A stretch of DNA of 34,242 nucleotides from Acidimicrobiia bacterium (GTDB lineage Bacteria > Actinomycetota > Acidimicrobiia > Spongiisociales > UBA5794), in assembly GCA_027036355.1 (NCBI GenBank), contig JALVQZ010000163.1, positions 1 to 34,242 of the forward strand. Reading direction: 5' to 3'. The notes beneath the pieces are model-generated. The model saw nothing but the letters and a program-made list of their open reading frames with translations, did no database searches and was not told the origin of the DNA. How positions within the stretch are numbered: the first letter of the stretch is position 1; each line of letters opens with the position of its first letter. This document shows positions 1 to 34,242 of this stretch, one piece after another. The position numbers and the translations under genes were made by a program.

Positions 1-110
1 TCACCCGGGCGTCGCGAAGGTACTTCCCGACCGGGGGGTCCAGATCCACGGTGGCTACGGCTACATCGACGAGTTCCCGGTCGGGAAGTACCTTCGCGAC
101 GCCCGGGTGA
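1..110. repeat. Perfect 35-bp inverted repeat at the window edge
   Basis: Bases 1-35 are the exact reverse complement of bases 76-110, separated by a 40-base spacer. The right arm lies in well-conserved acyl-CoA dehydrogenase coding sequence, while the left arm, read in the same frame, encodes residues that do not resemble the family. The most economical explanation is a fold-back or assembly artefact at a contig end; a genuine genomic palindrome is less likely. The authentic sequence probably starts near base 36. Confidence 0.85.
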
Positions 111-190
111 TGACGTTGTACGAAGGAACCAGTGAGATCCAGAAACTGATCATCGGTCGGCATCTGACCGGGATCGCGGCGTTCAAGTGA
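2..190 (+). CDS. Acyl-CoA dehydrogenase, C-terminal fragment
   Basis: This is the 3' end of an acyl-CoA dehydrogenase gene; its start lies outside the window. The visible tail contains the family signature VQIHGGYGYI followed by a YLRDAR segment and the YEGTSEIQ motif near the FAD/dimer interface, then ends at TGA 188-190. Such enzymes catalyse alpha,beta-dehydrogenation of acyl-CoA thioesters with FAD and pass electrons to ETF. Codons before about base 36 derive from the edge inverted repeat and are probably not native. The following gene is a 3-hydroxyacyl-CoA dehydrogenase a few bases downstream, suggesting a beta-oxidation-type operon. Family assignment is firm; substrate chain length cannot be told. 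Confidence 0.85.
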   Translation, partial: HPGVAKVLPDRGVQIHGGYGYIDEFPVGKYLRDARVMTLYEGTSEIQKLIIGRHLTGIAAFK

Positions 191-200
191 GGTGAGTGCG

Positions 201-1034
201 ATGCGCGTAGGGATCGTCGGAGGCGGCGTCATGGGGGTGGGTATCGCCCACCGGTTCGCTGCCCGAGGGGCCGAGGTGACCGTGGTCGATGTCGACATGG
301 ATCATGCCGTCGCGTCGGTGGAGCGGGTCCGGGCGACACTCGACGAGGCGGCCCGGCGCGGCAAGCTCGACGACGCGGAAGCGGCCAAGGCGAGGCTGGC
401 GCCGGCGGGATCCGTCGACGAGCTCCCGGAGGCCCTCGAGGCGATCATCGAGGCGATCATCGAGGACGTCGACGCGAAACGGGCCGTGCTCGTCACCGCG
501 GGGACGAGGCGCCCCGAGGTGCTGGCGTCGAACACGTCGAGCATCTCGATCGATTCGTTGGCCGAGCCACTCGAGCGGCCGGATCGGTTCATCGGCATGC
601 ACTTCTTCAATCCGGTGTGGGCGATGGACCTCGTCGAGGTCATCAAGGGGTCGGCGACGTCGGACGAGACGGTGGCCAAGACCCTCGACATCGTCGGGTT
701 CCTGGGCATGCAGGCGGCGGTGGTGAACGATTCTCCGGGTTTCGCATCGTCGCGCTTGGGCGTGCTCCTTGGGCTGGAGGCGATCCGGATGGTGGAGGAG
801 GGCGTTGCCGAGCCCGCCGACATCGACCGGGCGATGGAACTCGGGTACGGCTTCCCGATGGGTCCGCTGCGGACCGGCGACCTGGTGGGTCTCGATGTGC
901 GCCTGGCGATCGCCGAGCACCTGGCCACCGTCTATGGGGAACGGTTCGAACCGCCGCAGCTCCTGCGTGACATGGTGGCCGAGGGACGGTTGGGACGGAA
1001 GACCGGCCGAGGGTTCTACGACTGGGAGCGGTGA
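201..1034 (+). CDS. 3-hydroxyacyl-CoA (3-hydroxybutyryl-CoA) dehydrogenase
   Basis: A 277-residue NAD-dependent dehydrogenase of the HAD family, the size of stand-alone 3-hydroxybutyryl-CoA dehydrogenases (Hbd/FadB2/PaaH). The N-terminus has a dinucleotide-binding GGGVMG motif (residues 7-12). The ASNTSS segment (109-114), the catalytic His in GMHFFNPV (H134) with Glu146, and the NDSPGF segment (176-181) are all present. The C-terminal domain holds FPMGPL and ends GRKTGRGFYDW. I chose ATG 201 over GTG 192 because a GAGGTGAG ribosome-binding sequence lies about 5 nt before it and the Rossmann strand begins directly. It oxidises (S)-3-hydroxyacyl-CoA to 3-oxoacyl-CoA, consistent with the upstream acyl-CoA dehydrogenase. 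Its stop shares one base with the next start. Confidence 0.9.
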   Translation: MRVGIVGGGVMGVGIAHRFAARGAEVTVVDVDMDHAVASVERVRATLDEAARRGKLDDAEAAKARLAPAGSVDELPEALEAIIEAIIEDVDAKRAVLVTAGTRRPEVLASNTSSISIDSLAEPLERPDRFIGMHFFNPVWAMDLVEVIKGSATSDETVAKTLDIVGFLGMQAAVVNDSPGFASSRLGVLLGLEAIRMVEEGVAEPADIDRAMELGYGFPMGPLRTGDLVGLDVRLAIAEHLATVYGERFEPPQLLRDMVAEGRLGRKTGRGFYDWER

Positions 1035-1489
1035 TGACCGGACAGGACCCACGGGTCACCCTGCGGTCCGAATGGGCGGTGATGTCGATCTCCGACCGAT
1101 TCGAGCAGATCGTGGCGATGATCCTGTCGTTCCTCATCGCGGTGGTCGTCGTGGTCACGATGGTGCAGCTCGTCAGGGAGGTCATCGAGTTGCTCGTCGC
1201 GGGGACCCTCGACCCCCTCGATCCGGAAGGTTTCCAGCTCGTCTTCGGCGCGATCCTCACCGTCCTCATCGCGATGGAGTTCCGCCACTCGATCGTTCCG
1301 CTCGCGATCCGCACCGATCACATCGTTCAGGTGCGCACGGTGCTGCTGGTGGCGATCTTGGCGATCGCGAGGAAGTTCATCGTCTTGGAGGCGGGTGAAC
1401 CGGCGTTCGTCGCTTCCCTCGCCGGCACCGCGCTCGCCCTCGGCATCGTCTACCGGCTCTTGTCCGGCCGCGACGGAGCCTCCGACTGA
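1034..1489 (+). CDS. PsiE-like phosphate-starvation-inducible membrane protein
   Basis: A 151-residue integral membrane protein resembling the PsiE family. Four hydrophobic segments are visible: one near residues 25-45, one containing FGAILTVLIAMEF with the typical charged residues after it (EFRHS), one near residue 105, and a last one near 130-145. The segment DPLDPEGFQLVFG between the first two helices is also family-like. The function of PsiE is unknown beyond induction on phosphate starvation in E. coli. The start shares the A of the preceding stop (TGATG), so translation is probably coupled to the dehydrogenase. The last 40 nt overlap the 3' end of the convergent hydrolase gene. Confidence 0.75.
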   Translation: MTGQDPRVTLRSEWAVMSISDRFEQIVAMILSFLIAVVVVVTMVQLVREVIELLVAGTLDPLDPEGFQLVFGAILTVLIAMEFRHSIVPLAIRTDHIVQVRTVLLVAILAIARKFIVLEAGEPAFVASLAGTALALGIVYRLLSGRDGASD

Positions 1490-2238
1490 TCGATCGCCCT
1501 GGCGATGATGCCGGCCACGGCCTCGGGGGCTTCGAGCACCACGTTGTGGCCGCCGGCGACGATCGCGGCTCGTCCCCGCGGTGCGGCGACCGCCATCTCG
1601 ACGGCGAGCGTGCCGTAGCGGAGGTCGCGCCGGCCGGCGACGAACACCGCAGGCATCGCCAGCTCGTGGATCCGCTCACCCACGTACGGCTGGGCGCCTT
1701 GGCCGTACACGCGCAGGGCGGATGCGAGGCCCTCGGCGGTGTTCTCGCTGCGGACGGCACGGTCGGCGCCCCGCACGTCGGCGTCGAGATGGGCGGTGGA
1801 CGTGACGGGTCCCGACAGCCATTCGTCGAGGAACCGATCGATACCCAGCGCTTCGATCCGGTCCGCCAGCTCGGCATCGGCGTGACGGCGTCGTTCCCGA
1901 TCCCGCGGGTCGGCGATCCCCGGCGAGGCCGAGATCGCCACCAGCGAGGACACCAGATCGGGACGCCGCAACGCCGTCAGGATCGCCATCCGGCCGCCCT
2001 GGGAGTAGCCGACGACAGGGAGCGGTCCGGAACGTTCGAGGACGGCGACGATGGCGTCGACGACGTCGTCGACGCCATCGACCTCGCGGGGGGACCGTCC
2101 GTGACCGGGGAGATCCGGTGCCAGGACCGTCGCCTCCAGGCGGGCGGCGAGAAGCGACCACTGGGCGCCCGTCGCCGAGAAACCGTGGAGCGCGACGATC
2201 CGAGGGCCGGCACCCAGCTCCCGCACGGCGAGGCGCAT
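1450..2238 (-). CDS. Alpha/beta hydrolase (MenH-like fold)
   Basis: A 262-residue single-domain alpha/beta hydrolase. The oxyanion-hole HGF motif is at residues 18-20, the PDLPGHGRS segment at 41-49, and the nucleophile elbow GYSQG places Ser79. Asp205 (in AGRRD) and His231 (in GGHN) complete a credible catalytic triad. General similarity is to MenH and related esterases, but these motifs are shared across the fold, so the substrate is not predictable. The gene follows a 30-codon micropeptide gene by 7 nt, and the two probably share one leaderless transcript. Its 3' end overlaps the PsiE-like gene by 40 nt in convergent orientation. Confidence 0.85.
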   Translation of the reverse strand: MRLAVRELGAGPRIVALHGFSATGAQWSLLAARLEATVLAPDLPGHGRSPREVDGVDDVVDAIVAVLERSGPLPVVGYSQGGRMAILTALRRPDLVSSLVAISASPGIADPRDRERRRHADAELADRIEALGIDRFLDEWLSGPVTSTAHLDADVRGADRAVRSENTAEGLASALRVYGQGAQPYVGERIHELAMPAVFVAGRRDLRYGTLAVEMAVAAPRGRAAIVAGGHNVVLEAPEAVAGIIARAIDQSEAPSRPDKSR

Positions 2239-2245
2239 GGTTCCG

Positions 2246-2338
2246 TCAGGGACGGTCGACGGGGACCTCGGCGGTGAGCGCCCGGTACGCGGCGGCGGCC
2301 AGCAGAGCGACGACGAGGAGAACGAAGAGCTTCTTCAT
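2246..2338 (-). CDS. 30-residue single-pass membrane micropeptide
   Basis: A 30-codon frame starting with ATG (complement of 2336-2338) and stopping at TGA, 7 nt before the hydrolase start. It encodes Met-Lys-Lys, a hydrophobic helix LFVLLVVALLAAAAY, and a short polar tail ending VPVDRP. The start is supported by a TACCCT -10 box ending 7 nt upstream, the same box and spacing seen at ctaA and the phosphotransferase gene. There is no Shine-Dalgarno sequence, as expected for a leaderless mRNA. Topology is probably N-in with a short outside tail. Many actinobacteria carry tiny one-helix proteins of unknown role, but I cannot assign this one to a named family with certainty. Position suggests it is co-transcribed with the hydrolase. 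Confidence 0.65.
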   Translation of the reverse strand: MKKLFVLLVVALLAAAAYRALTAEVPVDRP

Positions 2339-2345
2339 GGCGCCG

Positions 2346-2351
2346 AGGGTA
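2346..2351 (-). promoter_or_regulatory. -10 box for micropeptide-hydrolase transcript (leaderless)
   Basis: TACCCT on the minus strand, followed by 7 nt and the ATG at 2338. Transcription would start at or beside the start codon. No convincing -35 is visible. It lies back to back with the ctaA promoter within 71 nt. Confidence 0.6.
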
Positions 2352-2397
2352 CCGCGAACGCCGCGATCTGGGACGTGCCGACGCCGTCGGGGCACGG

Positions 2398-2403
2398 TAC
2401 CCT
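2398..2403 (+). promoter_or_regulatory. -10 box of ctaA (leaderless)
   Basis: TACCCT, 6 nt before the ATG at 2410, with no ribosome-binding sequence between them. This fits the actinobacterial TAnnnT consensus and a leaderless mRNA. The -35 region (GTGCCG, 2375-2380, 17-nt spacing) is weak. Confidence 0.6.
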
Positions 2404-2409
2404 CCCGCC

Positions 2410-3366
2410 ATGGCCGACACCTGGCGGAACACAGCCCGCCGACGCTACGGGACGCTGGGCTACCTGGTTCTCGCGTTCACCGTGCTCGTGATCCTCGGCG
2501 GCGCGGTCGTACGAGCGACCGGTTCCGGAGACGGCTGTGGCGCCTCGTGGCCCCGATGTGGAGGGGCGCTGTTCCCCGCCAGTCCCGGGGTCGAGACCGT
2601 CATCGAGTTCACCCACCGGGTCATGACGGCCACCGCCATCGTCGGCGTCGTGGCGCTCGTCGTCCTCGCGTTCGTCCTGTGGCCGAAGGGTCACATCGTC
2701 CGTACTGCCGCCTCCACCGCCGGGGTGCTGTTCGTCGTCGAGTCCCTCCTCGGGGCGTCGCTCGTGCTCTTCGGCTGGGTCGACCAGGACATCTCGATCG
2801 GGCGGCTCATCGTCGTTCCACTCCATCTGACCAACACGTTCCTCCTTCTCGGAGCGTTGGCGCTGACGGCGTGGTGGGGCTCGGGACGTCCGTCGCCCGC
2901 GTCGGAGCGCCCGCCCGGCTGGGGCAAGCTGGTGTCGGGCGCGGTCACCATCGTGATCATCGGCGCCGCCGGCGCGCTCAACGCCCTCGCCGACACCGTC
3001 GTGCCGTCGGACTCCCTGAGCGCGTCGGCCAAGGCGCAACTGGCCGGCACCGCCCGGTTCCTCGTCGACGTGCGGATCGCCCACCCGTTGATCGCCATCG
3101 TGGGCGGGATCGTGGTGGCCTGGATCGTGTTCGGGTACGCGACCCACCCCGAGCCCGAGACGCGGCGGATCGTCCTGTGGATCGGCGGCCTCCTCTTGAC
3201 CCAGATGTTCGTCGGGATGACCAACATCGTCTTGCTCACGCCGCTCGAGGTCCAGGTTCTCCACCTGGCCATCGCCGATGCGATCTGGATCCTCTACGTG
3301 CTCCTTGCCGCATCGGTGATCGGAGCGACCACCGATGCGGACCGGCTCGTCGAGGCAGGAACGTGA
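2410..3366 (+). CDS. ctaA: Heme A synthase (COX15/CtaA)
   Basis: A 318-residue polytopic membrane protein that oxidises the C8 methyl of heme O to the formyl group of heme A, needed by aa3/caa3 oxidases. Near the N-terminus is the family motif RATGSGDGCGASWPRC, whose cysteine pair corresponds to the extracytoplasmic disulfide of CtaA, followed by EFTHR with a heme-ligand His. Later histidines occur in PLHLTN, AHPL and LHLAIA at the ends of helices. About eight hydrophobic segments are present, as in the family. The 3' end overlaps ctaB by 4 nt (GTGA). The oxidase structural genes it serves lie about 25 kb away at the other end of this window. Confidence 0.93.
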   Translation: MADTWRNTARRRYGTLGYLVLAFTVLVILGGAVVRATGSGDGCGASWPRCGGALFPASPGVETVIEFTHRVMTATAIVGVVALVVLAFVLWPKGHIVRTAASTAGVLFVVESLLGASLVLFGWVDQDISIGRLIVVPLHLTNTFLLLGALALTAWWGSGRPSPASERPPGWGKLVSGAVTIVIIGAAGALNALADTVVPSDSLSASAKAQLAGTARFLVDVRIAHPLIAIVGGIVVAWIVFGYATHPEPETRRIVLWIGGLLLTQMFVGMTNIVLLTPLEVQVLHLAIADAIWILYVLLAASVIGATTDADRLVEAGT

Positions 3367-4268
3367 GCGCCCCGAAGGTCAGGATCGTCGACCCGTCCCG
3401 CGCGGACGGGCCGGGAGGCAAGATCGGGGCCTACGTCGAGTTGACCAAGCCCCGGATCATCGAGTTGCTGTTGATCACGACGGTCCCGGCGATGGTCCTC
3501 GCCGCGGGAGGATGGCCCGACACCGGGCTGGTCGTCGCCACGCTGATCGGCGGCATGCTCTCGAGCGGCGGCGCGAACACGATCAACCAGGTCATCGACC
3601 AGGACATCGACGCCGTCATGCGACGAACCCGTGGGCGTCCCATCCCGTCGGGACGGGTCACCGCGCCCCGGGCGCTGGTGTTCGGGATCGTCCTCGGCCT
3701 GGCCGGATTCCTCTGGCTGTGGATCACCGTCAACCTGCTCGCGGCGACCTTGTCGACCGCGGCGTTGCTGTTCTACGTTCTCGTCTACTCGATGTACCTG
3801 AAACGATCGACGACCCAGAACATCGTCATCGGCGGCGCCGCCGGGGCCGTTCCCACCCTCGTCGGTTGGGCAGCGGTCACCGGGGACCTGGCGTTGCCGG
3901 CGTGGATCATGTTCGCCATCGTGTTCTTCTGGACGCCGCCGCACTTCTGGGCCCTCGCCCTCAAGTACGAAGACGACTACCGGTCGGCGGGGATCCCGAT
4001 GCTCCCGGTCGTGGTGGGACGACGTCGGACCCTCGACCAGATCTTCCTGTACAGCGTCGTGGTCGTCGGGGTGTCCCTCCTCCTGATCCCCGTCGTCCCG
4101 ATGGGCTGGATCTACTCGACGGCGGCGGTGAGCCTCGGGGTGCTCCTCGTGGTGGGAGCGATCCGGACCCACCGGGCTCCCGAACGTGCGATGACCTACT
4201 TCGTGTTCACCAACCTGTACCTCGCCGGTCTGTTCGTCGCGCTCGCCGTCGACCGGATCGTGCTGTGA
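3363..4268 (+). CDS. ctaB: Protoheme IX farnesyltransferase (heme O synthase)
   Basis: A 301-residue UbiA-superfamily prenyltransferase that adds farnesyl diphosphate to heme B to make heme O, the substrate of CtaA. The ELTKPRI motif precedes the first helix. The first Asp-rich motif is NQVIDQDIDAVMRRTRGRP, and the second loop contains WTPPHFWALALKYEDDYR, typical of CtaB/COX10. Up to nine hydrophobic segments are visible. I use GTG 3363 because it overlaps the ctaA stop (GTGA), giving coupled translation; there is no other good start before the conserved region. Together ctaA-ctaB form the heme A branch for the terminal oxidase. Confidence 0.94.
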   Translation: MSAPKVRIVDPSRADGPGGKIGAYVELTKPRIIELLLITTVPAMVLAAGGWPDTGLVVATLIGGMLSSGGANTINQVIDQDIDAVMRRTRGRPIPSGRVTAPRALVFGIVLGLAGFLWLWITVNLLAATLSTAALLFYVLVYSMYLKRSTTQNIVIGGAAGAVPTLVGWAAVTGDLALPAWIMFAIVFFWTPPHFWALALKYEDDYRSAGIPMLPVVVGRRRTLDQIFLYSVVVVGVSLLLIPVVPMGWIYSTAAVSLGVLLVVGAIRTHRAPERAMTYFVFTNLYLAGLFVALAVDRIVL

Positions 4269-4278
4269 GCGAGCTCCG

Positions 4279-4470
4279 ATGATCGCCGTCTTCTGGGTCG
4301 CGGCCGTCGTCACCCTGGCCGCCGCGGCGGCGGCGGTCGCCGTCGACCTGCGGATGGCGGACCGCCGCATCGTCGGCCGGTTCCGTGATCTGGTCGAGGT
4401 ACTGCTCCCGTTGGCGGGACTCGTCGCCCTCGTCGGGATCGCGTGGCTGTCGATCGTGGCGGAGAACTGA
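4279..4470 (+). CDS. Small two-helix membrane protein, unknown
   Basis: A 63-residue frame that begins 10 nt after the ctaB stop and ends shortly before the promoter of the next gene. It has two hydrophobic segments, residues 2-22 (rich in Ala/Val) and about 43-59, joined by a basic loop containing RMADRRIVGRFRD. That arrangement suggests both termini outside, but this is only the positive-inside rule. I do not recognise a family. Its placement in the ctaA-ctaB unit without a separate promoter suggests co-transcription, perhaps a link to oxidase or heme biogenesis. A role is not demonstrable from sequence. Confidence 0.55.
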   Translation: MIAVFWVAAVVTLAAAAAAVAVDLRMADRRIVGRFRDLVEVLLPLAGLVALVGIAWLSIVAEN

Positions 4471-4497
4471 CGGCATCCACGTCGATCGGAGGCGAGG

Positions 4498-4503
4498 TAC
4501 CCT
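4498..4503 (+). promoter_or_regulatory. -10 box of phosphotransferase gene (leaderless)
   Basis: TACCCT, 7 nt upstream of the ATG at 4511. It is the same hexamer as at ctaA and the micropeptide gene, with no Shine-Dalgarno. It fixes the start of the following gene. Confidence 0.6.
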
Positions 4504-4510
4504 CGCCCCC

Positions 4511-5551
4511 ATGGACGACACGGCACCGATCAGACCCGACGAGCGGTTCGACGAGCGCCGGGTCGCGACCTACCTCCACGAGCATCTCCCCGAGCTCGTC
4601 GGCGACGCCCCGATCGAGTTCGCCCAGTTCCCCGGTGGCGCCGCGAACCTCACGTACCTGGCGAAGGCCGGCGACACCGAGATCGTCCTCCGTCGGGCCC
4701 CGCACGGCGAGCTCGCCAAGGGCGGCCATGACATGGAACGCGAGTACCGGGTCCTCTCGCGCCTGTGGAGACGGTTCCCGAAGGCGCCACGGGCGTACCA
4801 CTACTGCCCCGACGCCGACGTCATGGGCAAGCCCTTCTTCGTGATGGAGCGTCGTCACGGATACGTGATCAGGGAACGCTGGCCGGACGAGTTCGGCGAC
4901 TCGTCGCAGCTCCGGCGCAAGGTCGCCGGTGAACTGGTGGAGACCCTCGCAGAGCTGCATTCCGTCGACCCGGTCGACGTCGATCTCGAGACGCTCGGCC
5001 GTCCCGAAGGGTTCGTCGGCCGTCAGGTGCGCGGATGGCTGGGACGGTGGGAGGCCGCCAAGACCCGCGACGTTCCCGCGATGACCCGCGCCGCCGCCCT
5101 GTTGGAGTCCGATCTTCCCGAACCGCAGGCGACCGTCATCCTCCACAACGACTTCAAGCTCGACAACACCATGTTCTCGGGGAGCGGGGACCTGGTGGCG
5201 GTCTTCGATTGGGACATGGCCACCCGCGGGGATCCCCTCGTCGACGTCGGCACCCTGCTGGCGTACTGGGCGGACCCACAGGCCCCCACCTATCCGATCT
5301 TCGGTGAGCGCGCCGTCGCCCTCGCCCCGTACATGGACCGCGACGAGGTGAAGACGTTGTATGCGGACGCCACCGGGTTCGATCTGTCGAGCATCCGCTA
5401 CTACGAGGGGCTCGCCTACTACCGCATCGCGGTCATCATCGAGCAGATCTACGCCCGTTACGTCCGCGGGCAGACCGCCGACGAACGGTTCGCTCGGTTC
5501 GAGCCGCTGGCGCCGATCCTCGCGGAAGCGGCCCTCGCCGTGCTGTCGTGA
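4511..5551 (+). CDS. APH-family phosphotransferase (ACAD10/11 kinase-domain type)
   Basis: A 346-residue protein kinase-like (aminoglycoside phosphotransferase superfamily) enzyme. It has a glycine-rich opening FPGGAANLTY (about residues 39-48), the VLRRAP strand with an Arg where many relatives have the ATP-binding residue, the catalytic loop LHNDFKLDN (Asp in HND) and the metal-binding VFDWDMAT followed by GDPLVDVG. This order and wording match the kinase domain of ACAD10/ACAD11 and their bacterial homologues rather than drug-resistance enzymes. ACAD10/11 are known to act on 4-hydroxyacyl-CoAs, using phosphorylation before elimination. An acyl-CoA dehydrogenase and a hydroxyacyl-CoA dehydrogenase occur 4 kb upstream but in a separate unit, so the pathway link is inference. 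Start fixed by the -10 box 7 nt upstream. Confidence 0.8.
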   Translation: MDDTAPIRPDERFDERRVATYLHEHLPELVGDAPIEFAQFPGGAANLTYLAKAGDTEIVLRRAPHGELAKGGHDMEREYRVLSRLWRRFPKAPRAYHYCPDADVMGKPFFVMERRHGYVIRERWPDEFGDSSQLRRKVAGELVETLAELHSVDPVDVDLETLGRPEGFVGRQVRGWLGRWEAAKTRDVPAMTRAAALLESDLPEPQATVILHNDFKLDNTMFSGSGDLVAVFDWDMATRGDPLVDVGTLLAYWADPQAPTYPIFGERAVALAPYMDRDEVKTLYADATGFDLSSIRYYEGLAYYRIAVIIEQIYARYVRGQTADERFARFEPLAPILAEAALAVLS

Positions 5552-5554
5552 CGG

Positions 5555-5583
5555 TTGCGCCGCACACCGGCACCGGGTACATT
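5555..5583 (+). promoter_or_regulatory. Promoter of the aro leader/attenuator
   Basis: TTGCGC (5555-5560), 17-nt spacing, TACATT (5578-5583). The start point would fall about 6-7 nt later, on the ATG of the leader peptide at 5590. This is one of the best -35/-10 pairs in the window. Confidence 0.65.
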
Positions 5584-5589
5584 GCCCCC

Positions 5590-5649
5590 ATGACCTGCCG
5601 GTTCCCGTACGCCTATCTCTTTACCGGGCCACCACCCGGGTCGAGGTGA
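5590..5649 (+). CDS. Phe/Tyr-rich leader peptide of aro attenuator
   Basis: A 19-codon frame beginning 6 nt after the -10 box, so probably translated from a leaderless transcript. It contains the run FPYAYLF at residues 5-11: four aromatic residues in seven, with no Trp. Two of these codons are TAT (5614-5616) and TTT (5620-5622), which are unusual in this GC-rich region, where neighbouring genes use TAC and TTC. The stop is TGA 5647-5649. A 12-bp terminator hairpin and a competing upstream segment follow, and the next gene encodes a DAHP-synthase-like/chorismate mutase fusion. Together these match ribosome-mediated attenuation sensing charged tRNA-Phe/tRNA-Tyr. An aromatic leader upstream of a DAHP synthase gene is, to my recollection, described in Corynebacterium glutamicum. 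Confidence 0.75.
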   Translation: MTCRFPYAYLFTGPPPGSR

Positions 5650-5695
5650 CGCGCAGGGAACCAACCGCAGACACCACACCACCGAAAGGACCCGG
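5624..5695 (+). promoter_or_regulatory. Attenuator: alternative 1:2 and 2:3 pairings
   Basis: Segment 2, CCGGGTC (5636-5642), lies over the last leader codons and is exactly complementary to GACCCGG (5689-5695), the upstream arm of the terminator. It can also pair within the leader: CCGGG (5624-5628) with CCCGG (5635-5639). A ribosome stalled at the aromatic codons (to 5622) would cover segment 1 and free segment 2 to pair with 5689-5695, preventing termination. A ribosome reaching the stop at 5649 would cover segment 2 and allow the terminator. The structures are read by eye, not computed. Confidence 0.65.
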
Positions 5696-5717
5696 AGCCA
5701 CCGCCCCGGGTCCTTTC
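5684..5717 (+). terminator. Attenuator terminator hairpin
   Basis: A perfect 12-bp stem: 5684-5695 pairs with 5706-5717 around a 10-nt loop. The lower stem is GAAAGG/CCTTTC and the upper stem is GC-rich. The tail after the hairpin (ACGTTCC) is poor in T, as in many actinobacterial terminators. It lies between the leader peptide and the aro gene, 42 nt before the ATG at 5760. Confidence 0.7.
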
Positions 5718-5759
5718 ACGTTCCCGGGCCGGTCCGAACCACCAACGAGGAGCCCGAAC

Positions 5760-6851
5760 ATGCCCAACGACCGCCCAGTAGAACCGACCCTGAAGAGCCA
5801 TCGCCGGCCCGACGTGGAGACCACCGTCGTGACCGTGGGGGCGGTGCGGTTCGGTGACGGTTCCTACCCGGTCATCGCCGGTCCGACCGCCGTCGAATCC
5901 GAGGCGCAGATGGCCGCCGTCGCCGAAGCCGTCGCCGATGCGGGCGCCGCGGTCCTGCGAGCCGGCACCTTCCTCGGCTCGTCGTCACCGTACGGGTTCA
6001 AGGGGCTCGGCGAGGAGGCGTTGTGGATCCTCGAGCACGCAGGCCGGAGGGCCGGGCTCCCCACCGCAACCGAGGTCGTCGAACCCGGGCTGGTGGATGT
6101 CGTCGCCGAGCACGCCGATATCCTCGAGATCGGCGCCGCCCAGATGCAGGACTTCGCCCTCCTTCGGGCGGTGGGTGAGGCCGGGAAGCCGGTCATCCTC
6201 CATCGGGGACCGTCGGCCACCGTCGACGAATGGCTCATGGCCGCCGAGTACATCCTCGCCGCGGACAACGACGCGTTGATCCTCTGTGAACGGGGGAGCC
6301 GCGGCTTCGATCCCCGCACCACCGACACCGTCGAGATCTCGGCCGTGCCGGTCGTGCAGCGCCTGTCGCACCTGCCGGTCATCGTGGACCCGGCGCCCGG
6401 GTCGGGTGCGGCGACGATCATGCCGCCGCTGGCGCTGGCGGTACGGGCCGTCGGCGCCGACGGCCTCGTGGTCGGGGTCCACCCCGACCCGCGCAACGCC
6501 CGGCTCGGCAACGGCAACCAACTGGGCCTCGCGGACTTCGCGGCGCTCATGGAGGGTCTCGGCATCCCGGCGTTGCGGGACGAGATCGATCGGCTCGATC
6601 GGGAGCTCCTCAAGATCGTCGCGGCTCGTCTGCGTCATGCCACCGACATCGGCCGGATCAAGGCCCAACGCAACATCGCCTTGCGATCCCCGGACCGGGA
6701 GGCGGAACTCCTCGACGAGGTCCGTGCGGACGCCGCGGCCCTGTCGGTGGACCCGGAGTTCGCCGTCCGTCTCATGGAGATGATCCTCGAGCACTCTCGA
6801 GCCGAACAACGTCGCGCCGTCGCCGCCATGGAGGAGGACGGGGCGGCATGA
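5760..6851 (+). CDS. DAHP-synthase-like / chorismate mutase fusion, degenerate synthase site
   Basis: A 363-residue fusion. Residues about 24-265 have the DAHP synthase (AroA-beta/KDO8P-like) barrel, with recognisable landmarks: IAGPTAVE, SPYGFKGLG, CERG (176-179), SAVPVV, SHLPVIVDP. Residues about 270-357 are an AroQ chorismate mutase. Compared from memory with Thermotoga, Bacillus and E. coli enzymes, the metal ligands are replaced: Cys by T43, His by P213, Glu by G239, Asp by N251. Also KPRTS reads LGSSS (72-76), IGAR reads IGAA (124-127), and KRG reads HRG (148-150). The mutase keeps R273, R290, K301, R313, E314, S346 and Q350 (E. coli R11, R28, K39, R51, E52, S84, Q88). DAHP synthesis is therefore doubtful; chorismate-to-prephenate activity is likely. 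The AGGAG at 5748-5752 supports ATG 5760. The gene follows the Phe/Tyr attenuator and overlaps tag by 4 nt. Confidence 0.88.
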   Translation: MPNDRPVEPTLKSHRRPDVETTVVTVGAVRFGDGSYPVIAGPTAVESEAQMAAVAEAVADAGAAVLRAGTFLGSSSPYGFKGLGEEALWILEHAGRRAGLPTATEVVEPGLVDVVAEHADILEIGAAQMQDFALLRAVGEAGKPVILHRGPSATVDEWLMAAEYILAADNDALILCERGSRGFDPRTTDTVEISAVPVVQRLSHLPVIVDPAPGSGAATIMPPLALAVRAVGADGLVVGVHPDPRNARLGNGNQLGLADFAALMEGLGIPALRDEIDRLDRELLKIVAARLRHATDIGRIKAQRNIALRSPDREAELLDEVRADAAALSVDPEFAVRLMEMILEHSRAEQRRAVAAMEEDGAA

Positions 6852-7450
6852 TCGCCACCGCCGGACCCGACGGTCGTCACCGGTGCCCATGGGGCAACGA
6901 TCCGGACATCTATCGCCGATACCACGACGACGAGTGGGGCCGGCCGGTGGACGACGACGTCGCCCTGTTCGAGAAACTCGTCCTCGAGGGGTTCCAGGCC
7001 GGTCTGAGCTGGTTGACGATCCTCAACAAGCGGGACGCTTTCCGTGAGGCCTTCGCCGGCTTCGACCCGGACCGGGTGGCCGCCTTCGACGAATCGGACG
7101 TGGAGCGGCTGGTCGGCGACGCCGGCATCGTTCGTCATCGAGGCAAGATCCAGGCGGCGATCGCCAACGCGGCGCGGGCCGTCGAGCTGCGGGACGAGTT
7201 CGGGTCGCTCGGGGCGTTCTTCTGGTCCTACGAGCCGGTCAGAACCGGCCCGTCGACGGCGGCGACAAGCCCCGAATCCATCGCCATGTCGAAGGAACTC
7301 AAGCGCCGCGGCTTCCGGTTCGTCGGACCCACCACCGCCTACGCCTTCATGCAGGCGATGGGCATCGTCAACGACCATCTCGACGGATGCTGGGTGCGCG
7401 AGGACGTCGAGCGCTTGCGCGCCACGTTCGTGCGCCCGACGGGTCCCTAG
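6848..7450 (+). CDS. tag: DNA-3-methyladenine glycosylase I
   Basis: A 200-residue helix-hairpin-helix glycosylase that removes 3-methyladenine from alkylated DNA. The zinc-binding residues of Tag are all present: Cys13 (in RCPWG), His26 (in YHDDEWG), His177 and Cys181 (in NDHLDGCW). The segment FEKLVLEGFQAGLSW carries the family's catalytic-pocket Glu (E47), followed by LTILNKRDAFREAF. Length matches the E. coli enzyme (187 residues) with a small C-terminal addition. The start overlaps the preceding stop (ATGA), so the gene is co-transcribed with the aro fusion, though no functional link is evident. Its TAG overlaps the convergent gpsA stop by 3 nt. Confidence 0.93.
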   Translation: MIATAGPDGRHRCPWGNDPDIYRRYHDDEWGRPVDDDVALFEKLVLEGFQAGLSWLTILNKRDAFREAFAGFDPDRVAAFDESDVERLVGDAGIVRHRGKIQAAIANAARAVELRDEFGSLGAFFWSYEPVRTGPSTAATSPESIAMSKELKRRGFRFVGPTTAYAFMQAMGIVNDHLDGCWVREDVERLRATFVRPTGP

Positions 7451-8460
7451 AGCCGACCCAACATCTCGACCTCGGATCGGGCGGGGCGTCCCATCAACGC
7501 AGCGAGCGATTCGGTCACCGACGCCCCTTCGTACAGGACCTTTCCCACCTGCCGAGCGATCGGCATCTCGACGCCATGGCGGTCGGCGAGCGCCAGCACG
7601 CCTTCGGTGCTCTTGACCCCTTCGGCCACCATCCGCATCTCCGTGGTGATCTCCTCCAAGCTCCGGCCCGTGCCGAGACCGAACCCGACCCGGTGGTTCC
7701 GGCTCTGGGAGGAGCTGCAGGTCGCGATCAGGTCACCCACTCCGGCGAGTCCCGAGAACGTGAGGGCCTCACCGCCCATGGCCACACCGAGGCGGGTCAT
7801 CTCGGCCAGCGCCCGGGTGATCAACGTCGCTTGCGTGTTGTGCCCGAAGCCGAGCCCATCGGCCATCCCCGCCGCGATCGCCATGACGTTCTTCACCGCA
7901 CCCGCCGTCTCGGCGCCCACGACGTCGGGGTTCGTGTAGACCCGGAACGTCGGGCCCATGAACACGAGCTGCAGCTCGGCGGCGACGGACTCGTCGGGCA
8001 TCGCCAGGACCGTGGCCGCGGGTTGGCCCTGCATGATCTCCTTCGCGAGGTTGGGCCCGCTGAGCACTCCGATCGTCTCGGGCCGATGTGACCCGAGGAC
8101 CTCGGCGGTCACCTCGGTCATGCGCATCAACGTCCCCCGTTCGATGCCCTTCGTCAGGGACACGATCGGTGCGTCGTCACGGATCGCCGTGGCGGCCCGC
8201 TCCAGGACCGCCCGGTACCCGTGGGACGGCACGGCCATCACGACGACGTCGGCGCTGCCGGCGACCTCCTCGAGATCCGCCGAGGCTCCAAGCGACGCGG
8301 GCAGCTCGAAGCCGGCGAGATAGTCGGGATTCTCGTGGCGACGAGCGATCGCGTCGGCCAGTTCGGGACGCCGCGCCCACACGACGGTCTTGGCCCGGTC
8401 GGCGATCAACGATGCGAACGTCGTGCCCCACGATCCGGCTCCGATGACGGCGACCTGCAT
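7447..8460 (-). CDS. gpsA: NAD(P)-dependent glycerol-3-phosphate dehydrogenase
   Basis: A 337-residue cytosolic enzyme reducing dihydroxyacetone phosphate to sn-glycerol 3-phosphate for phospholipid synthesis. The N-terminal nucleotide-binding motif is GAGSWG (residues 7-12). Further family landmarks are VSLTKGIE, SGPNLAKEI, the catalytic-Lys segment GAVKNVMAIAAG, and AGVGDLIATCSS followed by SRNHRVG. ATG at 8460 is preceded by GAGGAGGTG at a spacing of 4 nt, one of the strongest ribosome-binding sites here, and by a TACGAT -10 box. Unlike the leaderless genes in the window it has a short 5' leader. It is divergent from phoH and convergent with tag. Confidence 0.95.
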   Translation of the reverse strand: MQVAVIGAGSWGTTFASLIADRAKTVVWARRPELADAIARRHENPDYLAGFELPASLGASADLEEVAGSADVVVMAVPSHGYRAVLERAATAIRDDAPIVSLTKGIERGTLMRMTEVTAEVLGSHRPETIGVLSGPNLAKEIMQGQPAATVLAMPDESVAAELQLVFMGPTFRVYTNPDVVGAETAGAVKNVMAIAAGMADGLGFGHNTQATLITRALAEMTRLGVAMGGEALTFSGLAGVGDLIATCSSSQSRNHRVGFGLGTGRSLEEITTEMRMVAEGVKSTEGVLALADRHGVEMPIARQVGKVLYEGASVTESLAALMGRPARSEVEMLGRL

Positions 8461-8477
8461 CGCACCTCCTCGGTCAC

Positions 8478-8483
8478 ATCGTA
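8478..8483 (-). promoter_or_regulatory. -10 box of gpsA
   Basis: TACGAT on the minus strand, 17 nt upstream of the gpsA ATG, leaving a short leader that holds the GGAGG ribosome-binding site. The rest of the 172-nt gpsA-phoH intergenic region shows no clear hairpin; phoH has no obvious -10 or Shine-Dalgarno directly at its start. Confidence 0.5.
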
Positions 8484-8632
8484 GGACCCGCCGGTCCGTC
8501 AGGTGCTTGCATTCACCGGCCCGCTGCAGGAACCTGGGGGCCGAGCGACAAGGAGCCTGCACCCATCGTGACACCGTCCCGAACGCCCCGTCCTCGACCC
8601 ACGTCCCTTCCCGCCCCGTCGCTTCGTCGACG

Positions 8633-9961
8633 ATGACGGCTCGACCAGGGCTCCCCCCTTCCAGGACCTACGTTCTCGACACCTGCGTCCTCATCGCCGA
8701 TCCACAGGCTCTCACCCGGTTCGACGAGCACGACGTCGTCGTGCCCCTGGTCGTGGTCGAGGAGCTCGACAAGCTGAAGACGAGGATGGACGAGGTGGGC
8801 GCCAACGCCCGCGCCGCCATCCGGCTCATCGAGTCGATGGGCGCCGCCGAGCCCGGCGGGCTTCGGTCGGCGCGTCCGCTCCCCGGCGGCGGAACGTTGC
8901 GGATCGAGCTCAACGGCGTGCGTTCCGATCGGATGCCGGAGGCCCTCGACCCGCGGACCCCCGATCACCGGATCCTCGCCGCCTGTCTGAACCTGGTCGA
9001 TGCGGGTGTCGGAACGGTCCTGGTCACCAAGGATGCGGCGTTGCGGATCAAGGGGGCACAACTCGGTGTCGACGTGGAGGACTATCGAGCCGACACCGTC
9101 GAGGTGTCCGAGTCGTACTCGGGCGTACGCGAGCTGCACGTTGCCGGCGCGCTCATCGATGAGCTGTTCGCCGTCGGCAAGGTGGTGCTCCCGTTGGAAT
9201 CGGCTCTCGTCAACGAGTTCGTCGTTCTGCACGGACCCGGTTCGCAGTCGGGTCTGGCGCGGGTCGTTGAAGCCGGATCCACGGTGGTCGCCGTGCGGGT
9301 GTCGGGCTCCCGTGCGGCCTTCGGCATGGAATCGAAGAACACCCGCCAGGCGTTCGCCCTGGACCTGCTCCTGGATCCGGACGTCGTCGCCGTCAGCCTG
9401 ATGGGCATGGCCGGCACCGGGAAGACCTACCTCGCCTTGGCCGCCGGGCTCGAGCAGGTCGTCGAGCAGGGCCGCTACCGCCGGATCTCGGTGTACCGCC
9501 CGCTGGTGGCCGTCGGGCGCCAGGAGCTGGGCTACCTGCCAGGCGACGTCGGCCAGAAGCTCGAACCGTGGATGGCGGCCGTTCACGACAACCTCTACGC
9601 CTTGTTCGCCGACGCCGCGTCGCCCAGGGACGCGGTCGAGGAGCTCTTCGAGCGTGACGTCATCGAGATGGCGGCGGTCACCTATCTGCGGGGACGGTCC
9701 ATCACCGACGAGCTCGTCATCGTCGACGAGGCGCAGAACCTCGAGCTCCCCACCTTGAAGGTGATCCTCACCCGAGTGGCGCGAGGATCGAAGGTCGTCT
9801 TCTGCGGTGATCTGACCCAGGTCGACAATCCCTACATCTCTCCGTTCGGTGGTCTGGCGGCCATGATCGAGAAGATGAAGGGCACGGCCCTGTTCGGGCA
9901 CATCACCCTCGAGCGATCCGTGCGGAGCCCCCTCGCCGAACTGGCGGCGACGACATTGTAG
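8633..9961 (+). CDS. PIN-PhoH family protein (PhoH2 type)
   Basis: A 442-residue fusion of an N-terminal PIN RNase domain with a C-terminal PhoH ATPase/helicase domain. The PIN domain (about 12-150) shows the acidic residues expected of an active nuclease: D16 in VLDTCVL, E44 in VVVEELDKL, D111 in TPDHRIL and D134 in VTKDAALRIKG. The PhoH domain has Walker A GMAGTGKT (258-265) and Walker B LVIVDEAQN, then FCGDLTQVDNPY and a terminal LERSVRSPLAELA. Family members (YlaK, mycobacterial PhoH2) unwind and cut RNA; the mycobacterial one is a toxin paired with a small PhoAT. A possible 22-codon GTG frame (8568-8636) overlaps the start by ATGA, but it has weak support as an antitoxin. Start at ATG 8633 is by domain boundary. 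Confidence 0.9.
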   Translation: MTARPGLPPSRTYVLDTCVLIADPQALTRFDEHDVVVPLVVVEELDKLKTRMDEVGANARAAIRLIESMGAAEPGGLRSARPLPGGGTLRIELNGVRSDRMPEALDPRTPDHRILAACLNLVDAGVGTVLVTKDAALRIKGAQLGVDVEDYRADTVEVSESYSGVRELHVAGALIDELFAVGKVVLPLESALVNEFVVLHGPGSQSGLARVVEAGSTVVAVRVSGSRAAFGMESKNTRQAFALDLLLDPDVVAVSLMGMAGTGKTYLALAAGLEQVVEQGRYRRISVYRPLVAVGRQELGYLPGDVGQKLEPWMAAVHDNLYALFADAASPRDAVEELFERDVIEMAAVTYLRGRSITDELVIVDEAQNLELPTLKVILTRVARGSKVVFCGDLTQVDNPYISPFGGLAAMIEKMKGTALFGHITLERSVRSPLAELAATTL

Positions 9962-9970
9962 GTTCGGAGG

Positions 9971-11305
9971 GTGACGCCTCGACCCGACGCATCGGCTTCT
10001 CCGCTCCGCCGCAGCCTCGTCGCCTCGTCGCGGTGGGTCGTTCGGTCGTTCTCCGGGATGTTCGACGTGTGGGGCACGGCCTATCGGCGGCTCGCCGAGT
10101 CGCACGCGGCGTCGGTCGTCGGCGACGGTCTCTTCGCGGTCGCCCTCGCCGGCACGTTGTTCTTCGCGGTGCCTTCGACCGACGCCCGCCAGAACGTCGC
10201 GTTGTACCTGCTGTTGACCTTGGCGCCGTTCGCCGTCGTTGGGCCGCTCCTTGGTCGTCTGTTCGAGCGTGCCCCCGCCGCGTACCGCGCCGGTCTGGCC
10301 GTCAGTGGGGTGGGTCGCGCCCTGATCGCGGTGGCGACCCTGTTCCTCGTCGACTCGCTCGTCCTGTTCCCGCTGGCGTTCACGTTGCTCGTCCTTTCGC
10401 GGTTCGCCGGCATCAGCCGTTCGAGCGTGCTTCCGGTGGTGGTCGGTGACCCGGCCGCGTTGGTCCATGCGAACGCTCGCCTGGCGAGGATCGGGGTCCT
10501 GTCGGCGGCGGTGACGCTGCCGTTCGGAGCGCTTCTGGTGGGTCTCGTCGGTCCTGCCGGTGGTCTGCTCCCCGCGGCGGTCGCCTATCTGGCCTCCGCG
10601 GTGGGAGCCGCCCAGCTGCCGCGGGTGTCGGTGCCGCGTCTCGAACGACGCGACGCGGTGCGACGGAGCTCACGGATCCCGCGCCGGGTCCGGCTGGCCC
10701 TGTTCGCGACCGCGGGGGTCAGGTTCCTCAACGGCTTCCTCGTGCTGTTGGTGGCGTTCGCGTTCCGTGACGTCGATGCCGGGGTGCTGTCGCTCGGTGC
10801 CATCCTCGGGGCCGCCGGGGTCGGCTTCTTCCTCGCCGCCTGGTCGGCGCCGCTGCTCGGCGGGTTCGTACCGGAGGAGCCGATGGTCGTGGCGGCGCTC
10901 GCCGTGGAGGCGGGCGCGGCGTTCATCGCCGGGCAGGTGTTCGACCTGTCGGCGGCGACCGTGCTCGTCGCGGCGATGGTGCTCGCCGGCGCGGCGGGGT
11001 TCGCCTGGGGGACGGCCAAGTTCGGCTTCGACGGCCTCCTCCAGTCCACCGTCCACCCCTCCGGCCGCGGGCGGGCGTTCACCCTGGCCGAGACCGTCTT
11101 CCAGATGGCGTGGGTGGTCGGGGCGCTCATCCCCGTGCTGCCGATCCTGCCGACAGGATTCGGGCTCGCCTCCGCCGGCGTGCTGGCCCTCGTCATCCAG
11201 GTCGTCTACGTGACGCTGGTGCTGCTCCCCGAGGCGAACCGCTGGCAGGGGCACCGTTCCCATCGCGCCGAAGATCCCGGCCAGGGCGTGCTGGACCTCC
11301 TCTGA
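9971..11305 (+). CDS. Major facilitator superfamily membrane protein
   Basis: A 444-residue polytopic protein with about 12 hydrophobic segments and a basic cytoplasmic loop near the middle (about residues 225-240, RRDAVRRSSRIPRRVR), as in MFS transporters. The GTG start is preceded by CGGAGG. The protein begins with a basic N-terminus before the first helix. It lies 9 nt after phoH and is probably co-transcribed. Overall layout resembles the uncharacterised MFS efflux-type proteins of actinobacteria, with a segment GTAKFGFDGLLQSTVHPSGRGRAF near the C-terminal half. No motif that would reveal a substrate is seen. Transport is likely; direction and cargo are unknown. Confidence 0.8.
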   Translation: MTPRPDASASPLRRSLVASSRWVVRSFSGMFDVWGTAYRRLAESHAASVVGDGLFAVALAGTLFFAVPSTDARQNVALYLLLTLAPFAVVGPLLGRLFERAPAAYRAGLAVSGVGRALIAVATLFLVDSLVLFPLAFTLLVLSRFAGISRSSVLPVVVGDPAALVHANARLARIGVLSAAVTLPFGALLVGLVGPAGGLLPAAVAYLASAVGAAQLPRVSVPRLERRDAVRRSSRIPRRVRLALFATAGVRFLNGFLVLLVAFAFRDVDAGVLSLGAILGAAGVGFFLAAWSAPLLGGFVPEEPMVVAALAVEAGAAFIAGQVFDLSAATVLVAAMVLAGAAGFAWGTAKFGFDGLLQSTVHPSGRGRAFTLAETVFQMAWVVGALIPVLPILPTGFGLASAGVLALVIQVVYVTLVLLPEANRWQGHRSHRAEDPGQGVLDLL

Positions 11306-11316
11306 CCCCCGATCCC

Positions 11317-11525
11317 CGAACCCAGGGTTGTGGGCGCCCTGTGGGGGCTTGGCGAACCCTGGGTTGTGGGCGCCCTCTGAGGGCTTGGCCAGCCCAGAGT
11401 TCGGTCGGGTCTGGCGAACCCTGGGTTGTGGGCGCCCTCTGAGGGCTTGGCCAGCCCACGGTTCGGCGGGGTCTGGCGAACCCTGGGTTGTGGGAGCCCT
11501 GTGGGGGCTTGGCGAACCCTGGGTT
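11317..11525. repeat. Intergenic cluster of 36-nt palindromic direct repeats
   Basis: Four near-identical 36-nt copies begin at 11317, 11353, 11415 and 11477, with a truncated fifth at 11513; start-to-start distances are 36, 62, 62, 36. Each begins CGAACCC(A/T)GGGTT and contains GCCCT-ctg-AGGGC or the variant GCCCTGTGGGGGC. Copies 2 and 3 are followed by 26-nt spacers carrying a degenerate inverse of the repeat start, so 11353-11403 and 11415-11465 can each fold into a 51-nt hairpin with a 14-position outer stem (one mismatch, one wobble). The cluster lies between the convergent MFS and hflX genes, where terminators are expected. Both flanking frames through it are low-complexity and not credible proteins. 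Confidence 0.85.
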
Positions 11526-11543
11526 GGCGGTTGGGGGGGGTGG

Positions 11544-12863
11544 TCAGTGGTCGTCGGCGATGAAGGTGTCCAACCGGGCTGCCATCGACTCGGGGACCCG
11601 AACGAGGACACGGGTGCCTTCCTCCTCGTGGGTCTGAGCCACGACGGTGCCGCCGTCGTGGACCAGACCGAGGACGTCGCCACGATCGTACGGGACGAGC
11701 AGCGCCAGCTCCACCGTCCTGGCCTCGAGCGCCCGCCGGATCGCGCCGCCCAGCGCCCCGATGCCCGAGCCGTCGATCGCCGAGACGAACGCGGCCTCTG
11801 GGTGGAGCCTGCGGAGCCTCCGCACCGTCACCTCGTCGGTCGCGTCGATCTTGTTGAACACCAGCAGCTCGTCGTTGCCCCCCGCCCCGATCTCCTCGAG
11901 GACCCGATGGACCGCGGCGATCTGCAGCTCCGGCTCCGGATCCGACGCGTCGACGACGTGGAGGAGGAGATCGGCTTCGGCGACCTCCTCCAACGTCGAA
12001 TGGAAGCTCTGGACCAGCTCGTGGGGCAGATTGCGAACGAACCCGACCGTGTCGGAGATCAGCGCCGAATGGCCATCGGGGAGCTCGAGCTTGCGCACCG
12101 TCGAGTCCAACGTCGCGAAGAGGCGGTCCTCCACGAGCACGTCGGCGCCGGTGAGCCGGTTGAACAACGTGGACTTACCGGCGTTCGTGTACCCGACGAT
12201 CGCCACCGTCGGGTCACCCGAGCGACGGCGGGAACGGCTCCGCGTCGAGCGCGACCGGGCCGCGTCCTTCAGCTCCCGCTCGATCTTGCTCATCCGCTCG
12301 AGGATCCTTCGTCGGTCCGTCTCGAGCTTCGTCTCGCCAGGGCCGCGGGTGCCGATCCCCGCGCCCAACCGGCTCATCTCGGTCCCCCTCCCGCGCAGCC
12401 GCGGGAGCCGGTACCGATGCTGGGCCAGCTCCACCTGCAGCATGCCCTCCTTCGTGTGGGCGTGCTGTGCGAAGATGTCGAGGATCAGGGCGACGCGGTC
12501 GACGACGTCGCACTCGAAGGCCTTCTGCAGGTTGCGTTGCTGGGCCGGGCTCAGCTCGTTGTCGAACACCACCACATCGATGTCGAGCGCCTTCGACTCG
12601 GCGACCAGCTCCCTGAGCTTCCCCGAACCGATGTAGGTCGCGGGGTCCGGCCGTTCCCGTCGGACCAGCTCCGAGGCCACCGGCTCGGACCCGGCGGTGT
12701 CGGTCAGCGCCTCGAGCTCGGCGAGCCCGAGTTCTCCATCGGTGGCTCGCTTGTCGACGACCGCCACCAGCATCGCTCGCTGCCGCGTGACGTCGAGGTC
12801 CGTGACCGAAGCGGTGAGACGGCGTCCCCGGCGCCCGACGTGTTCGTTCGATCGTTCCGTCAT
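11544..12863 (-). CDS. hflX: GTPase HflX
   Basis: A 439-residue ribosome-associated GTPase that splits stalled 70S ribosomes in stress. The N-terminal HflX domain contains the IGSGK motif (after PATY), the VVFDNELSPAQQRNL segment, and the basic linker RLRGRGTEMSRLGAGIGTRGPGE. The G domain follows a basic coiled region: G1 GYTNAGKST, G2/G3 through LFATLD and DTVGFV, then the HflX-typical NLPHELVQSFHSTLEE, and G4 FNKID. The C-terminal domain is about 75 residues. Start at ATG 12863 is supported by a TACGGT -10 box 7 nt upstream, giving a leaderless mRNA. Its 3' end faces the palindromic repeat cluster; it is divergent from the importer operon. Confidence 0.95.
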   Translation of the reverse strand: MTERSNEHVGRRGRRLTASVTDLDVTRQRAMLVAVVDKRATDGELGLAELEALTDTAGSEPVASELVRRERPDPATYIGSGKLRELVAESKALDIDVVVFDNELSPAQQRNLQKAFECDVVDRVALILDIFAQHAHTKEGMLQVELAQHRYRLPRLRGRGTEMSRLGAGIGTRGPGETKLETDRRRILERMSKIERELKDAARSRSTRSRSRRRSGDPTVAIVGYTNAGKSTLFNRLTGADVLVEDRLFATLDSTVRKLELPDGHSALISDTVGFVRNLPHELVQSFHSTLEEVAEADLLLHVVDASDPEPELQIAAVHRVLEEIGAGGNDELLVFNKIDATDEVTVRRLRRLHPEAAFVSAIDGSGIGALGGAIRRALEARTVELALLVPYDRGDVLGLVHDGGTVVAQTHEEEGTRVLVRVPESMAARLDTFIADDH

Positions 12864-12870
12864 GTGATGA

Positions 12871-12876
12871 ACCGTA
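12871..12876 (-). promoter_or_regulatory. -10 box of hflX (leaderless)
   Basis: TACGGT on the minus strand, 7 nt before the ATG at 12863, with no ribosome-binding site in between. Confidence 0.55.
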
Positions 12877-12918
12877 CCGTCCCGGCGGCCTTTCGACCCG
12901 CGATCCGGCCTCGGCCCC

Positions 12919-12947
12919 TTGCCGCAGAGTCCCCTCGTGCCTACGCT
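12919..12947 (+). promoter_or_regulatory. Promoter of the ABC importer operon
   Basis: TTGCCG (12919-12924), 17-nt spacing, TACGCT (12942-12947). Transcription would begin near 12954, giving a 5' leader of about 60 nt that contains GGAGG at 13002-13006, 9 nt before the ATG. No operator-like repeat is obvious. Confidence 0.6.
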
Positions 12948-13015
12948 CTGCATTCCGGCGCGTGCCGGTGGCCGCGCTCGCGGCCGACACAACGGAACGA
13001 TGGAGGCAAGAACCC

Positions 13016-14395
13016 ATGAACGACAACCTTCGTCGGTGGCTCCCGTGGATCGGGGTCGCCGTGGTCGCGTTGATCGTCATCATCGTCATCGCCGCCAACT
13101 CTGGCGGCGGGGACGAAGTGGCGGGATCGACCACGACGACGACCGAGGCACCGGGAACGACGACCACGACCGAGCCGGGTGAGACCACGACCACGACCGC
13201 GGCACCGGAGAAGCCCGAACCGGGCCCCCTCGGCGCCGTCGAGGTCGCGCCGGGTGAGGACATCCAGATCCGGTCCCTCGAGGCCATCTCCGGCGACGTG
13301 GCGTTCCTCGGCATCCCGAACGACCGGGCGACCGAGATCGCCATCGAGGACTTCGGTCCCATCGCCGGCCACTCGGTGACCCGGGGCACACCCCTCGACG
13401 ACCTGTGCTCGTCCGAAGGCGGTCAGGCCGCCGCCCAGCAGATCGTGTCCGACAACTCCGTGGTCGGCGTCATCGGCACCTCGTGTTCCGGCGCCGCCGT
13501 GGCCGCCTCGCCGCTCATCAGCGACGCAGGCATGGTCATGATCTCCCCGTCGAACACGTCGCCGGCGCTCACGTCCGACCTCAAGGGCAACCCGGGCACG
13601 GACTATCACCCGGGCTACTACCGGACCGCCCACAACGACCTGTTCCAGGGCAAGGCCGTCGCATTGTTCGTGTTCAACGAGCTCGGCCTCACCAAGGCCG
13701 CCGCGATCCACGACGGCGACCCCTACACCAACGGTCTCGCGACGGCGTTCAAGGACGCCTTCGAGGAGCTCGGCGGTGAGGTCGTCGCCTTCACGGCCGT
13801 CAACAAGGGCGACACCGACATGACGCCGGTGCTGACCGAGGTGGCTGCGGCAGGCCCCGAGGTGATCTTCTTCCCGATCTTCATGCCCGAGGGCGGGTTC
13901 ATCGTCCAGCAGGTGCGTGGCGTGTCGGGTCTCGAGGAGGTCACGCTCATCGCCGCCGACGGTCTGCTGACCGACAACTTCATGGAGCTCCCCGAGTCGG
14001 AGGGTGTCTACTTCTCCGGCCCGAACCTCCAGTTCGGCTCCAACACGTCGGCCACCGGCGTGTCCGCAGACGACTTCCTCAAGAAGTACCAGGACAAGTA
14101 CGGTGAGGCGCCGTCCGCGGCCTTCTGGGCGCACAGCTACGACGCCACGGTGCTTCTGCTGACGGCCATCAAGGACGTCGGCGTCGAGCTCCCCGACGGC
14201 ACGCTGTTCATCGACCGGCAGGCCCTGCGCGACCGGCTCACCGCGACCAAGGACTTCCCGGGCATCACCGGGACCCTGTCGTGCGACGAGTTCGGCGACT
14301 GCGGGTCGCAGCGCATCTCGATCGTCTTGCACACCGACTCGAAGGACATCGAGGCGGGCAAGCAGAACGTCGTCTTCGAGTTCGCACCGAACTAG
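13016..14395 (+). CDS. LIV-type ABC transporter substrate-binding protein
   Basis: A 459-residue extracytoplasmic receptor of the branched-chain amino acid/amide binding family (Peripla_BP_6). Instead of a lipobox it has an uncleaved-looking transmembrane anchor at residues about 8-28, followed by a Thr-rich tether (runs of TTTTT separated by acidic/Pro residues, about 38-63), then the binding domain. Family-like segments include DLCSSEGGQAAAQQIVSDNSVVGVIG and SCSGAAVAASPLISDAGM, the latter lining the ligand pocket in relatives. GGAGG 9 nt upstream supports ATG 13016. Ligand class is probably an amino acid or amide/amine; the oxidase at the operon end favours an N-methylated or other amine substrate, but this is inference. 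A strong terminator follows, so it is probably made in excess over the permeases. Confidence 0.88.
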   Translation: MNDNLRRWLPWIGVAVVALIVIIVIAANSGGGDEVAGSTTTTTEAPGTTTTTEPGETTTTTAAPEKPEPGPLGAVEVAPGEDIQIRSLEAISGDVAFLGIPNDRATEIAIEDFGPIAGHSVTRGTPLDDLCSSEGGQAAAQQIVSDNSVVGVIGTSCSGAAVAASPLISDAGMVMISPSNTSPALTSDLKGNPGTDYHPGYYRTAHNDLFQGKAVALFVFNELGLTKAAAIHDGDPYTNGLATAFKDAFEELGGEVVAFTAVNKGDTDMTPVLTEVAAAGPEVIFFPIFMPEGGFIVQQVRGVSGLEEVTLIAADGLLTDNFMELPESEGVYFSGPNLQFGSNTSATGVSADDFLKKYQDKYGEAPSAAFWAHSYDATVLLLTAIKDVGVELPDGTLFIDRQALRDRLTATKDFPGITGTLSCDEFGDCGSQRISIVLHTDSKDIEAGKQNVVFEFAPN

Positions 14396-14412
14396 AGCGA
14401 ACCGTTCGCGAC

Positions 14413-14447
14413 ACGAAGGGGGCCGGCCGAGCGCCGGCCCCCTTCGT
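14413..14447 (+). terminator. Intercistronic terminator after the binding-protein gene
   Basis: A perfect 15-bp stem (14413-14427 with 14433-14447) around a 5-nt loop, arms rich in G/C with an AAG/CTT base, followed by a modestly T-rich tail TTGTGCTTG. It sits between the receptor gene and the first permease gene, as often seen where the receptor is needed in excess. Confidence 0.85.
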
Positions 14448-14468
14448 TGTGCTTGAATCGTTGGCCAC

Positions 14469-15710
14469 ATGACGACGACGGCCGAGCGTGCGGACTTCCG
14501 ATTCAACTGGGTGGACTCGTTCCTCCTGGCCCTGCGGATCGCGGCCATCTTCGTCGTCGTGTGGGGAACCGTCGGAGCGCTCGCCCTCGGCTTCGTCGGG
14601 GAGGGCCTGAGCGGCTCGGCCTGGAAGGACCTCATCGTCGCCGGACTCGCCCAAGGGTCGATGTACGGGCTCATCGCCCTCGGGTACTCCATGGTCTACG
14701 GCGTCCTCGGCTTCATCAACTTCGCCCACGGCGAGGTCTTCATGGCGGGCGCCATGGTCGGCTTCTTCGTCGCCGACTACTTCTTCACCTCCGGCCTGTG
14801 GGTCTCGAACTTCATCATCGCCATCCTCATCGTGCTCGTCGTGGCGGTCGCCACGTCGACGTTCACGGCGGTCCTCATCGAGAAGGTTGCCTACCGGCCG
14901 CTCCGCAACTCGCCACGGCTGATCCCGCTCATCACCTCGATCGGGGTGTCGTTCTTCCTCCAGAACGCCGTTCTCGGGCTCGTCGGTCCCGCCGTCAAGA
15001 CCTACCCGCAGGCCCCCACGTGGCTCTCGCAGAAGATCTCCGTCCTCGGGCTCCAGATCGAGGGAACCAAGCTCCTGGTCATCGTCATCGCGGTCGTGTC
15101 GATGATCGGGCTCTGGCTGTTCGTCGAACGCACCAAGACGGGCAGGGCGATGCGGGCCGTCGCCGAGGACAAGGAGATCGCCGCCCTCATGGGCATCGAC
15201 GTCGACCGCACCATCGTGACGACCTTCGCCGTCGGCGGCGCCATGGCCGGCGTCGCCGGCATCCTCTGGGCCCTGTTGTTCCGCGGCGTGTCGTTCATCA
15301 CCGGTTTCCTCCCCGGGATCAAGGCCTTCACCGCGGCGGTGCTCGGAGGGATCGGCAACCTGGTGGGCGCCATGGCCGGCGGTGTGCTCCTCGGCTTGTT
15401 CGAATCCCTCGGACCGAACGTCGTGCTCCGCGGCCTCCGCTGGGAGATCCCCTTCGGACTCGGGATCGCCGCGCTCGCCGCCGGTATCGCCGTCGCCGTG
15501 CTCGCCTGGCGGCGAGGACGTGTCTCGGTCGCCTCGCTCGCCGGCGCCTTGATCATGCTGGGCGTGGCCGGGATCGGTCAGTGGTCGATCGTCATCCCCG
15601 GCCTCACCCAGCTCAAGGACGTCGTCGCCTTCTCCGCCCTCGTCCTCGTCCTCATCTTCAAGCCCTCCGGATTGTTCGGTGAGCAGCTCGCCGACGAGGA
15701 TCGCGCATGA
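14469..15710 (+). CDS. LIV-type ABC permease (LivH-like), enlarged
   Basis: A 413-residue inner-membrane permease, about 100 residues longer than typical LivH (about 300). A hydrophilic start and one extra helix (about 20-42) precede the LivH core, which begins around residue 50 with VAGLAQGSMYGLIALGYSMVYGV and FINFAHGEVFM. The EAA-like cytoplasmic loop is at RTKTGRAMRAVAEDKEIAALMGIDVDR. Near the C-terminus, an additional pair of hydrophobic segments (about 335-372) is inserted before the final helix ending IFKPSGLFGEQ. It lies after the terminator, with no Shine-Dalgarno close to the ATG. It overlaps the next permease gene by ATGA. Confidence 0.9.
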   Translation: MTTTAERADFRFNWVDSFLLALRIAAIFVVVWGTVGALALGFVGEGLSGSAWKDLIVAGLAQGSMYGLIALGYSMVYGVLGFINFAHGEVFMAGAMVGFFVADYFFTSGLWVSNFIIAILIVLVVAVATSTFTAVLIEKVAYRPLRNSPRLIPLITSIGVSFFLQNAVLGLVGPAVKTYPQAPTWLSQKISVLGLQIEGTKLLVIVIAVVSMIGLWLFVERTKTGRAMRAVAEDKEIAALMGIDVDRTIVTTFAVGGAMAGVAGILWALLFRGVSFITGFLPGIKAFTAAVLGGIGNLVGAMAGGVLLGLFESLGPNVVLRGLRWEIPFGLGIAALAAGIAVAVLAWRRGRVSVASLAGALIMLGVAGIGQWSIVIPGLTQLKDVVAFSALVLVLIFKPSGLFGEQLADEDRA

Positions 15711-17503
15711 ACCAGACCGTCACCCGTCGCTCGGCCACCGACCTGGACTGGGACCGGGTCCGCCGCTGGGGCATCTACGCCGGCTTGACGATGGCGTTCC
15801 TCTCGTCGATCGGGATGGTCGAGAACCTCGACAAGCGGATCATCGTCGATCCGATCCTCAGCCTCGGGTTCCTGGCGCTGCTGTGGGTGCCGGTCGCCTT
15901 CGGCTACGCCGCCACCTACGAAGAGGCCAAGGAGGGCATGGCCGCTCCCGAGAAGGGCGAACGGGACCTCGTCGGCGGCCTCGTGACCGGCCTGATCGGC
16001 GGCCTGTTCTTCGTCGCCTTCATCGCCATCGCCGACGCCGTCGATCTGCGCGGGGTCTTCCCCCGGATCGGTCCCGCCCTCATCGACCTCCTCACGTTCG
16101 ATCGTGGCGTCGCCATCGGCAGCCTGCTGTGGCTGGTCATCTCCGGGCTCCTCGGCATGTTCGGGGGTCTCCTCCACGTGCTGCCGGACCGGGTCCGCCG
16201 AGCCGTCACCAACGCGCTCGCCGCGGTGTTCCTCGTCGCGCTCGTCGAGATCGCCGTCGTCGACATCTTCGAATCGTTGCGCCTGACGGTCATCAGCGAC
16301 TGGATCTACGCCAAGAACGGTGGGGTCACCATCGCCGGGGCGGTCGTCATCGCCGCCCTCGCGGCCCTCTCGTCGGTGCGCTCGGAGGGAGACGCCGTGG
16401 TTCGGTTCCGGACCCGATACGCAACGATGGAAGGCGACGAGAGGAAGCGGTTCAACCTCATCGCCGGAGCCGTTGCCGTGGTGCTCGCCGTCGTGCTCCC
16501 CATGATCCTCGGAGGGCTCACCAACGAACTGCTCGCCAACGTCGGGCTCTTCCTGTTGATGGCGCTCGGCCTCAACCTCGTCGTCGGGTACGCCGGGCTC
16601 CTCGACCTCGGCTACGTCGCGTTCTTCGCCGTCGGTGCCTACACGACGGCGATCCTCACGTCGCCGTTGTCGCCGAAGTGGACGCCCATGCTGACGCTCG
16701 ACTTCTTCTCGATCGAAGGTTGGGTCGTGATGGTCGTCGTCGTCGCCGTCGCCGCCCTGTCGGGACTCGTCGTCGGAACGCCCGTCATCCGGCTGCGGGG
16801 CGACTATCTGGCCATCGTCACGCTCGGCTTCGGTGAGATCGTGCGCATCCTGTTCCTCTCCGACTGGCTCGCTCCGGCCTTCGGAGGAGCCCAGGGGATC
16901 CGCAACATCCCGGCCGCCGTCGCCGGGCCCGTCGAGATCAACGGTACGAAACCGCAGACGATCTTCTACGTCGTCGTCGTCTTCGTCGGCATCGCCATCT
17001 ACGTCGCCTGGCGTCTCTACCACTCCCGGATCGGTCGCGCCTGGGCCGCCCTTCGCGAGGACGAGGACGTCGCCGAGGCCATGGGTGTCGAGACCACCAA
17101 GATGAAACTGCTGGCGTTCATCACCGGGGCCATCCTGGCGTCGTTCGGCGGGATGATCTTCGCGGTGAAGGTCGGTTCGGTGTTCCCGTCGAGCTTCAAA
17201 CTGATCGTGTCGATCATCGTGCTGGTCATCGTCATCGTCGGCGGCATGGGCTCCATCCCCGGCGTCGTCGTCGGGTCGTTGGTGCTGATCGGGATCCTCG
17301 GAGGTCCCACCCAGCCCGGGCTCCTCGCCGAGTTCGGCGAGTTCAAGCTCCTCATCTACGGGGCCCTGCTCGTGTTCATGATGCTGCGCCGGCCGGAGGG
17401 GCTGTGGCCCAGCGTGCAGCGACAACGGGAGCTCCATCAAGAGGAGATCCTGCAGGATGCCTGGCTGAAGGCCGAAGCCGCCGACGAGGAGGGGAAGCGC
17501 TGA
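15707..17503 (+). CDS. LIV-type ABC permease (LivM-like) with a large N-terminal membrane extension
   Basis: A 598-residue permease. The LivM core occupies about residues 248-580: GLFLLMALGLNLVVGYAGLLDLGYVAFFAVGAY, then RLRGDYLAIVTLGFGEI, and the EAA-like loop SRIGRAWAALREDEDVAEAMGVETTKMK, ending MMLRRPEGLWP. The first 245 residues are not part of usual LivM proteins (300-420 residues); they contain about six hydrophobic segments (near 22-40, 50-68, 92-112, 135-158, 166-185, 207-224) with charged loops. I do not recognise this extension. The start overlaps livH-like by ATGA, and the stop overlaps the ATPase start by one base. It pairs with the preceding permease to form the transmembrane channel. 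Confidence 0.9.
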   Translation: MNQTVTRRSATDLDWDRVRRWGIYAGLTMAFLSSIGMVENLDKRIIVDPILSLGFLALLWVPVAFGYAATYEEAKEGMAAPEKGERDLVGGLVTGLIGGLFFVAFIAIADAVDLRGVFPRIGPALIDLLTFDRGVAIGSLLWLVISGLLGMFGGLLHVLPDRVRRAVTNALAAVFLVALVEIAVVDIFESLRLTVISDWIYAKNGGVTIAGAVVIAALAALSSVRSEGDAVVRFRTRYATMEGDERKRFNLIAGAVAVVLAVVLPMILGGLTNELLANVGLFLLMALGLNLVVGYAGLLDLGYVAFFAVGAYTTAILTSPLSPKWTPMLTLDFFSIEGWVVMVVVVAVAALSGLVVGTPVIRLRGDYLAIVTLGFGEIVRILFLSDWLAPAFGGAQGIRNIPAAVAGPVEINGTKPQTIFYVVVVFVGIAIYVAWRLYHSRIGRAWAALREDEDVAEAMGVETTKMKLLAFITGAILASFGGMIFAVKVGSVFPSSFKLIVSIIVLVIVIVGGMGSIPGVVVGSLVLIGILGGPTQPGLLAEFGEFKLLIYGALLVFMMLRRPEGLWPSVQRQRELHQEEILQDAWLKAEAADEEGKR

Positions 17504-18288
17504 TGCATCTCCTCGAGATCACCGGTCTCACGAAGTCCTTCGGAGGACTGCAGGCGCTCGGTGGCGTCGACTTCCACATCGACGAGCTCGAGATCGTCTC
17601 GGTCATCGGGCCGAACGGAGCGGGGAAGACCACGTTCTTCAACACCATCTCGGGGCTCGTCGTCCCCGACGAGGGACGGATCGTCTTCGAGGACGAGGAC
17701 ATCGCCGGCCTCGAACCCAGCGAGATCACCAGGCGCGGCATCGCCCGGACCTTCCAGAACGTGCGGCTGTTCCCCGACATGACGATCCTCGAGAACGTGA
17801 TGGTCGCCCAGCATTGCCGCACCGAGACCGGTGTCTGGGGGGCCCTGTTCAACACGCCGACGTTCCGCAACGAGGAGCGAGCCATCGAGGAGCGGGCCAA
17901 GGACATCTTGGGGTTCTTCGGGACCCGCCTCACCGGCTACCGGTTCCGCCAACCCGCCTACGTGCTGTCGTACGCGAACCGGCGGCGGCTCGAGATCGCC
18001 CGGGCGATGGGCACGATGCCGCGCCTCCTGCTGCTCGACGAACCCACCGCAGGCATGAACCCGAAGGAGACCGCCGAGCTGACGGGCCTCATCCGCAAGC
18101 TGCGCGACGAGAAGGGCTTCACGATCGTCGTCATCGAACACGAGATGCGGGTCGTGCGTGACGTATCGGACCGGGTGGTCGTCCTCGACCACGGCGTCAA
18201 GATCGCCGAGGGCAGCTACGACGACGTGTCGTCGAACCCCGATGTGATCGAAGCGTACCTCGGCCGGCCCGCGGAGGAGGGCGCATGA
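17503..18288 (+). CDS. LIV-type ABC transporter ATPase (LivG-like)
   Basis: A 261-residue ABC ATPase. Walker A GPNGAGKT is at residues 36-43, the Q-loop at RTFQNVRLFPDMTILENV, and Walker B LLLLDEPTAGMNPKE with the switch His in VIEHEM. The signature reads LSYANRRRLEIARAM, where LivG proteins usually have LSYGQQRRLE; the Gly of the signature is replaced by Ala. The insertion after the Q-loop (GVWGALFNTPTFRNEERAI) is typical of LivG. ATG 17503 shares a base with the preceding stop (TGATG). Together with the next ATPase it energises uptake through the two permeases. Confidence 0.93.
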   Translation: MHLLEITGLTKSFGGLQALGGVDFHIDELEIVSVIGPNGAGKTTFFNTISGLVVPDEGRIVFEDEDIAGLEPSEITRRGIARTFQNVRLFPDMTILENVMVAQHCRTETGVWGALFNTPTFRNEERAIEERAKDILGFFGTRLTGYRFRQPAYVLSYANRRRLEIARAMGTMPRLLLLDEPTAGMNPKETAELTGLIRKLRDEKGFTIVVIEHEMRVVRDVSDRVVVLDHGVKIAEGSYDDVSSNPDVIEAYLGRPAEEGA

Positions 18289-19010
18289 ACGACCGCGTCC
18301 CGGTCCTCGAGTTCCGCCACGTCCACACCCACTACGGGCCGGTGCACATCCTCAAGGACGTGTCCATGCAGATCTACCCGGGGGAGCTGGTCTGTCTCCT
18401 CGGTGGCAACGCCTCGGGCAAGACCACGACCCTCAAGACCATCCTCGGCATGGTCGTCCCGTCCAGCGGCGACGTCCTCGTCGACGGTGAGGTCATGACC
18501 GGGCGGCCGACCGCCGACGTCGTGATGAGGGGCATCTCGATGGTCCCCGAGAACCGGCGCCTGTTCAAGCGGATGACCGTCAAGGAGAACCTCGAGATCG
18601 GCGCCTACCTGCGGGACGACGACGAGATCGACCAGGACATGGAGAAGGTGTTCGAGATGTTCCCGCGGGTCAAGGAGCGGCTCGGTCAGAAGGCCGGGAC
18701 CCTCTCCGGCGGCGAGCAGCAGATGGTCGCGGTCGGTCGGGCCCTCATGTCGCGGCCCAAGCTCCTCCTGATGGACGAGCCCTCGATGGGTCTGGCACCG
18801 ATCCTCGTCCAGCAGAACTTCGACATCATCGAACAGATCAACGACGCCGGGATGACCGTCTTCATGGTCGAGCAGAACGCCAACATGGCACTGTCGATCG
18901 CCGACCGCGGCTACGTTCTCCAGACGGGTCAGATCGTGCTCGAGGACACCGCGGAGAACCTCCTCGCCAACGAGGACCTCCGCCGCGCCTACCTCGGGCA
19001 GGCCGACTGA
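18285..19010 (+). CDS. LIV-type ABC transporter ATPase (LivF-like)
   Basis: A 241-residue ABC ATPase. Walker A reads GGNASGKT (residues 40-47), a change from the usual GxNGAGKT that still retains the GKT core. The signature LSGGEQQMVAVGRALM and Walker B LLLMDEPSMGLAPI are canonical LivF, with MVEQN providing the switch region. Its ATG overlaps the LivG-like stop (ATGA). The gene ends 4 nt before the FAD oxidoreductase start, which places that enzyme in the same transcript. Confidence 0.94.
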   Translation: MNDRVPVLEFRHVHTHYGPVHILKDVSMQIYPGELVCLLGGNASGKTTTLKTILGMVVPSSGDVLVDGEVMTGRPTADVVMRGISMVPENRRLFKRMTVKENLEIGAYLRDDDEIDQDMEKVFEMFPRVKERLGQKAGTLSGGEQQMVAVGRALMSRPKLLLMDEPSMGLAPILVQQNFDIIEQINDAGMTVFMVEQNANMALSIADRGYVLQTGQIVLEDTAENLLANEDLRRAYLGQAD

Positions 19011-19014
19011 ACGC

Positions 19015-20250
19015 ATGGAGACCGCAGACGTCGTCGTCGTCGGTGGAGGCATCATCGGGATGTCGATCGCCTACCAGATCGCCCGCCGCAGCGACATGTC
19101 GGTCGTCGTCCTCGACAAGGGCGCCGGTCTCGGTGAGGGTTCGACCGGCGGTTCGGCGGCGATCACCAGGCAACGCTATTCGCTGATCGAGAACGTGCGG
19201 ATCGCTCGCGACGCCAACGTCGTGTTCCGCAACTGGGCCGAGTTCACGGGTCTCGCCTCCCCACGGGCGATCTTCCATCCGATCGGGGTGCTGTGGATGC
19301 TCGACGACGATCCCGCCGCGGTCGCCGCCGACCATGCCCGTCTCGCCGCCGAGGGCATCGATGTGGCGATCCTCGATCCATCCGACGTCCACGAGGAGTT
19401 CCCGGCGTTGTCGACCTGCATGGTGCCGTTCGATCTCACCGGCGAGGTTCCCCACGAATGCCGAGACGGCGAGGCGTTCCTCCTCGAACGAGACACCGGG
19501 TTCTTCGACGCCACCGGAGCACTCGAGGATCTCGCCGAGGCGGCTCGGGCGCGAGGGGTCGAGGTGCGGCTCCGCAGCGAGGTCACCGAGGTGACGGTGG
19601 CGGCAGGACGCGCGACCGGGGTCGTCCTCGCCGACGGAACCCGATTGTCGGCCGGTACCGTGGTGAACGCGGCAGGCCCGTGGTGCAATCGTGTCTCGGC
19701 CATGGCGGGGATCGAGCTACCGTGGGAGCTCGTCCCGACCCGGATCCAGGTCATGTACCGCGACCTCCCGCCGGAGGTTCCGAGACCGCTGCCGGTCGTC
19801 GGCGATGCCGCCGGAGGGATCTACTTCCGCCCCGAGGCGAGCGATCAGCAGATCGTCGCCGGGTCGATCCTGGAAGAGGACGAGCGGGAGGCGACCGACC
19901 CCGACCGCTACGACCACAACGCCGACCGTGTCTTCGTCGAGACGAAGATCCACGCGCTCCACCACCGGATCCCGTCGCTGCCCCATCGTGGGCGACTGGG
20001 GGGCATGGCGGGCCTGTACACGGTCAACCGCCAGGACGTCCTCCCGATCGTCGGGCCGACGGAGCTGGAAGGCTTCGTCGTCGCCAACGGCTTCTCCGGA
20101 CACGGCTTCAAGGAGAGCCCGATGGTGGGAGCGATGGTGGCCGCCTACCTGACGGGCGAGCGTGCCGAGTACGACACCGACGTGCCGATGAGCTTCTTCG
20201 CCGTCGACCGGGAACCCCGCGCCGTGGAGGACAAGACCGTTCTGGCCTGA
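19015..20250 (+). CDS. FAD-dependent amine/amino acid oxidoreductase (DAO family)
   Basis: A 411-residue flavoenzyme of the D-amino acid oxidase/sarcosine oxidase-beta family. The N-terminal FAD-binding motif is VVVVGGGIIGMSIAY (GxGxxG at 10-15), followed by an acidic end of strand 2 (VVLDKG). The TGGSAAITRQRYS segment is at the usual position for flavin-contacting or attachment residues in this family. The mid-domain has the second FAD element VVNAAGPWCNRV. The C-terminus contains GLYTVNRQDVLPIVG and NGFSGHGFKESPMVG. It begins 4 nt after the last ABC gene, so substrate uptake and oxidation are likely coupled. Sarcosine, dimethylglycine, proline-type or D-amino acids are all possible; the sequence does not decide. 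Confidence 0.85.
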   Translation: METADVVVVGGGIIGMSIAYQIARRSDMSVVVLDKGAGLGEGSTGGSAAITRQRYSLIENVRIARDANVVFRNWAEFTGLASPRAIFHPIGVLWMLDDDPAAVAADHARLAAEGIDVAILDPSDVHEEFPALSTCMVPFDLTGEVPHECRDGEAFLLERDTGFFDATGALEDLAEAARARGVEVRLRSEVTEVTVAAGRATGVVLADGTRLSAGTVVNAAGPWCNRVSAMAGIELPWELVPTRIQVMYRDLPPEVPRPLPVVGDAAGGIYFRPEASDQQIVAGSILEEDEREATDPDRYDHNADRVFVETKIHALHHRIPSLPHRGRLGGMAGLYTVNRQDVLPIVGPTELEGFVVANGFSGHGFKESPMVGAMVAAYLTGERAEYDTDVPMSFFAVDREPRAVEDKTVLA

Positions 20251-20276
20251 CAGCCGGCCTCCTCGATTGGTACATT
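20247..20276 (+). promoter_or_regulatory. Promoter of the CBS-domain gene
   Basis: CTGACA (20247-20252), 18-nt spacing, TACATT (20271-20276). The 18 nt between the box and the ATG include GAGGAGG (20284-20290), so this mRNA has a short leader. The -35 overlaps the stop codon of the preceding gene. Confidence 0.6.
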
Positions 20277-20294
20277 GGGCCGAGAGGAGGAGCG

Positions 20295-20726
20295 ATGCAA
20301 CGAACCGTGGCCGGGATCCTTGGCGACAAGCCCCCTGAGATCGTCGGGGTCGCTCCCGACGACACCGTGTACGAGGCGCTTCGACGGATGGCGGATCGCA
20401 ACATCGGGGCGGTGGTCGTCATGGACGACGACCGCCTGGTCGGCATCATGTCCGAGAGGGACTACGCCCGGAAGGTCATCCTCATGGACAGGGGATCGAA
20501 GGAGACCCGGGTCGCCGACATCATGACGTCCGACGTGTTCACGATCTCGCCCGAGACGACCGTCAGCGAGTGCATGCAACTCATGACCGATCACCGGATC
20601 CGGCACCTTCCGGTCATGGCCGGTGACCGGCTCGTCGGGATCGTCTCGATCGGCGACATCGTCAAGGCCGTCATCGCCGAACAGCAGGACCTCATCGACC
20701 AGCTCGAGCGGTACATCACGTCCTGA
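20295..20726 (+). CDS. Tandem CBS-domain protein
   Basis: A 143-residue protein made of two CBS domains (about residues 15-65 and 80-135) with no other domain. Landmarks are AVVVMDDDRLVGIMSERDYARKV in the first and HLPVMAGDRLVGIVSIGDIVKAVI in the second, typical adenine-nucleotide-binding repeats. Stand-alone CBS pairs often sense AMP/ATP or related ligands and regulate partner enzymes; no partner is evident. A short helical C-terminus (EQQDLIDQLERYI) may dimerise. A strong ribosome-binding site 4 nt before the ATG and its own promoter suggest independent expression from the importer operon. Confidence 0.88.
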   Translation: MQRTVAGILGDKPPEIVGVAPDDTVYEALRRMADRNIGAVVVMDDDRLVGIMSERDYARKVILMDRGSKETRVADIMTSDVFTISPETTVSECMQLMTDHRIRHLPVMAGDRLVGIVSIGDIVKAVIAEQQDLIDQLERYITS

Positions 20727-20837
20727 GCCCCGTCGCAGCAGGTCCCGCCGCACGGCGCCGGGGATGCTCCGATCGTGGGTCCGCGAGCGGTCGGGTAGAC
20801 GCCATGGCCGTCGCGTCGCGCCTCTTGCCACAGGACG

Positions 20838-21278
20838 TCAGTGCACGCAGAACTCGTTGCCCTCCGGATCCTGCATCACGGTCCAGACCCCCTTGGCCTC
20901 GTCGAAGTCCGCGATCCTCGTCGCCCCGAGGGCGACCAGGCGGGCGACCTCGGCGTCGACCGCGGATCGGCGCTCCGCCGGGGACGATCCTCGGTCTGAC
21001 ACGTCGATGTCGAGGTGCATCCGGTTCTTCGCGGTCTTCGGCTCCGGGACCCCGAGGAAGAGGAGCCTGGCCGCCCCGCCGTCGGGGTTCACGATGGCCG
21101 CGATGTCGTCCCATTCCTCCTCGGGGATGCCGACGGCCCTGGCGAAGTCCTCCCATGTGTCGAACCCCTCGGGCGGCGGCTGGGGAACGTAGCCGAGCGC
21201 GGCGGCCCAGAACTCGGCGAGTGCCGCGGGGTCGGCGGCATCGAAGGTGACCTGGAAGGTGCGAGTCGGACGTGTCAT
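20838..21278 (-). CDS. VOC (glyoxalase-like) family protein
   Basis: A 146-residue protein of the vicinal oxygen chelate superfamily. It has two beta-alpha-beta-beta-beta units: the first begins FQVTFDAADPAALAEFWAAALGY, and the second begins RMHLDIDVSD and ends VWTVMQDPEGNEFCVH. The His of MHLDI and the Glu of GNEF correspond to metal positions in many relatives. Members include glyoxalases, dioxygenases and antibiotic-binding proteins; nothing here separates these. Start is fixed by a TAGGGT box 7 nt upstream. About 110 nt between its stop and the CBS gene stop hold no recognisable gene or strong hairpin. Confidence 0.82.
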   Translation of the reverse strand: MTRPTRTFQVTFDAADPAALAEFWAAALGYVPQPPPEGFDTWEDFARAVGIPEEEWDDIAAIVNPDGGAARLLFLGVPEPKTAKNRMHLDIDVSDRGSSPAERRSAVDAEVARLVALGATRIADFDEAKGVWTVMQDPEGNEFCVH

Positions 21279-21285
21279 GACCGCG

Positions 21286-21291
21286 ACCCTA
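21286..21291 (-). promoter_or_regulatory. -10 box of VOC gene (leaderless)
   Basis: TAGGGT on the minus strand, 7 nt before the ATG at 21278, without a ribosome-binding site. Confidence 0.5.
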
Positions 21292-21326
21292 CACCGGACA
21301 CCGGAGCCGTGCCGCCCGGCTCTCGC

Positions 21327-21332
21327 TAGCCT
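21327..21332 (+). promoter_or_regulatory. -10 box of the tRNA-Sec gene
   Basis: TAGCCT, 7 nt before the first base of the mature tRNA (21340), so the primary transcript would begin at or next to the mature 5' end. No clear -35 is seen. Confidence 0.5.
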
Positions 21333-21339
21333 CGGGCCC

Positions 21340-21431
21340 GGAGGTGTCCGGACGCCTGGTGGGTCCCCCGGTCTTCAAAACCGGTGAGGGTGCGAGAGTG
21401 CCCTGGCGGGTTCGATTCCCGTCCACCTCCG
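21340..21431 (+). tRNA. selC: Selenocysteine tRNA, anticodon UCA
   Basis: A 92-nt tRNA with anticodon TCA at 21375-21377 in a 7-nt loop closed by CCGGT/ACCGG (21368-21372 with 21380-21384). The acceptor stem pairs GGAGGTG (21340-21346) with CACCTCC (21424-21430), discriminator G, no encoded CCA. The T arm can form 6 bp (21405-21410 with 21418-21423) around TTCGATT, so acceptor plus T stem total 13 bp, as in bacterial tRNA-Sec. A long variable arm (21387-21404) forms 7 pairs, two of them G-U, capped by GAGA. These features distinguish it from a UGA-suppressor tRNA-Ser or tRNA-Trp. No selA, selB or selD is in the window. Confidence 0.93.
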
Positions 21432-21495
21432 CGATCTCGACGCTCGATGCGCGTGCCGAGCCTCCCGGCCGCAGGGCCCGTGGCCTGCCGTGCGG

Positions 21496-21501
21496 TAGAT
21501 T
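21496..21501 (+). promoter_or_regulatory. -10 box of MBL-fold hydrolase gene (leaderless)
   Basis: TAGATT, 6 nt before the ATG at 21508, with no Shine-Dalgarno sequence. Confidence 0.55.
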
Positions 21502-21507
21502 CCGGTC

Positions 21508-22140
21508 ATGGATGTCACCATCACCAAGCTCGTCCATGCCTGTCTGCTCGTGGAAGTCGACGGGTCGCGGACCCTCCTCGATCCCGGCATCTTCACCTGG
21601 AACGACGAACGCCTCGACCTGACGCAGCTCGAAGGGATCGACCGGATCCTGATCACCCACGAACACGCGGACCATGTCGCCGCCGATCTGGTCGCGGCGG
21701 TCGTCGAGCGGTCCGACGGTGCGCAGGTCGAAACCACCGCGGCCCTCGCCGGCATCCTCGCCGAAGCAGGGATCCCGGCGGTCACCGAAGGCACACCACG
21801 GTTCGTCGCTCCCCACGAGCGCATCCCGATGGGCCCGGGACCCGAGAACATCGGCTTCCATGTCGCCGGAGTGCTGTCCCATCCCGGCGACAGCCACAGC
21901 TTCGTCGAGACGATGCCGATCCTGGCGATGCCTTTCGTCGCCCCCTGGGGTTCGGTCACCGCGGCGGTCGATCGGGTGCGGCTGGTTCGTCCCCGCTACG
22001 TCATCCCCATCCACGACTGGTCGCTCAGCGATCCGGGTCGGGAGATGACCTACACCATCGCCGGGATGGGTCTCGCCGCCGACCCCGACATCCAGCTCGT
22101 CCAGATCCCCGACTTCGGATCGGTCACGCTCGCCGTCTGA
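21508..22140 (+). CDS. MBL-fold metallo-hydrolase
   Basis: A 210-residue metallo-beta-lactamase-fold protein of the short UlaG/UPF0173-like kind. The metal motif THEHADH gives H51, H53, D55 and H56; a further ligand is likely His125 in LSHPGDSH, and a final His lies in VIPIHDWS. It opens with VTITKLVHACLLVEVDGSRTLLDPG, typical of this subgroup. Likely a phosphodiesterase- or lactonase-type hydrolase, but substrate cannot be inferred. The start is fixed by the -10 box 6 nt upstream. It lies immediately downstream of selC but has its own promoter, and is convergent with egtD. Confidence 0.87.
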   Translation: MDVTITKLVHACLLVEVDGSRTLLDPGIFTWNDERLDLTQLEGIDRILITHEHADHVAADLVAAVVERSDGAQVETTAALAGILAEAGIPAVTEGTPRFVAPHERIPMGPGPENIGFHVAGVLSHPGDSHSFVETMPILAMPFVAPWGSVTAAVDRVRLVRPRYVIPIHDWSLSDPGREMTYTIAGMGLAADPDIQLVQIPDFGSVTLAV

Positions 22141-22149
22141 CGTCGCTCG

Positions 22150-22167
22150 ATCCGGGACCTACCGGAT
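22150..22167. terminator. Small hairpin between convergent MBL and egtD genes
   Basis: ATCCGG (22150-22155) pairs perfectly with CCGGAT (22162-22167) around a 6-nt loop that contains the egtD stop codon. With only 6 bp and no T tract it is a weak candidate for a bidirectional terminator. Confidence 0.3.
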
Positions 22168-23121
22168 GAGGGCCAACCCGAAACGGTTCCCCGCGTCGGT
22201 CCACCACCGCGCGATCGCGAGCCCCGCATCGGCGAGTTCGGCGGCCAGACGCTCCTCGGTGAACTTGCAGGACCACTCGGTGTGGATCTCCTCACCCTCG
22301 GCCAGCGACACCTCCAGATCGAGCGCACCGATCGTGGCGGTGATCCGACGAGTGGCGCGAAGGCTCTGCGCCATCGCGGAGGCGTCGGGAACCCAACGGG
22401 TCACATGCTCGAAGGCGTCGATGGGGAGATCGCCGTCCAGGGTCCGGTTGATCACCACCAGGACGTTGCGGTTGAACTCGGCGCTCACCCCGGCCGCGTC
22501 GTCGTAGGCCGCCACCATCTCGGCCTCGTCCTTGACGAGATCGACCCCGAGCAGGAACGCGTCGTCGGCCCGAAGGCCCCGGCGGATCGATCGGAAGAAC
22601 GCCGGGCGTTCCTGCGGCGCGAGGTTGCCCACGGTGGAACCGAGGAAGATCACCAGCCGCCGGCCGTGGCGGGGAACCCGAGGAAGATCCCTCAGGAGAT
22701 CGCCGAGCACGCCTTCGACGTCGAGCCACGGGTAGTCGTCGACCAGGGTCGAGCCCGCGTCCTTCAATGCGCCCTCGGACACGTCGAGCGCGGCGTAGCG
22801 ACGCCCGGTTCCGGCCCGACGCATCGCCTCGAGGAGGATCCGGGTCTTCGTCGAGGACCCGGATCCCAGTTCCACGATCTCGTCGGGCGTCACCGTGCCG
22901 ACGATCTCGTCGGCGCGAGCTTCGAGGATCTCGGTCTCGGCCCGGGTCAGGTAGTACTCGGGGAGCTCGGTGATCTGGACGAACAACGCCGAACCGCGGT
23001 CGTCGTAGAACCACTTCGACGGCAGCCACTTGGGGTGGGAACCCAACCCCCTCCTCACGTCGTCGGCGAGCTCGGCGCGGTGGTCGACCGGATCGGTCAG
23101 ACGGATCAGTTCGAAGCTCAC
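22159..23121 (-). CDS. egtD: L-histidine N-alpha-methyltransferase
   Basis: A 320-residue SAM-dependent enzyme that trimethylates histidine to hercynine, the first committed step of ergothioneine synthesis. The N-terminal part shows KWFYDDRGSALFVQITELPEYYLTRAE, a hallmark of EgtD. The SAM site is VELGSGSSTKT (about 83-93), followed by LDVSEGAL and FLGSTVGNL. The C-terminal half contains LLGVDLVKD and FNRNVLVVINR, which contribute to the histidine pocket. The start is GTG 23121, overlapping the egtB stop (GTGA), so translation is coupled. Length matches the mycobacterial enzyme (321). A much longer minus-strand frame runs upstream through egtB but is not coding there. Confidence 0.94.
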   Translation of the reverse strand: MSFELIRLTDPVDHRAELADDVRRGLGSHPKWLPSKWFYDDRGSALFVQITELPEYYLTRAETEILEARADEIVGTVTPDEIVELGSGSSTKTRILLEAMRRAGTGRRYAALDVSEGALKDAGSTLVDDYPWLDVEGVLGDLLRDLPRVPRHGRRLVIFLGSTVGNLAPQERPAFFRSIRRGLRADDAFLLGVDLVKDEAEMVAAYDDAAGVSAEFNRNVLVVINRTLDGDLPIDAFEHVTRWVPDASAMAQSLRATRRITATIGALDLEVSLAEGEEIHTEWSCKFTEERLAAELADAGLAIARWWTDAGNRFGLALIR

Positions 23122-24428
23122 CGCAGGTCCCACGCCAGTCGGATCCCCGACATGATCTGTCGACGCTTCCGGTAGTCCCAGTTGCGGAAGGTCGACCGGG
23201 CCACGCTCGGCGACGTCGCCCACGACGCTCCCCGCAGAACCCGGAACTCGGGGTCGTCGAAGAAGACCTCGGAGTACTCGGGATACGGGAAGGTGCGGTA
23301 GCCCGGATAGGGCAGGAACCGAGATGCCGTCCATTCGTAGACGTCGCCGATGAGTTGCTCGACGCCGTAGGCGGACGCACCGGCGGGATACGAGCCCACC
23401 GGAGCGGGTCCCCAGCCGCGTTGATCGAGATTGGCCCGATCGGGCGTCGGCGGAGCGTCCCCCCACGGGTAGCGTCGCGGCCGCTTCGCGTCGGGCCCCC
23501 ACGTCGCCGCCTTCTCCCATTCGGCTTCGGTCGGCAGCCGTCCCCCTTCGAACCGGGCGAACGCCTCCGCTTCGAACCACGAGACGTGCATGACCGGTTC
23601 GGCGGGGTCCAGTGGCCGGCGCCAACCGAAGCGACGGACCGACCACGAGCCGTCCGCTTCCGGGATCCACCCTTGCGGGGCTTCGTGATCGACCTGTTGA
23701 CGCCACGCCCAACCGTCGTCGCTCCACAGCTCCCGGCGCCGGTAGCCGCCCTCGGCGACGAACCGGCCGTAGCGGCGGTTGGTGACCGGGAACCGATCGA
23801 TCCGGAAGCCCGCCAGTTCGACCCGATGTCGAGGCCGTTCGTTGTCGTACGCCGCCGCCGTGTCGTCGGTGCCCAGGGCGAACGGTCCGCCTCCGATCGT
23901 GATCCGCTCGGTGTCGTCCACCGTCCTGGCCCGGGGACGCAGCGGGCGGGCGGCGAGGGCATACGCGCCGATTCCCGGCGCCAGATCGAGGGCTTGGAGC
24001 ATGGTCTCTTGGTGCTGCGCCTCGTGCTGGGCGACCATGCGGATGACGTACCCGTCGCGCAGGAGGGGGTCGGCCGGATCGAGATCCAGGCGTGAGAGGA
24101 GGTCGAGGGCTTCCGCCCGGACGTCCGCCGCGTAGGCGCTGGCGGCGGCCCGGTCGAGCAGCGGGAGATCGCCGCGGACCCACCGGGGATTGTCGAAGGG
24201 GTTGTACAGCTCGTCGTAGCGCACGTCGTGAGGAGCGTGACCTCCCAAGCGGCGAAGCAGCCAGATCTCCTCGAAGTTGCCGATGTGCCCGACGTCCCAC
24301 ACCAGCGGCGACATGATCGGATCGAACTGTCGGTGCAGGGCGTCGTCGTCGAGGACACCGATCATCTCGTGGCTCCTGGCCCGTCGTTCCTCGAGCTCGC
24401 GCAGGAGTGCCGCCTTCGTGTCGTGCAT
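23118..24428 (-). CDS. egtB: Hercynine oxygenase (ergothioneine sulfoxide synthase)
   Basis: A 436-residue non-heme iron enzyme that joins hercynine to a thiol (gamma-glutamylcysteine or cysteine) with O2. The N-terminal DinB-like domain carries the three iron-binding histidines: H48 in DVGHIGNFEE, and H135 and H139 in AQHEAQHQE. The C-terminal formylglycine-generating-enzyme-like domain shows GGGPFALG, RIDRFPVTN, HVSWFEAEAFARFEGGRLPTEAEWE and a terminal RGASWATSP followed by FRNWDYRKRRQIMSGIRLAWD. Length agrees with the family (about 430). Neither egtA (gamma-glutamylcysteine synthetase) nor egtC (amidase) is adjacent, so the thiol donor is undecided. It follows the acyl-CoA synthetase by 60 nt on the same strand. 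Confidence 0.94.
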   Translation of the reverse strand: MHDTKAALLRELEERRARSHEMIGVLDDDALHRQFDPIMSPLVWDVGHIGNFEEIWLLRRLGGHAPHDVRYDELYNPFDNPRWVRGDLPLLDRAAASAYAADVRAEALDLLSRLDLDPADPLLRDGYVIRMVAQHEAQHQETMLQALDLAPGIGAYALAARPLRPRARTVDDTERITIGGGPFALGTDDTAAAYDNERPRHRVELAGFRIDRFPVTNRRYGRFVAEGGYRRRELWSDDGWAWRQQVDHEAPQGWIPEADGSWSVRRFGWRRPLDPAEPVMHVSWFEAEAFARFEGGRLPTEAEWEKAATWGPDAKRPRRYPWGDAPPTPDRANLDQRGWGPAPVGSYPAGASAYGVEQLIGDVYEWTASRFLPYPGYRTFPYPEYSEVFFDDPEFRVLRGASWATSPSVARSTFRNWDYRKRRQIMSGIRLAWDLR

Positions 24429-24488
24429 GTGGTCCTTCGCCCTCCGGTCGCCGAGACCAACCGCATCGAGGCCCGGCGCTATTCCGGC

Positions 24489-26270
24489 CTAGTGCATGGC
24501 GTCTTCGTAGAGACGCTCGATATCGTCGCCGTAGGTCGCCAGGACCGATCGACGTTTCACCTTCAAGCTCGGGGTGAGCAGGCCGTTCTCCGGAGTGAAC
24601 TCCTCGGACACCAGCACGAACCGCTTCACCCGCTCGTATCCCTTGATGTTGGTGGAGGCCTTGCGGATCTCCTCCTCGAACAGCTCGCGCACCTTGGGAT
24701 GTTCGAGCAGTTCCCCCATGTCGTGTGTCGTGATGCCCTCGGCGTCGGCCCACTTCCGCAGCGCTTCGGCGTCGGGCACGATCACCGCCACGTTGAACGG
24801 CCGTTGCTCTCCGTACACCATCGCCTGGCTGATGAACCCCGACAGGGTCAGCTGCTCCTCGATGGGCGATGGCACCACGTACTTGCCGTTCTCCAGCTTG
24901 TACTGCTCCTTGATCCTCCCTCGGATGAACAGGAACCCCTCGTCGTCGAGGTACCCGAGATCCCCGGTGCGGAACCCGCCGTCGTCGGTGAAGACCTTGG
25001 CGTTCTCCTCCGGAAGCCCGAAGTAGCCCATCATCACGTTCGGGCCGTGGACGATGATCTCACCCACCGTCGGATCGCCCGTGGCATCCGTGTCGATGTC
25101 GACCCGGACCCCGGGGAGCGGGCGGCCGACGCTGCCGAGCTTGCGGGCGTCGCGGGTGTTGGCGGTCACCACCGGTGACGTCTCGGTCAGGCCGTACCCT
25201 TCGTAGACGAGGATCCCGAGCGAGTCGATCAATCGAGCGACCTCGCCCGAGATCGCCGCGCCGCCCGAGAACGCGTACTTGAGTCGTCCCCCGAAACCGT
25301 CCCTCACCTTGGAGAACACGAGCTTGTCGAACAGGTCGTGCTTCATCTCGACCCAACGGGTCGTCTTGCCCTGCTCGCGGAGCTCTCGGCGGCGGTTCTC
25401 GTTCGCCAACGCGGCGTTGAAGATCGCGCGCGTGACCCCGCTCTCGTCGGCCATGCGCTTGAGGAGGGCGTCGTAGATGCGGTTGAAGACCGCGGGGACC
25501 GACACGAGGATCGTCGGTCGGATCTCCGGCAGATCGCGCAGCAGCGTCTTGGCGGACGTCAGGCCGGTCGACGCCCCCTGGGAGAACAGCGTGTGCAGCT
25601 CGACCGTCTGGCCGAACGAATGCGCCCACGGCAGGAACGAAGCCGACCGGTCGGACTCCTCGAGGGGGAACACCTCGTTGAGGGCGTTGACGTTGCTGGT
25701 GATGTTGCCGTGCGACAGCATCACGCCCTTCGGGTTGCCCGTCGTACCGGACGTGTAGATCAAACCGGCGAGGTCGTCGGGGCCGGGAACCAGGTCGGGT
25801 GGCGGGCCACCGAGGGAGAAGAACTCTTCGAAACCGATCGCGCCCTCACCGGCCGGTCCTTCCATGACGACGACGTGCTCGATCGGGAGATCGTCGCGGA
25901 GCTCCTGGAGGCGCATCCGGACCTTGTCGTCGCCGACGAACACGACACGGGCGCCGCAGTCGGACAAGATGTAGTGCCATTCGGAGGGATGCTGCTTCTC
26001 GTACATCGGCACCCAGGCCGCTCCGAGCCCGTAGCTCGCATAGGCGCCGACGGCCCATTCGACGCGATTGTCCGAGATGGTCGCCACCCGATCGCCCTTG
26101 GCGATACCGAGGTGGGCGAGACCCGACCGGGCACGGTCGACCATCGAGCCGAACTCGCGATACGTCAACCAGGTCCACGTCCCGTCCTCGGCGCGGGTCC
26201 CGAACAGCGGGTTGTCGCCGTAGCGGTCGCACGCCTCCCGTTGCAGGGTCGCCAGATCGGTCGCCGCCAT
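24489..26270 (-). CDS. Long-chain acyl-CoA synthetase (AMP-binding)
   Basis: A 593-residue ANL-superfamily ligase that activates fatty acids through an acyl-adenylate. The phosphate-binding loop is YTSGTTGNPKG, the aromatic/adenine motif YEGYGLTETSP, and the hinge/ATP motif FRTGDLGYLDDEGFLFIRGRIKEQYKLENGKYV, in which the catalytic-Lys region NGKYVVP is typical of the FadD15/long-chain group with its C-terminal extension. I chose ATG 26270 because AAGGAG lies 6 nt upstream and the adenylation domain begins within 20 residues. A TAGCCT -10 box lies 28 nt before the start. It is upstream of egtB-egtD on the same strand with a 60-nt gap; a shared transcript is possible but a functional link is not obvious. 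Confidence 0.92.
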   Translation of the reverse strand: MAATDLATLQREACDRYGDNPLFGTRAEDGTWTWLTYREFGSMVDRARSGLAHLGIAKGDRVATISDNRVEWAVGAYASYGLGAAWVPMYEKQHPSEWHYILSDCGARVVFVGDDKVRMRLQELRDDLPIEHVVVMEGPAGEGAIGFEEFFSLGGPPPDLVPGPDDLAGLIYTSGTTGNPKGVMLSHGNITSNVNALNEVFPLEESDRSASFLPWAHSFGQTVELHTLFSQGASTGLTSAKTLLRDLPEIRPTILVSVPAVFNRIYDALLKRMADESGVTRAIFNAALANENRRRELREQGKTTRWVEMKHDLFDKLVFSKVRDGFGGRLKYAFSGGAAISGEVARLIDSLGILVYEGYGLTETSPVVTANTRDARKLGSVGRPLPGVRVDIDTDATGDPTVGEIIVHGPNVMMGYFGLPEENAKVFTDDGGFRTGDLGYLDDEGFLFIRGRIKEQYKLENGKYVVPSPIEEQLTLSGFISQAMVYGEQRPFNVAVIVPDAEALRKWADAEGITTHDMGELLEHPKVRELFEEEIRKASTNIKGYERVKRFVLVSEEFTPENGLLTPSLKVKRRSVLATYGDDIERLYEDAMH

Positions 26271-26298
26271 GTACTGCTCCTTGTCGATCGTGACGCCC

Positions 26299-26304
26299 AG
26301 GCTA
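26299..26304 (-). promoter_or_regulatory. -10 box of the acyl-CoA synthetase gene
   Basis: TAGCCT on the minus strand, 28 nt before the ATG at 26270, leaving a leader of about 22 nt with AAGGAG. No good -35 is visible. Confidence 0.45.
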
Positions 26305-26370
26305 CCAACCGGCCGCCGGTGCGGCCCCTCGCCCACGGCCACCCACCGCACGGGATGGCGCGACCTGGAC

Positions 26371-26412
26371 CGCGGGAGGCCTCCTTGGACATCTCCCGCG
26401 ACCCGATAACCT
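26371..26412 (+). promoter_or_regulatory. Promoter with inverted repeat (candidate operator) of HTH-membrane gene
   Basis: TTGGAC (26385-26390), 16-nt spacing, TAACCT (26407-26412), then 6 nt to the GTG start, so leaderless. A perfect 8-bp inverted repeat, CGCGGGAG (26371-26378) and CTCCCGCG (26393-26400), brackets the -35 element with arms centred 22 nt (about two helical turns) apart. The following gene encodes a helix-turn-helix protein, so autoregulation is plausible. Confidence 0.5.
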
Positions 26413-26418
26413 CACGGC

Positions 26419-27069
26419 GTGACCACCGGAACCGACCGCACCTTCGGCAGCGTCGTCCGTGACGCCCGGATCGCCCGCCGGCTGTCGCTCGGGCAACTCG
26501 CCGGCGAAGTCGGCCGGACGGCGGCGTCGGTGCGCCGGTGGGAGCGTGACGAGTCGATGCCGTCGGACGAGATCAGGGAACGTCTCGCCGAGGTGCTCGG
26601 TCTCGACCCGGCCCTGCTCCACCGACTGGCCGAGGGCGCCGAGGCGCCGGAACCGGTGACGGCGCCGATCGCTGCCAGTGGCGCCTCCGTCACCTCCGAC
26701 GCGCCGGACCGCGCGGGTCCTCCCGATCCGTTCCTCGACGGCCCCACCGAGGCGATGGCGGTGCCGCCGCTCCCGGTGGTCGCCCCCGCCCCGGTCGCCG
26801 CCGAGGTCCGCGACCAGACGAGCGAACCGGCGGTCACCCCAACCGGGCCCCTCGATCGTCTCGCCCACTACCGCGCGATCCTGTTCGACCCCGACGAACC
26901 GTGGCTCGGGTACCTGCGGGGCGCCCTCACCGTCGTCGCGTTCATCGTGATGGCGTGGATCCTCCTGTGGGCCCTCGGGGAACTCGGGACCGCCATCGGC
27001 GACTTCTTCGATACGTTCAAGAAGAACCCCGACGACGTCTCCGCCCTCGTCGTCGGATTCGTCAGCTGA
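26419..27069 (+). CDS. XRE-type helix-turn-helix protein with a membrane anchor
   Basis: A 216-residue protein. Residues about 8-68 form a Cro/C1-type HTH (VRDARIARRLSLGQLAGEVGRTAASVRRWERDE, then MPSDEIRERLAEVLGLD). A Pro/Ala-rich linker of about 75 residues follows, then a basic-acidic segment ending DPDEPWLGYLRG. A single transmembrane helix lies at about residues 171-192 (ALTVVAFIVMAWILLWAL) and a short polar C-terminus. The layout recalls RodZ-like proteins (cytoplasmic HTH, linker, one helix), but the outside domain is almost absent, so homology to RodZ is not claimed. GTG start is fixed by the -10 box 6 nt upstream. The 3' end overlaps the convergent exporter gene by 8 nt. Confidence 0.78.
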   Translation: MTTGTDRTFGSVVRDARIARRLSLGQLAGEVGRTAASVRRWERDESMPSDEIRERLAEVLGLDPALLHRLAEGAEAPEPVTAPIAASGASVTSDAPDRAGPPDPFLDGPTEAMAVPPLPVVAPAPVAAEVRDQTSEPAVTPTGPLDRLAHYRAILFDPDEPWLGYLRGALTVVAFIVMAWILLWALGELGTAIGDFFDTFKKNPDDVSALVVGFVS

Positions 27070-27781
27070 AGGCCCGGACGAGCAGTCCCAGCGCCGCGAT
27101 CGACGACAACGCCAGGATCGCGAACCGGAGCTGGCGTCGCCCCACCCGCTCTTTGAGGGAGCCGCTGAGGCCGTAGCCGACGAGCACGGCGGGGAAGATG
27201 ATCACGGCGACACGGATGTCGTTGGCGGTGATGAACCCGCCCAGCGCCCGGGTCACGATCGAGATCGTGATCCCGATCGTGAACACGGCGGCGAGGCTGG
27301 CCCGCACCGTGCCTGCCCGCTCTTCGTCGGTGTACAGGAGCGCCAGCGGCGGTCCCCCGATCGACGAGACCAACGCCGCAGCCCCCGAGAACACGCCTGC
27401 CGCGAACTCGGTGGTGGCGGTCCGCCGCAGATGAGTGCCCGACGCGATGATCACGACCGCCACGAGGACCAGCGCGGCCGTCGCCAGATCCAAGGTCCGT
27501 TGCGTGGCCACCACCAAGAGGCCCAGGCCGACCAGCGCGCCGGGCACCCGTCCCGCCAGGATCCACGCGATGCCGTCGAACTCGATGTGGCTCCGCTCCC
27601 GCCACGCCATCGGGATCGTCAGGAACATCGTGACCAGCATCTGCGGCACCGGGGCCAGAGACGGGTCGATCAGCGAGAGGATCGGGACCGAGATGATCGC
27701 GAAACCGATCCCGACCGAGCCCTGAACGGCGGCGGCGAACGCGGTGACGGCGATGGCGGCGACCCAGGCGATGAATGGCAT
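27062..27781 (-). CDS. TauE/SafE family sulfite/organosulfur exporter-like protein
   Basis: A 239-residue membrane protein with about eight hydrophobic segments and the duplicated architecture of the TauE/SafE family. The first half contains FAAAVQGSVGIGFAIISVPIL and the second half the matching FAAGVFSGAAALVSSIGGPPLALLY, the repeated glycine-rich motifs of the family. Members export sulfite, sulfoacetate or other small anions, but most are uncharacterised. The ATG at 27781 is preceded by CGAGG at 9 nt. It is divergent from the thioredoxin-fold lipoprotein gene, with overlapping -10 boxes, and convergent with the HTH-membrane gene. Confidence 0.85.
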   Translation of the reverse strand: MPFIAWVAAIAVTAFAAAVQGSVGIGFAIISVPILSLIDPSLAPVPQMLVTMFLTIPMAWRERSHIEFDGIAWILAGRVPGALVGLGLLVVATQRTLDLATAALVLVAVVIIASGTHLRRTATTEFAAGVFSGAAALVSSIGGPPLALLYTDEERAGTVRASLAAVFTIGITISIVTRALGGFITANDIRVAVIIFPAVLVGYGLSGSLKERVGRRQLRFAILALSSIAALGLLVRAFS

Positions 27782-27814
27782 GGACGGGAACCTCGCGAAC
27801 AGAGCGAGCGGACA

Positions 27815-27824
27815 ACGCTACCGT
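27815..27824. promoter_or_regulatory. Overlapping divergent -10 boxes
   Basis: On the minus strand TAGCGT (27815-27820) faces the exporter gene, 33 nt from its ATG. On the plus strand TACCGT (27819-27824) lies 8 nt before the ATG of the lipoprotein gene. The two hexamers share bases 27819-27820, so RNA polymerase could occupy only one at a time. Confidence 0.4.
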
Positions 27825-27832
27825 GCCCGACC

Positions 27833-28675
27833 ATGAAGTCGTTCGTCTGGCTCGTCGCCCTCGCCGTCGTGGCTGCCGCGTGTTCGTCGACGGATCCCGC
27901 CGGGAACCAGGCGTTCCCGCACGGCGCCGTCACCGTCCGGGCCTCGTCGGACCTCGCCGTCGGACGCCAGCGCCTCCTCCTCGGAGCCTCGCTCCCCGAC
28001 GGGACCAGGCTCGGCTCGCAGACCGATCCCGTGCAGATCGAGGTTTCGCCACCGTCGGACCCGGCCGACGTGCGTTCCTACGACGCCTTCTGGGTGCCGA
28101 TCGTCCCCGGCGTCTCCGGCCTGTACGCGGCGGTCGTCGACTTCGACGAGGTCGGGGCATGGACGGTGGGGATCGCACCCGCCGACGGTTCGACGGTCCG
28201 TCCCACCGTCGTCGACGTGCGCGATCGGCCCTTCACCGTCGCGGTCGGCGAAGCGGCTCCCACCGTGGGGTCGCCGACCATCGACGATCTGCCGCTGGAT
28301 CGTCTGACGACCGATCCCGACCCGGACGATCGCCTCTACCGGCTGTCGCTGGCCGATGCGATCGGCAACGGCACCCCCACGGTGGTGGTGTTCGCCACTC
28401 CTGCGTTCTGTCAGACGGCCGCATGCGGCCCGATGCTCGACCAGGTCAAGGCCGCCATCGACGATCATCCGGGTGTGGACTTCGTGCACGTCGAGGTCTA
28501 CGAGGGGTTCCGCGACCCCGGGTTCGCTCCCGACACCGCCCACCTCGCACCCGCGGTCCTGGCCTGGAACCTGCCGACCGAACCGTGGGTGTTCGTCGTC
28601 GACGGCGAAGGGATCGTGCGAGCCCGGTTCGAGGGAGCGCTCGGACCTGGGGAACTCGACGCCGCCTTGGGTTGA
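27833..28675 (+). CDS. Lipoprotein with C-terminal thioredoxin-like domain
   Basis: A 280-residue secreted lipoprotein. The signal peptide MKSFVWLVALAVVAAAC ends in a lipobox (AAAC, Cys17). The middle (about 30-130) is beta-rich and resembles an Ig-like domain of unknown role (YDAFWVPIVPGVSGLYAAVVDFDEVGAWTVGI). The C-terminal part (about 165-280) looks thioredoxin-like: VVVFATPAFCQTAACGPMLDQVK followed by VDFVHVEVYE and EPWVFVVDGEGIVRARFEG. The cysteines are spaced CxxxxC instead of CxxC, so simple disulfide exchange is uncertain; a metal-handling role is possible. It stands immediately before the cytochrome oxidase operon. A role in copper delivery or oxidase assembly is inference. Confidence 0.78.
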   Translation: MKSFVWLVALAVVAAACSSTDPAGNQAFPHGAVTVRASSDLAVGRQRLLLGASLPDGTRLGSQTDPVQIEVSPPSDPADVRSYDAFWVPIVPGVSGLYAAVVDFDEVGAWTVGIAPADGSTVRPTVVDVRDRPFTVAVGEAAPTVGSPTIDDLPLDRLTTDPDPDDRLYRLSLADAIGNGTPTVVVFATPAFCQTAACGPMLDQVKAAIDDHPGVDFVHVEVYEGFRDPGFAPDTAHLAPAVLAWNLPTEPWVFVVDGEGIVRARFEGALGPGELDAALG

Positions 28676-28695
28676 CGACGCCCCGCGGGTTGCGG

Positions 28696-28724
28696 TTTGT
28701 GTCGCCGCCCGCAGCGTTTACCAT
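28696..28724 (+). promoter_or_regulatory. Probable promoter of the cta operon
   Basis: TTTGTG (28696-28701), 17-nt spacing, TACCAT (28719-28724). Transcription would start near 28731, giving a leader of about 30 nt to GTG 28760 or about 78 nt to ATG 28808. The -35 match is weak. Confidence 0.45.
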
Positions 28725-28807
28725 CCCAGCCAGCCGAACACCCACGGGAACCCGCCAGCGTGATCCGATCGAACCAGACCACCCCCGTTCGCAGCCCTGC
28801 GAAGGCG

Positions 28808-29881
28808 ATGCGCAGGATCGTGTCGATCGTCGCGCTCGGGCTCGTGCTCGCATCGTGCTCGAGCAACCTCCCCCAATCGTCGCTCAACCCCAAGTCGGTC
28901 GAGGCCCAGAAGATCGACGGTCTGTGGATCCTGGTGTTCTCCATCGCCACGGTCATCTTCTTCGCCGTCCAGATCGCCTTGATCGTGTCCATCGTCCGAT
29001 GGCGGCGGCGTCCCGGCGACGACTCGGAGCCGAAGCAGACCCACGGCAACACCCGCCTCGAGATCGTCTGGACGATCATCCCCGCGGTCATCCTCGCCGT
29101 CATCGCCGTCCCGACCCTGCGGACGCTGTTCGAGCTGCGGGCCCCGGCCACCGGCGACGTGCTCCGGGTCAAGGTGACCGGTCACCAATGGTGGTGGGAG
29201 TTCGAGTACCCCGACATCGTCGGACCGGACGGACGGCCGTTGATCACCGCCAACGAGCTCCACATCCCCGCGGGCAGGACCACCGAGCTCGAGATGACCT
29301 CCGCCGACGTCATCCATTCCTTCTGGGTCCCGCCCTTGGCCGGCAAGCGTGACCTCGTCCCCGGTCTGACGACCTACATCAAGATCACCCCCCTCGAATC
29401 CGCCGCCGGCGAGGTGATCCCGGGTCAGTGCGCCGAGTACTGCTGGCTGGGTCACGCCGACATGCGGGTCAAGGTCCACGTCGACGCCCCCGACGACTTC
29501 GAGACGTGGGCGGCAGGACAGCTCGAACCCGCTCCGGTGCCCACGACCGGTGCCGCCGTCGGAGGGTTCGAGACGTTCTCGGGGGTGTGCGCCACCTGCC
29601 ACCAGGCCAACGTGCGCCAACCCGACGGGACCGTCGAGACGATCGGCACCGCGATCGGTCCCGACCTGACCCACTTCGCCAGCCGCGACACCTTCGGCGC
29701 CGGCATCCTGGAGAACACCGCGGAGCATCTCGCCGCGTGGATCGACGATCCGTCCGCCTTGAAACCCATGGCCCCCGAACTGAACGACCTCGACCGGGGA
29801 CGGGTCCTCGGGATGCCCGACTACGGGCTCGACCCGGATCAGATCGCCGAGCTCGTCGAGCTCCTGGAGTCCTGGAAGTGA
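28808..29881 (+). CDS. ctaC: Cytochrome c oxidase subunit II with fused cytochrome c domain (caa3 type)
   Basis: A 357-residue lipoprotein: signal MRRIVSIVALGLVLASC with lipobox Cys17, two transmembrane helices (about 39-63 and 86-104), then the CuA cupredoxin domain. CuA ligands are H170, C208, E210, C212, H216 and M219 (GQCAEYCWLGHADM), and the electron-entry segment HQWWWEFEY is present. A C-terminal cytochrome c domain has CATCH (261-265) and a likely axial Met321. I prefer ATG 28808 because it yields a classical lipoprotein signal; GTG 28760 would add 16 residues and cannot be excluded. It accepts electrons from the bc1/ACIII complex and feeds CtaD. First gene of the oxidase operon. Confidence 0.94.
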   Translation: MRRIVSIVALGLVLASCSSNLPQSSLNPKSVEAQKIDGLWILVFSIATVIFFAVQIALIVSIVRWRRRPGDDSEPKQTHGNTRLEIVWTIIPAVILAVIAVPTLRTLFELRAPATGDVLRVKVTGHQWWWEFEYPDIVGPDGRPLITANELHIPAGRTTELEMTSADVIHSFWVPPLAGKRDLVPGLTTYIKITPLESAAGEVIPGQCAEYCWLGHADMRVKVHVDAPDDFETWAAGQLEPAPVPTTGAAVGGFETFSGVCATCHQANVRQPDGTVETIGTAIGPDLTHFASRDTFGAGILENTAEHLAAWIDDPSALKPMAPELNDLDRGRVLGMPDYGLDPDQIAELVELLESWK

Positions 29882-29906
29882 CGACGATGACCCAACGAGG
29901 TGAACG

Positions 29907-31805
29907 ATGGCGGTAGCGACGAGAGAGCAGGCACCGGCCGCGGCCGACCGCGGCCTGTGGAGCTGGATCACCACCGTCGACCACAAGCGCATCGGCATCA
30001 TGTACGCCGTCGCCGCCTTCATCTTCTTCCTGATCGGCGGCTTCGAGGCGCTCCTGATCCGCACCCAGCTCGCCCAACCCAACGGCACCGTGCTGTCGGC
30101 GGAGGCCTACAACCAGATCTTCACGATGCACGGCCTGACGATGGTCTTCGCCGTGATCATGCCGATCGCCGCTGCGTTCCAGAACTACTTCGTACCGCTC
30201 CAGATCGGAGCCAGGGACGTCGCGTTCCCTCGCATCAACGCCTTCGCCTTCTGGCTGTTCTTCTTCAGTGCCCTGTTCCTGTACACGTCCTTCCTGTTCG
30301 GAGGCGCCCCCGACGGGGCCTGGGTCGGCTACGCCCCGCTGTCGACCCAGCTCACCGAGTACGTCAGGATGGACTACTACTCGGTCGGGGCGCAGCTCCT
30401 CGGCGTGGCGTCGCTGGCGGGGTCCATCAACTTCATCGCCACCATCTTCACGATGCGGGCGCCGGGGATGAGCCTGATGCGGATGCCGGTCTTCGTCTGG
30501 ATGACCGTCGTCACGTCGTTCCTGCTGATCCTCTCGCTGCCGGTCATCGGCGTCGGTCTCTGGCAGATGCTGTTCGACCGCAACTTCGGAACGTTGTTCT
30601 ACGCCGCCCAGGCCCAAGGCGATCCGCTCCTGTGGCAGCACCTGTTCTGGATCTTCGGCCATCCCGAGGTGTACGTGCTGATCCTGCCCGCCATGGGCAT
30701 CGTGTCGGAGATCCTGCCCGTCATGAGCCGCAAGCCGCTGTTCGGATACGCCTTCGTCGTGTTCTCCGGGATCGCCATCGGCTTCCTCGGGTTCGGCGTG
30801 TGGGCGCACCACATGTTCACCGCAGGGTTGGGCCCGGTCGCCGAAGCCGGCTTCGGGCTCGCCACCATGCTGATCGCGATCCCCACCGGCGTGAAGATCT
30901 TCAACTGGATCGGGACGACCTGGGGCGGGCGCCTGAAGCTCACGACCCCGATGCTGTTCTCCCTCGGGTTCATCTCCATGTTCGTCATCGGCGGCCTGTC
31001 GGGCGTCACGCACTCGATCGTTCCCGCCGACACCCAGCAGCACGACAGCTACTACATCGTCGCCCACTTCCACTACGTGCTGTTCGGTGGGGCGGTGCTC
31101 GGGTACATGGCCGGCGCCTACTACTGGTTCCCGAAGTGGACCGGGAAGATGCTGAGCGAGACGATCGGCAAGTGGCACTTCTGGATCACCCTCATCGGGT
31201 TCAACCTCACGTTCGCCCCCCAGCACATCCTCGGCCTGGACGGCATGCCTCGCCGCACCTACCGCTACGACGCCGGACTCGGCTGGGACGGATGGAACAT
31301 GATGTCGACGATCGGGTCCTACCTGATCGCCGTGGGCGTCCTCGTGTTCATCTGGAACATCATCCGGAGCTGGCGCAACGGTGAACCGGCCGGCAACGAC
31401 CCATGGGACGGTCGGACCCTGGAGTGGACCACGTCGTCGCCGCCGCCGGTGCACAACTTCGACGAGGTCCCGGTCGTCCACCACGTCGACGACTTCTGGT
31501 ACCGCAAGTACGGGGTCGACGAGGAGGGACGAGCCGTCAAGATGCCCGAGGTGAGCGGCGGGGCGTTGACGGTCGACACCGACTCGGGAGGCGAAGACGC
31601 CGACGGAGATGCTCACGACATCCACATGCCGTCGCCGTCCTACTTCCCGATCATCGCCTCCCTCGGTGTGGTCACCATCGGGGCCGGTCTCGTGTTCATC
31701 TCCTCGGGAGCCATCGGGTTCGCCCTCCTCGCCCTCGGCGCGATCGTCTCCCTGTGGGGGTTCATGGGCTGGGCGGGAGAACCGATCACCAAGGAGGCCC
31801 ACTGA
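29907..31805 (+). CDS. ctaD: Cytochrome c oxidase subunit I with C-terminal membrane extension
   Basis: A 632-residue catalytic subunit of an A1-type heme-copper oxidase. Low-spin heme ligand H75 (TMHGLTM) and H389 (VAHFHYV), CuB ligands H252, H301 and H302, the cross-linked Tyr256 in GHPEVY and the high-spin heme ligand H387 are all visible; Glu254 marks the D-channel A1 class. After the core (to about residue 520) a hydrophilic stretch leads to HMPSPSYFPIIASLG and two more hydrophobic segments ending KEAH. That tail resembles actinobacterial CtaF/subunit IV, so it may be a fused fourth subunit. GAGGTGA supports ATG 29907. Its stop shares a base with ctaE. Confidence 0.95.
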   Translation: MAVATREQAPAAADRGLWSWITTVDHKRIGIMYAVAAFIFFLIGGFEALLIRTQLAQPNGTVLSAEAYNQIFTMHGLTMVFAVIMPIAAAFQNYFVPLQIGARDVAFPRINAFAFWLFFFSALFLYTSFLFGGAPDGAWVGYAPLSTQLTEYVRMDYYSVGAQLLGVASLAGSINFIATIFTMRAPGMSLMRMPVFVWMTVVTSFLLILSLPVIGVGLWQMLFDRNFGTLFYAAQAQGDPLLWQHLFWIFGHPEVYVLILPAMGIVSEILPVMSRKPLFGYAFVVFSGIAIGFLGFGVWAHHMFTAGLGPVAEAGFGLATMLIAIPTGVKIFNWIGTTWGGRLKLTTPMLFSLGFISMFVIGGLSGVTHSIVPADTQQHDSYYIVAHFHYVLFGGAVLGYMAGAYYWFPKWTGKMLSETIGKWHFWITLIGFNLTFAPQHILGLDGMPRRTYRYDAGLGWDGWNMMSTIGSYLIAVGVLVFIWNIIRSWRNGEPAGNDPWDGRTLEWTTSSPPPVHNFDEVPVVHHVDDFWYRKYGVDEEGRAVKMPEVSGGALTVDTDSGGEDADGDAHDIHMPSPSYFPIIASLGVVTIGAGLVFISSGAIGFALLALGAIVSLWGFMGWAGEPITKEAH

Positions 31806-32407
31806 TGGTCTCCGAAGGCGCCGTCGTCGACCACGACTTCGAGGACACCGGGAACCCGATCCACCGGGTCCGCAAGACCGCCATGTGGGCGTTCCTCGGA
31901 TCCGAGGCGTTCTTCTTCGGAGCGATGATCTCGACGTTCCTGCTGTACCGGAACACGATCGGTGACGGTCCGGGGGCGGACATCTTCAACATCCCGTTCA
32001 CCTCGGCCAGCTCGTTCGTGCTGCTCATGAGCTCGCTGACCATGGTGCTGGCCGACAACTCGTTCCAGAAGGGCGACCAGCGGCAAGGACGGGTCTGGCT
32101 CATCGGGACGGCGTTGCTCGGTACCACGTTCCTCGCCGGCCAGATCTTCGAGTTCACCGAGTTCGTCCACGAAGGACTGACGATCTCGACCAGCCCCTTC
32201 GGTTCGTCGTTCTACATGCTGACCGGTTTCCACGGTCTCCACGTCGCCGTCGGCGTGCTGTTGCTGTCGATGCTCGTGTTCTTCTCGCTGCGAGGCCGTT
32301 ACTCTCCCGACAGCGGCATGAACGTCGAACTCGTGGCGCTGTACTGGCACTTCGTCGACATCGTCTGGATCGTGATCTTCACCGTCGTGTATCTTCTGCA
32401 GATCTGA
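31805..32407 (+). CDS. ctaE: Cytochrome c oxidase subunit III
   Basis: A 200-residue subunit III of the short, five-helix actinobacterial kind. It contains KTAMWAFLGSEAFFFGAM near the N-terminus, GQIFEFTEF in the middle (the conserved Glu in the membrane), the GFHGLHVAVGV motif, and the terminal segment ALYWHFVDIVWIVIFTVVYL diagnostic of subunit III. ATG 31805 overlaps the ctaD stop by one base (TGATG). It stabilises the core and proton uptake. Confidence 0.95.
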   Translation: MVSEGAVVDHDFEDTGNPIHRVRKTAMWAFLGSEAFFFGAMISTFLLYRNTIGDGPGADIFNIPFTSASSFVLLMSSLTMVLADNSFQKGDQRQGRVWLIGTALLGTTFLAGQIFEFTEFVHEGLTISTSPFGSSFYMLTGFHGLHVAVGVLLLSMLVFFSLRGRYSPDSGMNVELVALYWHFVDIVWIVIFTVVYLLQI

Positions 32408-32409
32408 TC

Positions 32410-32697
32410 ATGGCCACCGCGACCCACGCTCACCCGACCGCAAAGACGTACTGGCTGATCGCGCTCTTCCTCGGGGTCGTCACCGCCGTCGAGGTCGCCG
32501 TCCCGTACATCGATGCGCTCGATCCGATCCGAGCCGTCCTCCTGATCCTCCTCGGCTCGGCCAAGTTCGCGGTCGTCGTCGCCGTGTTCATGCACCTCCG
32601 CTACGACCTCAAGGCGTATCGGTTCTATTTCCTCATCGGCCTGGCCGGTGCGATCGTCGTGTTCGCCGTGGTGCTGGCGAGCTTCCGCGCCTTCTGA
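32410..32697 (+). CDS. Cytochrome c oxidase subunit IV (prokaryotic COX4 type)
   Basis: A 95-residue, three-helix protein beginning with a His-rich segment (ATATHAHPTAKTYW) and matching the small COX4_pro/CyoD-like subunits. Helices are at about 15-35, 42-62 and 72-92; the segment VVAVFMHLRYDLKAYR between helices 2 and 3 is the family hallmark. It starts 2 nt after the ctaE stop. Because ctaD already carries a CtaF-like tail, this operon seems to encode two different fourth-subunit elements. Confidence 0.88.
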   Translation: MATATHAHPTAKTYWLIALFLGVVTAVEVAVPYIDALDPIRAVLLILLGSAKFAVVVAVFMHLRYDLKAYRFYFLIGLAGAIVVFAVVLASFRAF

Positions 32698-32698
32698 G

Positions 32699-33520
32699 AT
32701 GGCTGCAGGCGGCCTGCCTCCGTTCCACCTCCACCTGGACGTCCTCGGCCTGATCGCGGCCCTCGCGGTCGGCTACGAGTACGGCATCCGCAGGCTCGCC
32801 GGCCGCTACTGCCCGGTCGACGAGCGTCCCGTCACGCTGCGTCAGCGGATCCTGTTCCACGGCGGGTTGGCGTTGCTGCTCATCGTGTCGATCTGGCCGT
32901 TCCACGACATCGCCGAGCAGCGCCTGTTCATGTTCCACATGGTGGAACACCTGATGTTCGCGTTCGTCGTTCCCCCGATGCTGCTCGCGGGTACCCCATG
33001 GTGGTTCCTGCGCACGATCCTGCGTCCCGTGCTCCCGCTCGTGAAGATCCTCACCCGGCCCATCGTGGCGCTGCTGGCGTTCAACGTGTGGTTGGCCTTC
33101 ATCCACGTGCCGTCGGTGGTCGTGGCGATGGATACCAACAGCATGTTCCACTTCTTCGCCCATGCCATCTTGTTCCTGACGGCCATCATGATGTGGTGGC
33201 CGGTGATGGAGCCGATCCCGGACACCCGCACGTTGACCCCGATCGGCAAGATGGGGTACCTGTTCCTCCAGGGCATCGTTCCGAACATCCCGGCCGCGTT
33301 CATGACCCTCGGTTCGTCGCCGCTGTACCCGATCTACGAGACCTTCCCGCGTCTGTGGGGCATCGACGTGATGACCGACCAGATCCTCGCCGGGTTGATC
33401 ATGAAGATCGGCGGCACCCTGTGGCTGTGGGGGTTCATCGGATGGGTCTGGTTCTCGTGGTACAACGAGGAGCAGCGGTTCGAGCGTGGTCCCGCGGTCG
33501 TCCCCCGTCCTCGACGGTGA
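32699..33520 (+). CDS. ctaG: Cytochrome c oxidase assembly protein CtaG (caa3 type)
   Basis: A 273-residue polytopic membrane protein of the caa3_CtaG family, with about seven helices. Conserved features are FHMVEHLMFAFVVPPMLLAGTPWW, NVWLAFIHVPSVV, and MFHFFAHAILFLTAIMMWWPVM, the His/Met-rich segments thought to handle copper or heme insertion in this family. The tail reads QILAGLIMKIGGTLWLWGFI. It is unrelated to the proteobacterial CtaG/Cox11 of the same name. ATG 32699 follows the previous stop by one base. Last clear oxidase-biogenesis gene of the operon. Confidence 0.9.
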   Translation: MAAGGLPPFHLHLDVLGLIAALAVGYEYGIRRLAGRYCPVDERPVTLRQRILFHGGLALLLIVSIWPFHDIAEQRLFMFHMVEHLMFAFVVPPMLLAGTPWWFLRTILRPVLPLVKILTRPIVALLAFNVWLAFIHVPSVVVAMDTNSMFHFFAHAILFLTAIMMWWPVMEPIPDTRTLTPIGKMGYLFLQGIVPNIPAAFMTLGSSPLYPIYETFPRLWGIDVMTDQILAGLIMKIGGTLWLWGFIGWVWFSWYNEEQRFERGPAVVPRPRR

Positions 33521-33522
33521 CG

Positions 33523-33840
33523 ATGCGCCGTCTCGCTTCCATCCTGGCGGTGGTCGTCGTCGTGGCGGTCACGATCGCCGGCTGCGGCGGTGGCAAGGGG
33601 CCGTCGACGGTCGGGGTCGTGCTCGAGGTGGACGGGGACCTGACGACCGTCGAATCGTTCACCCTCCTCACCGAGGACGGGACGCAGGTCCGGTTCTTCC
33701 CGGCGCCGGAGGTCACGTTCGACGGGGGACCGTTGAGCCATCTGACGTCCCACGTCGTGTCTGGCGATCCGGTCCGGGTCTTCTACGAGAAGGCGCCCGA
33801 CGGACGGTTCGTGGCCACTGCGGTCGAGGACGCCTCCTAG
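33523..33840 (+). CDS. Small lipoprotein, probably beta-rich
   Basis: A 105-residue protein with a lipoprotein signal (MRRLASILAVVVVVAVTIAGC, Cys21 in the lipobox IAGC) followed by a Gly/Lys linker and about 80 residues predicted mainly beta by eye: VGVVLEVDGDLTTVESFTLL, GTQVRFFPAPEVTF, GDPVRVFYEK, RFVATAVED. The pattern of a small OB-like barrel is similar to DUF5666-type proteins, but I do not assign it firmly. It begins 2 nt after ctaG, so it is very likely part of the oxidase operon; the role, perhaps envelope or assembly related, is unknown. Confidence 0.75.
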   Translation: MRRLASILAVVVVVAVTIAGCGGGKGPSTVGVVLEVDGDLTTVESFTLLTEDGTQVRFFPAPEVTFDGGPLSHLTSHVVSGDPVRVFYEKAPDGRFVATAVEDAS

Positions 33841-33851
33841 CGGCGCCGACG

Positions 33852-34242
33852 TCAGGTCGATCCGTCCCGGTCCCACGGGCGAAGAGCCAGGGCCGTGGTC
33901 CCGCCGAGGATGACCAGGGCGACCAGGGCGAACACCGCCACCGACACGATCGGGGACGGCGAGTTCAGCAGCACCTGAGCGAGCGAGACCGCCAGGAGGA
34001 CGATGATGATCATGGCGATGAGCGGCACGCCGACCGCGCGCGCCATGTCGACCCACACGTCCCGGGCGGAGGCAGGCATCGCCTCGTTCCCGCCGACGAC
34101 CGCGGGTCGGGCGAGGGCGTCGACGACCGGGACCGTGACGCTGCCGACGACGAGCCCGGCGATCGCGGCGACGATGAACATCGTCGACACCGGGATGGTC
34201 ACGGTGCCGTCGATGGAGATGTCACCGACGACGGTCACGGAG
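33852..34242 (-). CDS. Membrane protein, 5' end truncated by window edge
   Basis: At least 128 residues of a hydrophobic protein running off the right edge. Helices are visible at about residues 18-40 of the visible part (VSTMFIVAAIAGLVVGSVTVPVV), 68-88 (AVGVPLIAMIIIVLLAVSLAQVLL) and 94-115 (IVSVAVFALVALVILGGTTALAL). A GTG at 34238 could be the start, preceded by only 4 nt in the window, so whether the gene is complete cannot be judged. No family recognised. It is convergent with the oxidase operon, 11 nt away. Confidence 0.6.
   Translation of the reverse strand, partial: SVTVVGDISIDGTVTIPVSTMFIVAAIAGLVVGSVTVPVVDALARPAVVGGNEAMPASARDVWVDMARAVGVPLIAMIIIVLLAVSLAQVLLNSPSPIVSVAVFALVALVILGGTTALALRPWDRDGST

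Follow-up and report, generated by a model that had tools for sequence, protein, structure and literature searches.

In the trp- and phe-type attenuators of enterobacteria, the leader RNA comprises a 1:2 protector, a 2:3 antiterminator and a 3:4 terminator, with the control codons located just before segment 1; we know of no covarying fifth segment in these systems. In actinobacteria, a comparative survey (Seliverstov 2005; PMC1262725) predicted classical attenuators of trp, trpS and leuS genes, including some located before tRNA synthetase genes, and reported no conserved structures beyond the Trp, Cys and Leu pathways, other than the T-boxes of ileS. A leader encoding a Phe-Tyr-Phe run precedes aroF in Corynebacterium glutamicum (aroR; PMC4046766; Neshat 2014, as cited in PMC11995493 and PMC8079986), in line with the aromatic leader before DAHP synthase in Corynebacterium that the preliminary description of the locus analyzed here had mentioned. 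Leaderless attenuator peptides have been described in Streptomyces lividans (PMC8079986). To judge from titles cited in other papers, they have likewise been described in mycobacteria (Canestrari 2020, listed in PMC13236596) and for the ilvBNC genes of C. glutamicum (Morbach 2000, listed in PMC4046766). For attenuators of Acidimicrobiia, we found no literature, an absence that is weak evidence.

Here, we analyze a Phe/Tyr leader from a metagenome-assembled genome of the Acidimicrobiia, located in a stretch of 34,242 nucleotides (hereafter, the window), upstream of a gene encoding a DAHP synthase-chorismate mutase fusion. The comparative data point to a type of mechanism that is already known, with the element predicted to work like a classical attenuator, most of the testable defining features of which it displays; as an example of this type, it is new and has unusually good support. 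It follows the same 1:2, 2:3 and 3:4 plan, including the control codons, as the enterobacterial trp/phe-type attenuators, although the enterobacterial leaders use a Shine-Dalgarno site, whereas the window leader is predicted to be leaderless. A predicted leaderless start, alternative hairpins and gene-matched codons are shared with the S. lividans leaders (trpL1, leuL, ilvL and others; PMC8079986), although Table 4 of that paper includes no Phe/Tyr leader, and repeated complementary triples are shared with the attenuators of the 2005 survey. The C. glutamicum aroF leader is similar in encoding a short Phe/Tyr peptide and, also in an actinobacterium, in preceding a gene of the common aromatic pathway; however, it controls an active DAHP synthase, whereas the gene behind the window leader encodes a chorismate mutase joined to an inactive synthase, and the window leader, unlike its C. 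glutamicum counterpart, includes a fifth segment. No sequence kinship between the two emerged when a phylum sample was searched with model R2. Of the two novelties proposed in the preliminary description, the leaderless leader peptide turned out to be known, in Streptomyces, Corynebacterium and Mycobacterium, whereas control of a chorismate mutase that is attached to a dead synthase half is new, as are the lineage, the relatives upstream of pheS and AroFGH genes, and segment 5. The features of the locus are the following.

5555-5583, + strand: promoter, with the -35 box TTGCGC (5555-5560), a 17-nt spacer and the -10 box TACATT (5578-5583)
5590-5649, + strand: leader ORF MTCRFPYAYLFTGPPPGSR, predicted leaderless; Phe/Tyr-rich ORF conserved in 62 relatives
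5602 (Phe, TTC), 5608 (Tyr, TAC), 5614 (Tyr, TAT) and 5620 (Phe, TTT, the control codon): aromatic codons of the leader
5614-5653, + strand: 1:2 (protector) hairpin, with the core 5624-5628 / 5635-5639
5614-5619 / 5643-5648: outer helix of 1:2, over the last aromatic codons; also 5610-5612 / 5651-5653
5636-5642, + strand: segment 2, 5' side of the antiterminator, CCGGGTC; partner 5689-5695
5684-5695, + strand: segment 3, 5' arm of the terminator, GAAAGGACCCGG
5706-5717, + strand: segment 4, 3' arm of the terminator, CCGGGTCCTTTC, without a U-run after it in the window species
5723-5732, + strand: segment 5, CCCGGGCCGG; partner, once segment 4 is free, 5701-5710, which spans parts of the loop and 3' arm of the terminator (fold of 5701-5762)
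5747-5752, + strand: Shine-Dalgarno sequence GAGGAG of the fusion gene
5760-6851, + strand: fusion gene, encoding a degenerate type I-beta DAHP synthase (residues ~20-265) and an intact AroQ-type chorismate mutase (~270-355)

The promoter, followed by 6 nt and the ATG at 5590, the 19-codon frame with its Phe/Tyr run and subsequent stop, and the exact complementarity between CCGGGTC and GACCCGG (5689-5695) were all found as originally described. The 12-bp inverted repeat proposed as the terminator is present as well, forming a hairpin (5684-5718) with a predicted folding energy of -26.8 kcal/mol (z -7.1 relative to shuffled sequences), but lacks a U-run in the window species: its Us are contained within the 3' arm (CCUUUC-ACGUU), whereas a U-run follows the hairpin in most relatives, so that the efficiency of termination in the window species is uncertain. 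The leader as a whole is also more stable than its shuffles (z -4.6). The initial inventory of helices, correct for the terminator and the antiterminator, had overlooked the 1:2 hairpin and segment 5.

The window locus has a near-identical counterpart in JALSQW010000032. Across the order, the fusion is encoded in 86 of the 138 genomes, and 62 of the 66 fusion loci for which upstream DNA was extracted, representing 7 families, carry a leader of the same design; the four loci that lack it all belong to a single genus (f1 g19), which retains the fusion directly after the upstream gene. No leader was found upstream of the free chorismate mutase genes in genomes without the fusion. After exclusion of two degenerate leaders of family f2 (L068 and L069) and a few divergent ones, 56 leaders were aligned (alignment A1). 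To avoid circularity, a covariance model was built exclusively from 28 leaders belonging to other families; this out-of-family model matches window positions 5590-5758 with E = 5.5e-12 when the window is searched and 4.8e-10 when the genome is searched. A class-wide model search of 296 genomes yielded 70 matches in 59 genomes, of which 54 immediately precede the fusion gene, 10 precede pheS and 3 precede an AroFGH DAHP synthase gene, with the remaining 3, all weak (G179, G113 and G115), judged probably spurious. The window genome itself contains no second copy of the leader, only one weak, unrelated match, and in the phylum sample model R2 recovered the window genus only, with no relative outside the class; a single match in a large genome consists of a tRNA gene and a terminator and was dismissed as chance. 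One leader frame (L064, in G115) has ACG in place of the ATG or GTG of its relatives and might be broken or possess an unusual start. The comparison with related genomes suggested in the preliminary description shows both the aromatic codons and the covarying stems to be kept across families. Judging from this comparison, the RNA switch is real and is retained across a whole order of Acidimicrobiia.

The amino acid composition of the leaders differs between the downstream genes. The fusion leaders contain 174 Phe, 109 Tyr and 9 Trp codons (with no Trp in the window), whereas the pheS (phenylalanine-tRNA ligase alpha) leaders, found in ten genomes (L177-L181, L183-L185, L187 and L189), contain 24 Phe and 0 Tyr codons (P 2e-5 versus the fusion leaders), and several genomes carry leaders of both kinds. 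Thus, the codons follow the function of the downstream gene. In family f2, a Phe/Tyr leader precedes a type I-alpha (AroFGH) DAHP synthase gene (L182, L186 and L188). In the genus with this leader, the fusion's own leader is degenerate, as if control had moved from the fusion to the AroFGH gene. The window genome has the fusion leader only, with none before pheS or the canonical DAHP synthase gene.

Codon choice is biased at the control site. Among the 56 aligned leaders, the codon directly preceding segment 1 (ACCGGG) is UUU in 47, UUC in 5, UAC in 2 and CUC in 2, compared with 47 UUU and 389 UUC codons in the fusion genes at the same loci (Fisher P 3e-33). Ten window genes, which together with the fusion genes served as the codon-usage background, contain 112 Phe codons, all of them UUC, bearing out the initial impression that TTT is locally unusual. 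We then simulated stalling by cutting the RNA directly after segment 3 and placing a ribosome on the control codon. Under these conditions, 2:3 forms in 56 of the 56 leaders, with a mean of 9.7 bp, whereas in the naked RNA it forms in 15 of the 56, with a mean of 2.6 bp; for the window leader, the values are 7.1 bp stalled versus 0 naked. The fold of 5632-5700 is exactly the predicted 5636-5642 / 5689-5695 helix, whereas that of 5590-5700 is 1:2 instead. Folding with and without ribosome-occupied segments, a check proposed at the outset, accordingly frees the antiterminator upon stalling.

Covariation and folding both point to mutually exclusive antiterminator and terminator helices. In A1, the terminator columns are paired in 99% of the cells, including 37 double-change cells. 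Because RNAalifold recovers only the two local hairpins from the full alignment, each of the competing helices was tested singly, by comparing the own segment pair of each leader with segments exchanged between species. This segment-swap test yielded z values of -8.9 for 3:4, -10.1 for 2:3, -11.2 for 4:5, and -3.6 and -7.7 for the core and outer helix of 1:2, respectively, which are not probabilities because related leaders are not independent. The control pairings, which share this relatedness without removing it, showed no covariation (2:5, -0.4; 1:5, +0.7; 3:5, +2.6) and, together with column slides, are a better guide than z itself. Column counts agree with the swap test for 2:3, 1:2 and 4:5; the 4:5 columns are 89% paired, with 41 double-change cells, and a slide by one column drops the score sharply. 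A GCGCG motif around the leader stop (A1 columns 66-72) is conserved even outside the ORF, and its partner in the outer 1:2 helix is the GCGUA of the Ala-Tyr codons.

The promoter is conserved at a nearly constant distance from the leader start. A TAnnnT element ends 6-11 nt before the start in 61 of the 62 leaders, and 6-8 nt before it in 39, against 1.2 expected in shuffles; a -35 element starting with TTG is present at a spacing of 16-19 nt in 51 of 61. This spacing implies a 5' UTR of 0-4 nt, which leaves no room for a Shine-Dalgarno site, and we infer from it that the leader peptide is initiated in a leaderless manner.

In family f1, to which the window fusion belongs, the synthase motifs are changed, with GPC replaced by GP(T/V/I/A), KPRTS by non-matching letters, DPSH by DPAP, EVHP by xVHP and SDG by GNG. 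The counterparts of these residues are visible in alignments to solved synthases, and their roles as ligands of metal and substrate in type I-beta DAHP synthase are well established. The loss of catalytic residues bears out the earlier impression that the synthase half is dead and implies that the switch here controls a chorismate mutase. In addition to the fusion, the window genome encodes a canonical DAHP synthase in which GPC, KPRTS and DPSH are present. Family f7 (L036, L038 and L039) has the same leader and retains all synthase catalytic residues, and the active site is intermediate in other families, in a pattern of stepwise loss. The chorismate mutase active-site residues are invariant. 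The synthase half shows no decay, being under constraint as strong as that on the mutase half (dN/dS 0.03-0.11), and the barrel is preserved in its predicted structure (mean pLDDT 83, with low values at 76-81 and 181-190, the substrate loops). We read the synthase half as a putative conserved pseudoenzyme domain attached to a predicted-active mutase. The f1 synthase domain (window 5760-6560) also displays new conserved motifs, HRGPSAT, GSRGFDPRT and GNG. Downstream, a 3-methyladenine DNA glycosylase gene (window 6848-7450) overlaps the fusion stop codon by 4 nt, so that the attenuated transcript is probably common to both; the same neighbor is found in several relatives. A selenocysteine tRNA gene is located at window positions 21340-21432.

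From the elements, their covariation and their codon choice, as established by comparison, we infer the transcription start, leaderless initiation, termination and amino acid response of what is very probably a ribosome-mediated transcription attenuator sensing charged tRNA-Phe (and tRNA-Tyr). Transcription would start at or within a few nucleotides of the leader AUG, with ribosomes loading without a Shine-Dalgarno sequence. When Phe is scarce, the ribosome would wait at the UUU at 5620 and cover segment 1, so that 5636-5642 would pair with 5689-5695, no terminator would form and the polymerase would read into the fusion gene. When Phe and Tyr are ample, the ribosome would reach the UGA at 5647 and cover segment 2, allowing the 3:4 terminator to form; without translation, 1:2 and 3:4 would both form, resulting in low expression. 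At equilibrium, 3:4 beats 2:3, which means that switching must be under kinetic control, as it is in other attenuators. The fusion effectively acts as a chorismate mutase, the enzyme that commits chorismate to the Phe and Tyr branch, so the sensed amino acids fit the branch.

A conserved 5' RNA with a terminator and alternative folds might also be a translation-independent switch, such as a T-box or a riboswitch, in which the ORF is incidental. We consider this very improbable: the conserved Phe/Tyr frame, the fixed distance from the -10 box to the start and the Phe-only version before pheS would be unexpected, the preference for UUU in this one frame at the control site would be unexplained, and Rfam searches at both gathering and relaxed thresholds returned no relevant family, T-box included. 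Even less credence can be given to the idea that the hairpin simply terminates the kinase-like gene upstream and that the ORF arose by chance. That gene ends at 5551, 3 nt before the -35 box, and the hairpin is strong, but the ORF, segments 1 and 2, segment 5 and the spacing are kept even where the upstream sequence differs, and the out-of-family model spans the whole leader, so that this explanation is already contradicted by the comparative data. Aromatic attenuation, as originally proposed, is instead supported by the cross-family conservation, helix covariation, control-site codon bias and the Phe-only pheS version.

Because segment 5 is located past the site of termination, the 4:5 pairing cannot act on termination. 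One possible, albeit tentative, reading is that attenuation is supplemented by a translational tier, in which 4:5 would keep the Shine-Dalgarno sequence open after read-through, whereas 3:4 would leave segment 5 to close it. Consistent with this possibility, the covariation of 4:5 peaks sharply in the expected register, the modeled Shine-Dalgarno accessibility is lower than in shuffles (0.32 versus 0.41, P 4e-4), and freeing segment 4 lifts it from 0.33 to 0.45 (27 leaders up, 5 down, P 3e-5), although this effect is partly trivial because segment 5 is given another partner. The prediction fails, however, in the window (0.26 with segment 4 free versus 0.29), accessibility in L003 changes in the wrong direction, and the pairing of segment 5 with the Shine-Dalgarno sequence covaries weakly (z -2.4). 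A broader and rather doubtful proposal is that of a five-segment coupled switch (2:3 and 4:5 upon stalling, 3:4 in the replete state), in which a stall would both let the polymerase through and expose the ribosome-binding site and the replete state would let segment 5 close the site, within an order-wide aromatic regulon that would also take in the pheS and AroFGH leaders and would have outlived its enzyme, now a conserved pseudoenzyme.

These observations extend the known range of amino acid attenuation by an entire uncultured order of Acidimicrobiia, with Phe/Tyr leaders, of which nothing was reported in the 2005 actinobacterial survey (PMC1262725). They also offer a natural comparison, in which one RNA design carries Phe and Tyr before chorismate mutase or DAHP synthase and Phe alone before pheS. 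The covarying segment past the terminator is a directly testable oddity and, if the translational tier is true, one leader would set both transcription and translation. Finally, with the same leader preceding intact fusions in one family and dead-synthase fusions in another, the regulatory RNA appears to outlive the activity of the adjacent enzyme.

Follow-up and report, generated by a model that had tools for sequence, protein, structure and literature searches.

The cluster of short palindromic repeats that lies between two convergent genes of this Acidimicrobiia contig is interpreted here as derived from an element that encodes a nuclease, in a non-autonomous form that has no gene and is expanded in tandem, a reading to which a probability of roughly 0.6 is assigned. 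The parts from which the cluster is built, a head, a hairpin and an inner motif, equal the ends of the units that carry the nuclease genes and follow one another in the same order there, and this likeness points to a new type of bacterial repeat able to spread itself.

The palindromic array and its family in the source genome

Five heads of the form CGAACCC[A/T]GGGTT start at positions 11317, 11353, 11415, 11477 and 11513 of the window (the whole stretch of DNA analysed, 34,242 nucleotides), at the spacings of 36, 62, 62 and 36 nt that the initial annotation had given for four copies and a partial one. The inverse head copies that it had reported within the 62-nt units are likewise present, each unit containing one inverted, diverged head at the inner-motif position listed in Table 1. 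Head matches with up to three mismatches number five in the window against 0.02 expected from shuffles, and the fold of the array region beats 200 out of 200 shuffles both as RNA (z −4.7) and as DNA (z −5.5), which bears out its description as a hairpin-forming cluster. The flanking convergent ORFs end at 11305 (+) and 11544 (−); the ORF on the minus strand encodes an HflX-type GTPase according to a Pfam search, and the one on the plus strand has no Pfam match. Adjoining hflX, a plus-strand run of ORFs at 13016–19010 of the window resembles, from its translations only, a branched-chain amino acid transport operon.

Table 1. Features of the repeat array and their coordinates in the window
Feature	Position	Strand	Basis or remark
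Intergenic region holding the array	11306..11543	no strand	between stop codons of convergent ORFs
Head 1, AACCCAGGGTT, palindrome	11319..11329	no strand	sequence
Head 2, AACCCTGGGTT	11355..11365	no strand	sequence
Head 3, AACCCTGGGTT	11417..11427	no strand	sequence
Head 4, AACCCTGGGTT	11479..11489	no strand	sequence
Head 5, AACCCTGGGTT	11515..11525	no strand	sequence; surrounding 18-mer partial
Complete unit, 47 nt (head, 25-nt inner hairpin, head)	11319..11365		structure class from cross-genome unit comparison
Complete unit, 47 nt (head, 25-nt inner hairpin, head)	11479..11525		sequence
Inner motif ('hinge'), GCCAGCCCAGAGTTCG on +, CGAACTCTGGGCTGGC on −	11388..11403	−	motif class equals inner boundary of nuclease gene ends
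Inner motif ('hinge'), GCCAGCCCACGGTTCG on +	11450..11465	−	

The annotation was also right that no further copy lies in the window, yet the genome-wide search that it had proposed revealed a dispersed family: the 18-mer has 146 sites with up to three mismatches in the source genome (reversed-pattern control, 2), 137 of which fall in 31 stretches. The 11-bp palindromic head AACCCWGGGTT occurs there in at least 33 intergenic arrays, and 33 arrays were examined. Their usual layout comprises one to four left 36-nt units, the inner motif, a spacer, at least one right unit and the end CGAACCCTGGGTTCG. The inner motif, GCC[AG]GCCCA(CG/GA)GTT, lies 35 nt past the last left head in most arrays and was found in its strict form in 24 of the 33, five of which carry it in both orientations. 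Between otherwise alike units, the inner mini-hairpin of the 36-nt unit is flipped in L064 and L083 relative to L058 and L060.

Several other identities were considered for these repeats. A CRISPR-like array (36-nt units with inserts) was ruled out, as the units follow one another in tandem and the inserts turned out to be heads in inverted orientation, and so were coding repeats, as spacings of 61 or 62 nt are not divisible by three and none of the 115 arrays located in all lies within a called gene. A resemblance to the LexA box was rejected on the spacer, which is unlike that of the box. A search of Rfam gave nothing above threshold and three weak matches at chance level. In both G000 and G001 several contigs stop within an array, so that unit numbers there are uncertain and possibly wrong; this would be in keeping with a collapse or expansion of tandem repeats in assembly, which is nonetheless extremely improbable for the window array, since it is internal to its contig, has unique sequence on its flanks and corresponds to an array at this site in a second species.

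Spread among relatives and position relative to genes

Paired heads (AACCCWGGGTT-N23-28-AACCCWGGGTT) were found in 27 of 138 genomes of the order versus none of 257 other genomes of the class, and the reversed control of this pattern gave no match in any genome searched; the pattern restricted to the order is defined by heads paired about 36 bp apart. A covariance model of the 47-nt unit, with at most about 45 candidates scored per genome, gave matches in 50 of 137 genomes, spanning 26 of the 60 genera. The exact 18-mer returned four matches among named genomes, all of them single or degenerate heads, and none among viral contigs. At L148, L149 and L253 (G040, G053), heads also stand 12 bp apart (head, one base, head), both in arrays and at gene ends of that genus.

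Across genera the head and a spacing of 35–37 nt are kept, and the inner ~25 nt stay self-complementary although their sequence differs between genera. When one unit per genome was taken from 27 genomes, the inner arms formed 5.5 of 10 Watson-Crick pairs, versus 3.6 with the arms swapped, and the arm-swap control never exceeded 4.6 pairs in 500 trials. Cells changed on both sides, counted over 40 units from 19 genomes, numbered 93 versus 53 in the shuffled control (0/500), and slid controls gave 19–46.

A total of 115 arrays were located in 27 genomes, 16 of them at locus edges and 99 with both neighbours called by a custom gene caller, from which neighbour orientation was taken. These 99 occupy 56 codirectional, 29 convergent and 14 divergent gaps. 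Within the codirectional gaps the array is nearer to the upstream stop in 41 of 56 cases, at a median of 12.5 bp past that stop and 47.5 bp before the next start (n = 56). Arrays are held by 29 of 63 convergent versus 14 of 74 divergent gaps (p = 0.0008), counts that represent no random genome sample because the loci were fetched as array-bearing. The clusters that the annotation had proposed to look for at other gene 3′ ends are present, arrays being enriched there and between convergent genes. Such placement, the strong fold and the retention of the same sites in two species would all be expected if the palindromes were host elements, acting as bidirectional terminators or 3′-end stabilizers, beside which the nuclease gene inserts as a hitchhiker in the manner of REP-targeting insertion sequences. 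This explanation appears unlikely: the arrays between divergent genes (14 of the 99) speak against it, as does the lack of a U-tract, a search for intrinsic terminators (a hairpin followed by a U-tract) having returned no site in 11200–11650.

Comparison with G001, the genome of a sister species in the same genus, revealed that 26 of the 33 arrays of the source genome lie at orthologous sites also occupied there (39 G001 arrays compared, arrays cut by contig ends being counted per piece). Both flanks were matched at 14 of the shared sites, with flank identities of about 78–95%; the window array is among those shared, its G001 counterpart being flanked by the same genes. The units, however, are 36-nt GCCC..GGGC in the source genome and mostly 37-nt ACCCC..GGGG in G001, and have only heads and register in common. 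Contigs of G001 break inside the arrays that match the window array and L065 (L126 + L223 and L228 + L230), so those arrays are probably longer there. The other seven arrays of the source genome have no match among the 39 of G001; two of their sites were looked up in G001 and proved free of an array. Neither a clean empty site nor a target duplication was seen at these two sites, where the intergenic DNA does not align and thus no clean insertion junction can be read.

The nuclease gene family and the ends of its units

Among 380 array-adjoining genes, one family recurs in four genomes and is the immediate neighbour of the array in five of five cases; by genome count it ties for first place with a family of ABC-type proteins, some of which are not directly next to the array. 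The recurring family combines an AbiEi_4 winged helix with a C-terminal MTES_1575/DUF559 nuclease domain. The AbiEi_4 match is above cut-off in two full-length copies, and PADLOC AbiEi models also match the family; in the C-terminal domain the MTES_1575 match lies below the Pfam cut-off and the DUF559 match partly above it. The pattern D..E-x-D..WH is readable in 27 of the 29 proteins of the clade described below (17 of 29 by regular expression alone). A weak PDB profile match (E 0.18) was obtained to 3r3p_A, a mobile intron protein, which we take to be I-Bth0305I. A plasmid search for the nuclease gave one match of 32%, a DUF559 protein, and the open-licence literature yielded no account of repeats that flank DUF559, MTES_1575 or AbiEi genes, nor of repeats of this kind in Acidimicrobiia.

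A profile of the five array-adjoining members matched in 29 of 35 chosen genomes. An AACCCWGGGTT-like head lies within 220 bp of the gene, often on both sides, at all 27 loci scoring at least 292 bits, versus none of seven at 223–290 bits and one of 37 below 175 bits, a ranking that is not independent of the question because the profile was built from array-adjoining genes. Covariance model matches agreed with this, being found at 18 of the 33 high-scoring loci and at none of the 37 low-scoring ones. In a protein tree of 70 members (one short protein of the 71 was left out), the head-bearing genes form a clade of 29 with support of 100/98, made up of the 27 high scorers, a G025 gene with an AACCCSGGGTT head and a G115 fragment that is a low scorer with a head. 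The strict head criterion singled out 28 of the 29 clade members and none of the 41 proteins outside, at which no AACCCW head was found; a fairer test of the head association is given by the clade genes minus the five query genes. By genome, 20 of 23 array-positive genomes carry a clade gene, versus one of 12 array-negative ones (Fisher p = 9e-6, with relatedness ignored and the genomes not independent). Two genomes have arrays without a clade gene (G066 and G106, assemblies 86 and 73% complete), and a third has arrays and only a sister-clade gene (G120, 75% complete). Within one genus, G026 has gene and array, and G010 and G035 have neither. The scarcity of arrays where the gene is missing argues against palindromes of host origin, and so do the variant heads that sister-clade genes bear as their own and the clade gene of G034, which has heads on its flanks in a genome where no array was found.

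The 5′ head stands about 90–120 bp before the nuclease gene and the 3′ head mostly about 40–60 bp past its stop. The head is followed, towards the gene, by a ~25-nt hairpin and then the inner motif CAGCCCACRGTTC, an arrangement mirrored on the far side. The 5′ and 3′ flanks are inverted repeats of each other at 22 of 26 genes of the clade, at all six sister genes and at 24 of the 31 other paralogs, versus 2 of 76 control genes, and the inner motif is found on both sides of 14 of 26 clade genes versus 0 of 76 controls (8 of 71 genes were dropped from both comparisons for a flank shorter than 120 nt on the 5′ or 100 nt on the 3′ side). At 25 of 46 gene ends the best match among 31 genomes, taking the best of several heads per end, was to the dispersed units of the gene's own genome; at the other 21 the own genome was not the best match. 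The source genome has such a gene at L240:1098-2033; all three parts (head, hairpin, inner motif) are present on the 5′ side of this gene, and the inner motif and hairpin, with no 3′ head found, on its 3′ side.

AbiEi reportedly controls its own expression through palindromic inverted repeats to which it binds in its promoter (PMC3985639). The upstream position of the heads and the PADLOC matches would accordingly suit operators of an AbiEi-like repressor, the arrays serving a defence or toxin-antitoxin gene as additional operators or as decoys, without any mobility. An operator would not need the inverted heads past the stop, however, which are also too near it for an AbiEii partner within the unit, and dozens of arrays lie at the 3′ ends of other genes, all of which makes this explanation quite improbable.

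Proposed mechanism and relation to known systems

In the preferred reading, that of a nuclease-encoding element with gene-less derivatives, a complete element would consist of the head AACCCWGGGTT, a ~25-nt hairpin, CAGCCCACRGTTC, the nuclease gene and then the inverted inner motif, hairpin and head. Its gene would encode a fusion protein in which an AbiEi-like winged helix is joined to a Vsr-like (MTES_1575/DUF559) nuclease; DUF559 is described as common in Vsr-like enzymes (PMC12907096). For this element, whose cleavage and mobility we infer, the N-terminal AbiEi-like part would bind the palindromic head, the Vsr-like nuclease would cut at or near it, and repair from another copy, by homing-like gene conversion or transposition, would spread, expand and homogenize the units. 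Such a mechanism would explain the strict heads, the free but self-complementary spacers, the tandem growth and the kept sites with replaced sequence. The hairpins would persist mostly just past stop codons, where harm is least and use as a terminator is possible; a terminator role for the host would be compatible with the model.

A broader proposal, advanced tentatively and at slightly less than even odds, is a class of mobile repeats whose palindromic heads would be recognized by an AbiEi-like/Vsr-like nuclease instead of a transposase, and whose hairpin units this nuclease would copy through cutting and repair. Every clade of the nuclease would then have a cognate repeat of its own (AACCCWGGGTT in one clade, AACCT and AACCCS forms in its sister, other repeats around distant paralogs). 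If this is true, the 'antitoxin/DUF559' genes of the order would be selfish repeat-maintaining elements, and a family whose annotation is limited to antitoxin or DUF559 would gain a function. The partner of known REP-like repeats is a tyrosine transposase; a family of like form that is combined with an unrelated nuclease would demonstrate more than one origin of such a lifestyle. The family would also offer repeats whose genomic positions persist as their sequence is copied over, a case open to testing.

The initial annotation had likened the cluster to REP/BIME elements. The dispersed palindromic family, the tandem amplification and the enrichment at gene 3′ ends uphold that likeness, but the REP-associated tyrosine transposase it had suggested looking for is not among the findings: PF01797, the RAYT-type (Y1) transposase, had no match in 40 genomes, 20 of them array-bearing, and control genomes were positive. 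GTAG and CGTC are described as tags of REPs (PMC3733652); neither is conserved at a unit end across 40 units from 19 genomes, where only the heads are invariant and the absence of an invariant column elsewhere means that there is no conserved GTAG tag. Because they lack this enzyme and this tag, the present high-copy extragenic palindromic repeats are not classed as REP/RAYT, and a classical REP/BIME mobilized by a RAYT transposase, which their palindromic, extragenic, clustered and dispersed nature would otherwise suit, is very improbable. It is probable that the repeats work like REP/RAYT with an unrelated enzyme. RAYT genes are reported to be always flanked by two inverted REPs (PMC2817692), and the same REPtron-type arrangement, an enzyme gene between two inverted repeat copies, is present here with an enzyme that differs from RAYT. 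The clustering of short extragenic palindromes, the compensatory changes and the resemblance of dispersed copies to the gene's own ends are also shared with REPtrons as described (PMC2817692, PMC3733652). Unlike REPtrons, the present family has an AbiEi-like winged helix and a Vsr-like nuclease instead of a Y1/HUH transposase, a fully palindromic 11-mer as its end and 36/37-nt tandem units, and it is confined, in the genomes searched, to one order of one class. REPINs, described as hairpin-forming REP doublets (PMC3116915), likewise join two inverted ends and a spacer into one hairpin that is the dispersed unit and occurs in tandem clusters, but here core and enzyme are different and tandem units share heads.

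A Vsr-like nuclease domain combined with DNA-binding parts, predicted here by profile only, is also the make-up reported for Vsr-like (EDxHD) homing endonucleases such as I-Bth0305I, which dimerises on a long target (PMC3943268). In contrast to enzymes of that type, the present gene is free-standing and intergenic within inverted repeats, with no intron or intein, and its site is outside conserved genes. The N-terminal winged helix and the upstream palindromic repeats recall the AbiEi antitoxin of type IV AbiE systems as reported (PMC3985639). Unlike AbiEi, the present protein has an added nuclease domain and its repeats lie on both sides of the gene and genome-wide; unlike AbiE, the unit holds no AbiEii partner between its heads, the 3′ head being mostly too close to the stop for a second gene inside. 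MITEs are gene-less elements made of a coding element's inverted ends, and the arrays resemble them in that their head, hairpin and inner motif also make up the inverted ends of the nuclease element. They differ from MITEs in the tandem expansion of these ends and in an enzyme outside the known transposase families; no target duplication was seen at the two array-free sites of G001.

Repeats also flank more distant members of the nuclease family. An exact 12-mer common to the left and right flank was found for 24 of 32 distant paralogs versus 5 of 76 other genes (8 of 71 genes with less than 100 nt of flank on either side were dropped). Where nuclease genes fall beyond the main clade or at its margin (L258, L273, L274, L276, L277), variant palindromes stand on both sides of them, namely AACCCSGGGTT in G025 and G037, AACCTWAGGTT in G115 and G116, and AACCTSAGGTT in G124. 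Among distant paralogs, the flanking word CGTTCTTGCG is common to six loci (L260, L262, L266, L279, L282, L291) and CACACTCGAC to four (L261, L293, L299, L305); these words are shared across several genomes and unrelated to the heads. From inspection of the flanks by eye, nuclease units seem to stand behind the same neighbour gene in L248 (G124) and L250 (G037), and in L256 (G115) and L271 (G116).
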